Part shown: positions 1 through 64,000 of the stretch, piece after piece
Layout: each line of letters begins with the position of its first letter
How positions within the stretch are numbered: the first letter of the stretch is position 1
Assembly (NCBI RefSeq): GCF_029893805.1
Contig: NZ_JARXYP010000002.1
Coordinates: 2,604,001-2,668,000 of the forward strand
From: Streptomyces sp. SAI-135
GTDB taxonomy: Bacteria > Actinomycetota > Actinomycetes > Streptomycetales > Streptomycetaceae
DNA length: 64,000 nt
Direction: 5' to 3'
Made by a program: the position numbers and the translations under genes
Notes under the pieces: model-generated
Databases searched by the model: none
What the model was told of the DNA's origin: nothing
Seen by the model: the letters and a program-made list of their open reading frames with translations, nothing else

Positions 1-512
1 GGCTGGTTCTCGTACAACACGTCGTGGTACGCCGGGAACTTGCCCACGTCCTGGGCGCAGGCCGCGGCGTTGGCCGCGTTGCGCGAGCCGGTGCCGCCCA
101 TGTTGCCGTCGATGATCGTGGCCAGGTGGTACTCGACCTTGAGCTTGCCGGACCCGGTGAGCTCGTGGATCGTCGGGCGGTACGCCGTCTCGAATGCCTT
201 GCAGGCCGGGCAGCGGAAGTCCTCCCAGACGACCAGCGTCGACCTGGCCCCCTCCTCGCCGACCGGGATGGCCAGGCTGTCCTGGCCGTTGGCCCCCGAG
301 GGCACCACGACCGGGCCCGAGGCGTCGCTGTCCTTGTCCTTGCCCGCGTTGGCCGCGACGACACCGATCACGGCCGCGAGACCGAGGACGCAGACCACGC
401 TCGCCCCCACGATCAGCACCCGGCGCCGCTTCTCCGCGGTCCTCTGCTTCGCGCGCTCCTCCGCCAGCCGCTCCCGGGCGGTGCGCTTTCCCTCACGGTT
501 CTTCTCGCTCAC
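1..512 (-). CDS. DsbA-family thioredoxin-fold protein, membrane-anchored (C-terminus cut off by window edge)
   Basis: About 170 N-terminal residues are visible from a GTG start; the rest lies beyond the window. A charged, Lys/Arg/Glu-rich cytoplasmic segment (residues 1-30) is followed by one membrane segment (about 32-54) and then a thioredoxin-like domain with a CPAC active site (C101 and C104, in WEDFRCPACKAFE). This architecture suggests an extracytoplasmic thiol-disulfide oxidoreductase anchored in the membrane; the substrate is unknown. It lies downstream of trpA on the same strand with a gap of about 100 bases. A paralogue with CPVC occurs at 28700-29515. The fold assignment is firm; the redox direction (oxidase, isomerase or reductase) is not visible. 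Confidence 0.85.
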   Translation of the reverse strand, partial: MSEKNREGKRTARERLAEERAKQRTAEKRRRVLIVGASVVCVLGLAAVIGVVAANAGKDKDSDASGPVVVPSGANGQDSLAIPVGEEGARSTLVVWEDFRCPACKAFETAYRPTIHELTGSGKLKVEYHLATIIDGNMGGTGSRNAANAAACAQDVGKFPAYHDVLYENQ

Positions 513-616
513 ACCCGCAGAACGAACCGGGGAGGCGCACCGCGCCTCCCCGGCCCCAGGTCCACCCGTTCGAGTGACCGAATTTTCCGTCACGCTCTGA
601 CAGGCGTACGGCCTGT

Positions 617-1435
617 CTACGCCTGTCGGCGCACGCCCTTGGCCAGCTCGCCCGCGAGCGCGCGGACGCCCTCGACGCCGGCCCTGTCGTCCGGCGCGTC
701 CAGCATCCGCTTCACGAAGGCCGAGCCGACGATCACACCGTCGGCGAAGCCGGCCACCTCGGCGGCCTGCGCCGCGTTGGAGACACCGAGCCCGACGCAG
801 ACCGGCAGGTCGCTGCCGGTGGCCCGGGTCCGCTCGACGAGGTCCTGCGCCTGGGCGCCCACCGACTCGCGGGTACCGGTGACGCCCATCAGCGAGGCTG
901 CGTACACGAACCCGCTGCCGGCCGCGGTGATCTCGGCGAGCCGTGCGTCCTTGCTGCTGGGCGCGACCACGAAGACCGTGGCGAGCCCGTGCTTCTCGGC
1001 GTGCTCCCGCCACAGCGCCGACTCCTGCACGGGCAGGTCGGGCAGGATGCAGCCCGCGCCGCCCGCCTCGGCGAGCTCGGCGGTGAAGCGCTCGACGCCG
1101 TAGCGGTCGATGGGGTTCCAGTACGTCATCACGAGCACCGGCTTCCCGGTGGCCGCGTGGGTCTCCTTCACCGTCCGCATCACGTCCGCGATCTTGACGC
1201 CGCCGCGCAGGGCGATGTCGTCGGCGGTCTGGATGACGGGGCCGTCGAGGACGGGGTCGCTGTGCGGCAGACCGACCTCGACGACGTCCGCGCCGCCGTC
1301 GAAGGCGGCCTTGATCGCCTCGATGCCGCCGTCCACGGTCGGGAACCCGGCCGGGAGGTAGGCGATGAGCGCGGACCGTCCCTCGGCCCTGGCGGCGGCG
1401 AGGGTGTCGGTCAACAGCTGGATGTTCCCGCTCAC
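617..1435 (-). CDS. trpA: tryptophan synthase alpha chain
   Basis: A 272-residue TIM-barrel subunit that cleaves indole-3-glycerol phosphate to indole and glyceraldehyde-3-phosphate in the last step of tryptophan synthesis. The two expected catalytic acids are present: E53 in [11 protein letters not shown] and D64 in [10 protein letters not shown]. The GTG start overlaps the trpB stop in a GTGA tetranucleotide, indicating translational coupling to the beta subunit with which it forms the channelled alpha2-beta2 complex. Length is normal for the family. It is the last trp gene of the trpC-trpM-trpB-trpA run. Confidence 0.97.
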
Positions 1436-2718
1436 TTGGCGTCCCCCTCGATCTCCGCGCCGGTGCCGGCCTCGTCCGCGGCGACGGCCGCGTCCGTGTC
1501 GTAGAGGCCGAAGTAGCGTGCTGCCGTGTCCATGTCCTTGTCGCCGCGTCCGGACAGGTTGACGACGATCAGCCCGTCCTTGCCGAGCTCCCTGCCGACC
1601 TCCAGGGCACCGGCCAGCGCGTGGGCGCTCTCGATGGCCGGGATGATGCCCTCGGTGCGCGACAGCAGGCGCAGGGCCTGCATGGCCGCGTCGTCGGTGA
1701 CCGCGCGGTACTCGCCGCGCCCGGAGTCCTTGAGGTAGGAGTGCTCGGGGCCGATGCCCGGGTAGTCCAGACCGGCCGAGATGGAGTACGGCTCGGTGAT
1801 CTGACCCTCCTCGTCCTGGAGGACGTAGGAGCGGGAGCCGTGCAGGATGCCGGGCTCGCCCGCGGTGAGGGTCGCCGCGTGCTCGCCGGTCTCCACGCCG
1901 TGTCCGGCGGGCTCGCAGCCGATGAGGCGTACGCCGGTGTCGGGGATGAAGGCGTGGAAGAGGCCGATGGCGTTCGACCCGCCGCCGACGCAGGCGATGG
2001 CCGCGTCGGGCAGCCGGCCGGCCCGCTCCAGGAGCTGGCGGCGGGCCTCGACGCCGATGACCCGGTGGAAGTCGCGGACCATGGCCGGGAAGGGGTGCGG
2101 TCCGGCGACCGTGCCGAACAGGTAGTGCGTGCGGTCGACGTTGGCGACCCAGTCGCGGAAGGCCTCGTTGATGGCGTCCTTCAGCGTGCGGCTGCCGGAC
2201 TTCACGGCGATGACCTCGGCGCCGAGCATGCGCATCCGGGCCACGTTGAGGGCCTGGCGCTGGGTGTCGATCTCGCCCATGTAGATCGTGCACTCGAGGC
2301 CGAAGAGCGCGCAGGCGGTGGCGGTGGCGACACCGTGCTGGCCGGCGCCGGTCTCCGCGATCACCCGGGTCTTGCCCATGCGCTTGGTGAGCAGGGCCTG
2401 GCCGAGGACGTTGTTGATCTTGTGGGAGCCGGTGTGGTTGAGGTCCTCCCGCTTGAGGAAGACCGTGGCGCCGCCGGCGTGCTCGGCGAACCTCGGCACC
2501 TCGGTGAGCGCCGAGGGGCGGCCGGTGTAGTTCACGAGCAGGTCGTCGAGCTCACGGGCGAACTCGGGGTCGTGCTTGGCCTTGTCGTACTCGACGGCGA
2601 CCTCGTCCACGGCGGCGACGAGGGCCTCCGGGATGAACTTGCCGCCGTACGCGCCGAAGTAGCCCTCGGCGCTGGGGACCTGGCCTCCGGGGTCGGGGAT
2701 GAAGAACTCGCTGGGCAT
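1432..2718 (-). CDS. trpB: tryptophan synthase beta chain
   Basis: A 428-residue PLP enzyme that condenses indole with serine to make tryptophan. The PLP-binding lysine is K100 in [11 protein letters not shown], and the phosphate-binding loop GGGSNAIG follows later. The ATG start gives the typical N-terminus ending in [10 protein letters not shown]. It overlaps trpA by 4 nt downstream. Upstream, roughly 100 nt separate it from the small trpM frame, and that gap contains a GC-rich hairpin repeat (2791-2834) that could affect read-through from trpC. Confidence 0.97.
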
Positions 2719-2790
2719 GGCTGAACCTCACGGTGAGTTGGGACATACCTAATCGCCGTGGGGGCGGGGTTTGTAAGACGGCTGACGGCC

Positions 2791-2834
2791 GCCTGTGGCT
2801 TGTCGCGCAGTTCCCCGCGCCCCTAGAGGGCGCG
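2791..2834 (+). repeat. dispersed GC-rich hairpin repeat, copy A
   Basis: This copy contains the core GTCGCGCAGTTCCCCGCGCC followed by a short inverted repeat (GCGCCCCT-AGA-GGGCGC-like arms). The same core, inverted, is found at 4823-4874 and with one change at 33219-33273. Elements of this type are, from memory, common between Streptomyces genes. This copy sits inside the trp operon between trpC and trpB, and the trpM stop codon falls within its hairpin. Confidence 0.7.
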
Positions 2835-2987
2835 CTGCCATCGACGGCCGTTCACCTGTCCCGGTTCGTCACCGATGACATACCGGACCCGACGACCATG
2901 CACCCTGCGTGCGGGCGCGCGGCAGCCACGAGGGCGGCAGCCGCGCGCGAGGCGGGCGTACCTGTCCGTGGTCGTCGTGAGAGTCAT
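2823..2987 (-). CDS. trpM: TrpM-like small protein
   Basis: A 54-codon frame starting at ATG 2987 and ending in TAG at 2823, between trpC and trpB on their strand. The peptide begins MTLTTTTDRYARLARG and has an Arg-rich segment with two cysteines (CRPRGCRAPARR); it contains one tryptophan near the C-terminus. Position and style match TrpM of the S. coelicolor trpCMBA cluster, a small protein linked in the literature to tryptophan supply and morphological differentiation. I recall the S. coelicolor protein as slightly longer. The last residues are encoded by the dispersed repeat, so the C-terminus may be recent. No strong ribosome binding site is seen; translation may depend on trpC. Confidence 0.55.
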   Translation of the reverse strand: MTLTTTTDRYARLARGCRPRGCRAPARRVHGRRVRYVIGDEPGQVNGRRWQRAL

Positions 2988-3008
2988 CGGCGCAACTCTA
3001 CCGAAGGA

Positions 3009-3818
3009 TCAGCCGCGCCCGTGGCGCAGTGCGGGATGCTCGCCCGCCGCCACCAGGTCCGCCACCGCCGTCTTCGGGTCCTTGCCGGTGACCAGGGACT
3101 CGCCCACCAGGACCGCGTCGGCGCCGGCGTTGGCGTAGGCGATCAGGTCGTGCGGGCCGCGGACGCCGGACTCGGCGACCTTGACCAGGTGGGCGGGGAT
3201 CTCGGGGGCGACCCGCTCGAAGGTGCCGCGGTCGACCTCGAGGGTCTTGAGATTACGCGCGTTGACACCGATGATCTTCGCTCCGGCGTCCACCGCGCGC
3301 TCGACCTCGTCCTCGTCGTGCACCTCGACGAGCGGGGTGAGCCCGATGGACTCGGCGCGCTCGATCAGGGACTCCAGGGCGGGCTGCTCCAGGGCCGCGA
3401 CGATGAGCAGCGCGAGGTCGGCGCCGTAGGCGCGGGCCTCCCAGAGCTGGTACGACGTGACGATGAAGTCCTTGCGCAGGACCGGGATGTCCACGCGCGC
3501 GCGGACGGCCTCCAGGTCGGCCAGCGAGCCGCCGAAGCGGCGCTGTTCGGTGAGGACGGAGATGACGGCCGCGCCGCCCGCCTCGTAGTCGGCGGCGAGG
3601 CCCGCCGGGTCGGCGATCGCGGCCAGCGCGCCCTTGGAGGGGCTGGAGCGCTTCACCTCGCAGATGACCTTGACGCCGTCGCCGCGCAGTGCGGCCACGC
3701 CGTCCTTGGCCGCGGGAGCCTTCGCCGCGCGCTCCTTGAGCTCGTCGAGGCTGACGCGCGCCTGCCGTTCCGCGAGGTCGGCACGGACTCCGTCGATGAT
3801 CTCGTCGAGCACACTCAC
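3009..3818 (-). CDS. trpC: indole-3-glycerol phosphate synthase
   Basis: A 269-residue TIM barrel that closes the indole ring of carboxyphenylamino-deoxyribulose phosphate. Family motifs are present: [11 protein letters not shown] (53-63), [28 protein letters not shown] and AESGV. The GTG start is supported by a GGAAGGGGG-like ribosome binding site just upstream. It is monofunctional: no TrpF domain is fused to it. It heads the trpC-trpM-trpB-trpA group and follows the DUF2752 gene by about 140 nt. Confidence 0.97.
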
Positions 3819-3867
3819 GCGAGCGGCCCCCTTCCAGACGGCTGACAGTTCCAGCGACCGATGAAAA

Positions 3868-3879
3868 CAGTGGTCACTG
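3868..3879. promoter_or_regulatory. short palindrome upstream of trpC
   Basis: CAGTGGTCACTG has perfect 5-bp arms around a 2-nt centre and lies about 50 nt upstream of the trpC start. The spacing would suit an operator or a leader hairpin, but the site is short and could be chance. No tryptophan-rich leader peptide is visible in the gap. Confidence 0.2.
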
Positions 3880-3955
3880 CGATGGTATCCGCAGGAGGGC
3901 GTAGCCCTCGCATCCGGTTGACGCCGGTCCCACTACCTGGACATTCGCCAGTTGA

Positions 3956-4396
3956 TCAAGGATGAAGCCAGCCACCGAACGGCAGGTTCCGGACAACGGT
4001 GAAGACCAGCAGCAATGTCCCCGCCGTCCACAGGTGCACGGGTCCGAGGCCGAGCCCGAACGGCCGTCCGCGGGCCGCGCGGACCACCCAGACGGTCCAC
4101 AGCACGGCGAAGCCCAGATAGCCCACCACGGCCATCGCGTTGTCCTGGAGCGCGGCCAGGAAGTCGCCGTGGACGAAGGCGTGCGCGCTGCGCAGTCCGC
4201 CGCAGCCGGGGCAGTACAGGCCGGTGATCCGGTAGAGCGGGCAGACGGGGTAGTGGCCGGGCTCGTTGGGGTCCACGGCACCCACGTACACGAAGGCCCC
4301 GGCGACGGCCGCGAGGATCCCGCCCGGGACGGCCAGGCGCCCCGGCAGGCCGGTCCGGGGCAGCACGCGCTCTGTTTCGGCGTTCACGTCTGGCAT
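3956..4396 (-). CDS. DUF2752 membrane protein
   Basis: A 146-residue protein with about three membrane segments and a conserved cysteine motif in CPLYRITGLYCPGCGGLRSA, typical of DUF2752. The function of the family is unknown. The start at 4396 (MPDVNAETER) is preferred over one 15 codons upstream because a GGGGCGGGGA ribosome binding site lies just before it. It sits between a terminator-like hairpin (4422-4463) and trpC, so it may be the first gene of the trpC transcript. Confidence 0.8.
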   Translation of the reverse strand: MPDVNAETERVLPRTGLPGRLAVPGGILAAVAGAFVYVGAVDPNEPGHYPVCPLYRITGLYCPGCGGLRSAHAFVHGDFLAALQDNAMAVVGYLGFAVLWTVWVVRAARGRPFGLGLGPVHLWTAGTLLLVFTVVRNLPFGGWLHP

Positions 4397-4421
4397 TGTC
4401 CCCCGCCCCGCCGTCGAACGC

Positions 4422-4463
4422 GTGAGGGGCGGCCCCGGCACTTTCGCCGGGCCGCCCCTTCAC
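4422..4463 (-). terminator. strong hairpin terminator between HGxxPAAW and DUF2752 genes
   Basis: The arms GTGAGGGGCGGCCCCGGC and GCCGGGCCGCCCCTTCAC pair over about 17 bp with one bulge per arm, around a short CTTTC loop. It lies just downstream of the small membrane gene ending at 4476 and would end the hisI-trpE-membrane gene transcript. Confidence 0.7.
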
Positions 4464-4475
4464 GAGGTCCGCGGG

Positions 4476-4724
4476 TCAGCTCTTGGCGTCGGCCGACTCG
4501 GGCTGTGCGGTGGCGAGCGGCTTGTGGGTGTCCTTCGGCATGCCCATCCCCATCGCGCTCATGATCCAGCCGACGATTCCGCCGACGACCACGATCGCCA
4601 TACCGGCCCAGAAGCCCGCCGGCTGGGCCATCACCATGAAGGCGCCCGCGACGCAGAAACCGATGAAGGCGATAGTGACACCGGTCCAGGCGGCCGGGGT
4701 GTGACCGTGGCTGCTGCCCGCCAT
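4476..4724 (-). CDS. HGxxPAAW-family small membrane protein
   Basis: An 82-residue protein with two membrane segments. It starts MAGSSHGHTPAAWTGV and so carries the HGxxPAAW signature of an actinobacterial family of unknown function. A good ribosome binding site (TAGGAG) precedes the ATG by 6 nt. It follows the TIGR02234 gene on the same strand, with a dispersed repeat between them, and is followed by a strong hairpin. Its standing association with trp genes in actinobacteria is from memory; a role in tryptophan metabolism is only inferred from position. Confidence 0.8.
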   Translation of the reverse strand: MAGSSHGHTPAAWTGVTIAFIGFCVAGAFMVMAQPAGFWAGMAIVVVGGIVGWIMSAMGMGMPKDTHKPLATAQPESADAKS

Positions 4725-4822
4725 TGCTTGCTCCTAGGTGCTGAAAGTACGTGACTGAGCCGGTCGCTCGGGGTCCATTGTTCCGCACGCAAGGGCGCGG
4801 CGTGTTCGGGGGTCACCTGGAC

Positions 4823-4874
4823 GCGCCCCACAGGGGCGCGGGGAACTGCGCGACCAGCCCCCACGGACCCGCAG
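4823..4874 (+). repeat. dispersed GC-rich hairpin repeat, copy B
   Basis: GCGCCCC-ACA-GGGGCGC forms a perfect 7-bp hairpin, followed by GGGGAACTGCGCGACCAGCC and CCCACGGACCCGCAG. It is the inverse orientation of copy A (2791-2834) and matches copy C (33219-33273) along most of its length. It lies between two trp-cluster membrane genes. Confidence 0.75.
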
Positions 4875-4888
4875 CCGGAATCCGGCCG

Positions 4889-5521
4889 CTACGCCCCCGT
4901 CGGATCCTCCCCGCGGTCCAGCGCCTTCCAGATGTCCTCGGGCCGGTCGGGATCCACGACAACGGCCTTACGACGTGCCCGAGGCGCCCCGTCCCGCTCG
5001 TACCGCCCCGACATCGCCGGCCACAACCGCCCGTACCGAAGAGCGAGCAGCCCGGCCAGAAGAATCAGCGCACCGCCCACCACGGCCACGTACGGCCAGG
5101 CGGTGTGGCTCAGCGCGGAGACCGTCGCCGAGGTGTCCCCGGACGCCTTCGCCGCCTGCTCGTCCAGCGCGGACGAGTCGTTCGCGCCGATCGACGCCGC
5201 CGTCACGATGCCCGCGCCGGAGAGCGCCAGCACCCCGGCGACCAGCAGCCGCCCCGCCTTGCGTACGGCGAACACGGCGACCAGCGCGGCGAGTCCCACT
5301 ATGGCCAGCGCGGCCGGGACACCGGTCACGTCGCTGCCCTTGGCGGTCAGCGGGAACGCGCCGCCGGCCACCGTCGCGGTCCCCTCCGACCAGCGCTGAC
5401 GGGTCGCGAGCAGGGCCACGGCCGCGCCGAGCGCACCGGACAGCAGAGCTATGGCGAGACTGAGGCGGCCGGCCCTTGCGGGTCCTGCGGCTTCTGAACG
5501 GGGGTGAGGTACGGCAGTCAC
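4889..5521 (-). CDS. TIGR02234-type membrane protein of the trp region
   Basis: A membrane protein of about 210 residues with four predicted membrane segments, matching the trp-region conserved hypothetical membrane family found next to trpE/trpC in actinobacteria. It has a proline/arginine-rich N-terminus (VPHPRSEAAGPARAG) and a charged C-terminal tail. Two GTG starts are possible; 5521 has GTGGGG just upstream, while 5536 has no clear ribosome binding site. It follows trpE by about 60 nt on the same strand. The function is unknown. Confidence 0.8.
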   Translation of the reverse strand: MTAVPHPRSEAAGPARAGRLSLAIALLSGALGAAVALLATRQRWSEGTATVAGGAFPLTAKGSDVTGVPAALAIVGLAALVAVFAVRKAGRLLVAGVLALSGAGIVTAASIGANDSSALDEQAAKASGDTSATVSALSHTAWPYVAVVGGALILLAGLLALRYGRLWPAMSGRYERDGAPRARRKAVVVDPDRPEDIWKALDRGEDPTGA

Positions 5522-5581
5522 GTACCCCACTATCACCCGAACCGGGGGCGAACGGTCACCCGGGGCTCCGTGAGAATCGCC

Positions 5582-7060
5582 CTACTCGCCCAGTCGGTTC
5601 GCCGTGTGCACCGCCCGCAGGACCGCCGCCGCCTTGTTGCGGCACTCCGTGTCCTCGGCGACCGGGTCGGAGTCGGCGACGATGCCGGCGCCGGCCTGGA
5701 CGTAGGCCGTGCCGTCGCGGAGGAGGGCCGTGCGGATGGCGATCGCGGTGTCGGAGTCGCCCGCGAAGTCGAGGTAGCCGACGCAGCCGCCGTACAACCC
5801 GCGCCGGGACGGCTCCAGTTCGTCGATGATCTGCATCGCCCGGGGCTTGGGGGCGCCGGAGAGGGTGCCCGCCGGGAAGCAGGCGGTGAGGACGTCGAAG
5901 GCGGTACGGCCCTCGGCGACCTTGCCGGTGACCGTGGAGACGATGTGCATGACGTGGGAGTACCGCTCGACGGACATGAAGTCGACGACCTCCACCGAGC
6001 CCGGCTCGCAGACCCGCCCCAGGTCGTTGCGGCCGAGGTCCACCAGCATCAGGTGCTCGGCGCGCTCCTTGGGGTCGGCGAGCAGTTCGTCGGCGAGGGC
6101 CTGGTCCTCCTGCGGGGTCGCCCCGCGCCACCGGGTGCCGGCGATGGGGTGGACCATGGCGTGCCCGTCCTCGACCTTGACCAGGGCCTCGGGGGAGGAG
6201 CCCACGACGTCGAAGCCGTCGAAGCGGAACAGGTACATGTACGGGGAGGGGTTGGTGGCCCTGAGGACCCGGTAGACGTCCAGCGCGCTCGCCGTGCACG
6301 GTGTCTCGAAGCGCTGCGAGGGGACGACCTGGAAGGCCTCGCCGGCCCGGATGCGCTCCTTGATGTCCTCGACGGCCGCCTGGAAGTCGGGGCCGCCCCA
6401 CAGCGCGGTGTACTCGGGCAGCTCGGAGGGCGGCAGGACCGCCGGGGGCTGGGCCACCGCGCGGGACAGGTCCGCCTCCATGGCGTCCAGGCGTGCCACC
6501 GCGTCCGCGTGGGCCTCGTCGACGCCGGTGTCGAGGTCGTTGTGGTTGATCGCGTTGGCGATCAGCAGGACCGAGCCCTCCCAGTGGTCCATGACGGCGA
6601 GGTCGCTGGTCAGGAGCATGGTGAGCTCGGGCAGCTTCAGGTCGTCGCGCTCGCCGGGGCCGATCTTCTCCAGGCGGCGGACGATGTCGTAGCCGAGGTA
6701 GCCGACCATGCCGCCGGTGAAGGGCGGCAGGCCCTCCTGGTGCGGGGTGTGCAGGGCCTCGATGGTGGCGCGCAGGGCGGCCAGCGGGTCGCCGTCGACG
6801 GGGACGCCGACCGGTGGGGTGCCGAGCCAGTGGGCCTGGCCGTCACGGGCCGTCAGGGTCGCGGCCGAGCGCACGCCCACGAAGGAGTAGCGGGACCACG
6901 AGCGGCCGTTCTCCGCGGACTCCAGCAGGAAGGTGCCGGGGCGCTCGGCGGCGAGCTTGCGGTAGAGGGCGACGGGGGTGTCGCCGTCGGCCAGGAGCTT
7001 GCGCGTGACGGGGATGACACGGCGGTCGGCGGCCAGCTTGCGGAAGGTCTCGAGGTCCAT
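5582..7060 (-). CDS. trpE: anthranilate synthase component I
   Basis: A 492-residue chorismate-using enzyme, the first committed step to tryptophan. The N-terminal domain contains LLES (45-48) and RYSFVG, elements of the tryptophan feedback site. The C-terminal chorismate domain has [29 protein letters not shown] and [10 protein letters not shown]. The ATG start at 7060 begins [10 protein letters not shown]. It lies only 11 nt downstream of hisI on the same strand, so a histidine gene and a tryptophan gene are probably co-transcribed. The amidotransferase partner (TrpG) and TrpD are not in the window. Confidence 0.96.
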
Positions 7061-7071
7061 GGCCGCTGACC

Positions 7072-7467
7072 TTACTGATCCGGGGCGGCCGGACCGGAAC
7101 CGGCGCCGTCCTTGAGGAGCACGTCCGCGTCGAAGCAGGTGCGCGCGCCGGTGTGGCAGGCGGCGCCGACCTGGTCCACCTTGACCAGCACGGTGTCGGC
7201 GTCGCAGTCGAGGGCGACGGACCTGACCCACTGGACGTGGCCGGAGGTGTCGCCCTTGACCCAGTACTCCCGGCGGCTGCGCGACCAGTAGGTGCAGCGA
7301 CCGGTGGTCAGCGTGCGGTGCAGCGCCTCGTCGTCCATCCAGCCGAGCATGAGCACCTCACCGGTGTCGTACTGCTGGGCGATGGCGGGGACGAGCCCGT
7401 CGGCGCTGCGCTTGAGGCGCGCGGCGATCTCGGGGTCGAGGCTGCTGGGCCGGTGCGTGCTGCTCAT
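7072..7467 (-). CDS. hisI: phosphoribosyl-AMP cyclohydrolase
   Basis: A 131-residue monofunctional enzyme that opens the purine ring of phosphoribosyl-AMP in histidine synthesis. The metal site residues C88-D89 (in [10 protein letters not shown]), C104 and C111 (in [12 protein letters not shown]) are present. There is no fused HisE domain. The start is placed at ATG 7467; an ATG three codons upstream is also possible and neither has a clear ribosome binding site. It is transcribed with trpE and diverges from the gene at 7551. Confidence 0.95.
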
Positions 7468-7550
7468 GGGTGCCATTGTGCCGCGCGCCACTGACAAGCC
7501 TGGCGCGGTGTCCACTGGGCGGACCCGGGACACGGTCGTAGGCTGACTGC

Positions 7551-8186
7551 ATGTCGACTTTCGCCAAGCGTGAACGACTTCTCCTGGCCGACCTGTTGGA
7601 GGCCGAGGGCCCGGAGGCCCCGACCCTCTGCGAGGGCTGGCTCACCCGTGACCTCGCGGCGCACGTGGTGGTGCGCGAGCGCCGTCCCGATGCCGCCGGC
7701 GGTCTGCTGATCAAGCAGCTCGCGTCCCGCCTGGACCGGGTGATGGCCGAGTTCTCCGAGAAGCCCTACGAGGAGCTGATCCAGCTCATCCGCACGGGCC
7801 CACCGCGTTTCTCGCCGTTCCAGCTCAAGCAGGTCGAGGAGCTGTCGAACACGGTGGAGTTCTACGTCCACACGGAGGACGTCCGCCGGGCCCGCCCCGA
7901 CTGGACACCGCGCGAGCTGGACCCGGTCTTCCAGGACGCCCTGTGGTCCCGGCTGGAGCGCACGGCCCGGCTGATGGGCCGCGGTGTCCCCACGGGTCTG
8001 GTCCTGCGCCGCCCGGACGGCCAGACGGCGGTCGCGCACCGAGGCACGCCGGTCGTGACGGCGACCGGTGAGCCGTCGGAGCTGCTGCTGTTCCTGTACG
8101 GCCGGCAGAGCGCGGCCAAGGTGGAGCTGGACGGCGACAAGGAGGCGATCGCCCGGCTGCACGAGGCGAAGGAGCTCGGGATCTGA
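7551..8186 (+). CDS. TIGR03085-family metal-binding protein (mycothiol-dependent isomerase fold)
   Basis: A 211-residue protein with the N-terminal fold of mycothiol-dependent maleylpyruvate isomerases and DinB-like proteins. Visible features are [20 protein letters not shown] near the N-terminus, including a metal-binding type histidine, and [17 protein letters not shown] in the middle. The substrate is unknown. It stands alone, divergent from hisI, and ends at a perfect 14-bp hairpin shared with hisF. Confidence 0.8.
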
Positions 8187-8187
8187 G

Positions 8188-8221
8188 GAGCCCCGGTCAC
8201 CGGTGACGGTGACCGGGGCTC
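8188..8221. terminator. bidirectional hairpin terminator between TIGR03085 gene and hisF
   Basis: GAGCCCCGGTCACC pairs perfectly with GGTGACCGGGGCTC (14 bp) around a 6-nt loop. It starts 2 nt after the stop of the plus-strand gene and lies about 10 nt beyond the hisF stop, so it can serve both convergent transcripts. No long T run follows, as is usual in Streptomyces. Confidence 0.85.
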
Positions 8222-8231
8222 GGGAGCCTCG

Positions 8232-8987
8232 CTACCTGACGGGGTGTCCCGCTGCCCGCAGGGTCTCCTTCACCTGGCCGATCCGCAGATCGCCGAAGTG
8301 GAACACCGAGGCCGCCAGCACCGCGTCCGCGCCCGCGCCGATGGCCGGCGGGAAGTGGTCCAGCTTCCCCGCGCCGCCGGAGGCGATCAGCGGGACCGTC
8401 ACGTGCTTGCGGACGGCCTCGATCATCTCCAGGTCGTAGCCGTCCTTGGTGCCGTCCGCGTCCATCGAGTTGAGCAGGATCTCGCCGGCGCCCAGTTCGG
8501 CGGCCCGGTGCGCCCACTCGACGGCGTCGATGCCGGTGCCCTTGCGGCCACCGTGGGTGGTGACCTCGAAGGAGCCCGACTCGGTGCGCCGCGCGTCCAC
8601 CGACAGCACGAGCACCTGGCGGCCGAACCGCTCGGCGATCTCGCGGATCAGGTCGGGACGGGCGATGGCCGCGGTGTTCACGCCCACCTTGTCCGCCCCG
8701 GCCCGCAGCAGCTTGTCCACGTCCTCGGCCGTGCGGACCCCGCCGCCGACGGTCAGCGGGATGAAGACCTGCTCGGCGGTGCGGCGCACCACGTCGTAGG
8801 TCGTCTCGCGGTTGCCCGAGGAGGCGGTGATGTCCAGGAAGGTCAGCTCGTCGGCGCCCTCGGCGTCGTAGACCTTGGCCATCTCGACCGGGTCGCCGGC
8901 GTCCCGCAGGTTCTGGAAGTTGACGCCCTTGACGACCCGGCCGTTGTCCACGTCCAGGCAGGGGATGACTCGTACGGCGAGGGTCAT
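8232..8987 (-). CDS. hisF: imidazole glycerol phosphate synthase cyclase subunit
   Basis: A 251-residue TIM barrel that uses ammonia from HisH to make imidazole glycerol phosphate and AICAR. Catalytic aspartates are D12 ([15 protein letters not shown]) and D131 (VLSVDARR). The ATG start overlaps the ridA stop by 4 nt (ATGA). It is the last gene of the his operon before the 8188-8221 terminator. Confidence 0.97.
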
Positions 8988-9382
8988 GCGGTGGACACTC
9001 CTCGGAACGCCTCCACCTCGACCTCGACGACCAGGCTGGGGTCCACGAAGCCGGAGACGATGATCATGGATGCGGCGGGCCGTACGGCGTCGAACAGCTC
9101 CTTGTGGGCGCGGCCGACCTCGTCGACGTCCCGCGCGTGGGTGATGTACAGGCGCGTGCGCACCACGTCGTCCCGGCCGAGCCCCAGCTCCTTCAGCGCC
9201 GCGAACGCGACGTTGAAGGCGTTGACCGTCTGCTCGTACGGATCGCCCGCGACGATCTGGCCGTCCTCCACCGAGGTGCAGCCGGAGACCAGCACCAGGC
9301 CGTTGGGCAGTTCCACCGCGCGGGAGTACCCGAAGGTCTCCTCCCAGGGCGCACCGGTCGTGACGCGTCGTACGTCGCTCAC
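8984..9382 (-). CDS. RidA-family enamine/imine deaminase
   Basis: A 132-residue protein of the RidA/YjgF/UK114 family. Visible features include the [20 protein letters not shown] helix and [18 protein letters not shown]. RidA proteins hydrolyse reactive enamines and imines from PLP enzymes. It is embedded between priA and hisF with 4-nt overlaps on both sides (GTGA and ATGA), so it is co-translated with the histidine enzymes; its exact substrate here is unknown. Confidence 0.9.
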
Positions 9383-10104
9383 TGAGCCACCGCCTCCAAG
9401 GCCTCTTCCAGGGTGAACGCCTTCGCGTACAGCGCCTTCCCGACGATGGAGCCCTCGACACCGAGCGGCACCAGTTCGGCGATGGCCCGCAGGTCGTCCA
9501 GCGAGGACACCCCGCCGGAGGCCACCACCGGGCGGTCGGTCGCCGCGCAGACGTTCCTCAGCAGCTCCAGGTTCGGGCCCTGGAGCGTGCCGTCCTTGGC
9601 GATGTCGGTGACGACGTAGCGGGCGCAGCCCTCCTTGTCGAGCCGCTCCAGCGCCTCGTAGAGGTCGCCGCCCTCGCTGGTCCAGCCGCGGCCCTTGAGG
9701 GTCGTACCGCGCACGTCCAGGCCCACCGCGATCCGGTCGCCGTGCTCGGCGATGACCTTGGCGACCCATTCGGGGCTCTCCAGGGCGGCGGTGCCGAGGT
9801 TCACGCGGGTGCAGCCGGTGGCGAGGGCCGCGGCCAGGGAGGCGTCGTCGCGGATGCCGCCGGACAGCTCGACCTTGATGTCCATGGCCTCGGTGACCTG
9901 GCGGACCAGCTCGCGGTTGTCGCCGGTGCCGAACGCCGCGTCCAGGTCGACCAGGTGCAGCCACTCGGCGCCGGCCCGCTGCCAGGACAGGGCGGCCTCC
10001 AGCGGCGAGCCGTACGAGGTCTCCGTGCCGGACTCGCCGTGCACGAGGCGGACGGCCTGGCCGTCGCGGACGTCGACGGCGGGAAGGAGTTCGAGCTTGC
10101 TCAC
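9379..10104 (-). CDS. priA: PriA, bifunctional HisA/TrpF isomerase
   Basis: A 241-residue TIM barrel. It catalyses the Amadori isomerisation of ProFAR in histidine synthesis and, in actinobacteria lacking trpF, also of phosphoribosyl anthranilate. Visible residues include D11 ([10 protein letters not shown]), the [10 protein letters not shown] loop with W141, and D171 in [14 protein letters not shown]. The GTG start overlaps the hisH stop (GTGA). No trpF exists in the window, which fits the dual role known for Streptomyces and Mycobacterium PriA. The bifunctionality is inferred from lineage and context. Confidence 0.92.
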
Positions 10105-10748
10105 AGTGTTCCGATCCAGTTGGTGAGGAGCTGCGCACCGGCGTCGCCGGACTTCTCGGGGTGGAACTGCGTGGCCCACAGGGCGCCGTTCTCCACGGCG
10201 GCCACGAAGGGCTTGCCGTGCGTCGACCAGGTCACGCGGGGCGCCTGCATCGACGGGTTGTGCGTCTCCAGGGACCAGTCGTGGACCGCGTAGGAGTGCA
10301 CGAAGTAGAAGCGGGCGTCGGCGTCCAGGCCGGCGAACAGCTGGGAGCCGGCGGGCGCGTCGACGGTGTTCCAGCCCATGTGGGGCACGATCTCGGCCTG
10401 CAACGGCTCGACCGCGCCGGGCCACTCGTCGAGGCCCTCGGTCTCCACCCCGTGCTCGATGCCGCGCGCGAAGAGGATCTGCATGCCGACGCAGATGCCC
10501 ATGACCGGGCGCCCGCCGGACAGCCGGCGGTCGATGATCCAGTCACCGCGGGCCTCGTGCAGCCCCTTCATGCAGGCGGCGAAGGCACCGACGCCCGGCA
10601 CCAGCAGGCCGTCGGCGTTCATGGCCTTGTCGTAGTCGCGGGTTATCTCGACGTCGGCGCCCGCGCGCGCGAGGGCGCGTTCGGCGGAGCGCACGTTGCC
10701 GAAGCCGTAGTCGAAGACCACGACCTTCTTCGAGGACGCGGGGCTCAA
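10101..10748 (-). CDS. hisH: imidazole glycerol phosphate synthase glutaminase subunit
   Basis: A class I glutamine amidotransferase of about 215 residues that supplies ammonia to HisF. The triad is C86 ([11 protein letters not shown]), H196 and E198 (TQFHPEKS). The start is taken as TTG 10748: a GGAGGT ribosome binding site lies 6 nt before it, and the codon forms a TTGA overlap with the upstream gene's stop, matching the 4-nt overlaps of the other operon junctions. The alternative GTG two codons upstream abuts the ribosome binding site with no spacer. Confidence 0.95.
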
Positions 10749-10909
10749 TTCCACACCTCCAGCCTCAGGACACCGGCGACGAGGCACATCCCGGCGGCGA
10801 TGGAGAGCAGCACGATCAGGCCCTTGGGCATCTGCTGCTTGACGAAGGAGTAGATGCCGCCGGCCAGGAACAGGCCGACGACGATCAGGAGGGTCGACAG
10901 GCCGTTCAC
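10745..10909 (-). CDS. small membrane protein inside the his operon
   Basis: A 54-residue protein with two hydrophobic segments (about residues 4-20 and 29-47) separated by KQQMPKG, starting at GTG 10909. It overlaps hisB upstream (GTGA) and hisH downstream (TTGA), so it is certainly translated as part of the operon. No family or function is recognised. A role in histidine synthesis is not implied by its sequence, which looks like a simple two-helix membrane protein. Confidence 0.8.
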
Positions 10910-11499
10910 AGGGCGCCCTTCGTGGAGGGGAGGATGCCCGCCGCGCGGGGGTCGCGCTCGGAGGCGTAGCGCAGGGCCCGGGCCAGCGCCTTGAACTGGC
11001 ACTCCACGATGTGGTGCGCGTTGCGCCCGTAGGGCACGTGCACGTGCAGGGCGATCTGCGCCTGGGCCACGAAGGACTCCAGGATGTGCCGGGTCATCGT
11101 GGTGTCGTACTCGCCGATCATCGGCGCCATGTTCTCGGGCTCGGTGTGCACGAGGTACGGGCGGCCGGAGAGGTCCACCGTGACCTGGGCGAGGGACTCG
11201 TCCAGCGGGACCGTGCAGTTGCCGAAGCGGTAGATGCCTACCTTGTCGCCGAGCGCCTGCTTGAAGGCGGCGCCGAGGGCGAGGGCGGTGTCCTCGATGG
11301 TGTGGTGCGAGTCGATGTGCAGGTCGCCCTCGGTCTTCACGGTCAGGTCGAACAGACCGTGCCGGCCCAGCTGGTCGAGCATGTGGTCGTAGAAGCCGAC
11401 GCCCGTCGACACCTCGACCTTGCCGCTGCCGTCGAGATCGATCTCGACGAGCACCGAGGTCTCCTTGGTGACCCGTTCGATTCTTCCTACGCGGCTCAT
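10906..11499 (-). CDS. hisB: imidazoleglycerol-phosphate dehydratase
   Basis: A 197-residue monofunctional dehydratase that makes imidazole acetol phosphate. Metal-binding motifs are [24 protein letters not shown] and [16 protein letters not shown]. The histidinol phosphatase domain found fused in E. coli HisB is absent. The ATG start overlaps the hisC stop by 4 nt. Confidence 0.97.
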
Positions 11500-12617
11500 G
11501 ATGCGCTCTGCTCCTTCTTCAGTTCACGTACCGCGTCGAGGAACGCGTCGTTCTCCTCGGGGGTCCCGGCGGACACCCGAAGCCATCCCGGAATGCCGTT
11601 GTCCCGGACCAGGACGCCCTGGTCGAGGATCTTCTGCCAGGCCGCGTGCGAGCCCCCGGAGCCCTCGAAGCGGCCGAACTGCACGAAGTTCGCGTCCGAC
11701 TCCACGACCTCGAAGCCGATCGCCCGCAGCTCGCTCACCAGCCGGTCCCGCTCGGCCTTCAGCTGCTCGACGTACTTGAGCAGTGTGTCGGTGTGCTCCA
11801 GGGCGGCCAGCGCGGTCGCCTGGGTGACGGCCGACAGGTGGTAGGGCAGCCGTACGAGCTGGACGGCGTCCACGACCGCCGGGTGCGCGGCCAGGTAGCC
11901 GAGGCGCAGGCCCGCCGCCCCGAAGGCCTTCGACATCGTCCTGGAGACGACGAGATTCGGCCGTCCTTCGAGGAGCGGCAGCAGCGAGCGGCCGTGGCTG
12001 AACTCGATGTACGCCTCGTCCACCACGACCATGGAGGGCTTCGCGGCCTGCGCGGCCTCGTAGAGCGCGAGGACCGTCTCGGGCGGGACCGCGTTGCCCG
12101 TGGGGTTGTTGGGGGTCGTGACGAACACGACGTCCGGCTTGTTCTCGGCGACGGCGCGCTCGGCCGCCGCGAGGTCGATCGTGAAGTCCGCGCCCCGGGG
12201 CCCGGAGATCCAGCCCGTGCCGGTGCCGCGCGCGATGAGCGCGTGCATCGAGTACGAGGGCTCGAAACCGATCGCCGTACGGCCGGGTCCGCCGAAGGTC
12301 TGCAACAGCTGCTGGATGACCTCGTTGGAGCCGTTCGCCGCCCAGACGTTGGCGAGGCCGACCTCGTGGCCGGACGTGTCCGTCAGGTACCTGGCGAGCT
12401 GGGTGCGCAGCTCCACCGCGTCCCGGTCCGGGTAGCGGTTGAGGTCGCGGGCGGCCTCCCGGACGCGCTCGGCGATGCGCTCGACCAGCGGCTCGGGCAG
12501 CGGGTAGGGGTTCTCGTTGGTGTTCAGCCGTACGGGGACGTCCAACTGGGGCGCGCCGTAGGGGGACTTGCCGCGCAGCTCGTCCCGTACGGGGAGGTCG
12601 TCGATTCCGAATGTCAC
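11496..12617 (-). CDS. hisC: histidinol-phosphate aminotransferase
   Basis: A 373-residue class I/II PLP aminotransferase that converts imidazole acetol phosphate to histidinol phosphate. The PLP lysine is K230 in [27 protein letters not shown] near the N-terminus and TTPNNPTGN are typical of HisC. The GTG start overlaps the hisD stop (GTGA). Confidence 0.97.
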
Positions 12618-13936
12618 TTGCCGGGCACCTTCCAGCCGAACCTGGCCTTGATCGCCGCCCCGTGGGCCGGCAGGTCCTCCGCCTCCGCCAGCGTCACCAC
12701 GTGGTGCGCCACGTCCGCGAGCGCGTCCTTCGTGTAGTCGACGATGTGGATGCCGCGCAGGAAGGACTGGACGGACAGGCCCGAGGAGTGGCAGGCGCAG
12801 CCACCGGTCGGGAGCACGTGGTTGGAGCCCGCGGCGTAGTCGCCGAGGGACACGGGGGCCCAGGGGCCGACGAAGACCGCACCGGCGTTGCGCACCCGGT
12901 CGGCGACCGCGGCGGCGTCGGCCGTCTGGATCTCCAGGTGCTCGGCGCCGTACGCGTCGACGACCCGGAGCCCTTCCTCGATGCCGTCGACGAGGACGAT
13001 CGCGGACTGCCGGCCCTTCAGGGCGGGCACGATCCGGTCGTCGATGTGCCGGGTGGCCGCGACCTGCGGCTCCAGCTCCTTCTCGACGGCGTCCGCGAGT
13101 TCGACGGAGTCGGTGACCAGGACGGCCGCGGCCAGCGGGTCGTGCTCGGCCTGGCTGATCAGGTCCGACGCCACGTGCACCGGGTCGGCGGTGGAGTCCG
13201 CGAGGACGGCGATCTCGGTCGGGCCGGCCTCGGCGTCGATGCCGATCCGGCCGGTGAAGTAGCGCTTGGCTGCGGCGACCCAGATGTTGCCGGGGCCGGT
13301 GACCATGTTGGCGGGCGGGCAGGACTCGGTGCCGTACGCGAACATCGCGACGGCGGTCGCGCCGCCGGCGGCGTAGACCTCGTCGACGCCGAGCAGGGCG
13401 CAGGCGGCGAGGATCGTCGGGTGCGGGAGCCCGCCGAACTCGGCCTGCGCCGGGGAGGCGAGCGCGATCGACTCGACGCCGGCCTCCTGCGCGGGCACCA
13501 CGTTCATGATCACGGAGGACGGGTAGACCGAGCGGCCGCCGGGCGCGTACAGCCCGACGCGGTCGACCGGCACCCACTTCTCGGTCACGCTGCCGCCGGG
13601 CACCACCTGGGTCGTGTGGGTGCTGCGGCGCTGTGCGCGGTGGACGAGGCGGGCACGCCGGACGGACTCCTCCAGGGCAGCCCGCACGGCCGGGTCGAGC
13701 TCCTGCAACGCGCGCGTGAGCGCCTCCGCGGGCACCCGCACCTGCTCAAGCCGCACGCCGTCGAACTTCTCGGCGAAGTCGATCAGCGCCGCGTCGCCCC
13801 GATGATGCACGGCCTCGCAGATCGGACGCACCTTCTCCAGGGCGGCCGAGACGTCGAAGTCGGCTCGGGGCAGCAGGTCGCGCAGGGCGGGGCCCTCGGG
13901 GAGGGCGTCGCCGCGCAGATCGATTCGGGAGATCAC
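12614..13936 (-). CDS. hisD: histidinol dehydrogenase
   Basis: A 440-residue NAD- and zinc-dependent enzyme for the last two steps of histidine synthesis. Motifs include [43 protein letters not shown] and [18 protein letters not shown]. It is the first gene of the operon hisD-C-B-orf-H-priA-ridA-F; its promoter must lie in the 150-nt divergent gap with the gene at 14094. The start is GTG. Confidence 0.97.
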
Positions 13937-14093
13937 TCGTCAATTCTCTCAGACCCGCGTCAGGGCCCGTTCGCGCATTCCAATGGCTGATACGCAACCC
14001 GGAAGATCCCCTTCACGTCTAGCGTTCGGGGGGTTACTCAGCGGGCATGAACGGTTGTACGAATCCCACGAGCCGCAAGGAGCTGGAAGAACC

Positions 14094-15671
14094 GTGACCG
14101 AGGGGGCCGGGATCCGCGACGGAGACCTGCCGGACGATCTGACCGCCGCCGAGGCCGGGATGTGGCAGGCCTTCCGCAACGGCAGCGTGTACGACCTGAG
14201 CAGCGGCGACACCGTGGTCGACGATCCGCACGGCGGGCATCCCTGGGGTCCCGAGCGGACGGTACGCGCGCGGATCGTGTGCTGGCTGCTCCTGGACGGC
14301 CCGCCCGCGCTCGCCGGCCGGGTGTCCGCACTGAAGCTCACCGGTGTGCAGATCAGCGGCACCCTGGACCTCGCGGGCGGCACGGTGGTGCCGTACGTCG
14401 AGATGAAGGGCTGCCGCTTCGAGCGGGAGATCCTGCTGCCGGAGGCCCGCTTCACCACCGCGCGTTTCGTGGACTGCTCGGTACCGCGCCTGGAGGCCGC
14501 CCGGGTGCACACGGAGGGCGATCTGCACCTCCCCCGCTGCCGTTTCCACAACGGCGTCCGGCTGACCGACGCGCACATCGGCACCGACCTGCTGATGAAC
14601 CAGGCGATCGTCTACCGCGACCGCAGCGGCCGCTCCATCGCCGCGGACGGCATGACCGTGGGCCAGGACCTCCAGGCCGAGCTCCTGGAGTCGCACGGCG
14701 AGCTGAGCCTGCGCAGCGCGACGATCGGCGTCTCGCTGAGCCTGCGCGGCGCCCGGCTGAACAACCCGTACACCCGGCTCGCGCTGAACGCCCCCCAGCT
14801 GACCGTCGAGCGCACGCTGTACCTGACCCCCGCGGGGGTCGGCGCCGCCATGCTGAGCGGGGCGACTCCCGCGCGCGGGACACGCATCCAGCGCTTCGAG
14901 TGCCAGGGCGGTGTGCGGCTGGACGACGGGCGGTTCGGGGACGCCGTGGACCTGGAGCGGGCCCGCTTCACCTTCACCGACGAGCAGGAGCTGTCGCTGC
15001 GCCGCATCCAGGCGCCCGAGCTGCGCTTCCTCGGGGAGCGGCCGCAGCGCGGCAAGGTGGTGCTGTCGGGCGCGCGGGTCGGCAACCTCGTGGACCGGGC
15101 GAGCGCCTGGCCGGGTCCCGGCAATCTGCACATGGGCGGTTTCGCCTACGAGAACCTCGTGCCGCACGGCCCGTTCCCGCTGGCCGAGCGGCTGGAGTGG
15201 GTGGCGGCCGCGACCGCCGAGTACAACCCGGAGCCGTACGAGAGGCTCGCCGCCGTGCTGCGGGCGGGCGGTGAGGACGAGGACGCGCGCGAGGTGCTGC
15301 TCGCCAAGCAGCGCCGGCGCCGGGAGACCCTGCCGCCGGCCGCGAAGTTCTGGGGCTATGTGCAGGACCTGACGGTCGCCTACGGGTACCGGCCGGGCCG
15401 GGCCGCCGTGTGGATGGCGGTGCTGTGGGCGGCCGGCTCCGTGGCGTTCGCACACGCGAGCCATCCCCCGCTCAAGAGTGGCGACCATCCGGCCTGGAAT
15501 CCCGCTCTCTTCGCGCTGGACCTGCTGCTTCCGGTGATCGATCTGGGGCAGGTCGGTTTCTGGCAGCTGCGCGGCGGCTGGCAGTGGCTCGCGGCGGCGA
15601 TGGTCCTCCTCGGCTGGGTCCTGGCGACCACCGTGGCGGCGGGGGCCACCAGGCTGTTGCGGCGGAATTAG
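14094..15671 (+). CDS. beta-solenoid protein with C-terminal membrane segments
   Basis: A 525-residue protein. Residues of about 80-390 form imperfect repeats of roughly 20 residues (for example LKLTGVQISGTLDLAGG, MKGCRFEREILLPEARF, LHLPRCRFHNGVRLTDAHIG), the pattern of a pentapeptide-like right-handed beta-helix. The C-terminal 100 residues hold about three hydrophobic segments. Homologues are often labelled membrane-associated oxidoreductase, but no cofactor motif is visible and I would not assign that activity. The GTG start follows AAGGAG at about 11 nt. It diverges from hisD. Confidence 0.75.
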   Translation: MTEGAGIRDGDLPDDLTAAEAGMWQAFRNGSVYDLSSGDTVVDDPHGGHPWGPERTVRARIVCWLLLDGPPALAGRVSALKLTGVQISGTLDLAGGTVVPYVEMKGCRFEREILLPEARFTTARFVDCSVPRLEAARVHTEGDLHLPRCRFHNGVRLTDAHIGTDLLMNQAIVYRDRSGRSIAADGMTVGQDLQAELLESHGELSLRSATIGVSLSLRGARLNNPYTRLALNAPQLTVERTLYLTPAGVGAAMLSGATPARGTRIQRFECQGGVRLDDGRFGDAVDLERARFTFTDEQELSLRRIQAPELRFLGERPQRGKVVLSGARVGNLVDRASAWPGPGNLHMGGFAYENLVPHGPFPLAERLEWVAAATAEYNPEPYERLAAVLRAGGEDEDAREVLLAKQRRRRETLPPAAKFWGYVQDLTVAYGYRPGRAAVWMAVLWAAGSVAFAHASHPPLKSGDHPAWNPALFALDLLLPVIDLGQVGFWQLRGGWQWLAAAMVLLGWVLATTVAAGATRLLRRN

Positions 15672-15792
15672 GGGGGTCCGTGGTGCGGAAGGTGAACGTA
15701 GGTCACGTCTTTACCTCCCCTTGACTTTCCGCCGTACAACTTTCTGTGAGTTGCACGTGCGCACTGGCGCGACGCCGAGCCGCGGTCTTTCA

Positions 15793-16803
15793 ATGGTCGA
15801 CACCATGGCTCTGCTGCCCACGTTCATCCGCGCGTCGCGGATCCCCCCGTACCTCACCGGCGGACTGCCCGCCGACGACGAGGTACTGCTCGACGCGCCC
15901 GACGACCGGCTCGGGCCCGCGCTGGTCGCCGCCGGACAGGGCACCTACGGGCGCGCGGCCGAGCTGCTGGGCGCGACCCGCGAGAGCGCCGCCTGGGAGC
16001 TGCGGGACCGGTACGTCCGCCGTCTCTCCGCCTTCGCCCGCTCGCGCCCCGAGTGGTACGACGCCTGGCGCGCCGACGTCCCGTACGACCCGGACCAGCT
16101 CCTGCTCGGCGCCCAGCTCGCGGTGGACCGGGTGTGGGACTCACCGGCCAGGGCGGAGCTGCTGCGCGAGGTGAGCCCGCAGATCACGGCCGCGGCGCGC
16201 GGCGAGGACCGTGATCCGGTGCCGTGGCGGATCGCGCTGGACCACGCGCGCGGCTCGCAGGCCGGGCCCACCTACTTCGGGGAGCTGTGGGAGGCGGCCC
16301 TGCGGCGCGCCCCGCTGCACTACGGCTGCCATGTCGCGGCCCTGCGCTATCTGGCGACCTCCTGGCGCGGCTCCTACCGGGAGTGCTTCGACTTCGCCGA
16401 CCGGGCAGCGCAGGACGCCCCGCCCGGCTCCCTCGTCCAGGCGCTGCCCGCGCGGGCGGCCCTCGCCTGTCTGACCGGGCCCGGCTCCGACGCGGTCCCG
16501 CGCGAGCGGCTGGACGCGGCGGCCGACCGGGCGATCGAGCTGTCCGCCACGTTCGCGGCCGCCGACCCGTGGCCGGCCGAGATCCGCAACAAGCTCGTGT
16601 ACGTCCTGGTGCGCCTCGGCCGCTGGCAGGACGCCCTGGAGCAGCTGCGGATGCTCGGGCCGTACGCGACCTCCTTCCCGTGGGGCCAGGAGTCGGAGGA
16701 CCCGCTGAGCCGCTTCCTGGAGGTGCGTGAGGAGGTCCGCCGGCACACCCTGATCCATCCACGGAGTGGGCACGGGGGACGTGTCCGCTCCGGAGGCCAT
16801 TAG
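15793..16803 (+). CDS. conserved hypothetical protein, helical
   Basis: A protein of about 336 residues with no membrane segment or recognised catalytic motif. Its middle and C-terminal parts are alanine- and arginine-rich helices of TPR-like character (YRECFDFADRAAQDAP, IRNKLVYVLVRLGRWQDALE). ATG at 15793 and ATG at 15805 are both possible starts; neither has a strong ribosome binding site. It is followed after 11 nt by the LON-domain gene, so the two are likely co-transcribed. Confidence 0.65.
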   Translation: MVDTMALLPTFIRASRIPPYLTGGLPADDEVLLDAPDDRLGPALVAAGQGTYGRAAELLGATRESAAWELRDRYVRRLSAFARSRPEWYDAWRADVPYDPDQLLLGAQLAVDRVWDSPARAELLREVSPQITAAARGEDRDPVPWRIALDHARGSQAGPTYFGELWEAALRRAPLHYGCHVAALRYLATSWRGSYRECFDFADRAAQDAPPGSLVQALPARAALACLTGPGSDAVPRERLDAAADRAIELSATFAAADPWPAEIRNKLVYVLVRLGRWQDALEQLRMLGPYATSFPWGQESEDPLSRFLEVREEVRRHTLIHPRSGHGGRVRSGGH

Positions 16804-16814
16804 GCTTTGGCGCC

Positions 16815-17555
16815 GTGACCACCGTGCGGCTCCCGCTCTTCCCCCTGAACTCAGTGCTGTTCCCGGGGCTCGTGCTTCCCCTCAACGTCTTCGAGGAGCG
16901 CTATCGCGCCATGATGCGCGAACTGCTGAAGACCCCCGAGGAGGAACCGCGCCGGTTCGCCGTCGTGGCGATCCGCGACGGCCACGAGGTGGCGCCCAGC
17001 GCCCCCGGCCTGCCGGACCCCACGGCCGTGCCCGACACCGGCCCCGCGGCCGGCTTCGGCGACGACCCCGTCAAGGCGTTCCACTCCGTCGGCTGCGTCG
17101 CGGACGCGGCGACGGTACGGGAGCGCGCCGACGGCACCTTCGAGGTCCTGGCGACCGGCACCACCCGGGTCCGGCTGCTGTCCGTCGACGCCTCCGGCCC
17201 GTATCTGACGGCCGAACTGGAGGAGCTGCCGGAGGAGGCGGGCGAGGAGTCCGGGCCCTTGGCGGAAGGCGTTCTGCGGGCCTTCCGGCAGTACCAGAAG
17301 CGCCTGGCGGGGGCCAGGGAACGCTCCCTGTCCTCCGGTACGGAGCTCCCGGACGAGCCGTCGGTGGTCTCGTACCTGGTGGCGGCCGCGATGATGCTGG
17401 ACACCCCCACCAAGCAGCGCCTGCTCCAGGCCCCCGACACCGCGTCCCGGCTGCGCGACGAACTGAAACTCCTGCGCGCGGAGACGGCGATCATCCGTAA
17501 TCTGCCGTCGTTGCCGGCGTCGGACCTGACGCTCGGCCCGACGAGTCTGAACTGA
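16815..17555 (+). CDS. LON peptidase substrate-binding domain protein
   Basis: A 246-residue protein consisting of the LON N-terminal domain alone (TVRLPLFPLNSVLFPG, VLPLNVFEERYRAMM); there is no AAA or serine protease domain. Stand-alone LON-N proteins are common in actinobacteria, and their role is not known. It starts at GTG 16815, 11 nt after the preceding gene, and is followed closely by ybaK. Confidence 0.88.
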   Translation: MTTVRLPLFPLNSVLFPGLVLPLNVFEERYRAMMRELLKTPEEEPRRFAVVAIRDGHEVAPSAPGLPDPTAVPDTGPAAGFGDDPVKAFHSVGCVADAATVRERADGTFEVLATGTTRVRLLSVDASGPYLTAELEELPEEAGEESGPLAEGVLRAFRQYQKRLAGARERSLSSGTELPDEPSVVSYLVAAAMMLDTPTKQRLLQAPDTASRLRDELKLLRAETAIIRNLPSLPASDLTLGPTSLN

Positions 17556-17571
17556 GGCCGGAACCCGTCCG

Positions 17572-18075
17572 ATGGCGAAGAAGTCGAAGAAGCAGCAGCA
17601 GTCCGCAGGCACCCCCGCGACCGTGGCCCTGACGTCGGCGGGCGCGCCCTTCACCGTGCACGCCTACGACCACGACCCCTCCCACCCCTCCTACGGCGAG
17701 GAGGCGGCCGAGGCGATGGGGGTGTCCCCGGACCGCGTCTTCAAGACGCTGGTGGCGGACGTGGACGGCACGCTGACGGTGGCGGTGGTCCCGGTGGCGG
17801 GCTCCCTGGACCTGAAGGCCCTGGCGACGGCCGCGGGCGGCAAACGGGCGGCGATGGCCGACCCGACCCTCGCGGAACGCACCACGGGCTACGTCCGGGG
17901 CGGCATCTCCCCGCTGGGCCAGCGCAAGAAGCTCCCCACGGTCCTGGACGCCTCGGCCTCCGCCCACGAGACGATCTGCGTCTCGGCGGGCCGCCGGGGA
18001 CTGGAGGTGGAACTCGCGCCGAAGGACCTGGCCGACCTCACGAACGCGATCCTGGCGCCCATCGCCCGCGCGTGA
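17572..18075 (+). CDS. ybaK: YbaK/EbsC family Cys-tRNA(Pro) deacylase
   Basis: A 167-residue protein of the YbaK/ProX editing superfamily, which hydrolyses mischarged Cys-tRNA(Pro) in trans. Visible motifs are GVSPDRVFKTLVADVDG, AVVPVAGSLDLKALA and GGISPLGQRKKLPTVLD; the lysine in RVFKTL matches the conserved functional lysine. A Lys/Gln-rich N-terminus (MAKKSKKQQQ) precedes the domain. It is 16 nt downstream of the LON-domain gene and about 40 nt upstream of the bL37 gene. Confidence 0.9.
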   Translation: MAKKSKKQQQSAGTPATVALTSAGAPFTVHAYDHDPSHPSYGEEAAEAMGVSPDRVFKTLVADVDGTLTVAVVPVAGSLDLKALATAAGGKRAAMADPTLAERTTGYVRGGISPLGQRKKLPTVLDASASAHETICVSAGRRGLEVELAPKDLADLTNAILAPIARA

Positions 18076-18116
18076 CCCCTCGACGAGTGCCCCTTCCTGG
18101 ACTAAGCAGAAGAGGC

Positions 18117-18191
18117 ATGTCGAAGAGAACCCGCAAGCGCAAGTGGCGCACGAAGAAGGGCCGTTCGAACCACGGCAGGCGTCCCGCCTAG
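18117..18191 (+). CDS. large-subunit ribosomal protein bL37 (24 residues)
   Basis: A 24-codon ORF running from ATG 18117 to TAG 18191. It begins MSKRTRKRKWRTKK and ends SNHGRRPA. The very basic composition and the NHG(K/R)RP tail match bL37, the small actinobacterial 50S protein first seen in the Mycobacterium smegmatis ribosome structure (recalled). An AGAAGAGG-like purine stretch precedes the start. It is far shorter than usual gene-calling limits. Confidence 0.75.
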   Translation: MSKRTRKRKWRTKKGRSNHGRRPA

Positions 18192-18230
18192 AGGACGGCC
18201 ACGCGATCCCAAGGCATGTCAGCCCCGTCT

Positions 18231-18352
18231 CAGCCCGTCCGGCGTTTGGGGACAAGGCCCCTTCAGGGCCGACGGGGGCCCGGGGGCGCAGCCCCTGGGA
18301 CGGGGTCGAAGGGGCAGCGCCCCTGTTACGGGACGGGTAGGGGCGGCGGGGG
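18231..18352. repeat. GC-rich hairpin cluster of a common Streptomyces intergenic type
   Basis: The stretch beginning CAGCCCGTCCGGCGTTTGGG contains several short perfect hairpins: GGCCC-CTTCA-GGGCC, GGGGC-GCA-GCCCC and AGGGGC-AGC-GCCCCT (18310-18324). Sequences of this kind recur downstream of genes across Streptomyces genomes (from memory). It fills the gap between the convergent bL37 and 18361 genes and probably acts in termination. Confidence 0.55.
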
Positions 18353-18360
18353 CGAAAGCC

Positions 18361-19038
18361 CTACGGCACCGGCGGACCGTACCCGTCCCCCGGCACCGCC
18401 GCCCCGTACACCGGCTCGGGATCCCGGGGCCCGAACAGCCCCGTGAGCCCCAGATGCACGACGAGCGCGGCCAGCGACCAGGCGAGCAGCGCCCCTTTCG
18501 CCCCCAGCTTCAGCGGCGCCGAGAACGTGACCCCCTTGCCCACGGCCTTCGCATGGGCGAGCACATCGGACGAGGGCCCGAGCCACGTCCCCACCCGCCA
18601 GGCGAGCAGCGACCCCAGCACGCCCCCGACGGCGAGCCCCACCACCAGCGGCACCCCGCCCCGGCGCCGCCACAGGAACACCACGAGCGCGCTGAGGACG
18701 CCGAAGGCCAGGGCCAGCAGAGTGAGCGTGCCGTCCACCCCGACCGCCTGCTCCCCCTCGGTGTCCTTGAGGTAGACGGCCCAGTTCCCCTGCGCGTCCA
18801 CGTCCCCGACCAGCGGCACGTGCGGCGCCAGCCACCACCACAGCAGCCCCAGCAGCACCCCGGAGAGCGCCACGGCGACCAGGATCACCGCGCCCTCGAT
18901 CAGCTCGGTCTTCATCCCGGGCCCGCCCTGCCCGTACCGGACTTCGGCAGGGGCCGCGTAGCCGGCGGCTGGGGCCTGCCACGCATCGTGCGGGGACGGT
19001 TCGTGGGGCGGCGGAGGAGGCGTCAACGGAGCGGTCAC
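18361..19038 (-). CDS. integral membrane protein, unknown
   Basis: A 225-residue protein with a proline-rich N-terminus (TAPLTPPPPPHEP), a first membrane segment near residue 50-70, an extracytoplasmic stretch (VGDVDAQGNWAVYLKDTEGE), three further membrane segments and a proline/glycine-rich C-terminus. The start is GTG. It lies 35 nt downstream of the ABC permease gene on the same strand, so it may belong to that transcript. No function can be assigned. Confidence 0.7.
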   Translation of the reverse strand: MTAPLTPPPPPHEPSPHDAWQAPAAGYAAPAEVRYGQGGPGMKTELIEGAVILVAVALSGVLLGLLWWWLAPHVPLVGDVDAQGNWAVYLKDTEGEQAVGVDGTLTLLALAFGVLSALVVFLWRRRGGVPLVVGLAVGGVLGSLLAWRVGTWLGPSSDVLAHAKAVGKGVTFSAPLKLGAKGALLAWSLAALVVHLGLTGLFGPRDPEPVYGAAVPGDGYGPPVP

Positions 19039-19072
19039 CCTGACATCGTGCCAGGCCGGTCCGTGCGGCGCG

Positions 19073-19975
19073 TCACCGGACGGCCGCCCGACGATAGGCC
19101 CAGGTGGCGACGGCCAGCGAGACCACTCCCACGCATCCGCACACGGCGAGGTCGCCGAGCACGAAGGCCCAGTCGGGATGCGGTCCGAAGGTCCGCGCGA
19201 AGGCCTCCACGCCGTAGGTCGAGGGCAGCAGGTCCCGGGCGAACCGCACCGCTTCGGGCATCCGGTCGGCGGGCAGCACCCCGAGCAGCAGCGCGGCGGA
19301 CATGCCGAGCTGGCCCAGCAGGGTGGCCAGTTCCGGCCGGGGCGCGAGCAGCCCGAGGGCCGCGCCGAGGCCCGCCAGGGCGGCTCCGGCCAGCGGGATC
19401 ACGGCCACCAGGACCCACAGGTGCGCCAGCGGCAGCCCGAACAGCACACACCCGAAGACGGCGGTCACCACGGTCCCGGGCACGGTGAAGGAGGCGTACG
19501 CCCCCGCGGCGCCCAGCACCACGGCGGCGGGCGGCACCGGCAGCGTGGCGTAGTGGTCGAGCCCGCCGCTGGCCCGCAGCTGCCCGAAGTACTGCGCGAG
19601 CAGGTTGAGCGCGACGAAGGCGACGACCAGTACGGACGCCCCGGCGACCACGGACCGCGCCTCGCCCCCGCCGTCCACGACCCCCCGCATCAGGATCATG
19701 ATCCCGATCGACTGGAAGGTGGCGACGAACAGCAGCGGGATGCGCGCGACCCGGGCACGGGACAGCTGCGCCCGGTAGACGGCCGCGAGCGACGGCCACA
19801 GCCGCGCGCGCGGCCCGAGCTCGGCGGCCGCGTCCCGGCCCGTCTCCACGACGGCCGGCGCGCCGCCCGGCAGAACCTCGGCGGGTACGACACTCACGTG
19901 GCTCTGCTCCTCTTCGCTCCGGCACTCGCCCTGTGACGTACGGACACGGCCGGTCCGCGTACTCAACGTGCTCAC
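19073..19975 (-). CDS. ABC-2 type transporter permease
   Basis: A 300-residue protein with six predicted membrane segments after a cytoplasmic N-terminal region of about 70 residues. The segments include IPLLFVATFQSIGIMILMRG and the DLLPSTYGVEAFARTF stretch typical of ABC-2/DrrB-like permeases. The start overlaps the stop of the ATPase gene by 4 nt (GTGA), so the two form one exporter. The N-terminus carries RTSQGECRSEEEQSH; a start further in (VSVVPAEV) is possible. Confidence 0.85.
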   Translation of the reverse strand: MSTLSTRTGRVRTSQGECRSEEEQSHVSVVPAEVLPGGAPAVVETGRDAAAELGPRARLWPSLAAVYRAQLSRARVARIPLLFVATFQSIGIMILMRGVVDGGGEARSVVAGASVLVVAFVALNLLAQYFGQLRASGGLDHYATLPVPPAAVVLGAAGAYASFTVPGTVVTAVFGCVLFGLPLAHLWVLVAVIPLAGAALAGLGAALGLLAPRPELATLLGQLGMSAALLLGVLPADRMPEAVRFARDLLPSTYGVEAFARTFGPHPDWAFVLGDLAVCGCVGVVSLAVATWAYRRAAVR

Positions 19976-20991
19976 GCCTTCACCAGCCCCTGCTGAGCGG
20001 CCCCGCCCAGGGCGAGGTACACGTCCTCCAGGCTGGGCGTGGCGAGCGTGAAGTCGTCCAGCGCGGCGAACGCGGCCCCGCCGGTGACGGTGGCCACGAC
20101 CGCGCGGGCCTCCTCGGGTGCCAGCCGCAGTGTCCAGCGGCGTCCGGCGGCCACGGCCCGGTCCTGGAGCACGGCGACCTCGGGGACGTGCAGCGGTGCC
20201 GCCTCGCGCCAGACGAGGTCGACGCGGACCTCCCCGGCGACCTGTTCCTTGAGCCCGGCAGGTGTGTCGCAGGCGATGACCCGCCCCTGGTCGAGGACGG
20301 CGACCCGGTCAAGGACGGTCTCCGCCTCGATGACGTTGTGGGTGACGAGCAGGACGGTGGTCCCCCGCTCGGCCCGCCGCCGGTCCACGGCGGACCACAC
20401 CGCGCGCCGCGCCACGGGGTCCATCGCGGTGGTCGGCTCGTCGAGCACGAGCAGCGGCCGCTCCCCCACCAGCGCCGACGCGAAGCACGCGAGCCGCCGC
20501 TGCCCGCCGGACAGCTTCTTCAACGGCCGCCCGGCGATCGGCGTGAGCCCCAGCTCGTCGAGTACGGCGTCCCGCTCGGCCCGCGCCCGCCTCGCCTCCA
20601 GGCCACGCAGCCGCCCGGTGGTCTCGGCGGCGAGGGAGACGGTGAGTTCGTCGAGGGCGGTGGACTCCTGGCCGAGGTAGGCGAGGATCCGCGAGGCCCG
20701 GTCCGGGTGGCGCACGATGTCGTGCCCGAGGATCTCGACGCTGCCGCGGTCGGGCCGCATCAGCCCGGTGAGCTGGCGCACGAGCGTGGTCTTCCCGGCG
20801 CCGTTCGGCCCGAGCAGCCCGAAGATCTCGCCCTGCCGGATGTCCAGCCGTACGTCGTCGGTGGCCCGGACCTCGGGCGTCGCCGGAGTGCCGCGCCGCC
20901 CGCGCACCGCGGGATAGGTCTTGGTCAGCCCGCGCACCGCACACACGACATCCCCACTGTGTCGAAGGGCCGGTGCAGCGCGCGTACTCAC
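19972..20991 (-). CDS. ABC transporter ATP-binding protein (DrrA-like)
   Basis: A 339-residue ATPase with Walker A GPNGAGKT (61-68), signature SGGQRR (161-166) and Walker B LVLDEPTTAMD (181 onward). A C-terminal extension of about 90 residues follows, as in daunorubicin-resistance-type exporters. With the overlapping permease it makes a two-gene export system; the substrate is unknown. The operon reads toward the membrane gene at 18361. Confidence 0.9.
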   Translation of the reverse strand: MSTRAAPALRHSGDVVCAVRGLTKTYPAVRGRRGTPATPEVRATDDVRLDIRQGEIFGLLGPNGAGKTTLVRQLTGLMRPDRGSVEILGHDIVRHPDRASRILAYLGQESTALDELTVSLAAETTGRLRGLEARRARAERDAVLDELGLTPIAGRPLKKLSGGQRRLACFASALVGERPLLVLDEPTTAMDPVARRAVWSAVDRRRAERGTTVLLVTHNVIEAETVLDRVAVLDQGRVIACDTPAGLKEQVAGEVRVDLVWREAAPLHVPEVAVLQDRAVAAGRRWTLRLAPEEARAVVATVTGGAAFAALDDFTLATPSLEDVYLALGGAAQQGLVKA

Positions 20992-21052
20992 AAGGGACGA
21001 GACTACGGGGTCGGGGAGCCTTGCTCGCCCTTGGGGCGGGGTATGTGCCGGT

Positions 21053-22279
21053 TCACTCCCCGGCGGGGGCGTGCTCCGCCGCCGTCCGCGCTTCGATCTC
21101 GCGCCAGAACCCGGCGCGGATCGCGTAGCGGTCGTGCTCGTCGATCTGGTCGTCCTTGTGGGCGAGCAGTCCGAACCGGGCCGCGTACCTGAGCAGCTCC
21201 CCGTCGATCCGGTGCGGCACCCGCGGGTACATCCCGGACAGCCGCTGCAGGTGCGTCTGGTCGCCGAGCCGCTCCATCCACCGCCGCGCGAAGACCTGGC
21301 CCACCTCGAAGGGGTCCCCGCCGACCGTGGTGATGTCCTCCTCGCGGTCGGCCCACCGCTGCTCGGCCGTGGTGAGCTGCGCGAGGGTGGGCATGGAGGC
21401 GACCTCGGGCGGCTCGGCGGAACCGCCCGGCCGGTCCACCCAGCCCTTGTCGGAGGACCAGCGCAGGGTCGCGCTCGCGGGCTGCTGGGCGGGCTGCGCG
21501 CCGGGCGCCCGCAGCGCGGCGAGGTCCTTGGGCGTCGGCACCCCCTTCGGTGCCGGAACCCGCTCCTGCGTGCCGTTCCCCGAGGCGGCCGCCGGGGCGT
21601 GCCGGCTGTCCTCGGAGGTCCGCTCGGGTGCCTGCGAGAGCGCGGACTCCGGCAGGGGCGCGGAGAGGATCGCGGCGATCTCGGGCCGTGGCACGGGCGG
21701 CGGCGCGCAGATCCCGCCGAGCTCCTTCGCGCGTACGGCCTTGGTGATCCACACGCGGTCCAGCACCCGCCGCTCGTCCGCCTCGGCGACCAGGTCCTCC
21801 GACTGGTTGTAGTCCCCGTCGGCGGCCTGCACGGCCCACAGGTGCACGGCGACCCCGTGCTCCTTGGCAGCCATCATGCCCGGCAGCAGGTCCCCGTCGC
21901 CGGTGACGAGCACGATGTCGGAGCAGGCGCGGTTGCGGGCCAGCTCGGTGAGCTCGGCGTGCATGGCGGCGTCCACGCCCTTCTGGGCCCAGCGTCCGTC
22001 GCTGCGGGTCAGGGCGCCCAGCCGGACGGTGACCCGGGGCATCACCCGCAGTCTGCGGTGCTCGGGCTGCGGGACGCGGTCGGGGGCACCGTCGAACCAG
22101 TAGATGCGCAGCAGGGGCCGTTCGGTGTCGGACTCGGCCCGGTCGCGCAGCCCCTGGACGAGGGCGGCGTGGTCGACGGTGATACGGGAACGGGAGGGCT
22201 CCCCGGCGAGGAGACTGGCGGCGGCCCCCAGCAGATACCCGGCGTCCACCAGGACGATGCAGCGGTCCACGCGATCCAC
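21053..22279 (-). CDS. NYN-domain (PIN-like nuclease fold) protein
   Basis: A 408-residue protein. The N-terminal 180 residues form a NYN domain: CIVLVDAGYLLGAA (first acidic site), QKGVDAAMHAELTEL and DIVLVTGDGDLLPGM supply the conserved aspartates of a metal-dependent RNase fold. A proline/alanine-rich linker (about 200-290) leads to a C-terminal helical domain (FARRWMERLGDQTHLQRL and onward). RNase activity is inferred from the family. It is transcribed away from the small gene at 22492. Confidence 0.85.
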   Translation of the reverse strand: MDRVDRCIVLVDAGYLLGAAASLLAGEPSRSRITVDHAALVQGLRDRAESDTERPLLRIYWFDGAPDRVPQPEHRRLRVMPRVTVRLGALTRSDGRWAQKGVDAAMHAELTELARNRACSDIVLVTGDGDLLPGMMAAKEHGVAVHLWAVQAADGDYNQSEDLVAEADERRVLDRVWITKAVRAKELGGICAPPPVPRPEIAAILSAPLPESALSQAPERTSEDSRHAPAAASGNGTQERVPAPKGVPTPKDLAALRAPGAQPAQQPASATLRWSSDKGWVDRPGGSAEPPEVASMPTLAQLTTAEQRWADREEDITTVGGDPFEVGQVFARRWMERLGDQTHLQRLSGMYPRVPHRIDGELLRYAARFGLLAHKDDQIDEHDRYAIRAGFWREIEARTAAEHAPAGE

Positions 22280-22491
22280 CCTCTTTCCGGGAGGTTTGCT
22301 TCGGGCTTCCTTCGAGTCTGCCCGACCACGCCGGGGTTAACGGCCCGAACTCGATCTTCGGCGTGGCGTTTCGGGGCATTGCCCGGCGACATCCCCTGTC
22401 ACACACGGTAATTATCCGAAATGCGCCTGTTGTCAGCCTATGTGAATCTGGTCCCGGCCCTGGCCCCTAGATCCCCACAGGAGGCACCACC

Positions 22492-22656
22492 ATGGCCAAG
22501 AACAAGAAGCAGAACCGCAAGCCGTCCCAGAGCGAGCGTGCCGGGCAGGAGCCCCAGCACTCCTCGATGGAGACACAGACCGAGCAGCACTCCCCGCAGG
22601 TGACCCCCGGCGACGTGGCCCGCAAGGGGCGGCAGAAAAGCTTCGGCCACAACTGA
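22492..22656 (+). CDS. small basic hydrophilic protein, 54 residues
   Basis: A 54-codon ORF with an excellent ribosome binding site (ACAGGAGG, 7 nt before ATG). It begins MAKNKKQNRKPSQSERAG and ends VARKGRQKSFGHN; the middle is rich in Gln, Glu and Ser. No membrane segment or known domain is seen, and it looks intrinsically disordered. It ends 37 nt before a perfect hairpin terminator. Homologues appear widespread in Streptomyces from memory, with no assigned function. Confidence 0.8.
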   Translation: MAKNKKQNRKPSQSERAGQEPQHSSMETQTEQHSPQVTPGDVARKGRQKSFGHN

Positions 22657-22692
22657 CATCTGCATAAAGGGTTGTTGAGACCCAGGCACATC

Positions 22693-22724
22693 AAGGGGCG
22701 CACCCCGTCAGGAGTGCGCCCCTT
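22693..22724. terminator. bidirectional hairpin terminator between the 54-aa gene and dnaE
   Basis: AAGGGGCGCAC pairs perfectly with GTGCGCCCCTT (11 bp) around a 10-nt loop, with A/T ends on both flanks. It lies between the convergent small gene (stop 22656) and dnaE (stop 22751). Confidence 0.85.
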
Positions 22725-22750
22725 CGCGTGGCCGGTGCCGGCCTGGCCGG

Positions 22751-25700
22751 TCAGCCCGCCAGGCAGGACGGGCCGAGCAGTACCTTCAGGTCACCGAAGA
22801 GCGCCGGGTCCGGCTTCACGCGGTGCCGGTCGAGGCGCAGGACGGTGGTCTTGGTCGGGCCCTGGAGCTTGATGCGGACCTCGCTGTCGCCCTTGTGGTG
22901 ACTGAGGATCTCGCCGAGGCGGTTGACCATCGGCGGGGTGACCCGGGTGGCCGGGATGGTGAGGATCACGGGCGCGTTGGTGCCCGCGTTGGACAGGTCG
23001 GGGACCTGGAGCTCCATCGCGACCAGCCGGGGCACGTCCTCCCGCTTGTCGAGGCGGCCCTTGACGAACACCACGGCGTCCTCGACGAGTTGGGTCGACA
23101 CCAGCTGGTAGGTCGCCGGGAAGAACATGCACTCGATGGAGCCTGCGAGGTCCTCGACGGTGGCGATCGCCCAGGCGTTGCCCTGCTTGGTCATCTTGCG
23201 CTGGAGGCCCGAGATGATGCCGCCGATGGTGACGACCGCGCCGTCCGCGTGCTCACCGCCGGTGAGCTGGGCGATGCCCGCGTCGGCCTTGTCGGACAGC
23301 ACGTGCTCCAGGCCGAAGAGCGGGTGGTCGGAGACGTACAGACCGAGCATCTCCCGCTCCTGGGCGAGCAGATAGGTCTTGTCCCACTCCTCGGTGGTGA
23401 ACTCCACGTCCAGTCCGAAGCCGGGCTCGCTGGTGTCCTCCTCGCCCATCCCGCCGAAGAGGTCGAACTGGCCCTCGGCCTCCTTGCGCTTGACCGCGAC
23501 CACGTTGTCGATCATCGGCTCGTACTGCGCGGTCAGGCCCTTGCGGGTGTGCCCGAGGGTGTCGAAGGCGCCGGCCTTGATCAGCGACTCCGTGGTGCGC
23601 TTGTTGCAGGCGACCGCCTCGACCTTGTCGAGGTAGTCGGGGAAGGAGACGTACTTCCCCTTGGCCTTGCGGCTCTTGATGATCGACTCGACCACGTTGG
23701 TGCCGACGTTGCGGACCGCCTCCAGGCCGAAGAGGATCACGTCGTCGCCCTGCGCGGCGAAGTTGTGCACCGACTCGTTGACGTTGGGCGGGAGCACCTT
23801 GATGCCCATGCGCCGGCACTCGTTGAGGTAGACCGCCGACTTGTCCTTGTCGTCCTTCACGGAGGTCAGCAGCGCGGCCATGTACTCGGCCGGGTAGTTG
23901 GCCTTCAGATAGGCCGTCCAGTACGACACCAGTCCGTACGCGGCGGAGTGGGCCTTGTTGAACGCGTATCCGGCGAAGGGGACCAGCACGTCCCACAGGG
24001 CCTGGATCGCCTCGTCGCTGTAGCCGTTCTTCTGGGCGCCGGCCTGGAAGATGGTGAAGTTCTTGGCCAGTTCGTCGGGCTTCTTCTTGCCCATCACGCG
24101 GCGCAGGATGTCGGCCTCGCCGAGCGAGTAGCCGGCGATGATCTGGGCGGCCTTCTGCACCTGCTCCTGGTAGACGATCAGGCCGTAGGTGACGTCCAGG
24201 ACCTCCCTGAGGGGCTCTTCGAGCTCCTTGTGGATGGGGGTGATCTCCTGGAGCTTGTTCTTGCGCAGCGCGTAGTTGGTGTGCGAGTCCATGCCCATCG
24301 GGCCCGGACGGTAGAGCGCGGAGACGGCGGAGATGTCTTCGAAGTTGTCCGGCTTCATCAGGCGCAGCAGCGAGCGCATGGGGCCGCCGTCGAACTGGAA
24401 GACGCCGAGGGTCTCGCCGCGCTGGAGGAGTTCGAAGGTCTTCGGATCGTCCAGCGGGAGGCTCAGCAGCTCCAGGTCGATGCCCTTGTTGGACTTCACC
24501 ATCTTGACGGCGTCGTCCATGATCGTCAGGTTGCGCAGGCCGAGGAAGTCCATCTTCAGCAGGCCGAGCGACTCGCAGCTCGGGTAGTCCCACTGCGTGA
24601 TGGTCACGCCGTCGGTGTGCCGCACCCAGACGGGCACGTGCTCGGTGATGGTCTCGCTGGACATGATCACGCCGGCGGCGTGCACGCCCATCTGCCGCAC
24701 CAGGCCCTCGACGCCCTTGGCGGTGTCGATGACCTTCTTCACGTCCGGTTCGTTCTCGTACATCCCGCGGACCTCGCCGGCCTCGGAGTAGCGGGGGTGC
24801 GAGGGGTCGGTGATGCCGTTGAGGTCGATGCCCTTGCCGAGGACGTCGGCGGGCATCGCCTTGGTGATGCGGTCGCCCATCGCGTACGGGTAGCCCAGCA
24901 CGCGCGCGGAGTCCTTGATCGCGTTCTTCGCCTTGATCTTGCCGTAGGTGCCGATCATGGCGACCTTGTCGGCGCCGTACTTCTCGGTCACGTACCGGAT
25001 CACCTCGACGCGCCTGCGCTCGTCGAAGTCGATGTCGACGTCGGGCATGGAGACGCGCTCGGGGTTGAGGAACCGCTCGAAGATCAGGCCGTGCGGGATC
25101 GGGTCGAGGTCGGTGATGCCCATGGCGTAGGCGACGATCGAACCGGCCGCGGAGCCTCGGCCGGGGCCGACCGCGATGCCGTTGTTCTTGGCCCACATGA
25201 TGAAGTCGGCGACCACGAGGAAGTAGCCCGGGAACCCCATCTGGATGATGACGTCCATCTCGTACTCGACCTGCTTCTGCCGGTCCTCGGGGATGCCGCC
25301 GGGGAAGCGGCGCTCCATGCCGCGGCGGACCTCCTCCTTGAACCAGGTGACCTCGGTGTAGCCCTCGGGGATGTCGAACTTCGGCATGAGGTTCTTGGCC
25401 TCGAACATGCCGGTGGTGTCGACCATCTCGGCGATCAGGAGGGTGTTGGCGCACCCCTCCTGCCAGGCGTCCGAGGAGTCGATGGCGTACATCTCCTCGG
25501 TGGACTTCAGGTAGTAGCCGGTGCCGTCGAACTTGAAGCGGTCGGGGTCGGAGAGGTTCTTGCCGGTCTGGATGCACAACAGGGCGTCGTGGGCGGTCGC
25601 CTCGTGCGCGTACGTGTAGTGCGAGTCGTTGGTGACCAGCGGGGGGATGCCGAGCTTCTTGCCGATCTCCAGGAGGCCGTCGCGGACCCGGTGCTCGATC

Positions 25701-26290
25701 TCGATGCCGTGGTCCATCAGCTCCAGGAAGTAGCGGTCCTTGCCGAAGATGTCCTGGTAGTCGGCGGCGGCCTTCAGCGCCTCGTCGTACTGGCCGAGGC
25801 GCAGCCGCGTCTGGAGCTCGCCGGAGGGGCAGCCGGTGGAGGCGACGATCCCCTCGGACCACTGGGCGATGGTCTCCTTGTCCATCCGGGGCCACTTCTG
25901 GAGCCAGCCCTCGGCGTAGGCGTCCGAGGAGAGCCGGAAGAGGTTGTGCAGGCCGGTCGAGTTCACGGCCCACATCGTCTTGTGGGTGTAACCACCCGAA
26001 CCGGAGACGTCGTCCCGCTTCTGGTGCGGCTGGCCCCACTGGATCTTGCGCTTGTTGCGCCGGGACTCGGGCGCGACGTACGCCTCGATCCCGATGATCG
26101 GGGTGACCCCGGCCTTCTTCGCCGAGTGGAAGAAGTCGTACGCCCCGTGGAGGTTGCCGTGGTCGGACATGGCGATGTGGGTCATGCCCATCTCGTTGCA
26201 CGCGTTGAACATGTCCTTGAGCCGCGCGGCACCGTCCAGCAGGGAGTACTGGGTGTGGACGTGCAGGTGCGTGAACGGCGGCTTTGACAC
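22751..26290 (-). CDS. dnaE: DNA polymerase III alpha subunit
   Basis: The 1179-residue replicative polymerase. The N-terminal PHP domain shows THLHVHTQYSLLDG (7-20) and MSDHGNLHGAYDFF. The palm contains GPGRGSAAGS (375-384), PDVDIDFD (416-423) with two catalytic aspartates, and MDFLGLRNLTIMDD with the third. The C-terminal OB fold is seen at VTIGGIISGLQRKMT. Length is normal for an actinobacterial DnaE1. It is monocistronic as far as can be seen, with a 200-nt divergent gap upstream. Confidence 0.97.
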   Translation of the reverse strand: MSKPPFTHLHVHTQYSLLDGAARLKDMFNACNEMGMTHIAMSDHGNLHGAYDFFHSAKKAGVTPIIGIEAYVAPESRRNKRKIQWGQPHQKRDDVSGSGGYTHKTMWAVNSTGLHNLFRLSSDAYAEGWLQKWPRMDKETIAQWSEGIVASTGCPSGELQTRLRLGQYDEALKAAADYQDIFGKDRYFLELMDHGIEIEHRVRDGLLEIGKKLGIPPLVTNDSHYTYAHEATAHDALLCIQTGKNLSDPDRFKFDGTGYYLKSTEEMYAIDSSDAWQEGCANTLLIAEMVDTTGMFEAKNLMPKFDIPEGYTEVTWFKEEVRRGMERRFPGGIPEDRQKQVEYEMDVIIQMGFPGYFLVVADFIMWAKNNGIAVGPGRGSAAGSIVAYAMGITDLDPIPHGLIFERFLNPERVSMPDVDIDFDERRRVEVIRYVTEKYGADKVAMIGTYGKIKAKNAIKDSARVLGYPYAMGDRITKAMPADVLGKGIDLNGITDPSHPRYSEAGEVRGMYENEPDVKKVIDTAKGVEGLVRQMGVHAAGVIMSSETITEHVPVWVRHTDGVTITQWDYPSCESLGLLKMDFLGLRNLTIMDDAVKMVKSNKGIDLELLSLPLDDPKTFELLQRGETLGVFQFDGGPMRSLLRLMKPDNFEDISAVSALYRPGPMGMDSHTNYALRKNKLQEITPIHKELEEPLREVLDVTYGLIVYQEQVQKAAQIIAGYSLGEADILRRVMGKKKPDELAKNFTIFQAGAQKNGYSDEAIQALWDVLVPFAGYAFNKAHSAAYGLVSYWTAYLKANYPAEYMAALLTSVKDDKDKSAVYLNECRRMGIKVLPPNVNESVHNFAAQGDDVILFGLEAVRNVGTNVVESIIKSRKAKGKYVSFPDYLDKVEAVACNKRTTESLIKAGAFDTLGHTRKGLTAQYEPMIDNVVAVKRKEAEGQFDLFGGMGEEDTSEPGFGLDVEFTTEEWDKTYLLAQEREMLGLYVSDHPLFGLEHVLSDKADAGIAQLTGGEHADGAVVTIGGIISGLQRKMTKQGNAWAIATVEDLAGSIECMFFPATYQLVSTQLVEDAVVFVKGRLDKREDVPRLVAMELQVPDLSNAGTNAPVILTIPATRVTPPMVNRLGEILSHHKGDSEVRIKLQGPTKTTVLRLDRHRVKPDPALFGDLKVLLGPSCLAG

Positions 26291-26493
26291 GGCGTGGCCT
26301 CCATGGAAAACACTCGGCGACGGGCGGGCGGACAGATCCGGGGACAGCGTCGAAGTCTATGCCTCGGCACTGACACTCAAGGGGTCGCCCCGCGTACCTT
26401 CACAACGAGGGTCCCGGGCACTTTCACCGGGGCCCGCCCGTTGGACGGACGACAGAAACGCTGTCGTACACATGCACCAGGAGGCACCCCGCG

Positions 26494-27819
26494 ATGTCGG
26501 TACCGCAGCTCAACGACGAGCACCGCGGCGAGGAGATCCTCGCCGTCTTCGACACCGCCTTCGGCGAGCTCCTGGCCGCCGATCCGGCCGCGTTCCGCGT
26601 GAAGTTCCGCAAGATGGCGGCCTCGGCGTTCGCGTTCTACCGCGGGACGGCGTGCCTCTTCTACCACGACCTCGACGAGGAGAAGAAGGGTGGCCCGTAC
26701 CTGGACGAGCGCACCTCGCGCGTGTGGATCCACGGCGACCTGCACGCGGAGAACTTCGGTACCTACCTGGACGCCAACGGCCGGCTGATCTTCAACGTCA
26801 ACGACTTCGACGAGGCCTACGTCGGCCCCTTCACCTGGGACCTCAAGCGCTTCGCCGCCTCCGTCGCGCTGATCGGGTACGCCAAGGCGCTCGGCGACGA
26901 GCAGATCACCGAGCTGGTGGAGGTGTACGCGGGCGCGTACCGCGAGCGGATCCACGCCCTCGCCACCGGCGCCAAGAGCGACGAGGTGCCGCCCTTCACC
27001 CTGGACACCGCCCAGGGCCCCCTCCTGGACGCGCTGCGCGACGCCCGCTCCCTGACCCGCTTCGGCCTCCTGGAGTCGATGACGGAGATCCGCGACTTCG
27101 AGCGCCGCTTCGCGCCGGGCGGCGGCTCCATCGAGCTGGACGCGGCCACCCGCTACAAGGTCCTCGCGGCCTTCGACGGCTATCTGGAGACCCTCCCCGA
27201 GGCCTCCCTGGCCCGCCCGGACTCCTACCGGGTCAAGGACGTCGTCGGCCGCCGCGGGATCGGCATCGGCTCGGCCGGGCTGCCGTCGTACAACATCCTG
27301 CTGGAGGGGCACACCGACGCCCTGGAGAACGACGTGGTGATCTACATCAAGCAGGCCCAGACCCCGGCCGTCTCCCGGCACATCACCGACCCGGCGATCC
27401 GCGACTACTTCCAGCACGAGGGCCACCGCACGGTGATCTCCCAGCGCGCGCTCCAGCAGCACGCCGACCCGTGGCTGGGCTGGACGGAGCTGGGCGGCAC
27501 GGGCCAGCTGGTCGCCGAGATCTCGCCGTACGCCGTGGATCTGGACTGGGGCGACATCGACGACCCGGAGGAGATCGCGGGCGTCGTCGCCGACCTCGGC
27601 CGGGCCACGGCCACCATGCACGCGGCGGCGGACGACACCTCGGGCGAGTCCCTGGTGCCCTTCTCGACGGAGCGGGCCATCGACGCGGCCATCGCCGCCG
27701 ACGAGGACGGCTTCGCGGGCCTCCTGGTCGACTTCGCGCACAGCTACGGCGCACGCGCGCGTGCCGACCACCAGACCTTCGTCGACCTGTTCCGCAACGG
27801 CCGCATCCCGGGCCTGTGA
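26494..27819 (+). CDS. DUF2252 domain protein
   Basis: A 441-residue protein covering one DUF2252 domain, a kinase-like family of unknown activity. Conserved blocks are FYRGTACLFYHDL, VWIHGDLHAENFGTYLDANG, FNVNDFDEAYVGPFTWDLKR and a later VKDVVGRRGIGIGSAGLPSY. The HGDLHAENFG and NDFDEA segments resemble aminoglycoside-phosphotransferase-type catalytic and metal-binding loops. The ribosome binding site CCAGGAGG lies 9 nt before ATG. It diverges from dnaE and stands alone. Confidence 0.9.
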   Translation: MSVPQLNDEHRGEEILAVFDTAFGELLAADPAAFRVKFRKMAASAFAFYRGTACLFYHDLDEEKKGGPYLDERTSRVWIHGDLHAENFGTYLDANGRLIFNVNDFDEAYVGPFTWDLKRFAASVALIGYAKALGDEQITELVEVYAGAYRERIHALATGAKSDEVPPFTLDTAQGPLLDALRDARSLTRFGLLESMTEIRDFERRFAPGGGSIELDAATRYKVLAAFDGYLETLPEASLARPDSYRVKDVVGRRGIGIGSAGLPSYNILLEGHTDALENDVVIYIKQAQTPAVSRHITDPAIRDYFQHEGHRTVISQRALQQHADPWLGWTELGGTGQLVAEISPYAVDLDWGDIDDPEEIAGVVADLGRATATMHAAADDTSGESLVPFSTERAIDAAIAADEDGFAGLLVDFAHSYGARARADHQTFVDLFRNGRIPGL

Positions 27820-27910
27820 CAGGCCCCATACCACCGTCGATAACGATAGGGGCGCTCACAGGGATTCTTTAGGGGTCCCTTACAGGCCCGCGTGACACAC
27901 TCTCCACGCT

Positions 27911-28603
27911 ATGGACATATCCGGGACCCAGCTGCGAGCGCTCCGCGCGGCGCTGTTCACGGCACTCGTCGTGACGCTCAGCACCGCGTCGCACGTGCTG
28001 CTGTCCCGGGCCCCCCTGCCGCTCAACACGGTGGCGGTGGTCGCCGTCGCCGTGTTCGCGCTCAGCTTCGCGCTGGCCGGCCGGGAGCGCGGCTACGGGC
28101 GGATCGCCGCCGTCCTGATCCCGCTGGAGCTGGCCGCCGACACCGTCTTCACCACCGGTCAGCACGTCTGCTACGGCGCCGCGGGCGGCCCGGTCGCGGG
28201 CCCGCTGCGCTCGGTCGGCTGGGACGTGTTCTGCGGCGACGGCACCAGCGTCGGCTCGCCGCTGGCCCGCATGACCGGCACCGACCCCGGCCGGCTGGGC
28301 GGTCTGCTCGCCCACGCCGACCCGCGGACCGCCTGGCTGCTGCTGGGCGCCCATGTCCTGGTCGGCCTCCTCGCGGCCGCCTGGCTGCGCCGCGGCGAGC
28401 GGGCCCTGGCCCAGCTGCTGCGCGCCGTGGCCGCCACGACCTTCCGGCCGCTGCTCCTCGCGGCCGCCGCGCTGACCGTGCGGTCGGCGCCGGAACCGGC
28501 CCGTCCGGTGCGCCCCGGCCGCCGTACGGCCGTCGTGCTCGACGAGATCCTCGTGCACTCCCTGGGACGGCGTGGACCGCCGTGCTCGCCCGCTGTCGCC
28601 TGA
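27911..28603 (+). CDS. membrane protein upstream of a DsbA-like gene
   Basis: A 230-residue protein with about five hydrophobic segments and two cysteines in presumed loop regions (C87 in TTGQHVCYGAAGG and C108 in GWDVFCGDG). The C-terminal 50 residues are Arg/Pro-rich. No family is recognised with confidence. It is followed after 96 nt by the DsbA-like gene at 28700 on the same strand; a redox partnership is conceivable but rests only on proximity and the cysteines. Confidence 0.65.
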   Translation: MDISGTQLRALRAALFTALVVTLSTASHVLLSRAPLPLNTVAVVAVAVFALSFALAGRERGYGRIAAVLIPLELAADTVFTTGQHVCYGAAGGPVAGPLRSVGWDVFCGDGTSVGSPLARMTGTDPGRLGGLLAHADPRTAWLLLGAHVLVGLLAAAWLRRGERALAQLLRAVAATTFRPLLLAAAALTVRSAPEPARPVRPGRRTAVVLDEILVHSLGRRGPPCSPAVA

Positions 28604-28657
28604 GCCGCACCCGCTCGCACAGCACCTGAGCACCACCAGTCCCGACCTACGTATCCC

Positions 28658-28674
28658 CGCACACGACGTGTGCG
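28658..28674. repeat. short perfect inverted repeat upstream of the DsbA-like gene
   Basis: CGCACAC-GAC-GTGTGCG has 7-bp arms and lies 26 nt before the ATG at 28700. It could be an operator or a small hairpin between the two genes; nothing more can be said from sequence. Confidence 0.4.
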
Positions 28675-28699
28675 CGTCCCCTCGATGGAGAACACCACC

Positions 28700-29515
28700 A
28701 TGAGCAAGCGGAACAGCCAGGCCGCGAAGACCGCCGCCCGCGAGCGGCTGCGGCAGGAGCGCGAGCGCCAGGCCAAGCGCGACAAGATCAAGCGGCAGGT
28801 CATCGTCGGCTGCTCCATAGTCGGCGTCCTGGCGATAGCGGGCGGCATCAGCTACGCGGTCGTCCAGGGCAACAAGCCCAGCTACTGGGAAGAGGCCAAG
28901 AACGACAAGCTCGTCAAGCCGGCCAACAGCTCGGGCACCAACGGCACGACGGTCGTCATCGGCAAGAGCACCGCCAAGAAGACCCTGGTCATGTACGAGG
29001 ACCCGCGCTGCCCCGTCTGCGCGCAGTTCGAGCAGACCGTCGGCTCGACCGTCGACAAGGACGTCGAGGACGGCAAGTTCAAGATCCAGTTCGTCGGCGC
29101 CTCCTTCCTCGACGGCAACCTCGGCGGCGAGGGCTCCAAGAACGGCCTCAGCGCCCTCGGCGCGGCGCTGAACGTCAGCCCCGAGGCGTTCCTGAAGTAC
29201 AAGACCGCGATGTACTCCACGAAGTGGCACCCCGACGAGAGCGGCCCGGACAAGTTCAAGGACGACTCCTACCTCATCAAGATCGCGCAGACCGTCCCGG
29301 AGCTGAAGGACAACAAGACCTTCCGGAACGCCGTGAAGAACGGCACCTACGACAAGTGGGCCCTGGTCATGTCCGAGAAGTTCAACAAGGACGGCGTGAC
29401 CGGCACCCCGACCCTGAAGATGGACGGCAAGACGCTGACCGGTTCCGACGGCAAGAGCGCGCCGATGACGGTCGCCGAGTTCAACACCGCGCTGGAGGCG
29501 GCCCTGAAGGGCTGA
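28700..29515 (+). CDS. DsbA-family thioredoxin-fold protein, membrane-anchored
   Basis: A 271-residue protein with a charged N-terminus (1-32), one membrane segment (about 33-54) and an extracytoplasmic thioredoxin-like domain with active site CPVC (C104 and C107, in EDPRCPVCAQFE). Near the C-terminus GVTGTPTLKMDGK provides the cis-proline loop typical of the fold. A GGAG ribosome binding site precedes ATG 28700; an upstream ATG at 28685 is possible. It shares layout with the truncated protein at 1-512 but has a different CxxC dipeptide. Confidence 0.9.
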   Translation: MSKRNSQAAKTAARERLRQERERQAKRDKIKRQVIVGCSIVGVLAIAGGISYAVVQGNKPSYWEEAKNDKLVKPANSSGTNGTTVVIGKSTAKKTLVMYEDPRCPVCAQFEQTVGSTVDKDVEDGKFKIQFVGASFLDGNLGGEGSKNGLSALGAALNVSPEAFLKYKTAMYSTKWHPDESGPDKFKDDSYLIKIAQTVPELKDNKTFRNAVKNGTYDKWALVMSEKFNKDGVTGTPTLKMDGKTLTGSDGKSAPMTVAEFNTALEAALKG

Positions 29516-29534
29516 TCCCCGACTCTTCGGGCAA

Positions 29535-29568
29535 AGAGCGGGCGAACTTTCAGGAGTTCGCCCGCTCT
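29535..29568 (+). terminator. hairpin terminator after the DsbA-like gene
   Basis: AGAGCGGGCGAACT pairs perfectly with AGTTCGCCCGCTCT (14 bp) around a 6-nt loop, 19 nt after the stop codon, followed by CGTTCAT. Confidence 0.9.
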
Positions 29569-29598
29569 CGTTCATACCGGCCAGTAACCTGATCGGCC

Positions 29599-31254
29599 GT
29601 GACCAACAGACAGAGAACAGCCGGTAGCAACTCCCTGTCCCCACGCCGCCGTACGGTCGTCAAGGCCGCGGCGGCCACTGCTGTCCTGGCCGCTCCGCTC
29701 GCCGCCGCACGGCCGGCCGGCGCGGTCGAGGCCCCCGCCTTCCTGCACGGCGTCGCCTCGGGCGACCCGCTCCCGGACGGCATCCTGCTGTGGACCCGGG
29801 TGACCCCGACCGCCGAGGCCGTCCCCGGTTCCGGGCTCGGCCCGGACACCGAGGTCGGCTGGGTCGTCGCCGAGGACAAGGCATTCACGAACGTCGTCGC
29901 CAAGGGTTCCGTCACCGCGACCGCCGCCTCCGACCACACGGTCAAGGCGGACGTGCGCGGCCTCCGGCCCGCGACCGACTACTGGTTCCGCTTCTCGGCG
30001 GGCGGCACCGACTCCCCGGCGGCGCGCACCCGCACCGCGCCGGCGACGGACGCGGCCGTGGCCAACCTCCGCTTCGGCGTGGTCTCCTGCGCCAACTGGG
30101 AGGCCGGCTGGTTCTCGGCCTACCGCCATCTCGCGGCCCGCGGCGACCTGGACGCCTGGCTGCACCTGGGCGACTACATCTACGAGTACGGCACCGGGCA
30201 GTACGGCACCCGTGACACCGTCGTACGGCAGCACGCGCCGACCCACGAGATCCTCACCCTCGCCGACTACCGGACCCGGCACGGCAGGTACAAGACGGAC
30301 CCGGACCTCCAGGCCCTGCACGCCGTCGCCCCGGTCGTCGCGATCTGGGACGACCACGAGTTCGCCAACGACGCCTGGTCGGGCGGCGCCGAGAACCACA
30401 CCGAGGGCACGGAGGGCGCCTGGGCGGCCCGTCAGGCCGCCGCCAAGCAGGCCTACTTCGAGTGGATGCCGGTCCGCACGGCGACAGCCGGCACCACCTA
30501 CCGGCGGCTGCGCTTCGGCAAGCTCGCCGACCTCTCACTGCTCGACCTGCGGTCCTTCCGCTCGCAGCAGGTCGGCGTGGGCAACGGCTCGGTCGACGAC
30601 CCGGACCGCACCCTCACGGGCCGCGCCCAGCTGGACTGGCTGAAGGCGGGTCTGAAGTCGAGTGACACCACCTGGCGGCTGGTCGGCAACTCCGTGATGA
30701 TCTCGCCGTTCGCGATCGGCTCCCTCTCCGCCGACCTGCTCAAGCCGCTCGCCGAGCTGCTCGGGCTGCCGAAGGAGGGCCTCGCCCTCAACACCGACCA
30801 GTGGGACGGCTACACGGACGACCGCCGCGAGCTCCTCGCCCACCTGCGCTCCAACGCCATCCGCAACACCGTCTTCCTGACCGGTGACATCCACATGGCG
30901 TGGGCCAACGACGTGCCGGTGAACGCCGGTACCTACCCGCTGTCGGCGTCGGCCGCCACCGAGTTCGTCGTCACGTCGGTCAGCTCCGACAACCTCGACG
31001 ACATCCTGAAGGTCCCCGAGGGCACGGTCACCGCGCTCGCCGCACCGGTCATCCAGCTCGCCAACCGGCACGTCCACTGGGTGGACACCGACCGCCACGG
31101 CTACGGCGTGCTGGACATCACCGCCGAGCGGGCGCAGATGGACTACTACGTGCTGTCCGACAAGACGCAGCGGAACGCGACCTCGGCCTGGGCGCGTTCG
31201 TACCGCACGCGGACCGGCACGCAGAAGGTCGAGCGGACGTACAGCCCTGTCTAG
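29599..31254 (+). CDS. PhoD-type alkaline phosphatase/phosphodiesterase, Tat-exported
   Basis: A 551-residue secreted metallophosphoesterase. The N-terminus is a Tat signal: RRRTVVK (16-22) then an alanine-rich hydrophobic stretch, with likely cleavage near AGA-VEA (about 42-45). Domain features are [61 protein letters not shown] and TGDIHMAW, which carry the metal ligands of the PhoD family. PhoD enzymes release phosphate from phosphodiesters; PhoP control would be expected from the family, but I did not identify a PHO box. Confidence 0.93.
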
Positions 31255-31260
31255 AGCCTT

Positions 31261-31830
31261 TCAGAGGGTGTCGAGGAAGCCGAGGGCCACCCGCCAGGTG
31301 GCCTCGGCGGCCTCCTCGTCGTAGTCCGGCAGGTCGGGGTCGGTGTAGAGGTGACCGGCCCCGGCGTACCGGTAGATCTCGACGTCGGCTCCGGTGCGGC
31401 CCATCTGGAGATACCAGGCGCTCAGCCAGTCGTCGGTCTCGAAGGGGTCCGGCTCGGCCACGTGCAGCTGGACCGGCAGCTCGTCCGCGGTCGCGTTCGG
31501 CGCGATGTCCGAGGTGCCGTGCAGGAGCAGCAGTCCGCGGGCCCTCTCGTCGCCGAGGGCGAGGGTCTGCGCGACCGAGGCGCCGAGCGAGAAGCCGGCG
31601 TAGACCAGGCCGCGCTCGGAGTAGGGCGCGGCGGCCAGGACGGCCCGCTTGAGCAACTCGTCCTTGCCGATCTCCTCGTTGAAGGCCATGCCCTCCTCGA
31701 CCGTGTCGAACGTGCGCCCCTCGAAGAGGTCCGGCGTCCACACCTCGTGCCCGGCCTCCCGCAGCCGGTCGGCGGCCTGACGGACGGCGGGCCTGAGGCC
31801 GTAGGTCGAGTGAAAGAGCATGATGTTCAT
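31261..31830 (-). CDS. dienelactone hydrolase family protein
   Basis: A 189-residue alpha/beta hydrolase. It begins MNIMLFHSTYGLRPAV. The nucleophile elbow is GFSLGAS with serine in place of the cysteine of classical dienelactone hydrolases; VAEPDPFETDD and a late AGAGHLYTDPDLPD supply the likely Asp and His. The substrate is unknown. It ends 6 nt from the convergent phoD-like gene and diverges from mscS. An upstream start is possible, but 31830 fits the fold. Confidence 0.85.
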   Translation of the reverse strand: MNIMLFHSTYGLRPAVRQAADRLREAGHEVWTPDLFEGRTFDTVEEGMAFNEEIGKDELLKRAVLAAAPYSERGLVYAGFSLGASVAQTLALGDERARGLLLLHGTSDIAPNATADELPVQLHVAEPDPFETDDWLSAWYLQMGRTGADVEIYRYAGAGHLYTDPDLPDYDEEAAEATWRVALGFLDTL

Positions 31831-31948
31831 GAGGCCATGGTGCCAGCCGGTGCCGACGACGCCCGCGCACGGCCGGGACGGGGCCCTACCCACTTCTGGG
31901 CGGAAGTCACATGTTCATGCCCGGCCCGGGCCGGTTAGGTTCGGGGTC

Positions 31949-33079
31949 ATGGAGAACGTACTCCGACCACTGATCGTGGTCGGCGGCTCGGTGCTGCTCA
32001 CTCTGGTGATCGGCTGGGCCACCGACCTTCTGCTGCGCAAGGCCGACGACCGCCACAGCGAGACCCCGCTGTGGGGGCTGCTGCGCCGTGGCCGCATCCC
32101 CTACATGCTCGTGCTGTGCGCGGCCATGCTGAGAGGGGCCTACGACGAGGCGAGGGTGCTGGAGCGGCACAGCGCCGGCATCGGGCAGACGCTGACGCTG
32201 GTGCTGATCGGGGCGACCGCCTGGCTGGTGATCCGGATCGCGGCGGCCATAGTGGAGACGACGTACTCCCGTTACGCGCGTGCCCACCACGACGCCGCCC
32301 GGGTCCGCCGGGTGCGCACCCAGGTCACGCTGATCATGCGGGTGGTCGCGGCGACCGTCGGCGTGGTGGCGGTGGCCGCGATGCTGCTGACCTTCCCGGC
32401 GATGCGCGCGGCCGGTGCCTCACTGCTGGCCTCGGCCGGAATCCTCGGCATCGTCGCCGGTGTGGCCGCCCAGTCCACGCTCAGCAACATGTTCGCGGGG
32501 CTGCAGATCGCCTTCGGAGACATGGTCCGCATCGGCGACACCGTGGTGGTGGACGGCGAGTGGGGCACCGTCGAGGAGATCACACTGACCTTCCTGACGG
32601 TCCGCACCTGGGACGAGCGCCGGATCACCATGCCGGTGTCGTACTTCACCTCGAAGCCGTTCGAGAACTGGTCCCGCGGCACCCCGCAGATGACCGGCAT
32701 CGTCTACTGGCACGTCGACCACACGGCCCCGGTGGAGCTGATGCGCGAGCGGCTGCGGGACATCCTGCGCGAGTGCCCCGCCTGGGACGGCCGTGACTAC
32801 GGCCTCGCCGTCACCGACACGACCCCGAACACCATGCAGGTACGCGCGTTGGTGACCGCCAAGGACGCCGACGACATCTGGACGGTACGGGTCACGGTCC
32901 GCGAACAGATGATCCGCTGGCTCACCGACAACCACCCGTACGCCCTGCCCCGCGTCAACACGGCGGACGCGACGCTGGCGCCGGGGTTCCGGCGGGACGG
33001 CGACCGACGGAACGGCCACAACTCCAACGGCGCGACCGTCGACGGATCCCACGAGCCCCCTCGAACGGGCCGCGGCTGA
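31949..33079 (+). CDS. MscS-family mechanosensitive ion channel
   Basis: A 376-residue protein. Four N-terminal membrane segments lead to the pore-lining helix (AAGASLLASAGILGIVAGVA) and the conserved QSTLSNMFAGLQIAFGDM stretch, then the beta domain (VRIGDTVVVDGEWGTVEEI) and a C-terminal alpha/beta domain. It acts as a tension-gated release valve in osmotic downshock by family. The N-terminus is longer than in E. coli MscS. The ATG at 31949 is preferred to an in-frame start 43 codons upstream. Confidence 0.9.
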   Translation: MENVLRPLIVVGGSVLLTLVIGWATDLLLRKADDRHSETPLWGLLRRGRIPYMLVLCAAMLRGAYDEARVLERHSAGIGQTLTLVLIGATAWLVIRIAAAIVETTYSRYARAHHDAARVRRVRTQVTLIMRVVAATVGVVAVAAMLLTFPAMRAAGASLLASAGILGIVAGVAAQSTLSNMFAGLQIAFGDMVRIGDTVVVDGEWGTVEEITLTFLTVRTWDERRITMPVSYFTSKPFENWSRGTPQMTGIVYWHVDHTAPVELMRERLRDILRECPAWDGRDYGLAVTDTTPNTMQVRALVTAKDADDIWTVRVTVREQMIRWLTDNHPYALPRVNTADATLAPGFRRDGDRRNGHNSNGATVDGSHEPPRTGRG

Positions 33080-33130
33080 CGGCGGTTCACAGCCGACGTG
33101 ACAGCCCGTGGAACACCGCCTGGCGGACGT

Positions 33131-33173
33131 CCCGTCGTGGCACCTCATCGCGGAGATGATCTGCCACGACGGG
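33131..33173. repeat. long hairpin in the mscS-SDR intergenic region
   Basis: CCCGTCGTGGCA (33131-33142) pairs perfectly with TGCCACGACGGG (33162-33173). Inside, TCATC and GATGA add 5 bp around a GCGGA loop, separated by a 2x2 internal loop. A perfect 12-bp palindrome, CGTGGCGCCACG, follows at 33181-33192. The structure lies between convergent genes, so it may be a bidirectional terminator; the repeated GTCGTGGC units hint at a small repetitive element. Confidence 0.7.
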
Positions 33174-33218
33174 AGCCAGTCGTGGCGCCACGTGACCGAG
33201 AGCCCGTCATGGCGCCGG

Positions 33219-33273
33219 CCGGCCCCACCCACCAGGGGCGCGGGAAACTGCGCGACCAGCCACGACGGACCCG
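33219..33273 (+). repeat. dispersed GC-rich hairpin repeat, copy C
   Basis: CAGGGGCGCGGGAAACTGCG followed by CGACCAGCC and ACGACGGACCCGC matches copy B (4823-4874) nearly base for base, with a shortened left arm. It ends 13 nt from the stop of the SDR gene and, with the hairpin at 33131, fills most of the gap between mscS and that gene. Confidence 0.7.
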
Positions 33274-33286
33274 CGCCCGCCCGCCG

Positions 33287-34027
33287 TCAACGCCCCCTCT
33301 CCGCCCCACCATTGACCTGCACAACCTGCGAAGTCACATGTCCCGCCCCAGGCGAAGCCAGCCAGTGCAGCGTGGCGGCCACATCCCCCGGCGTCCCGGC
33401 CCGCCCGTTCAACGTGTCACCGACGAGCCGCTCCCGCCGAGCAGGATCGATGGCCGCCCCGAAGAACTCCGTGTCCTCGACGTACCCCGGTGCGACCACG
33501 TTCGCCGTGATCCCCCGCGGCCCCAACTCCCGCGCCAGATCATGGGCGTACGGATGCAGCCCCGCCTTCGCCGCCCCGTACGCCCCGCTCCCGGACCCCC
33601 GGTAGGCGGCGATGGAGCTGACGAACAGCACGCGCCCGCCCGGCGAGGCGAGCCGGTCCTTCAGTCCCTCGGTGAGCAGTGCCGCGGTCAGCAGATTGAG
33701 CCGGAAGTTCACCGCCCAGTTGTGCGCGACGGCGTCGAGCGGGTCGGAGCCGTCGACGGGCGGTTCGAGCTGCCCGGTGCCCCCGGCACTGTGGATCAGC
33801 ACGTCCACGGTCCCCAGCTCACGCTCCACGAACCCGACGACCCCGCGCACCTGACCGACGTCGGCGAGATCGGCGGCGTACGTCAGCGCCCCGGGCACCC
33901 CCGCCTTCTCCAGCACCCCGGCGCGCCGCCCGAGCAGCAGCACCCGGTCCCCTTCCGCGGCGAACACCTGCGCCGTCGCGAGCCCGATTCCCGTACCGCC
34001 ACCGCTGATCACCACGTTGCGAGCCAT
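33287..34027 (-). CDS. short-chain dehydrogenase/reductase
   Basis: A 246-residue Rossmann-fold SDR. The nucleotide-binding motif is VVISGGGTGIGLATA (near residue 5), followed by HSAGG, the serine in FVSSIAAY and the YGAAK catalytic pair; VNGGAERGR ends the protein. The substrate is unknown. It is convergent with mscS and lies downstream of the antiporter gene on the minus strand, with about 65 nt between them. Confidence 0.9.
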   Translation of the reverse strand: MARNVVISGGGTGIGLATAQVFAAEGDRVLLLGRRAGVLEKAGVPGALTYAADLADVGQVRGVVGFVERELGTVDVLIHSAGGTGQLEPPVDGSDPLDAVAHNWAVNFRLNLLTAALLTEGLKDRLASPGGRVLFVSSIAAYRGSGSGAYGAAKAGLHPYAHDLARELGPRGITANVVAPGYVEDTEFFGAAIDPARRERLVGDTLNGRAGTPGDVAATLHWLASPGAGHVTSQVVQVNGGAERGR

Positions 34028-34092
34028 AACTGCAGCCTACAAACACAGGCTTGGCGAGTTCATCCCGGTTCACCGCAGCGGCGCAGGCGGGC

Positions 34093-35667
34093 TCAGCGCA
34101 GACTACGGACGTCCAGGTGCCGCAGCACCCGGTCCACGACCTCGGGATCGGCCCCCGGCTCACTCCGCGCCGCCAGCACCTCGTGGCGCGCCGCACTCAG
34201 CAGCTCGCCCTGGATCCGCCGCACCCGCTTGAGCCGCCGCCTGGCCTCGCGCCGCTCCTCGTCCCCCATCTCGGGATGGATCCGCACGCCGATCTCGAAC
34301 GCCCGCCGCAGCATCTGCTCGGACAGCTCCTCCGGCAGTTCCTCGACGGCCTCGATCTCCCGCAGCCGCCGCTTGGCCGCCTTCGCCGCCCGGACGGCGA
34401 GGACCTTCTCGAACTCCTTCTCCCGCTCGGTGTCGGCCCGCACCCCCAGCCGCTTCACCAGCCACGGCAGGGTCAGTCCCTGGAGCACCAGCGTGGCCAT
34501 GATCACTCCGAACGCGATGAAGATGATCTCGTCCCGGTCCGGGAAGCCCGCCCCGGATTCGGTCTCCAGAGGAATGGCCAGCGCCAGTGCCACCGACGCC
34601 ACGCCCCGCATCCCGGACCACCACATGATGACGGTCTCCCGCCAACTGGTCGGGATCTCCTCGTCGTAGTCCCGTTTCGCGTGCATCCGCTTGGTGAGCC
34701 AGGTGGCCGGCATCAGCCACGCCAGCCGTACGAGGACGACCACGGCGACGATCGCCGCGGCCCAGCCGAGCATCTCGCCCCAGCGTCCGGACGCGGTCCG
34801 GATCGCGTTGTGCAGTTCGAGGCCGATGAGCCCGAAGGCCACACCGGTGACGAGCGTGTCGACGATGTCCCAGAAGGTGTGCCCGGCCAGCCGGGTCATC
34901 ACGTCGTCGGCGTCGGTGCCGTACTCGGCGAGGAACAGGGCGGTGGTCAGCACGGCGAGCACACCGGAGCCGTGCAGCTCCTCGGCGAGCACGTAGGAGG
35001 CGTACGGCACGAGGACCGTCAGACCGATCTGGAGGGTGGCGTCGCCCAGCAGGTCCATCAGCTTGTTGGCGCCCCAGCCCAGCGCGAGCCCCACGGCGAC
35101 GGCGACCACCGCGGAGAGCACGAGCTCCAGGCCGGCCTCCCCGGCCGTGAACGAACCGCTGACGGCCGCGGCGACGGCCACGTGGTACAGGACGATCGCC
35201 GTGACGTCGTTGAAGAGCCCCTCGCCCTCCAGGATGGACACCAGCCTGCGGGGCAGTCCCAGCTGGCCCGCGACGGCCGTCGCGGCGACCGGGTCGGGCG
35301 GCGCGACCAGCGCGCCGAGCGCGACGGCGGCCGCGATCGGCAGACCCGGCACGATCGCGTGGGCGACCACGGCCACGCACAGCGTCGTCACGAACACGAG
35401 CGCGACGGCGAGCAGGAAGATGGGCCGTTTGTTGGCCGCGAACTGCCGCCAGGAAGTGCGCCGCACCGCCGCGTAGAGAAGGGGCGGCAGCAGGATGGGC
35501 AGGATCAGGTCCGGCGGGATGTCGACATTCGGTACGAAGTCCAGCACCGCGAGCACTATGCCCAGCAGCGTCATCAGCACCGGCGCCGGCAGCCCGAACC
35601 GGTCCCCCACCGGGACGCTGACCAGAGCCCCCAGCAACAACACGAACAACAGGGCCAGCTGATCCAC
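34093..35667 (-). CDS. Na+/H+ antiporter, CPA1/NhaP type
   Basis: A 524-residue protein with about twelve membrane segments followed by a charged cytoplasmic tail of about 130 residues (LAVRAAKAAKRRLREIEAVE and onward). Core motifs are ALGALVAPPDPVAATAVAG and ILEGEGLFNDVTAIVLYHVA, which carry the ion-binding acidic residues of CPA1 antiporters. It probably exchanges sodium (or potassium) for protons at the membrane; the ion specificity is not readable. Confidence 0.9.
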   Translation of the reverse strand: MDQLALLFVLLLGALVSVPVGDRFGLPAPVLMTLLGIVLAVLDFVPNVDIPPDLILPILLPPLLYAAVRRTSWRQFAANKRPIFLLAVALVFVTTLCVAVVAHAIVPGLPIAAAVALGALVAPPDPVAATAVAGQLGLPRRLVSILEGEGLFNDVTAIVLYHVAVAAAVSGSFTAGEAGLELVLSAVVAVAVGLALGWGANKLMDLLGDATLQIGLTVLVPYASYVLAEELHGSGVLAVLTTALFLAEYGTDADDVMTRLAGHTFWDIVDTLVTGVAFGLIGLELHNAIRTASGRWGEMLGWAAAIVAVVVLVRLAWLMPATWLTKRMHAKRDYDEEIPTSWRETVIMWWSGMRGVASVALALAIPLETESGAGFPDRDEIIFIAFGVIMATLVLQGLTLPWLVKRLGVRADTEREKEFEKVLAVRAAKAAKRRLREIEAVEELPEELSEQMLRRAFEIGVRIHPEMGDEERREARRRLKRVRRIQGELLSAARHEVLAARSEPGADPEVVDRVLRHLDVRSLR

Positions 35668-35758
35668 GGTCAGAACTCCGGACAGATCGACAGAACATCG
35701 GTCACTTCAGTCTGCCCGCAAAACGCCCGGACCTGCCGACCGCCGCTCCCGCCGACCC

Positions 35759-36229
35759 TCAGAGAACGCGCCGCATGGCCCGGTGCGGTATCCCCGCGTC
35801 CGGGAACTCCGGCCCGTACGCCACGTACCCGAGCCGCTCGTAGAACCCCAGCGCGTGCGTCTGGGCGTGCAGGTCCACCGCGGCCAGCCCGCGCGCGCGT
35901 GCCGCGTCCTCGATGGCCCGTACCAGCGCCGCCCCCACCCCGAGCCCTCGCGCCGCCTGCGTCACCGCGAGCCGCCCCAGCGAGCCCACCGACGCGTCAC
36001 CGCCGGTCTTGCCGGCGGCCGCGTCACCGGTCAGCAGCCGCCCGGTCCCGAGCGGTACCCCGTCCTCCCGCACGGCCAGCACATGCACGGCCACGGCGTC
36101 GTAGGCGTCGTACTCGATGTCCTCGGGCACGCCCTGTTCGCCGACGAAGACCTCCTTGCGCACCGTGAAGCAGGCCTCACGGTCGCCGGGGTCCTCGGCG
36201 ACCCGCACCTCGTACGCGGGCGTGCTCAC
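35759..36229 (-). CDS. GNAT-family N-acetyltransferase
   Basis: A 156-residue acetyltransferase of the ElaA-like type. It has [20 protein letters not shown] near the N-terminus, the acetyl-CoA loop [18 protein letters not shown] and the C-terminal [19 protein letters not shown]. The GTG start overlaps the rluD stop by 4 nt (GTGA), so it is translationally coupled to rluD. The substrate is unknown. Confidence 0.9.
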
Positions 36230-37170
36230 CCGTAGGTCTCCTCACGCACCAGGTCCAGGGCCTGCTGGAGGTCCGCCGGGTAGTCGCTGGCGAACTCCAC
36301 CCACTCGCCGTCCCCGGGGTGCTCGAAGCCGAGCCGCACCGCGTGCAGCCACTGCCGGGTCAGCCGCAGCCGCTTGGCGAGCGTCGGATCGGCGCCGTAC
36401 GTCAGGTCGCCGACACAGGGGTGGCGGTGGGCCGCCATGTGGACGCGGATCTGGTGGGTGCGCCCGGTCTCCAGCTTCACGTCGAGCAGGGAGGCCGCGC
36501 GGAACGCCTCGATGAGGTCGTAGTGCGTGACGGAGGGCTTGCCCTCGGCGGTGACCGCCCACTTGTAGTCGTGGTTCGGGTGCCGGCCGATGGGGGCGTC
36601 GATGGTGCCGCTGGTCGGGTCCGGGTGGCCCTGGACGAGCGTGTGGTACCGCTTGTCGACCGTGCGCTCCTTGAACTGGCGCTTGAGCGAGGTGTACGCC
36701 CGCTCCGACTTGGCCACGACCATCAGCCCCGAGGTGCCCACGTCGAGCCGGTGCACGATGCCCTGGCGCTCGGCGGCCCCGGAGGTGGAGATGCGGTACC
36801 CGGCGGCGGCGAGACCACCGATCACGGTCGTCCCGGTCCAGCCCGGCGAGGGGTGCGCGGCGACCCCGACCGGCTTGACGATCACGACCACGTCGTCGTC
36901 GTCGTGGACGATCTCCATGCCCTCGACGGGCTCGGCGACGATCTGCACCGGGGCGGGCGCCTGCGGCATCTCGACCTCGAGCCAGGCCCCGCCGTGCACC
37001 CGCTCGGACTTCCCGACCACCGACCCGTCGACCGTGACCTTCCCCGAGGCGGCGAGCTCGGCCGCCTTGGTGCGGGAGAAGCCGAACATGCGGGAGATGG
37101 CGGCGTCGACGCGCTCGCCCTCCAGACCGTCGGGCACGGGCAGGGTACGGATCTCGGGAATGGTGCTCAC
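36226..37170 (-). CDS. rluD: RluA/RluD-family pseudouridine synthase
   Basis: A 314-residue enzyme. The N-terminal S4 RNA-binding domain ([20 protein letters not shown], then [10 protein letters not shown]) is followed by the catalytic domain with [16 protein letters not shown], which holds the catalytic aspartate. By family it modifies uridines in the helix 69 region of 23S rRNA; the exact target is inferred. It follows lspA with a gap of about 57 nt and overlaps the GNAT gene. Confidence 0.9.
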
Positions 37171-37227
37171 CCGTCGAGTATGCCGGACGGGTGGGACAGC
37201 CCCGAACGAGCCTGTGGAAAACCCGGC

Positions 37228-37800
37228 TCAGTCCTTGTGGACGGTCCCGTCCGGGTCGAGGCCCTTGAAGGACAGCAGCACGATCAGGATGCCGCCGCAC
37301 ACGATCGCCGAGTCCGCGAGGTTGAACACGGCGAAGTGCTTGGGCGCGATGAAGTCGACGACCGCGCCCTCGAAGACACCGGGCGAGCGGAAGAGCCGGT
37401 CGGTGAGATTGCCGAGCGCGCCGCCGAGCAGCAGTCCGAGCGCGATCGCCCAGGGCAGGCTGTAGAGCTTGCGGGCGAGCCGGGCGATGACCACGATCAC
37501 GGCCGCCGCGATCACCGTGAAGATCACGGTGAAGGCTTCACCGAAGCCGAAGGCCGCGCCCGCGTTGCGGATCGCCTCGAACTTCAGCCAGTCCCCGATG
37601 ATCTCGATCGGTTCGTGATGCTCCAGCCTGGCGACCACGATCATCTTGCTGACCAGGTCGAGGGCGTACGCGAACGCGGCCACCGTGAACAGCACGACGA
37701 CACGGCGCCTGCCCCGGGGCCGCGCCTGGTCCTGCTCCGGCTCGGCCCCCGCCGCCTCTGGAGTATCCGGCGTACCGATGATGCGCTCCGCCTCTGCCAC
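37228..37800 (-). CDS. lspA: lipoprotein signal peptidase
   Basis: A 190-residue type II signal peptidase with four membrane segments. The catalytic aspartates lie in [16 protein letters not shown] and [13 protein letters not shown], and [15 protein letters not shown] is the conserved lumenal block. It cleaves diacylglyceryl-modified prolipoproteins. An N-terminal extension of about 35 residues precedes the first segment. The GTG start has AAGGGA upstream. It follows the DksA-like gene by 61 nt. Confidence 0.95.
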
Positions 37801-37861
37801 GTGAGTCCCTTGACCTAGGTACCTGACTGAGGACGAGGGTACGACACGCCGCCGGGCACCC

Positions 37862-39535
37862 TCAGTACCGGCGTTCCTGCTTCTGCTTGCACTCCACGCA
37901 CAGGGTCGCGCGCGGGAAGGCCTGCATGCGGGCCTTGCCGATGGGGTTGCCGCAGTTCTCGCACAGTCCGTAGGTGCCGGCGTCGAGGCGTCCGAGGGCG
38001 CGCTCGGTCTGGGTGAGCATCTCGCGCGCGTTGGCCGCGAGGGCCATCTCGCTCTCGCGCGTGATGTTCTTGGTGCCGGTGTCGGCCTGGTCGTCGCCCG
38101 CGCCGTCCCCGGAGTCCCGCATGAGCCCCACCAGGGACTCCTCGGACGTGGAGATCTCGGTGCGCAGGCGCAGTGCCTCGGCGGTCAGCTCCGCGCGGGC
38201 CTCCGCGACCTCGTCGGGCGTCCACGGATCCTCACCCGGGCGCACCGCGAGTTCTCCGGGCTCCACCGCGGCGACACGCGCGTTGGGTAGGGCGGTCTTC
38301 GCCGCTGTGGCCGTGCCAGGGGTCTTCTTCGCAACCACCGTCGTGGCTCCCGTCTGCTTCGCGGCCTCGGCCGCGCCCGCCTTGTGGGCCGTGCTCTTGC
38401 CGGCCGCCCTCTTCGTGGGGGTCTTCCTCCCGGAGGTGCCCTGCCCGGCGTCCCCCTGCGGGGCACCGGCCTCCGTGGTGACCGTCTCCCCGGCCGCGGT
38501 GTCCTTCACGGCCGTCTTCTTCCCCGCGGTTCGCGTCGCAGCCGCGCTCTTGGCCGCGCTCTTCCTGGTGACCGCCTTCTGCTTCGTGGCCGAGGTCTTC
38601 TTGCCGACGGCGGCCTTCTCCCCGGCCGTCTCCCCGGCACCCGCCGACTCCGCGCCCCTCGCCTTCCTGCCCGCCCCCTCCCCAACCGCCTTCTTGGCCG
38701 CCGCGCCCTTCCCGGCGACCAGCTCTCCGGCAGCCGACTCCGCGCTCCCGGCCTTCTTACCCGCCCGCTCGGCGACCGCAGCCGTCTCACCGACCGCCTT
38801 AGTGCCGGCCGCCTTCGTTCCTGCCGCTTTCTTGCCGGCCGCCTTCTTCGCTGTCACCGTCTTCTTGGCTGCCGCCGTCTTCTTCGCTCCCGCCGCCTGC
38901 CTCGCGACCGCCTTCTTGCCGGCCGCGCTCTTATCCGCCGCACTCTTGCCAACCGCGCTCTTGCCGGCCGCGCTCTTATCCGCCGCGCTCTCGCCGGCCG
39001 CCTTCTTGCCGGCCGTTTTCTTCGCGGCCGCGCTCTGCTTGGTGACCGAGGCCTTGCCGACGCCCTTGGTGGCCTCCGGCGCCCCGCCGACCTGCGGCTC
39101 GTCCGCCGGTCTCCCGGCCGAGGCCTCCTCCTTCGCAGCCGCCCGTCCACCGGGAGCCGCCCTGGAAGCGGCGGCCTTCCGGGCGCCACTGGTCTTCCGG
39201 GCCGCCACCTTCTTCCCCTCAGCCTTCTCGGCCCCCGCCCGCACGCCCCCGGCCTCGGCACCCGCCCGCGCGCCCTCCCGACCGGCCCCCGCGCGCGTGC
39301 TCTTCACCGCGGCCTTCTTCGCGACGCTCTTCGCCGCCGCTCCGACCGCCTTCACGGCCTTGGCCGCGACGCCCTTGCCGGAGGACGTGGCGGACGAGGA
39401 CGACGCCGACGTGCCGGACGCGACCCCGCGCGTGCTCTTCTTCCCGCCCGTGTCCTTGGCCCCGCCTCCGGAGGCACGGGCATGTGTGGACCGGCCCGAC
39501 GCCGACTGCTGTTCGGCGGTCTTCTTAGCCACCAT
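37862..39535 (-). CDS. DksA/TraR-type zinc-finger protein with a long Lys/Ala-rich tail
   Basis: A 557-residue protein. Residues 1-433 are a low-complexity tail of Lys, Ala, Gly, Ser and Thr with units such as SAAGKSA, KKAAG and TAAKK, resembling histone H1 or Hu-like tails. Residues 434-557 form a DksA/TraR domain: a coiled-coil region then a C4 zinc finger with C525, C528, C546 and C549 ([18 protein letters not shown]). DksA-like domains act on RNA polymerase; the tail suggests nucleic acid binding. AAGGGG precedes the ATG. It leads an lspA-rluD-GNAT gene run and diverges from ileS. Confidence 0.88.
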
Positions 39536-39819
39536 GCCGCGGCCCCTTCACATATTGTGATCTTGCTCGCGAATCGTGCTGGGACGATAAATCGACTTGA
39601 GTCCCGCGGCAACGGGGCACGCCGCCCGATTCGCCCGCCCCACGTGCGCGGGGCGGGAAGCATGCATGCGTTGTGCCCAGCTCCCCGCCGGGTAATCCGA
39701 CGGACCGTCCGTCCCAGGATCCGAACAGCCGTGCCGCTCCATTCGGGTCACTCGGCACCCTGCGGCGAGCTGCCCGGCCGGCCCGGGAAAACCGGTCGGC
39801 CGCTGTCCCCGGGGCGCCG

Positions 39820-39825
39820 TACACT
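39820..39825 (+). promoter_or_regulatory. possible -10 element for ileS
   Basis: TACACT lies about 7 nt upstream of the purine-rich start of the T-box leader (GGCGGAGCGAAAAGCG). It fits a vegetative -10 hexamer (TANNNT) for the ileS transcript. No good -35 hexamer is seen at the proper distance, so this is a suggestion only. The preceding gap from 39536 holds the divergent promoters and no gene. Confidence 0.4.
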
Positions 39826-39831
39826 GGGCGG

Positions 39832-40125
39832 AGCGAAAAGCGTGGATGGGGACGAGTAGCGGCGTACGCAGCCCAGAGCGACCCGGGGACGGTGGAAGCC
39901 CGGGGGCGAGCGCGACGTGAAGATCACCCCGGAGCCGCCGGAAGAACCCCCAGCAGGGGGCGTAGACCCGGCATCGCGACCCCAATGAGGGGGCTCACCG
40001 ACGCACACCAGGCGTCGGCGGGCCAAGGAGGGTGGTACCGCGGGAGCGCGCCGAAACCGGCGTACGGAAAGACACGGCTCTCGTCCCTCCGGACGGAAGG
40101 CAGCACATCCGCCGGAGGAAGACTG
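39832..40125 (+). promoter_or_regulatory. T-box riboswitch, translational, isoleucine-specific
   Basis: The ileS leader carries the T-box sequence AGGGTGGTACCGCG at 40029-40042 and a likely specifier codon ATC at 39923-39925 in GTGAAGATCACC. The expression platform is readable: CCTCCGG (40086-40092) can pair with CCGGAGG (40112-40118), hiding the ribosome binding site, whereas TCCCT (40084-40088) can pair with AGGG of the T-box when uncharged tRNA-Ile binds, freeing it. This matches the translational ileS T-boxes known in Actinobacteria. GGGGACGAGTA near the 5' end is typical of T-box leaders. Confidence 0.93.
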
Positions 40126-43100
40126 ATGACGCAGTACCGCCAGGTGCCCGCCCAGGTCGACCTGCCCGCGCTCGAGCACGCGGTGCTCGACTTCTGGCGC
40201 GAGCAGAAGATCTTCGCCAAGACCCTGGAGCAGTCCGAGGGCCGCCCCGAATGGGTGTTCTACGAGGGCCCGCCCACCGCCAACGGCATGCCGGGCGCCC
40301 ACCACATCGAGGCCCGCGTCTTCAAGGACGTCTTCCCCCGCTTCCGCACCATGCGCGGCTACCACGTGGCCCGCAAGGCCGGCTGGGACTGCCACGGCCT
40401 CCCGGTGGAGCTGGCGGTCGAGAAGGAGCTCGGCTTCAGCGGCAAGAAGGACATCGAGGCGTACGGCATCGCCGAGTTCAAGCGCCAAGTGCCGCGAGTC
40501 CGTGACCCGCCACACCGACGCCTTCGAGGCGCTCACGACCCGCATGGGCTACTGGACCGACCTCCAGGACCCCTACCGCACGATGGACCCGGAGTACATC
40601 GAGTCGGTCTGGTGGTCGCTGAAGACGATCTTCGACAAGGGCCTGCTGGTCCAGGACCACCGTGTCGCCCCCTGGTGCCCGCGCTGCGGCACCGGCCTGT
40701 CCGACCACGAGCTGGCGCAGGGCTACGAGACGGTCGTGGACCCGTCCGTGTACGTCCGTTTCCCGCTCACCTCCGGTCCGCTCGCCGGCGAGGCAGCGCT
40801 CCTGGTGTGGACGACCACCCCCTGGACCCTGGTGTCCAACACGGCGGTCGCCGCGCACCCGGAGGTCACCTACGTCGTCGCCACCGACGGCGAGGAGAGG
40901 CTCGTCGTCGCCGAGCCGCTGCTCGCCAAGGCGCTCGGCGAGGGCTGGGAGACCACCGGCCAGTCCTTCACCGGCGCCGAAATGGAGCGCTGGACCTATC
41001 AACGTCCGTTCGAGCTCGTGGAGTTCCCGGAGCCGGCCCACTACGTGGTCAACGCCGAGTACGTGACGACCGAGGACGGTACCGGTCTGGTCCACCAGTC
41101 CCCCGCCTTCGGTGAGGACGACCTCAAGGTCTGCCGCGCCTACGGCCTGCCCGTGGTGAACCCGGTCCGCCCGGACGGCACCTTCGAGGAGGACGTCCCC
41201 CTCGTCGGCGGCGTCTTCTTCAAGAAGGCGGACGAAAAGCTCACCGAGGACCTCCAGCAGCGCGGCCTCCTCTTCCGGCACATCCCGTACGAGCACAGCT
41301 ACCCGCACTGCTGGCGCTGCCACACCGCGCTCCTCTACTACGCGCAGCCGTCCTGGTACATCCGCACCACCGCCGCCAAGGACCGCCTCCTCCAGGAGAA
41401 CGAGAACACCAACTGGTTCCCGGAGACCGTCAAGCACGGCCGCTTCGGCGACTGGCTCCAGAACAACATCGACTGGGCGCTGTCCCGCAACCGCTACTGG
41501 GGCACCCCGCTGCCGATCTGGCGCTGCGAGGACGACCACCTCACGGTCGTCGGGTCCCGCGCGGAGCTCACCGAGCTCACCGGCACGGACCACTCCGGCC
41601 TGGACCCGCACCGCCCGTACATCGACGCGGTCACCTTCGCCTGCCCCCAGGACAGCTGCGGAAAGACGGCCACGCGCGTGCCGGAGGTCATCGACGCCTG
41701 GTACGACTCGGGTTCGATGCCGTTCGCGCAGTGGGGCTACCCGTACAAGAACAAGGAGCTCTTCGAGTCCCGCTACCCGGCGCAGTTCATCTCCGAGGCC
41801 ATCGACCAGACCCGTGGCTGGTTCTACACGCTGATGGCCGTCGGCACCCTGGTCTTCGACAAGTCCTCGTACGAGAACGTCGTCTGCCTCGGCCACATCC
41901 TCGCCGAGGACGGCCGCAAGATGTCCAAGCACCTGGGCAACACCCTGGAGCCGATCCCGCTGATGGACCGGCACGGGGCCGACGCGGTGCGCTGGTTCAT
42001 GGCGGCCGGCGGCTCCCCCTGGGCGGCCCGCCGCGTGGGCCACGGCACCATCCAGGAGGTGGTGAGGAAGACCCTCCTCACCTACTGGAACACGGTCGCC
42101 TTCCAGGCCCTGTACGCCCGTACGTCGAACTGGGCGCCCAGCGCGGCGGACCCGGCCCCGGCCGACCGCCCGGTCCTGGACCGCTGGCTGCTGTCCGAAC
42201 TGCACGCGCTGACCGACCAGGTGACCCAGTCCCTGGAGGCGTACGACACCCAGCGCGCCGGAAAGCTCCTGTCGGCGTTCGTCGACGACCTGTCCAACTG
42301 GTACGTACGCCGCTCCCGGCGCCGTTTCTGGCAGGGCGACAAGGCCGCGCTGCGCACCCTGCACGAGGTCGTCGAGACGGTCACCAAGCTGATGGCCCCG
42401 CTGACCCCCTTCATCACCGAGCGGGTCTGGCAGGACCTGGTCGTGCCGGTCACCCCGGGCGCCCCGGAGTCGGTGCACCTGGCCTCCTGGCCGGAGGCGG
42501 ACCTGTCCGCCATCGACCCGGAGCTGTCGAAGCAGATGGTCCTGGTGCGCCGGCTCGTCGAGCTGGGTCGGGCCACGCGCGCGGAGTCGGGCGTGAAGAC
42601 CCGCCAGCCGCTGTCCCGGGCGCTCATCGCCGCCACCGGCTTCGACGCCCTGGACCGTGAACTGCACGCGCAGATCACGGAAGAGCTCAACGTGAGCGCG
42701 CTCGCCTCCCTCAGCGAGGTCGGCGGCAGCCTGGTCGACACCACCGCGAAGGCCAACTTCCGCGCCCTGGGCAAGCGGTTCGGCAAGCGCGTCCAGGACG
42801 TGGCCAAGGCCGTCGCCAACGCCGACGCGGCCGCGCTCTCCCTCGCCCTGCGCGAAGGCACGGCGTCGGTCGAGGTCGACGGCGAGACGGTCACGCTCGC
42901 CCCGGACGAGGTGATCATCACGGAGACCCCGCGCGAGGGCTGGTCGGTGGCGTCCGACTCCGGTGCCACGGTCGCCCTGGACCTGGAGATCACCGAGGAG
43001 CTGCGCCAGGCGGGCCTCGCCCGTGACGCGATCCGGCTGATCCAGGAGGCCCGCAAGAACAGCGGCCTCGACGTGGCCGACCGGATCGCGCTGCGCTGGA

Positions 43101-43264
43101 CGGCCACGGACCCGGCCGTGATCGCGGCCCTCACCGAGCACAGCGCCCTGATCGCCGACGAGGTCCTGGCGACGGACTTCGCCCAGGGAGAGGCGGACGA
43201 GACGTACGGCACCCCGTTCACGGACGAGGGCCTGTCGCTGACGTTCCGCCTGCGCAAGGCGTAG
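40126..43264 (+). CDS. ileS: isoleucyl-tRNA synthetase, broken by a +1 frameshift in this sequence
   Basis: If one base is removed, the gene encodes about 1045 residues, the usual length for Streptomyces IleS. The first 118 codons ([10 protein letters not shown] onward, with the HIGH-type motif [11 protein letters not shown] at 55-64 and [10 protein letters not shown]) are in one frame; the remainder ([14 protein letters not shown], then KMSKHLGN near residue 598) is in the next. At 40480-40489 AAGCGCCAAG should read AACGCCAAG (N-A-K), so the extra base is G40482. The type resembles the long eukaryote-like IleS class. IleS is essential, so a sequence error is likelier than true loss. It is regulated by the upstream T-box. 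Confidence 0.88.
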
Positions 43265-43280
43265 CCCGCGTAGCACCGAA

Positions 43281-43319
43281 GGAGAAGGCCCGGTCCCGCG
43301 TGGGGACCGGGCCTTCTCC
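43281..43319 (+). terminator. hairpin terminator of ileS
   Basis: GGAGAAGGCCCGGTCCC pairs perfectly with GGGACCGGGCCTTCTCC (17 bp) around a 5-nt loop, beginning 17 nt after the ileS stop. Confidence 0.93.
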
Positions 43320-43352
43320 GTGCCGCGTGACACCGTGATCAACCCGCGTAAA

Positions 43353-43390
43353 AGGGTGAGACCCCGGATCGAAATCCGGGGTCTCACCCT
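43353..43390 (-). terminator. hairpin terminator of divIVA
   Basis: AGGGTGAGACCCCGGAT pairs perfectly with ATCCGGGGTCTCACCCT (17 bp) around a CGAA tetraloop. It lies about 35 nt beyond the divIVA stop on the minus strand, with T residues (AAA on plus) at its distal end, back to back with the ileS terminator. Confidence 0.93.
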
Positions 43391-43425
43391 GAACGCTGCC
43401 GACGCCTAAGGCGTACTGGAGGCCG

Positions 43426-44589
43426 TCAGTTGTCGTCCTCGTCGATGAGGAAGCCACGCATGGGCGAGGGAGCCTGGCCCATCGGACCGGGACCCTGCGG
43501 CCGCACCGGCGCCATCGGCTGGGTCATCGCGGGCGACATCTGCTGCTGGCCACCGTAGGACGGAGCGGCCGGCGAAGGACCGCCGCCCATGCCGCCCGGG
43601 TTGCCGCCGTACGACGGGGCGCTCGCACCGGCCGGGGCCATGGAAGGCGCCGGGGACGGCGGCAGCGACCCGGTCGCCGGGGTGCGCGGCGGAGCCAGCG
43701 AGTCGTCGGCCTGGGTCTCCAGCTGACGCAGCTGCGACTCGAGGTACGACTTCAGACGCGTGCGGTACTCGCGCTCGAAGCCGCGCAGGTCCTCGACCTT
43801 GCGCTCCAGCGTGGCGCGGGCGGACTCCAGCGAGCCCATCGCGACGCGGTGCTTCTCCTGCGCGTCCCGCTCCAGGGCGTCGGCCTTGGCACGGGCATCA
43901 CGCTCGAGGCCCTCGGCACGCGAACGCGCCTCGCCGACGATCTTGTTGGCCTCGGAACGGGCCTCCGCGATCGCCTGGTCGGCGGTCTGCTGGGCCAGCG
44001 AGAGGACACGGGCGGCGCTGTCGCCACCGGGGCCCTGACCGGGGCCGCCCATCGGACCGCCCATGGGGCCGCCCATCGGGCCACCCATCTGCTGCTGCAT
44101 GGGCGGCTGACCACCCATGGTGCCCTGACCCATCGGGCCCTGACCCATGGGCCCCTGGCCCATCGGACCGGGACCCTGCGGGCCGCCCTGGCCGCCACTG
44201 GGACCGGCAGGCAGCTGCGGCGCACCGCTCGGCAGCTGGGGCGGGCCACCCATGGGGCCACCCATCTGCTGCGGCGGACCGGATATGCCGGCCGGCACGG
44301 GACCGCCGGGACCGGGCCCACGCATACCCTGCTGCGGCATTCCCTGTCCGGGCATGCCACCCTGCTGCTGGTCCTGCTCCGGGGGCTTGCGCATGTTCTG
44401 CTGGTTCTGGGCAGCAGCACGCGTCGCCGCGGCCAGCTTGGCGCGCAGGTCCTCGTTCTCGCGCAGCAGGCGCGTCAGTTCGGCTTCGACCTCGTCGAGG
44501 AAGGCATCGACCTCGTCCTCGTCATAGCCTTCTCGGAGGCGGACGGTCGTGAACTGCTTGTTCCGCACGTCCTCGGGGGTCAACGGCAT
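43426..44589 (-). CDS. divIVA: DivIVA polar growth protein
   Basis: A 387-residue coiled-coil protein that marks hyphal tips and organises apical wall growth in Streptomyces. The N-terminal membrane-binding domain ([20 protein letters not shown], then [19 protein letters not shown]) is followed by a Pro/Gln/Gly/Met-rich insert (about 70-190, with MGQGP and MGGP repeats), a second long coiled coil (about 195-290) and another PQG-rich tail. GAGGTGA precedes the ATG. It is the last gene of the ftsZ-pgeF-yggS-sepF-yggT-divIVA run. Confidence 0.97.
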
Positions 44590-44641
44590 CTCTTCACCTC
44601 AACGTAGTCATCGGCAGTCGGCAAGACCGTATCGTCCACAG

Positions 44642-44932
44642 TCACCTCGCCAGGTTTCCCATGATGGAGATGAGGATGTAAACGATGATCATCAGCACGA
44701 AGAAGGACAGGTCGAGCGCCACGCCCCCGAGACGCAGCGGCGGGATGAACCGCCGCAGAAGCTTCAACGGTGGATCGGTGACAGTGTAGGTGGCCTCCAG
44801 AACGACCACCATCGCCTTGCCGGGTTGCCACGAGCGGGCGAACTGGAAGACGTAGTCCATGACCAACCGGAAAATGAGCACGATGAGGAACACCATCAGC
44901 GCGATGTAGATCACCTGCGCGAACACGCTCAT
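44642..44932 (-). CDS. YggT-family membrane protein
   Basis: A 96-residue protein with two membrane segments (about 3-25 and 72-94) and the family block ATYTVTDPPLKLLRRFIPPL between them. YggT/YlmG proteins sit in division clusters in Gram-positive bacteria; their exact role is not settled. It lies between sepF and divIVA with short gaps, on the same strand. Confidence 0.93.
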   Translation of the reverse strand: MSVFAQVIYIALMVFLIVLIFRLVMDYVFQFARSWQPGKAMVVVLEATYTVTDPPLKLLRRFIPPLRLGGVALDLSFFVLMIIVYILISIMGNLAR

Positions 44933-44982
44933 GGTCTGTCTTTCCCTCTCCCCTGTTCCGTACTTCGTTCCGGTTGTGCTTC

Positions 44983-45624
44983 TCAGCTCTGGTTGAAGAA
45001 CCCGCCCTCTGCGATGCGGGCCTTGTCCTCCGCCGTGACATCGACGTTAGCAGGCGACAACAGGAACACCTTCTGCGTCACCCGCTCGATGCTGCCGTGA
45101 AGACCAAACACCAAACCGGCCGCAAAGTCGACAAGTCGCTTGGCGTCTGTGTCATCCATCTCAGTCAGATTCATGATCACCGGGGTGCCCTCACGGAAGT
45201 GTTCCCCGATGGTACGGGCCTCGTTGTAGGTCCGGGGGTGAAGTGTGGTGATCCGGTAAGGCTCTCGTTCCGACACGACCTTGGGCATGATCACCGGTGC
45301 GTTCTTCTCCAGGCTTGCGCGCTCTTGTGTGATGGACGCCACGGGCGCGATGCGCGCGGGACGCACCGATTCCGCGGCGAGCGAAGAGGATCGGGGCACC
45401 GGGTCGCGCGGTGCAGAGGACTGCACAACTCTGACCGATTCGTCCCTTTCAGGCTGAAGTGCCTGATGTGACTGGTGAGACGGCTCATGCCGTCGGCGGT
45501 CCCGCTCGGGCTCCGGGTCGAGTTCCGGTTCGAAGTCGTCGTCGGGGTCGAAACCGCGGCCGTCGTACCCATCGTCCTCCACGAGGCCGAGGTAGACCGC
45601 CATCTTGCGCATCGCGCCGGCCAT
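44983..45624 (-). CDS. sepF: cell division protein SepF
   Basis: A 213-residue protein. The start at ATG 45624 gives [18 protein letters not shown], with the N-terminal amphipathic helix used for membrane binding. An acidic and Arg-rich linker leads to the DUF552 core (about 115-205: [53 protein letters not shown]). SepF anchors FtsZ to the membrane, standing in for FtsA, which is absent here. Confidence 0.96.
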
Positions 45625-45753
45625 TCTCTGAGTCCTCCGCTCTGTGGTGGATCGGCTGACGACTGCCAAGTGCCCGCGATCCACGAGGTCGTTACGACCG
45701 CCTTTCGGCGGTAATGACCATATTTTCTGCTGTGGTCCGACTTCCTGGCGACG

Positions 45754-46473
45754 TTACCGGAGCCTGGGGCGGACTCCGAGTACCGCGGTGCCGACGCGTA
45801 CATGTGTCGCCCCCGCCGCCACGGCCTGTTCGAGGTCCGCACTCATCCCTGCCGAGACCATGTTCGCAGCCGGATGGGCTCGGCGCAGGTCGGTCGACAA
45901 ATCCATCAACCGCTCGAACGCCGCCTGTTCGCGCCCCGCGTACTCCCCGGTGAGCGGTGCGACGGTCATCAACCCGTCGAGCCGCAGCCCCGGCGCCCGG
46001 GCCACGAGACCGGCCAACTCCTCGATACCGCCCGGTGCCACGCCACCCCGCTCCCCTCGCTCGCTCGAACCGGCGTCGAGAGCGACCTGGATCAGGCAGC
46101 CCACCTCACGCCCGGCCTTCACGGCCTCCTTGGAGAGAGCCGTCACCAACTTCGAACGATCGACGGACTGCACGAGATCCGCGTAACCGACCACAGATCG
46201 CACTTTGTTGGTCTGCAATTGGCCAACGAAGTGCCAAGTGAGGGGCAGATCCGCGCATTCGGCGGCTTTGGGCGCCGCGTCCTGGTCCTTGTTCTCGGCG
46301 ACATGGCGCACACCGAGCTCGGAGAGGACCCGCACATCGCTCGCGGGGTAGGTCTTGGTGACCACGATGAGGGTCACCTCTTCCCGCCCACGCCCGGCGG
46401 CCGCACACGCGGCGGCGATGCGCTCCTCCACCTTCGCCAGATTTGCGGCGAGTTCGTCCTTACGGTCCGTCAT
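45754..46473 (-). CDS. YggS-family PLP-binding protein (YlmE)
   Basis: A 239-residue single-domain PLP protein of the PLPBP/YggS family involved in PLP homeostasis. The PLP lysine is K40 in LIVVTKTYPASDV; other motifs are WHFVGQLQTNKVR, GLMTVAPLTGEY and NMVSAGMSADLEQAVAAGAT. It lies between pgeF and sepF in the ftsZ group; its link to division is by conserved position. Confidence 0.94.
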   Translation of the reverse strand: MTDRKDELAANLAKVEERIAAACAAAGRGREEVTLIVVTKTYPASDVRVLSELGVRHVAENKDQDAAPKAAECADLPLTWHFVGQLQTNKVRSVVGYADLVQSVDRSKLVTALSKEAVKAGREVGCLIQVALDAGSSERGERGGVAPGGIEELAGLVARAPGLRLDGLMTVAPLTGEYAGREQAAFERLMDLSTDLRRAHPAANMVSAGMSADLEQAVAAGATHVRVGTAVLGVRPRLR

Positions 46474-46479
46474 GCCCCA

Positions 46480-47208
46480 TCAGTCCAGCCAGACATATCC
46501 CGCGAGTCGCCCCGTGGAGCGATCGCGGCGGTACGAGAAGTGGTCGACCGACTCCCGCGTGCACACCGGCGACTGCCGCCGGTCGCGCACCCCGAGCCGG
46601 TCGAGCTGGGCGTGCACTCCGGCGGTCACGTCGACCGCTGGAGTGCCCCAACTCGTTTCGGCGTGCGCCGCGGGTTCGACGGCGGCGACCTCGGCGCGCA
46701 TCTCCTCGGGCACTTCGTAGCACCGGCCGCACACGGCGGGTCCGGTGCGGGCGACGATCCGGGCGGGATCGGCGCCGAGTCCGGTCATCGCGCGTAGCGC
46801 GGCCGGGACAACTCCGGCCACCATGCCGGGCCGGCCGGCGTGGGCCGCCGCGACGATCCCGGCGACCGGGTCGGCGAGCAGCACCGGGGTGCAGTCGGCG
46901 GTGAGGACGGCGAGGGCGAGACCGCGCTCGGCGGTGACGACGGCGTCGACCCGGGGCACCGGCTTGTCGCCCCAGGGCTCGGTTACCACCACGACGTCCG
47001 CGCCGTGCACCTGGTTCATCCAGACCACCCGGGCCGGGTCGAGTCCAAGCGACTTGGCGGCCAGTTCGCGGTTGGTCCCCACGGCCTGGGGGTCGTCGCC
47101 GACCGCGCCGCCGAGGTTGAGCTCCTCATACGGAGCGGCGCTCACCCCGCCCCACCGGTCGGTGAAGGCGAAGTGCGCGCCGCTCACGCTCTCGCGCTGT
47201 CCTATCAC
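46480..47208 (-). CDS. pgeF: PgeF/YfiH-family protein (YlmD)
   Basis: A 242-residue protein of the laccase-like DUF152 family, now linked to peptidoglycan editing or purine nucleoside cleavage. Zinc/copper-site motifs are [40 protein letters not shown] and a late cysteine ([11 protein letters not shown]). The start overlaps the ftsZ stop by 4 nt (ATGA), so translation is coupled to ftsZ. Confidence 0.92.
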
Positions 47209-48401
47209 TTCAGGAAGTCCGGCACGTCCAGCTCCTCGGCCGCGCTGTCGGAGTAGCTCCGCGACGGCGGGACCGGCGGGGCGACCGGGAGGTCGGCGGC
47301 CGGCTCGGGCGCGGGCTCCGGGTCCTCCTTCGGCGTGACGCTGCCGAGCGAGCCGAAGGACGGACGGCTCTCGGTCGGCCGTACCGGCGTGGGCTCCTCG
47401 CGGCGGGCCGGGGCCGAGGAGGAACCCATGACCGTCTCGCGGCGGGCGGGCGGCTGGCCCCCGTCGAAGCCGGCCGCGATCACGGTGACGCGCACCTCGT
47501 CGCCGAGGGCGTCGTCGATGACCGCGCCGAAGATGATGTTGGCCTCGGGGTGGGCGGCCTCGCTGACCAGCTGGGCGGCTTCGTTGATCTCGAACAGGCC
47601 GAGGTCGGAGCCGCCGGAGATGGAGAGCAGCACGCCCCGGGCGCCGTCGATGGACGCCTCCAGGAGCGGCGAGGAGATCGCCATCTCGGCCGCGGCCACC
47701 GCGCGGTCGTCGCCGCGGGCCGAGCCGATGCCCATGAGGGCCGAACCGGCCTCGGACATGACCGACTTGACGTCGGCGAAGTCGAGGTTGATCAGACCGG
47801 GCGTGGTGATGAGGTCGGTGATGCCCTGGACACCGGAGAGCAGGACCTGGTCGGCCGACTTGAAGGCGTCGAGCACCGAGACCTGGCGGTCCGAGATGGA
47901 CAGCAGCCGGTCGTTGGGGATGACGATGAGGGTGTCGACCTCTTCGCGGAGTTCCGCGATGCCGTCCTCGGCCTGGTTGGCGCGGCGGCGGCCCTCGAAG
48001 GTGAACGGGCGGGTGACCACGCCGATGGTGAGGGCGCCCAGCGAGCGGGCGATGTTGGCCACGACGGGCGCGCCGCCGGTGCCGGTGCCGCCGCCTTCAC
48101 CGGCCGTCACGAAGACCATGTCGGCCCCCTTGAGGACCTCCTCGATCTCCTCGCGGTGGTCCTCGGCGGCCTTGCGGCCGACGGCCGGGTTGGCGCCGGC
48201 GCCGAGTCCGCGGGTGAGTTCGCGGCCGACGTCGAGCTTGACGTCGGCGTCGCTCATCAACAGCGCCTGCGCGTCGGTGTTGATGGCGATGAACTCGACG
48301 CCCTTGAGACCGACCTCGATCATCCGGTTGATGGCATTGACACCACCGCCGCCGACACCGATGACTTTGATGACTGCGAGGTAGTTCTGCGGTGCTGCCA
48401 C
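47205..48401 (-). CDS. ftsZ: cell division protein FtsZ
   Basis: A 398-residue tubulin homologue that forms the Z ring. The GTP-binding signature GGGTGTGG is at about 103-110, the T7 loop is seen in [14 protein letters not shown], and the C-terminal anchor peptide is [10 protein letters not shown]. The GTG start has GAGG 8 nt upstream. The 287-nt upstream gap is large compared with other junctions in the cluster, consistent with dedicated ftsZ promoters as known in S. coelicolor. Confidence 0.98.
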
Positions 48402-48688
48402 GTCGAAGGCCTCTCGCCTCGAGTTACGTGTCGCCGGACCGACGAAGCACTGCTGCCTCGCGATCCGTCGACTGATGCCGAATGGGACGGTCCGTAGCGC
48501 CGACCCGAACCCTAACGCTGAAGTTTAGGGTTACCAGTGTGTCTGTTCCCTGGAGTCTTCTGAACAGGACACTAAGTCGACAAGTGGCGCACGTTCAACG
48601 AACACGCCGAACCTCCCGTTTTTCTTTTCACCCTATGTGATCAGCCGTAGCGGTGCCCAACCAGGGTGCTGGCCTGCGCTGATGTGCG
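48402..48688 (-). promoter_or_regulatory. ftsZ upstream regulatory region with an inverted repeat
   Basis: This gap holds no gene. An AT-rich inverted repeat AACCCTAA-N9-TTAGGGTT lies at 48508-48532, about 107 nt upstream of the ftsZ start. GTGTC at 48539-48543 (GACAC on the coding strand) matches the WhiA core motif, and another GACAC is present on the plus strand at 48568-48572. S. coelicolor ftsZ is known to have several promoters, including a sporulation-specific one; which bases here are promoters cannot be fixed by eye. Confidence 0.55.
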
Positions 48689-49483
48689 TCAACTCCCCGC
48701 TGACGCAGGCGCGGTGGGAACGCTGACGTCGAAGTACCGCGCGTCGGGGGCGGCTTTCATGAGAGCGGTGAGCGTCCGGGCCTTCGCGGCACCCTTCTCG
48801 CTGCTCCCCCAGACGACGGTCCGGCCGCCCCGCAACTCCAGCGAGATGTCGTCGTACGAACGCACCTTGACGGAACGGGTCGCGCGCGCGACGTCGACCG
48901 GAATGTCACCCGCCACCTGCACCGCTTCGCGCACGAGCCGCCCCTCGCCGAAGCGGCGCAGGCTCGCGGCGCGGGAGTCCGGCCGGGAGAGCGCCAATTC
49001 CAGTGCGGGGACGCCTTTCGGGGCCTCGGAAACCGTGGCGAATCGGACACCTTCATCGTCCACTTCGACAAAGTTTCCGCCCTTTTGGACAAGTAGAACC
49101 GGAGTACGTTCGGTCACTTTCAGGTCGATTCCATGAGGCCAGGATCGACCGACATCAACTGAGTCAATTCGGGGCAATTTCCGGCGCAGTCGTGCCTCGA
49201 TCGCATCGGTTTCAACGGAAATCAGCGGTGCACCGACCGGGACGTCGGCGGCCTCGCGGACCTGTTCCGGCGTCAGCACCAGGGTTCCCGAGACCGACAC
49301 GCGTTCGACGCGCAGCCACTGGGAGCCGTACAACAGCCAGACGGCGCCCGCGGACAGAAGTGCGAGCGCCACGGCGAGGATGATGATCATACGAAGCCGA
49401 CGCACCCTCAACCGCCGGGCGGGAGGCGGGCCGGACGACTCCTGCTGGCGTTCACCGCGCTCGGCGGTCGTCGATCCGGCCAC
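48689..49483 (-). CDS. ftsQ: cell division protein FtsQ
   Basis: A 264-residue bitopic protein: cytoplasmic N-terminus (AGSTTAERGERQQE), one membrane segment (about 32-52), a POTRA domain starting at LRVERVSVSGTLVLTPEQV, and the FtsQ beta domain. It links FtsL/DivIC to the divisome. GTG 49483 is chosen because GAGGGA lies 6 nt before it; a GTG two codons upstream has almost no spacer. It is about 20 nt downstream of murG. Confidence 0.93.
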   Translation of the reverse strand: MAGSTTAERGERQQESSGPPPARRLRVRRLRMIIILAVALALLSAGAVWLLYGSQWLRVERVSVSGTLVLTPEQVREAADVPVGAPLISVETDAIEARLRRKLPRIDSVDVGRSWPHGIDLKVTERTPVLLVQKGGNFVEVDDEGVRFATVSEAPKGVPALELALSRPDSRAASLRRFGEGRLVREAVQVAGDIPVDVARATRSVKVRSYDDISLELRGGRTVVWGSSEKGAAKARTLTALMKAAPDARYFDVSVPTAPASAGS

Positions 49484-49502
49484 GCGCACTCCCTCTTCCT
49501 GG

Positions 49503-50597
49503 CTACTGGCGTCGGTGCGAGGCGATCGCCTCGTACACCATGCCGACGAGCAGGTCGTCGGCGTCCCGGCGGCCGAACTCGGCGGCGGCACGGGACATCT
49601 CGTACAGCCGGTGCGGGTCGGCGAGCACGGGCAGGACGTTCGCCCGAACCCAGTCGGGCGTCAGTTCCGCGTCGTCGACCAGCAGTCCGCCGCCGGCCTT
49701 GACCACCGGCTGGGCGTTCAGCCGCTGTTCGCCGTTGCCGATGGGCAGCGGGACGTAGGCGGCCGGGAGCCCGACGGCGGAGAGTTCGGCGACGGTCATC
49801 GCGCCCGCGCGGCAGAGCATCATGTCGGCCGCGGCGTACGCGAGGTCCATCCGGTCCAGGTAACTTACCGGGATGTAGGGGGGCATTCCCGGCATCTGCT
49901 GTACGTGCGGCAGTTCGTTCTTCGGGCCGACCGCGTGCAGGATCTGGATCCCGGCCTGCTGGAGCCAGGGCGCGACCTGCTGGACGACCTCGTTCAGGCG
50001 CCGGGCGCCCTGCGAGCCGCCGGAGACCAGCAGCGTGGGCAGGTTGGGGTCGAGGCCGAACATCGCGCGGGCCTCGGGTCGGGCGGCGGCCCGGTCCAGG
50101 GTGGCGATGGTGTGGCGCAGCGGGATGCCGATGTACCGGGAGTTGCGCAGCTTGCTGTCGGGCGTGGCGACGGCGACCTGGGCGGCGTACCGGGAGCCGA
50201 TCTTGTTGGCGAGGCCGGGGCGGGCGTTGGCCTCGTGGATCACGATCGGCACGCCGAGCCGCTTGGCGGCCAGGTAGCCGGGCAGCGCCACATAGCCGCC
50301 GAAGCCGACGACGGCGTCGGCCTTGGTGCGCTCCAGGATCTGCTCGGTGGCCTTGATCGTGCCGCGCAGCCGGCCCGGGACGGTGATCAGCTCGGGGGTG
50401 GGCTTACGGGGCAGCGGCACGGCCGGGATGAGCGCGAGCTCGTAGCCGCGCTGCGGGACGAGCTTGGTCTCCAGGCCCCGTTCCGTGCCCAGGGCCGTGA
50501 TCCCCACGGTCGGGTCCTGCCTGCGCAGGGCGTCCGCGAGGGCGAGCGCGGGCTCGATGTGGCCGGCGGTCCCCCCACCGGCGAGTACGACATGCAC
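49503..50597 (-). CDS. murG: MurG, lipid I to lipid II GlcNAc transferase
   Basis: A 364-residue GT-B glycosyltransferase acting at the inner face of the membrane. The N-terminal [15 protein letters not shown] loop, [26 protein letters not shown] and [18 protein letters not shown] mark the lipid and UDP-GlcNAc sites. It follows ftsW by 6 nt. Confidence 0.97.
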
Positions 50598-50603
50598 CGA
50601 AAT

Positions 50604-51965
50604 TCACCGCTCTCCGGACGAACGCGCCGATGGGGCGCGCCGTCGCATCGTGTTCCATCTCCGAGGCCCCCGTGCCGGCACGGCGCCTCCCGCCCGCTTT
50701 CTACCAAAGCGGGGTTGCCGCATCGAAAGCGCCATCCGCGCAGCGGGATCGTCACGCGCGAACGCGATCAGCAGCCCGATGGCGAACATGGTCGGCAGCA
50801 GGGCGGACCCTCCGTAGGAGAACAGCGGGAGCGGGACACCGGCGATCGGCAGCAGACCGAGCACCGCACCGATGTTGATCACCGCCTGAGCGGTGATCCA
50901 GGTGGTCACGCCTCCCGCGGCATACCTCACGAAGGGGTCCTCCGTGCGTCCGGCCACGCGGATACCCGCATAGCCTAGAGCCGCGAAGAGAGCGAGTACC
51001 GACAGCGTCCCCGCGAGGCCCAGTTCCTCACCGGTGACGGCGAAGATGAAGTCGGTGTGGGCTTCGGGGAGTTGGCCCCATTTCTCCACACTCGCACCGA
51101 GCCCGGAGCCGAAGATACCGCCGGAGGCGAGGGCGTAGATGCCGTGCACGGCCTGCCAGCAGTCGGCGGCCCCGGCCTTGGGCTCGGTGGCGCCGATGCA
51201 GGCGAGCCGGGCCATGCGGTTGGGGCTGGTCTTGATGAGGATCGTCCCGATCAGCCCGGCGATCGACAGCACCCCGACGAACAGCCGGGTCGGGGCCCCC
51301 GCAAGCCACAGCAGGCCGAACAGGATGGCCGTCAGGATGATCGCCGTGCCCATGTCGCCGCCGAGCATGATCAGCCCGAGCAGCAGGAAGGCGACCGGCA
51401 CGAGCGGCACCAGCATGTGCTTCCACTGGGTCAGCAGCTTCTTGTCCTGCTTGCGGGCGAGCAGGTCGGCCGCCCACAGCACGAGCGCGAGCTTGCCGAA
51501 CTCGCTGGGCTGGATCTGGAAGGAGCCGCCGAGCGAGATCCAGTTCTGGTTGCCGTTGACCGACATCCCTATCCCCGGCACCTGCACCAGGGCCATCAGG
51601 AAGACCGCGCCCGCCAGGATCGGGTAGGCGAGCGCCCGGTGCAGCTTGACCGGCATCCTGGAGGCGACCAGCAGCAGGACGGTCCCGATGACGGCGGCCA
51701 GGAACTGCTTGCGGAAGAAGAAGGATCCCGGCAGCGACATCTGCAGGGCCGTGATCTGGGAGGCGGAGTACACCATCACCAGACCGAGCACGGTGATCAG
51801 CAGGCTGCCGCCGAGGATCAGGTAGTAGGCGGTCAGCGGCCGGTCCCAGGCCTTCCGCGCGCGCGTGTAGAGCCGTTGTACGGCGTTCTCGGGCGAGGGC
51901 CGGGGGACGGCGGGACGCCGGGACGCCCGCTGCACGGGCGGCCTGCCGGTACGGCTACTGGGCAT
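50604..51965 (-). CDS. ftsW: FtsW, SEDS-family glycosyltransferase
   Basis: A 453-residue protein with about ten membrane segments. It polymerises lipid II at the septum with its partner PBP (FtsI). Motifs include VMVYSASQITA, PSEFGKLALVLWAADLLARK, EAHTDFIFAVTGEELGLAG and GVPLPLFSYGGSALLPTM. Basic Arg/Pro-rich regions flank the membrane core. The ATG at 51965 follows murD by 20 nt. Confidence 0.96.
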   Translation of the reverse strand: MPSSRTGRPPVQRASRRPAVPRPSPENAVQRLYTRARKAWDRPLTAYYLILGGSLLITVLGLVMVYSASQITALQMSLPGSFFFRKQFLAAVIGTVLLLVASRMPVKLHRALAYPILAGAVFLMALVQVPGIGMSVNGNQNWISLGGSFQIQPSEFGKLALVLWAADLLARKQDKKLLTQWKHMLVPLVPVAFLLLGLIMLGGDMGTAIILTAILFGLLWLAGAPTRLFVGVLSIAGLIGTILIKTSPNRMARLACIGATEPKAGAADCWQAVHGIYALASGGIFGSGLGASVEKWGQLPEAHTDFIFAVTGEELGLAGTLSVLALFAALGYAGIRVAGRTEDPFVRYAAGGVTTWITAQAVINIGAVLGLLPIAGVPLPLFSYGGSALLPTMFAIGLLIAFARDDPAARMALSMRQPRFGRKRAGGAVPARGPRRWNTMRRRAPSARSSGER

Positions 51966-51985
51966 CAAGGCCTCCGCTACGTCGG

Positions 51986-53404
51986 TCAGGAGCCGAGTTC
52001 GCGAACCGCCTCCGCGAACGCGTCACCGCGCTTGTTGTAGTTGGCGAACATGTCCATCGAGGCACAGGCCGGGGCCAGCAGCACCGTGTCACCTGCGACG
52101 GCGAGGCGGGAGGCCTCCTGGACAGCCGCGAGCATCGCCCCAGTGTCGGTCCGGTCGAGGTCCACCACGGGTACTTCCGGGGCGTGTCGCGCGAGGGCTT
52201 CACGGATCAGGGCGCGGTCCTGGCCGATGAGCACGACACCGCGGAGCCGCTTCGCCGACTTCGCGACCAGCTCGTCGAAGGTGGCGCCCTTGGCGAGCCC
52301 GCCCGCGATCCACACGATCGACTCGTAGGCGGCCAACGAGGCTTCCGCGGCGTGGGTGTTGGTGGCCTTGGAGTCGTCGACGTAGGCGACCCCGCCGACG
52401 TCGGCCACGTGGGCGATGCGGTGCGCGTCCGGGGTGAAGTCCCGCAGCCCGTCCCGTACGGCCCTGGCGGGCACCCCGAAGGCGCGTGCGAGGGCCGCCG
52501 CGGCAAGGGCGTTGGCGACGTTGTGCGGGGCCGGCGGGTTGACGTCGGAGACCTCGGCGAGCTCCTGGGCGTTCTTGTGCCGGTCCTCCACGAAGGCCCG
52601 GTCGACCAGGATGCCCTCGACGACGCCGAGTTGGGAGGGCCCCGGGGTGCCGAGGGTGAAGCCGATGGCCCGGCAGCCCTCCTCGACGTCCGCCTCGCGC
52701 ACCAGGTCCTCGGTGGCCTTGTCGGCGACGTTGTAGACGCAGGCGACCCGATTGCCCTCGTAGACGCGGCCCTTGTCGGCGGCGTACGCCTCCATGGAGC
52801 CGTGCCAGTCGAGGTGGTCGGGGGCGAGATTGAGGACGGCGGCGGAGTGGGCGCGCACCGAGGGCGCCCAGTGCAGCTGATAGCTCGACAACTCCACGGC
52901 GAGGACGTCGTACTGCTCGTCGCCGAGCACCGCGTCCAGCACGGAGACGCCGATGTTGCCGACGGCGGCCGTGCGCAGCCCCGCGGCCTTCAGGATCGAC
53001 GCCAGCATCTGGGTGGTGGTGGTCTTGCCGTTGGTGCCGGTGATCGCGAGCCAGGGGGCCGCGTCGGGACCCCTGAGGCGCCAGGCGAGTTCGACGTCGC
53101 CCCAGATCTCGACGCCGGCCGCACGGGCCGCCGTGAAGAGCGGCTTGTCGGGTTTCCAGCCGGGCGCGGTGACGACGAGTTCGGTGCCCTCGGGCAGGGT
53201 CGCGCCGTCGCCGAGCCGGACGGTGACGCCGAGCGCCTCCAACTCGGCGGCCTGCTCACGCGCGCGTGCGTCGTCGCCGTCGTTGACGACCGTGACGTGT
53301 GCCCCGCGCGCGTGCAGCACCTTGGCCGCCGGGATACCGGAGACGCCGAGCCCGGCGACGGTGACGCGCTTACCCTGCAGGTCGATCACTTCTCTGCTGC
53401 CCAT
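51986..53404 (-). CDS. murD: UDP-N-acetylmuramoylalanine--D-glutamate ligase
   Basis: A 472-residue Mur ligase adding D-Glu. The N-terminal Rossmann part (VTVAGLGVSGIPAAKVL), ATP loop ITGTNGKTTTTQM, DHLDWHGSMEAYAADKGRVY and YVDDSKATNTHAAEASL are present. ATG 53404 gives a 19-nt overlap with mraY; a GTG five codons in (53389) would instead give the 4-nt GTGA overlap seen elsewhere, so the start is not certain. Confidence 0.95.
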   Translation of the reverse strand: MGSREVIDLQGKRVTVAGLGVSGIPAAKVLHARGAHVTVVNDGDDARAREQAAELEALGVTVRLGDGATLPEGTELVVTAPGWKPDKPLFTAARAAGVEIWGDVELAWRLRGPDAAPWLAITGTNGKTTTTQMLASILKAAGLRTAAVGNIGVSVLDAVLGDEQYDVLAVELSSYQLHWAPSVRAHSAAVLNLAPDHLDWHGSMEAYAADKGRVYEGNRVACVYNVADKATEDLVREADVEEGCRAIGFTLGTPGPSQLGVVEGILVDRAFVEDRHKNAQELAEVSDVNPPAPHNVANALAAAALARAFGVPARAVRDGLRDFTPDAHRIAHVADVGGVAYVDDSKATNTHAAEASLAAYESIVWIAGGLAKGATFDELVAKSAKRLRGVVLIGQDRALIREALARHAPEVPVVDLDRTDTGAMLAAVQEASRLAVAGDTVLLAPACASMDMFANYNKRGDAFAEAVRELGS

Positions 53405-54459
53405 CCCGCGTAGAAGAGACCCAGGCCGACGATCACACAGATGCCCTGGATGATCCAGAAACGGACCACCACGAGGACTTCGGACCAGCCCTTGAGTTCG
53501 AAGTGGTGCTGGAGCGGTGCCATGCGGAAGACGCGCTTCCCGGTGAGCCGGAAGGAGCCGACCTGGATGACGACCGACATGGTGATGAGGACGAACAGAC
53601 CGCCCATGATGGCGACCAGCAGCTCGGTGCGGGACAGGATCGCGAGACCGGTGAGGACACCGCCGAGGGCGAGCGAACCGGTGTCGCCCATGAAGATCTT
53701 GGCCGGCGAGGTGTTCCACCACAGGAAGCCGAGACAGGCACCCATCAGCGCGGAGGCGATCACCGCGAGGTCGAGCGGATCGCGCACCTCGTAGCAGGCG
53801 TTGGGGTTGGTCAGGGTGCCCGCGTTGGCGCAGGACTCCTGGAACTGCCAGACGCCGATGAACGTGTAGGCGCCGAAGACGAGGACGGAGGCGCCGGTGG
53901 CGAGGCCGTCCAGGCCGTCGGTGAGGTTCACGCCGTTCGACATCGCGAGGATCATGAACAGCGCCCAGACCACGAACAGGATCGGGCCGATCTTCCAGCC
54001 GAAGTCGGTGATGAACGACAGCTTGGTGGAGGCCGGGGTGTTGCCGCGGGCGTCCGGGAACATCAGCGCGAGCACCGCGAAGCTGATGCCGACGATGAGC
54101 TGGCCCGCCATCTTCGCCTTGGCCCGCAGACCCAGCGAGCGCCTCTTGACGATCTTGATGTAGTCGTCGAGGAAGCCGACCAGGCCCATGCCGCACATCA
54201 GGCCGAGCACCAGCAGGCCCGAGTAGGTGGGCGGGTAGCCGGTGATGACCTTGGACAGGAAGTAGGCGACGACGGTCGCCAGGATGAAGGCGATACCACC
54301 CATCGTGGGCGTACCGCGCTTGCTGGCGTGCTCGCGCGGGCCGTCGTCGCGGATGTACTGGCCGTAACCCTTGCGCGCGAGCAGCTTGATCAGCAGCGGG
54401 GTGCCGACCAGGGTCAGAAAGAGGCCGATGACTCCTGAGAACAGGATCTGCTTCATCAT
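53386..54459 (-). CDS. mraY: phospho-MurNAc-pentapeptide transferase
   Basis: A 357-residue protein with ten membrane segments that makes lipid I from UDP-MurNAc-pentapeptide and undecaprenyl phosphate. The catalytic DD is D98-D99 (LVGFLDDYIKI), and NLTDGLDGLATG is the conserved magnesium/uridine loop. Its ATG overlaps the murF stop by 4 nt. Confidence 0.97.
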   Translation of the reverse strand: MMKQILFSGVIGLFLTLVGTPLLIKLLARKGYGQYIRDDGPREHASKRGTPTMGGIAFILATVVAYFLSKVITGYPPTYSGLLVLGLMCGMGLVGFLDDYIKIVKRRSLGLRAKAKMAGQLIVGISFAVLALMFPDARGNTPASTKLSFITDFGWKIGPILFVVWALFMILAMSNGVNLTDGLDGLATGASVLVFGAYTFIGVWQFQESCANAGTLTNPNACYEVRDPLDLAVIASALMGACLGFLWWNTSPAKIFMGDTGSLALGGVLTGLAILSRTELLVAIMGGLFVLITMSVVIQVGSFRLTGKRVFRMAPLQHHFELKGWSEVLVVVRFWIIQGICVIVGLGLFYAGWAAEK

Positions 54460-55856
54460 CGGGCGGCAACCTCACCCTCGGCGTCGAGCAGCGCCTCGGC
54501 GACGCTCTCCAGGCCGACCGAACGGGACGCCTTCACGAGGACGACGTCTCCCGGGCGCAACTCACTGCGCAGCAGGTCGACCGCCGCCTGTGCGTCGGAC
54601 ACGTGCACCGACTCCTCACCCCACGAACCCTCGTTATATGCGCCCAGTTGCAGCCAGGACGCTTCCCTGCCCCCGACCGCGACGAGCTTGCCGACATTGA
54701 GCCGGACGGCGAGCCGTCCGACCGCGTCGTGCTCGGCGAGCGCCTCGTCCCCGAGCTCGGCCATCTTGCCGAGCACCGCCCAGGTCCGCCGCCCCTTGCC
54801 CATGGCGGCCAGCGCACGCAAGGCGGCCTTCATGGACTCGGGGTTCGCGTTGTAGGCGTCGTTGACGATGGTCACGCCGTCCGGGCGCTCGGTGACCTCC
54901 ATACGCCAGCGGGAGAGGGAGCCCGCCTCGGAGAGCGCGGTGGCGATCTCGGTTGCGGACATGCCCAGCTCATGGGCGACGGCGGCCGCGGCGAGCGCGT
55001 TCGACACGTGGTGCTCACCGTACAGGCGCATGGTCACTTCGCTTGCACCGGAGGGTGTGTGGAGCATGAAGGCGGGCTGTCCGCTGTCCATGAGTCGCAC
55101 GTTCTCGGCGCGTACGTCCGCTTCGCCGGACTCTCCGAAAAGGAGCACCTTCGCCTTCGTACGGGACGCCATGGCCCGTACGAGAGGATCGTCGGCGTTG
55201 AGGATCGCGGCGCCGTCCTCGGGCAGCGCTTCCACGAGTTCGCCCTTGGCCTGCGCGATCTGCTCGCGGCCGCCGAACTCGCCGATGTGGGCGGACCCGA
55301 CGTTCAGGACGAGGCCGATCCTCGGGGGCGTCAGATCCGTGAGGTAGGCGATGTGGCCGATGCCGCGGGCGCCCATCTCCAGGACGAGGAACCTGGTCTC
55401 CTCGGTGGCGGTGAGCGCGGTCAGCGGCAGACCGATCTCGTTGTTGAGCGAGCCGGGCGTGAACACCGTAGGGGCCTTGCGCTGGAGCACCTGCGCGATG
55501 AGGTCCTTGGTGCTGGTCTTGCCTGCCGAGCCGGTGAGGGCGACGAGGGTCGCGCCGAGCCGTCGTACGACATGACGCGCGAGGGCGCCGAGGGTCGTCT
55601 GGACGTCCTCGACGACGATCGCGGGCACGCCGACGGGGCGTTGGGCCAGCACGGCCACCGCGCCCGCCCGGACGGCCTGGTCGGCGTAGTCGTGGCCGTC
55701 GACGCGCTCCCCCACGAAGGCGGCGAACAGACTGCCGTCCCTCACCTGCCGGGAGTCGATGACGACGGGGCCGTGCACCTGCGCCGACGGATCCGGTATG
55801 TCGTACGTCTGCCCGCCGACGACTGAGGCGATCTCGGCGAGAGAGAGGGCGATCAC
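54456..55856 (-). CDS. murF: UDP-MurNAc-tripeptide--D-alanyl-D-alanine ligase
   Basis: A 466-residue Mur ligase adding D-Ala-D-Ala. The ATP loop is ALTGSAGKTSTKDLI; EMGARGIGHIAYL and NDAYNANPESMKAALRALA are typical of MurF. The GTG start at 55856 lies 4 nt after the murE stop. Confidence 0.95.
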   Translation of the reverse strand: MIALSLAEIASVVGGQTYDIPDPSAQVHGPVVIDSRQVRDGSLFAAFVGERVDGHDYADQAVRAGAVAVLAQRPVGVPAIVVEDVQTTLGALARHVVRRLGATLVALTGSAGKTSTKDLIAQVLQRKAPTVFTPGSLNNEIGLPLTALTATEETRFLVLEMGARGIGHIAYLTDLTPPRIGLVLNVGSAHIGEFGGREQIAQAKGELVEALPEDGAAILNADDPLVRAMASRTKAKVLLFGESGEADVRAENVRLMDSGQPAFMLHTPSGASEVTMRLYGEHHVSNALAAAAVAHELGMSATEIATALSEAGSLSRWRMEVTERPDGVTIVNDAYNANPESMKAALRALAAMGKGRRTWAVLGKMAELGDEALAEHDAVGRLAVRLNVGKLVAVGGREASWLQLGAYNEGSWGEESVHVSDAQAAVDLLRSELRPGDVVLVKASRSVGLESVAEALLDAEGEVAAR

Positions 55857-55860
55857 AAGT

Positions 55861-57517
55861 TCATCCCTGGGTCTTCTGGATGGCTTCTCGAAGTACCTGG
55901 CGGTCGTCGAAGGGACGGACCACCCCGGCGATGTCCTGGCCCTGCTCGTGGCCCTTGCCCGCGACGAGCACGGTGTCACCGGGCTGCGCGCGGGCGACGG
56001 CTGCGGCGATCGCGGCGGCCCGGTCCTCGAAGACCTGGACCTCGCCGCGTTCGTGTGCTGGTACGGACGCCGCGCCCTCGAGCATGGTTGCGAGGATCGC
56101 GAGGGGGTCCTCGGAGCGGGGGTTGTCGGAGGTCAGTACGGCGGTGTCGGCGAGGCGGGCCGCGGCCGCGCCCATCGGCCCGCGCTTGGTCCGGTCGCGG
56201 TCGCCGCCGCAGCCGAGCACGACGTGCACCTTGCCCTCGGTGACCTTGCGGAGCGCCTTGAGCACCGACTCGACGGCGTCGGTCTTGTGGGCGTAGTCCA
56301 CGACCGCGAGGTAGGGCTGCCCGGCGTCCACCCGCTCCAGGCGGCCCGGCACCCCCGGCACGGCGGCGACGCCGTCGGCGGCGGTCTGCGGGTCGAGGCC
56401 GGCCGCGGCCAGGGCGACGATCGCGGCGAGGGTGTTCGCCACGTTGAAGGGGCCCGCGAGCGGGGACCTGGCGGCGATGCGCTCGCCCTTGGGGCCGACC
56501 ACGGTGAACGTCGAGTCCATGGGGCCGACTTCGACGTCCTCGGCACGCCAGTCGGCGTCGGGGTGGCCCTCGGCGGAGTAGGTGACGACCGGGACCGTGG
56601 CTTCCTTGACGAGCCTGCGGCCGTACTCGTCGTCGAGGTTGACGACGCCGAGACGGCTGCGTTTCGGCGTGAACAGCTGCGCCTTGGCCCGGAAGTAGTC
56701 CTCCATGTCGGAGTGGAACTCCATGTGTTCCGGGCTGAGGTTGGTGAAGACGCCGATGTCGAAGACGCAGCCGTCGACCCGGCCGAGGACCAGCGCGTGG
56801 CTGGAGACCTCCATGGCGACCGCCTCGACACCGCGCTCGCGCATGACCGCGAACAGGGCCTGGAGGTCGGTGGCTTCGGGCGTGGTCCGCTCGGACTTGA
56901 TGCGCTCGTCGCCGATGCGCATCTCGACGGTGCCGATCAGGCCGGTGGACCTGACCCCCTTCAGGCCACCCTCGACGAGATAGGGCCGTGGTGGTCTTGC
57001 CGGAGGTGCCGGTGATCCCGATCTGGAGCAGGTCCTCGCCGGGGTGGCCGTAGATCGTGGTGGCCAGTTCGCCCATGCGCGCGCGTGGGTCCTCGACGAC
57101 CAGGACCGGGAGCCCGGTCGCGGCGGCACGCTCGGCGCCCGTCGGGTCGGTCAGCACCGAGACCGCGCCGAGGCCGACGGCCTGGGTGACGAAGTCGGCG
57201 CCGTGCAGGCGGGCGCCCGGCAGGGCGGCGTACAGGTCGCCGGGGCGGACCGCACGCGAGTCATGGGTGATGCCCGTGACCTGCGCGTCCTTCAGCGGCG
57301 GCTCGGCACCCAGCTGATCGGCGAGCTCCGCGAGGGGTGTGGCGGAGACCTGGACCGGCCGGGGCGGTCCCGGATATGTCACGGGTGCGCCCTTCTGGGT
57401 GGTTTGGGACTGATCAGCGTGTGGCACGGCGGTGAGCGTACCGGGCGCACCCGCCTCGGAGCGAAGCGAGGGGCGGGGCACGCCCTGGTTGCCGGGATCG
57501 GAGGTGATCGTCGTCAC
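55861..57517 (-). CDS. murE: UDP-MurNAc-tripeptide synthetase, broken by a +1 frameshift in this sequence
   Basis: Removing one base gives about 551 residues from GTG 57517, or about 506 from GTG 57382 (preceded by AGAAGGG). The N-terminal part ends in ITGTSGKTTTA and then runs out of frame; the rest resumes in the next frame at YLVEGGLKGVRSTGLIGTVE. On the plus strand the GGG at 56983-56985 should be GG, so that GCC TAT CTC encodes A-Y-L. DNPR in LTSDNPRSEDP indicates a diaminopimelate-adding ligase. MurE is essential; a homopolymer sequence error is the likely cause. Confidence 0.88.
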
Positions 57518-57584
57518 GAGGTGGTTCCTGGTGGCCTTTCCGAGGTACTGGCAGGGTGCTGACGCGGTGCTTGTGCCCTGCCGG

Positions 57585-59570
57585 TCAGGGCGTGTAGGTC
57601 ACGGGCAGCTTCGCCGCCTTCGCCCCGGTGGGCGGGACCTGGAGGGTCTTCAGCGCGAACTCCATGACCTGCTTGTAGACGGGTCCGCAGATCTGGCCGC
57701 CGAAATAGCTGCCGCTGGTGGCGTTCTGGATGGCGCAGTAGACGGTGATCCGCGGCTTGTCGGCCGGCGCGAAGCCGGCGAACGACGAGGTGTAGCCCTT
57801 GTACATGCCGGTGGCCGGATCCACGCGGTTGGCGGTGCCCGTCTTGCCCGCGACCCGGTAGCCGGGGATGCGCGCCTTGGTGCCGGTGCCCTCCTGGTCG
57901 TCCACGACGGATTCCAGCATCTGGGCCAGCGTCCTGGCCGTCTTGGCGCTGACGACCCTTGTCTCCTTTGGCTTCGCGGCCGGCGTGAAGCGTCCGTCGG
58001 GCCCCTTGGTGCCGCGCACGAGCGTGGGTTCGATACGGACACCGCCGTTGGCGATGGTCGAGTAGACGGACGCGGCCTGCATGGCGTTGAGGGACACGCC
58101 CTGGCCGAAAGGGATCGTGTACTGCTGCGAGGTCGACCAGTCCGCGGGCTTGGCGAGGATGCCCGGGGTCTCGCCCGGGAAGTCGAGCCCGGAGTACCGG
58201 CCGAGGCCGAACTTGCGCAGGTAGGAGTAGAGGACCTGGTTGGCCTGCGCCTGCGTCTTGCCGAGCTGGCCGGTCGCGAGGATGGTGCCGATGTTGCTGG
58301 ACTTGGCGAGCACGCCGTTGAGCGTGAGGTACCAGGTCTCGTGGTCGATGTCGTCCTTGAAGAGCCGGTCGCCGCGGTGCAGCCGGTTGGGCACGATCAC
58401 ATGCGTGAGCGGGGTGGCGACGCCCTGTTCCAGTACGGCCGCCATCGACATGATCTTGGCGGTGGAGCCCGGCTCGTAGGCGTCCTGGAGGGCCGCGTTG
58501 CCCATGTTCACCGAGCTCGCCCTGGACAGGTCGTTGGGGTCGAAGCCGGGCGAGTTGGCCATGGCGAGGACCTGGCCGGTCCGTGTGTCCTGCACTATCA
58601 CGTACCCGCGGTCCGCCTTGGACTTCTTCACCTGGTCGGTGATGGCCTGCTGGGCGGCCCACTGGATGTCGCGGTCGATGGTGAGCTCGACGTCGCTGCC
58701 GGGCACCGCGGGGGTCTCGGTGGAGCCCACGGTGGGCACCTGGCGGCCACCGGACTGGGCGTAGCGGACCTTGCCGTCCTTGCCGGCCAGCAGGGAGTTC
58801 AGCTGCTGCTCGACACCGCCGCCGCCCTTGCCGTCGGCGTTGACCCAGCCCAGTATCCCGGCGGCGAGGTCGCCGTTCGGGTACACCCGCTTGGTCGTCG
58901 GCACGGACAGGACCCCGGCGAGGACGTTGGCCGTGCCCGGGTCGGTCTCGCTCTTGGTGGCGAGCGCGGACTTCAGGTCCTTGATCTGCTTCCAGACCTG
59001 CGGGGTCTGCCGGTTGGCGAGCAGGACGTAACGGAGCTTCTTGTCCTTGGGCCGCAGCTTCTTGACGATCGCCTCCTGCTCCTGCCCCAGGATCGGGGCG
59101 AGCAGGGCGGCGGCCTGCTCGGGACCGTCGTCGATCTTGAGCTGCTTGCGCGTGAAGAGCGTGGGGTCGGCCGTGATGTCGTAGGCGTCCTCGCTGGTCG
59201 CGAGGGCCACGCCGTCGCGGTCGGTGATCCCGCCGCGCTCGGCGGCGAGCGTGTAGCCGACGTACCGGTTCTGCTCGGCCTTGGCGGCGTACGTGCTCGC
59301 GTCGACGGCCTGCACCTGGAGCAGCCGTACGACGAAGGCGGCCAACACCAGCGTCAGCGCGAGGCCGACCAGGCGCAGCCGGGGGCGGGGGCTGCCCAGG
59401 CGGATGGTCTTGGGGGCCGCCTGGCGGGGCGCGGACGGGCGGCGGGCCGGGCGGGCGCCGGGGCCCGGACGCGGACGGCCCACGGGGCGGGCGGAGCGCT
59501 CGGGGTGCGCGGGTCCCGGCACCCGGCGGCGCGGTGGTTGCCTGCCGAAGTCGTCGGACACTTCCGTCAC
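57585..59570 (-). CDS. ftsI: FtsI, class B penicillin-binding protein (PBP3)
   Basis: A 661-residue septal transpeptidase. A basic Pro/Arg-rich N-terminus (1-65) precedes one membrane segment (about 67-85). The dimerisation domain includes ERGGITDRDGVALA. The penicillin-binding domain has S369-T-A-K372, S424-S-N426 and K576-T-G578. The GTG start overlaps the ftsL stop (GTGA). Confidence 0.97.
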   Translation of the reverse strand: MTEVSDDFGRQPPRRRVPGPAHPERSARPVGRPRPGPGARPARRPSAPRQAAPKTIRLGSPRPRLRLVGLALTLVLAAFVVRLLQVQAVDASTYAAKAEQNRYVGYTLAAERGGITDRDGVALATSEDAYDITADPTLFTRKQLKIDDGPEQAAALLAPILGQEQEAIVKKLRPKDKKLRYVLLANRQTPQVWKQIKDLKSALATKSETDPGTANVLAGVLSVPTTKRVYPNGDLAAGILGWVNADGKGGGGVEQQLNSLLAGKDGKVRYAQSGGRQVPTVGSTETPAVPGSDVELTIDRDIQWAAQQAITDQVKKSKADRGYVIVQDTRTGQVLAMANSPGFDPNDLSRASSVNMGNAALQDAYEPGSTAKIMSMAAVLEQGVATPLTHVIVPNRLHRGDRLFKDDIDHETWYLTLNGVLAKSSNIGTILATGQLGKTQAQANQVLYSYLRKFGLGRYSGLDFPGETPGILAKPADWSTSQQYTIPFGQGVSLNAMQAASVYSTIANGGVRIEPTLVRGTKGPDGRFTPAAKPKETRVVSAKTARTLAQMLESVVDDQEGTGTKARIPGYRVAGKTGTANRVDPATGMYKGYTSSFAGFAPADKPRITVYCAIQNATSGSYFGGQICGPVYKQVMEFALKTLQVPPTGAKAAKLPVTYTP

Positions 59571-60151
59571 CTGCCGGGGGTCGGGGTTGTGGGGAGCGGG
59601 ACGTCCGCGGGGGCGGTCCCGGGAGCCGGTACGACGGTCTCGGGGGCCGGTACGACGTCCGCGGGGGCCTGGCCGACGGTCTGGGCCGGGGTGGGGTCGG
59701 CCGGGGGTGTCGCGGCGGCCGCGCCGTCGATCACCTCGGGCGCGAGGACGAGCGGCATCCGGTAGGAGAGCGGTTCGGCCTCGCCCGCGGGGGACGGGAC
59801 GCCCTTGACGGTGCCGTCGGGGTCGAGGAAGGCCGGGTCGCCGCCGGGCACCATGCCGAGTTCGCGGGCGCGGCGCACCAGGGCGTCGGGGGCGGAGTAG
59901 GCGTCGATGTCCCGCTGCAGGGCCTGCTGCTCGTCGGTGAGGCTCTTGGTGTCCTTCTGGAGGTCGGTGAGCTTGAACGACCCTTCGCTCAGCGCCGAGT
60001 TCAGCACCAGCAGCCCGATGAGGCCGCCGCCGAGGAGGAGGACCACGAGGAGCACGAAGGGGGTGCGGGCCGCCTGTCCGGGGCTCGCCGTGCCGGGGAG
60101 GAGACGCGCGAGACGGGCTGCCCGCCCTCTCAGTTCGGGTTTCCTGCTCAC
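59567..60151 (-). CDS. ftsL: FtsL-type septum protein
   Basis: A 194-residue bitopic protein: basic N-terminus, one membrane segment (about 31-51) and a short coiled coil (LTDLQKDTKSLTDEQQALQ), then an unusually long Pro/Ala/Thr-rich extracytoplasmic tail. Assignment rests on topology and position between rsmH and ftsI, as FtsL sequences are poorly conserved. GTG start; overlaps ftsI by 4 nt. Confidence 0.85.
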   Translation of the reverse strand: MSRKPELRGRAARLARLLPGTASPGQAARTPFVLLVVLLLGGGLIGLLVLNSALSEGSFKLTDLQKDTKSLTDEQQALQRDIDAYSAPDALVRRARELGMVPGGDPAFLDPDGTVKGVPSPAGEAEPLSYRMPLVLAPEVIDGAAAATPPADPTPAQTVGQAPADVVPAPETVVPAPGTAPADVPLPTTPTPGR

Positions 60152-60209
60152 ACACCCTCCAGTGAGTCCGGTTTCCCAGCCCTCTGACGCGGCTCAGGCA
60201 CTTCACACT

Positions 60210-61166
60210 TCACTCGATGGACTCCCTGATGCGCTCGGCGCCCCTGCAACGCGCCGGTGCGGCCCGCCGGTTCTCGGCGATCTCTTCCTCGGTGGGAAGT
60301 TCGGCACCGCGCGTGAGCAGCTTGAGCCGGGGCTGGTACTGCTCGGGGACGACGGGCAGCCCGGGCGGGGCGGTGTTGGCGGCGCCGGCCGCGAAGACCT
60401 GCTTGACCAGGCGGTCCTCCAGCGAGTGGTACGACAGCACCACGATCCGGCCGCCCACCGCGAGTGCCTCCACCGCGGCCGGGATCGCCCGTTCCAGGAC
60501 GGAGAGCTCGCCGTTGACCTCGATGCGCAGGGCCTGGAAGGTGCGCTTGGCCGGGTTGCCGCCGGTGCGCTTGGCGGCCTGCGGCAGGGAGTCCCGGATC
60601 AGCTCGACGAGCCGCGCGCTGTTCGTGAACGGCTCCTTGTCGCGCTCGCGCACGATCGCGGACACGATCCGCTTGGCCTGCTTCTCCTCGCCGTAGGCCC
60701 GGAGGATCCGGACGAGTTCGCCCGCCGGGTAGGTGTTGAGGACCTCTGCCGCGCTCATGCCGGTCGTCTGGTCCATGCGCATGTCGAGCGGCGCGTCCTG
60801 GGCGTAGGCGAAGCCCCGGTCGGCCTCGTCGAGCTGCATGGAGGAGACGCCGAGGTCGAACAGGACGCCCTGCACGCGCGCGATGCCGAGCCGGTCGAGG
60901 ACGTCGGGGAGCTCGTCGTAGACCGCGTGGACCAGGGTGGCGCGCTCGCCGAAGGGGGCGAGCCGCTCGCCGGACAGGCGCAGGGCCTCCTTGTCGCGGT
61001 CCAGGGCGACGAGCCGGGCCTCGGGGAAGCGCCGGAGGAGGGCCTCGCTGTGGCCGCCGAGCCCGAGCGTGCAGTCGACGACCACCGACCCGGGCCGCTC
61101 CAGCGCGGGGGCCAACAGGTCCAGGCACCGCTGGAGCATCACCGGGACGTGTCGACTCTGGCTCAA
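60210..61166 (-). CDS. rsmH: 16S rRNA (cytosine-1402-N4)-methyltransferase
   Basis: A 318-residue SAM-dependent methyltransferase. Motifs are [16 protein letters not shown] (SAM site), [35 protein letters not shown] and [16 protein letters not shown]. The start is TTG at 61166, with GAGAGGG a few bases upstream. It is the first gene of the dcw cluster; no mraZ precedes it. Confidence 0.95.
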
Positions 61167-61582
61167 GGGGCCCTCTCAGGTCCGGCGCGGGCCGTACGCA
61201 CCGCCGGGTCCCCGCCCGCTCATGAAGGGGAGGCCTGCCGGCGCCGAAAGCGTCAGCCGACCGGGAGCGGGAGGAGGCCGAGCCGTACGTACGCGCCGCG
61301 CACGTGGGGAGACCGTCCGAGCGCGAGCCGGGGCCTCCGGGAAATGTCAGCAGGGAAGCCTCGCCTCCCGCTTCGCGTCACTTTAGTCCACGGTGTCTCG
61401 CGGTCAATCAACCGGCCTGCGCGTCGCGCACCGGCGCGAACTCGACGCTCGAAAAGGACGGAAAACACCCGTTCGGGCGCACCCGGACCTCTTGTGGGGT
61501 ACCTCACACAGAAGGCGTGATGACGCTCTTTTTCCCTTCTCACCGCAGGACCACGACGGCGGTGACCAGTACCGTCATGGTT
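61167..61582. other. intergenic region between rsmH and the carbonic anhydrase gene
   Basis: About 415 nt with no convincing gene; frames on both strands are short shadows. It must carry the promoter of the dcw cluster on the minus strand and that of the carbonic anhydrase gene on the plus strand. The stretch around 61380-61530 is less GC-rich than its surroundings. If the carbonic anhydrase starts at ATG 61520, the last 63 nt are coding. Confidence 0.5.
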
Positions 61583-62125
61583 ATGACGACTTCCGCATCC
61601 GTTCCCACCGAAGGCGCCATATCCCGCGACGGCGGTGTGACCGACCGTCTGGTCAACGCCAACGAGCGGTACGCCGCCGCGTTCACCGACCCCGGCATGG
61701 ACGCCCGCCCGGTCCTGCACGTCGCCGTCGTGGCCTGCATGGACGCCCGTCTCGACCTGCACGCCGCGCTCGGCCTGGAGCTCGGCGACTGCCACACCAT
61801 CCGCAACGCGGGCGGCGTGGTCACCGACGACGTGATCCGCTCGCTCACCATCAGCCAGCGCAAGCTCGGCACGCGCAGCATCGTGCTCATCCACCACACG
61901 GGCTGCGGTCTGGAGGCGATCACCGAGGACTTCCGCAACGAGCTGGAGATGGAGGTCGGCCAGCGTCCCGCGTGGGCCGTGGAGGCCTTCCGTGACGTCG
62001 ACCAGGACGTACGGCAGTCCATGCAGCGGGTGCGCACCTCGCCGTTCCTGCTGCACACCGACGACGTCCGCGGGTTCGTGTTCGACGTGAAGACGGGTCT
62101 GCTGCGGGAGATCGACCCCGCGTAA
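61583..62125 (+). CDS. beta-class carbonic anhydrase
   Basis: A 180-residue enzyme interconverting CO2 and bicarbonate. Zinc ligands are C52 (VVACMDARLD, with the D54-R56 dyad), H105 and C108 (LIHHTGCGL); NAGGVVTDDVIRSL is the conserved loop. The start is taken at MTTSASVPTEG; ATG 61520, with GAAGG upstream, would add 21 residues and cannot be excluded. It stands alone between the dcw cluster and moxR. Confidence 0.92.
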   Translation: MTTSASVPTEGAISRDGGVTDRLVNANERYAAAFTDPGMDARPVLHVAVVACMDARLDLHAALGLELGDCHTIRNAGGVVTDDVIRSLTISQRKLGTRSIVLIHHTGCGLEAITEDFRNELEMEVGQRPAWAVEAFRDVDQDVRQSMQRVRTSPFLLHTDDVRGFVFDVKTGLLREIDPA

Positions 62126-62363
62126 GGGTCGCCGTAGCTGTCGTTTCGCTGTTGATTTCAGCCCTCAGGGCGCCCAAACCACCGCAAGACCCGACATAGT
62201 GCAGCCAGTTGTCCACAGTCGAGTGACACGAATCGGTAACGGCAGCAAGAATGCGGGTGTGGCGTCACGCGGAACTTCTCACGCGTGGTGTCCGTGATTC
62301 GGGGTGGGCCGGTTACGCATCACAGAGCGTCGGCCCGGAAAGTTTCGGGCCGAGGAGGGCCGG

Positions 62364-63400
<1,037 letters not shown>

Positions 63401-63401
<1 letters not shown>

Positions 63402-64000
63402 TGTCCACCGGGGTGCCCTCGGCCGGCGGCCCCGAGGCCGATCGGGGCGACAAGGGCGGGGTGCGCACGGCACTGGCCGGTCTGACCACCCGCGGCCGCT
63501 CCTTCTTCGCGGCTGGCATCGCCGCGGCCGTCTGCGCCTACGTCCTCGGCCAGAGCGACCTGCTGCGGGTCGGACTGCTGCTCGCCGTGCTGCCCCTGGT
63601 CTGCGCCACCGTGCTCTACCGCACCCGCTACCGGGTCGCGGGCAGCCGCAGGCTCTCCCCCGCGCGCGTTCCTGCCGGCAGCGAGGCCCGGGTCCATCTG
63701 CGCATGGACAACGTCTCCCGGCTGCCCACCGGCCTGCTGATGCTCCAGGACCGGGTCCCCTACGTCCTCGGCCCGCGCCCCCGCTTCGTGCTCGACCGCG
63801 TCGAGCCGGGCGGCCGCCGCGAGGTCTCCTACCGGGTCCGCTCCGACCTGCGCGGCCGCTACCCGCTGGGCCCGCTCCAGCTGCGCCTGACCGACCCGTT
63901 CGGCATGTGCGAGCTGACCCGCTCCTTCTCGACGTACGACACCCTGACCGTGATCCCGCATGTGGAAGCGCTGCCGCCGGTGCGGCTGAGCGGCGAGGCC
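63401..64000 (+). CDS. DUF58-domain membrane protein (3' end beyond window)
   Basis: Two hundred codons are visible. After a short cytoplasmic N-terminus, two membrane segments (about 36-70) precede an extracytoplasmic or beta-rich region (ARVHLRMDNVSRLPTGLLM, SYRVRSDLRGRYPLGPLQLR, DPFGMCELTRSF) typical of the part before DUF58 in MoxR-linked proteins. ATG 63401 overlaps the moxR stop, so the two are translationally coupled. Confidence 0.9.

Follow-up and report, generated by a model that had tools for sequence, protein, structure and literature searches.

Gene-fragmenting indels in long-read assemblies are described as lying mostly at homopolymers, and many insertion errors are tied in the same account to no particular homopolymer (PMC12007338, Kastor). 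The extra base identified here in ileS of Streptomyces sp. SAI-135 resembles the cases treated in that source, being one of several one- and two-base indels that split conserved genes and were found by way of relatives; however, in the Pseudomonas syringae assemblies covered there, deletions outnumbered insertions, whereas the six clean cases in this genome (defined below) are all insertions. Among the literature matches listed, nothing was found on indel errors in Streptomyces or on a frameshifted synthetase gene. Frameshifting that compensates for "problem" indels forms a recognized class, the known cases of which, as given in its source, are mostly mitochondrial (PMC5009743). The ileS locus resembles this class in that a needed gene has its frame broken but differs, as far as the class is outlined there, in that the break is not conserved, no slippery site is evident, and several unrelated genes are hit. 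T-boxes before actinobacterial ileS are known and are thought to act on translation (PMC1262725). The gene described here likewise has a T-box directly upstream but, set against those outlined in that source, its coding frame is broken in the assembled sequence.

The window, i.e., the whole stretch of 64,000 nucleotides that was analyzed, corresponds to C2:2604001-2668000 in a genome of 10,366,972 bases assembled in two contigs. Within it, ileS starts at ATG 40126, and its opening residues (MTQYRQ...EAYGIAEF) are read in the normal frame through F118, whose codon (TTC, 40477-40479) is the last before the frame break. This 5' part (codons 1 to 118, M1 to F118; 40126-40479, forward strand) is followed by a site at 40480-40489 (forward strand) that, by length and alignment comparison, carries a one-base insertion relative to other genomes; alignments with genomes G009 and G007 place the extra base at 40482. 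Beyond F118 the starting frame gives K-R-Q-V-P-R... and runs to a stop at 41115. Read literally, the product from ATG 40126 (40126-41115, forward strand) has 329 residues, 118 from IleRS and the last 211 off-frame; the open reading frame (ORF) listed in this frame begins at an upstream GTG. The next frame contains the remainder of IleRS, in a 920-amino-acid ORF running from GTG 40502 to 43264 on the forward strand. This 3' part alone scored 725.6 bits against the NCBIfam ileS profile TIGR00392, above the cutoff of 621.4, and covered profile positions 124 to 851. When the whole genome was searched with this profile of 861 positions, ileS was matched in two abutting pieces, with positions 2 to 116 at C2:2644144-2644488 and positions 113 to 851 at C2:2644478-2646634. 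The two IleRS parts are 97% and 93% identical to the G009 protein; judged from these sequences, both are conserved and there is no sign of gene decay.

Upstream of ileS, a T-box leader (39840-40088, forward strand) was recognized from two partial matches to Rfam RF00230, at 39840-39935 and 39984-40088, with scores of 41.5 bits (E = 4.8e-8) and 17.3 bits (E = 0.079), respectively. Both fall below the RF00230 gathering score of 93, and no gathering-level Rfam match was found anywhere in the window. As the leader is detected in two pieces and scores far under the gathering score, it is missed by a default Rfam scan. The leader looks ordinary, and nothing unusual was found in it. Also in the window, at 37862-39535 on the reverse strand, a 557-amino-acid protein with a long, repetitive, Ala/Lys-rich N terminus is encoded. 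It ends in a zinc-finger-like CENCGNPI...CVEC stretch, and is likely DksA/TraR-like.

To compare the ileS site with that of relatives, a 300-base query spanning it was used, and 96 of the 100 genomes searched gave a match. All 60 same-genus genomes matched the whole of the query with 299 bases, i.e., without the extra base. In the 29 relatives for which the DNA was read, a single open frame passes through the site in every case, encoding F-N-A-K-C (n = 20), F-N-A-R-C (n = 6), or F-N-D-K-C (n = 3), and this frame remains open throughout the 567 codons covered to the right of the site in those 29 genomes. The frame shift was thus common to no relative among the 60 same-genus genomes searched. 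The exact 27-base pattern of the window was absent from the genome_contigs collection, in which the organism's own genome or very near genomes were possibly excluded. A preliminary description of this DNA had attributed a split in ileS to one extra base at 40482 and had suggested an alignment with Streptomyces ileS genes as a check; the frames, the profile pieces, and the relatives all bear out the split, and the alignment showed the extra base to be absent from each of the 60 same-genus genomes.

That description had also named a second ileS, to be sought genome-wide, as an alternative. Searches of the whole genome with the TIGR00392 and PF00133 profiles identified no second ileS in the assembly, for which the completeness figure is 99.99%. 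The sole TIGR00392 match over the ileS cutoff was the 3' piece of the split gene itself. Matches to TIGR00392 outside ileS fell in frames of 877, 997, 646, and 412 codons, the best of them (192.2 bits) in the 877-codon frame, while PF00133 matches besides ileS lay in frames of 877, 997, 584, and 412 codons. Judged by their sizes, these frames are presumably valS and leuS together with further genes of the class I synthetase type. A second ileS acting as a backup was rejected, as nothing else in the genome exceeded the TIGR00392 cutoff.

A further gene of the window, murE (55861-57517, reverse strand), is interrupted by a single additional base near 56985 and is matched by TIGR01085 in two pieces, at window positions 56984-57289 and 55879-56952. 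No further match in the genome reached the TIGR01085 cutoff, indicating that murE is single-copy. Of the 37 same-genus genomes searched, 36 gave a match, and in all 36 the difference in length amounted, modulo 3, to one extra base in the genome studied here. The break in murE lies approximately 16.5 kb from that in ileS, and the flanks of the two breaks are 84 to 97% identical to the G009 proteins. Bacteria require both IleRS and MurE for viability. A living cell in which ileS and murE are both broken is not credible, and an independent rescue of each gene is far less likely than a consensus error. As two essential single-copy genes are broken this close to one another, and as no same-genus relative searched shares the change, the extra base in ileS is read as a consensus error in this assembly, with a probability of roughly 0.96.

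The same pair of genes bears on the idea that the base is a real and recent mutation carried by part of the sequenced culture, which would then have yielded mixed reads and would also have contained intact cells. Nothing speaks for this directly, apart from small insertions being present in other genes of this genome as well, and the changes in both ileS and murE, within one window, would need to have been captured in the consensus; a mixed culture is very unlikely.

If the base were instead fixed in the organism, a shift by the ribosome or by RNA polymerase near F118 might rejoin the two frames and make whole IleRS. The abutting of the ileS frames, the conservation of both parts, and the existence of compensatory frameshifting as a described class are consistent with such a shift, but the break occurs in none of the 60 same-genus genomes, and a separate rescue would be required for murE and for every other split gene. 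By eye, the codons at the junction (TTC AAG CGC CAA GTG) contain no run and offer no evident +1 re-pairing. The off-frame is open for 211 codons, leaving no nearby stop that could stimulate a shift, and inspection by eye of the ileS junction, where the 0-frame is open over that distance, revealed neither a slippery sequence nor a stop or pause stimulator. Recoding, which the preliminary description had entertained as an alternative, accordingly finds no support, with the base present in 0 of 60 same-genus genomes and no slippery codon seen by eye, and a rescue of this kind is considered extremely unlikely.

Equally dependent on a real base is an IleRS made as two assembling proteins, one consisting of residues 1 to 118 plus the off-frame tail and the other of the 920-amino-acid rest. 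Shiba and Schimmel reportedly found in 1992 that Escherichia coli IleRS can function in two pieces when split at several positions, and GTG 40502 would provide a start in the right frame 20 bases after the extra base. However, no clear Shine-Dalgarno sequence was seen by eye before 40502, the N-terminal product would be burdened with 211 off-frame residues, the arrangement is common to 0 of the 60 same-genus genomes, and the split in murE would be left unexplained. Nothing on a split IleRS was found in the literature among the matches listed, and the likelihood of this arrangement is negligible. Taken more broadly, a real base accompanied either by an undescribed shift by which murE, polA, and clpP are rescued as well, i.e., by globally relaxed frame keeping, or by a two-piece IleRS is highly improbable.

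The consensus-error reading was set against other genes of the same genome by comparing 1.2 Mb (C2:2404001-3604000) against 1.2 Mb from G009 and 0.4 Mb from G007. The queries were G009 ORFs, and the 556 genes whose top match reached at least 60% identity were taken as ortholog-like. A split was called clean where the 200 bases to each side of the junction contained exactly one frameshifting indel in total; split genes were named from their G009 orthologs or from the window's own ORFs. In the 1.2 Mb, 11 of the 556 genes appear split and 6 of the 556 carry a clean single frameshifting indel, a headline count from which 5 nonclean splits here and 8 in G009 were left out. The clean cases are polA (+2), ileS (+1), murE (+1), a gene for a 178-amino-acid product (+1), clpP (+1), and an ABC-2 permease gene (+1). 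All six are insertions, a uniformity that equal odds for both directions would produce roughly once in 32 to 64 by chance. The two extra bases that split polA, at C2:2543983, are absent from both G009 and G007. One extra base is carried by clpP at C2:3359465; an ortholog was found in 23 of 24 same-genus genomes and was one base shorter in all 23, while the 24th genome gave only 71 to 74% matches. The ABC-2 permease gene (C2:3502985) and the gene for the 178-amino-acid product (C2:3111490), which is without a family match, each have one extra base relative to G009, the sole comparison genome in these two cases. A base-calling error, the reading preferred in the preliminary description, is thus supported inferentially by the damage to murE, polA, clpP, the ABC-2 permease gene, and the 178-amino-acid gene.

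The control genomes were not free of comparable changes. In the reverse search, in which the genome's own ORFs were compared with G009, 566 genes included 11 that looked split, 3 of them with a clean single indel, in each case a loss. The N-terminal pieces in these three G009 cases are 43 to 84 residues long and 63 to 80% identical, versus 83 to 96% for the rest of each gene, and the indels were judged, from these short and less conserved pieces, not to be gene breaks. G009 does have a convincing +1 insertion of its own, at G009:C1:2634012, which splits the counterpart of a 598-amino-acid gene; it failed the one-gap filter and so lies outside the clean count. The 0.4 Mb of G007 contained 1 clean case among 243 genes (G009 ORFs) and 2 among 249 (own ORFs), all losses, at least one of which, in a run of G, may be a real break. 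The comparable 0.4 Mb of the present genome contained three clean cases (polA, ileS, and murE).

Alternative counts were also made. An alignment of the three genomes (0.4 Mb each), in which about 304 to 311 kb of this genome was aligned and which misses murE, listed 10 indels not a multiple of 3 here, 12 in G009, and 9 in G007; of the 10 specific to this genome, only those in ileS and polA seemed, on visual inspection, to fall in coding sequence. When codon phase was assessed against G009 only, 148 gaps were testable, with 14 classed as broken here, 5 as broken in G009, and 129 as neither. Ten of the 14 came from two divergent spots (C2:2857711-2857748 and C2:3259107-3259229), and the others were polA, murE, the 178-amino-acid gene, and an 8-base case at C2:2573705; ileS was missed. 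Codon phase combined with G+C content classified 15 of 181 clean gaps, as 4 here, 4 in G009, and 7 undecided. The four assigned here were polA, the ABC-2 permease gene, a doubtful 7-base case, and a divergent site at C2:3175484, with ileS and murE both missed. The doubtful case is a 7-base excess relative to G009 at C2:2609569 (window position 5569, reverse strand), in a divergent context. An initial list of split genes (12 here and 18 in G009) was judged to contain many over-extended ORF starts, and the filter described above was used in its place. Overall, the excess of insertions here over the control genomes is modest and no more than suggestive. As the excess is modest and the codon-phase count stands at 4 versus 4, the argument rests on the essentiality of ileS and murE and not on a rate.

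The ileS site is not a homopolymer, the commonest context of long-read errors according to the source covering them (PMC12007338), which counts against an error. It is nevertheless almost certain that the extra base arose as an ordinary error of assembly and has no biological reality, and it is inferred that the raw reads would not support it. Spurious insertions of one or two bases would then be thinly scattered through the coding DNA of this assembly, with ileS probably one of six genes so affected across the 1.2 Mb compared. The ileS gene of the living strain most likely runs without interruption for about 1,045 codons, preceded by a T-box leader of the ordinary kind.

If genuine, the extra base would offer a striking example of the rescue of essential genes. 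Read as a consensus error, its bearing is confined to data quality: broken frames in essential genes occur in an assembly with a completeness rating of 99.99%, and gene calls and pseudogene counts derived from it need to be checked against relatives.
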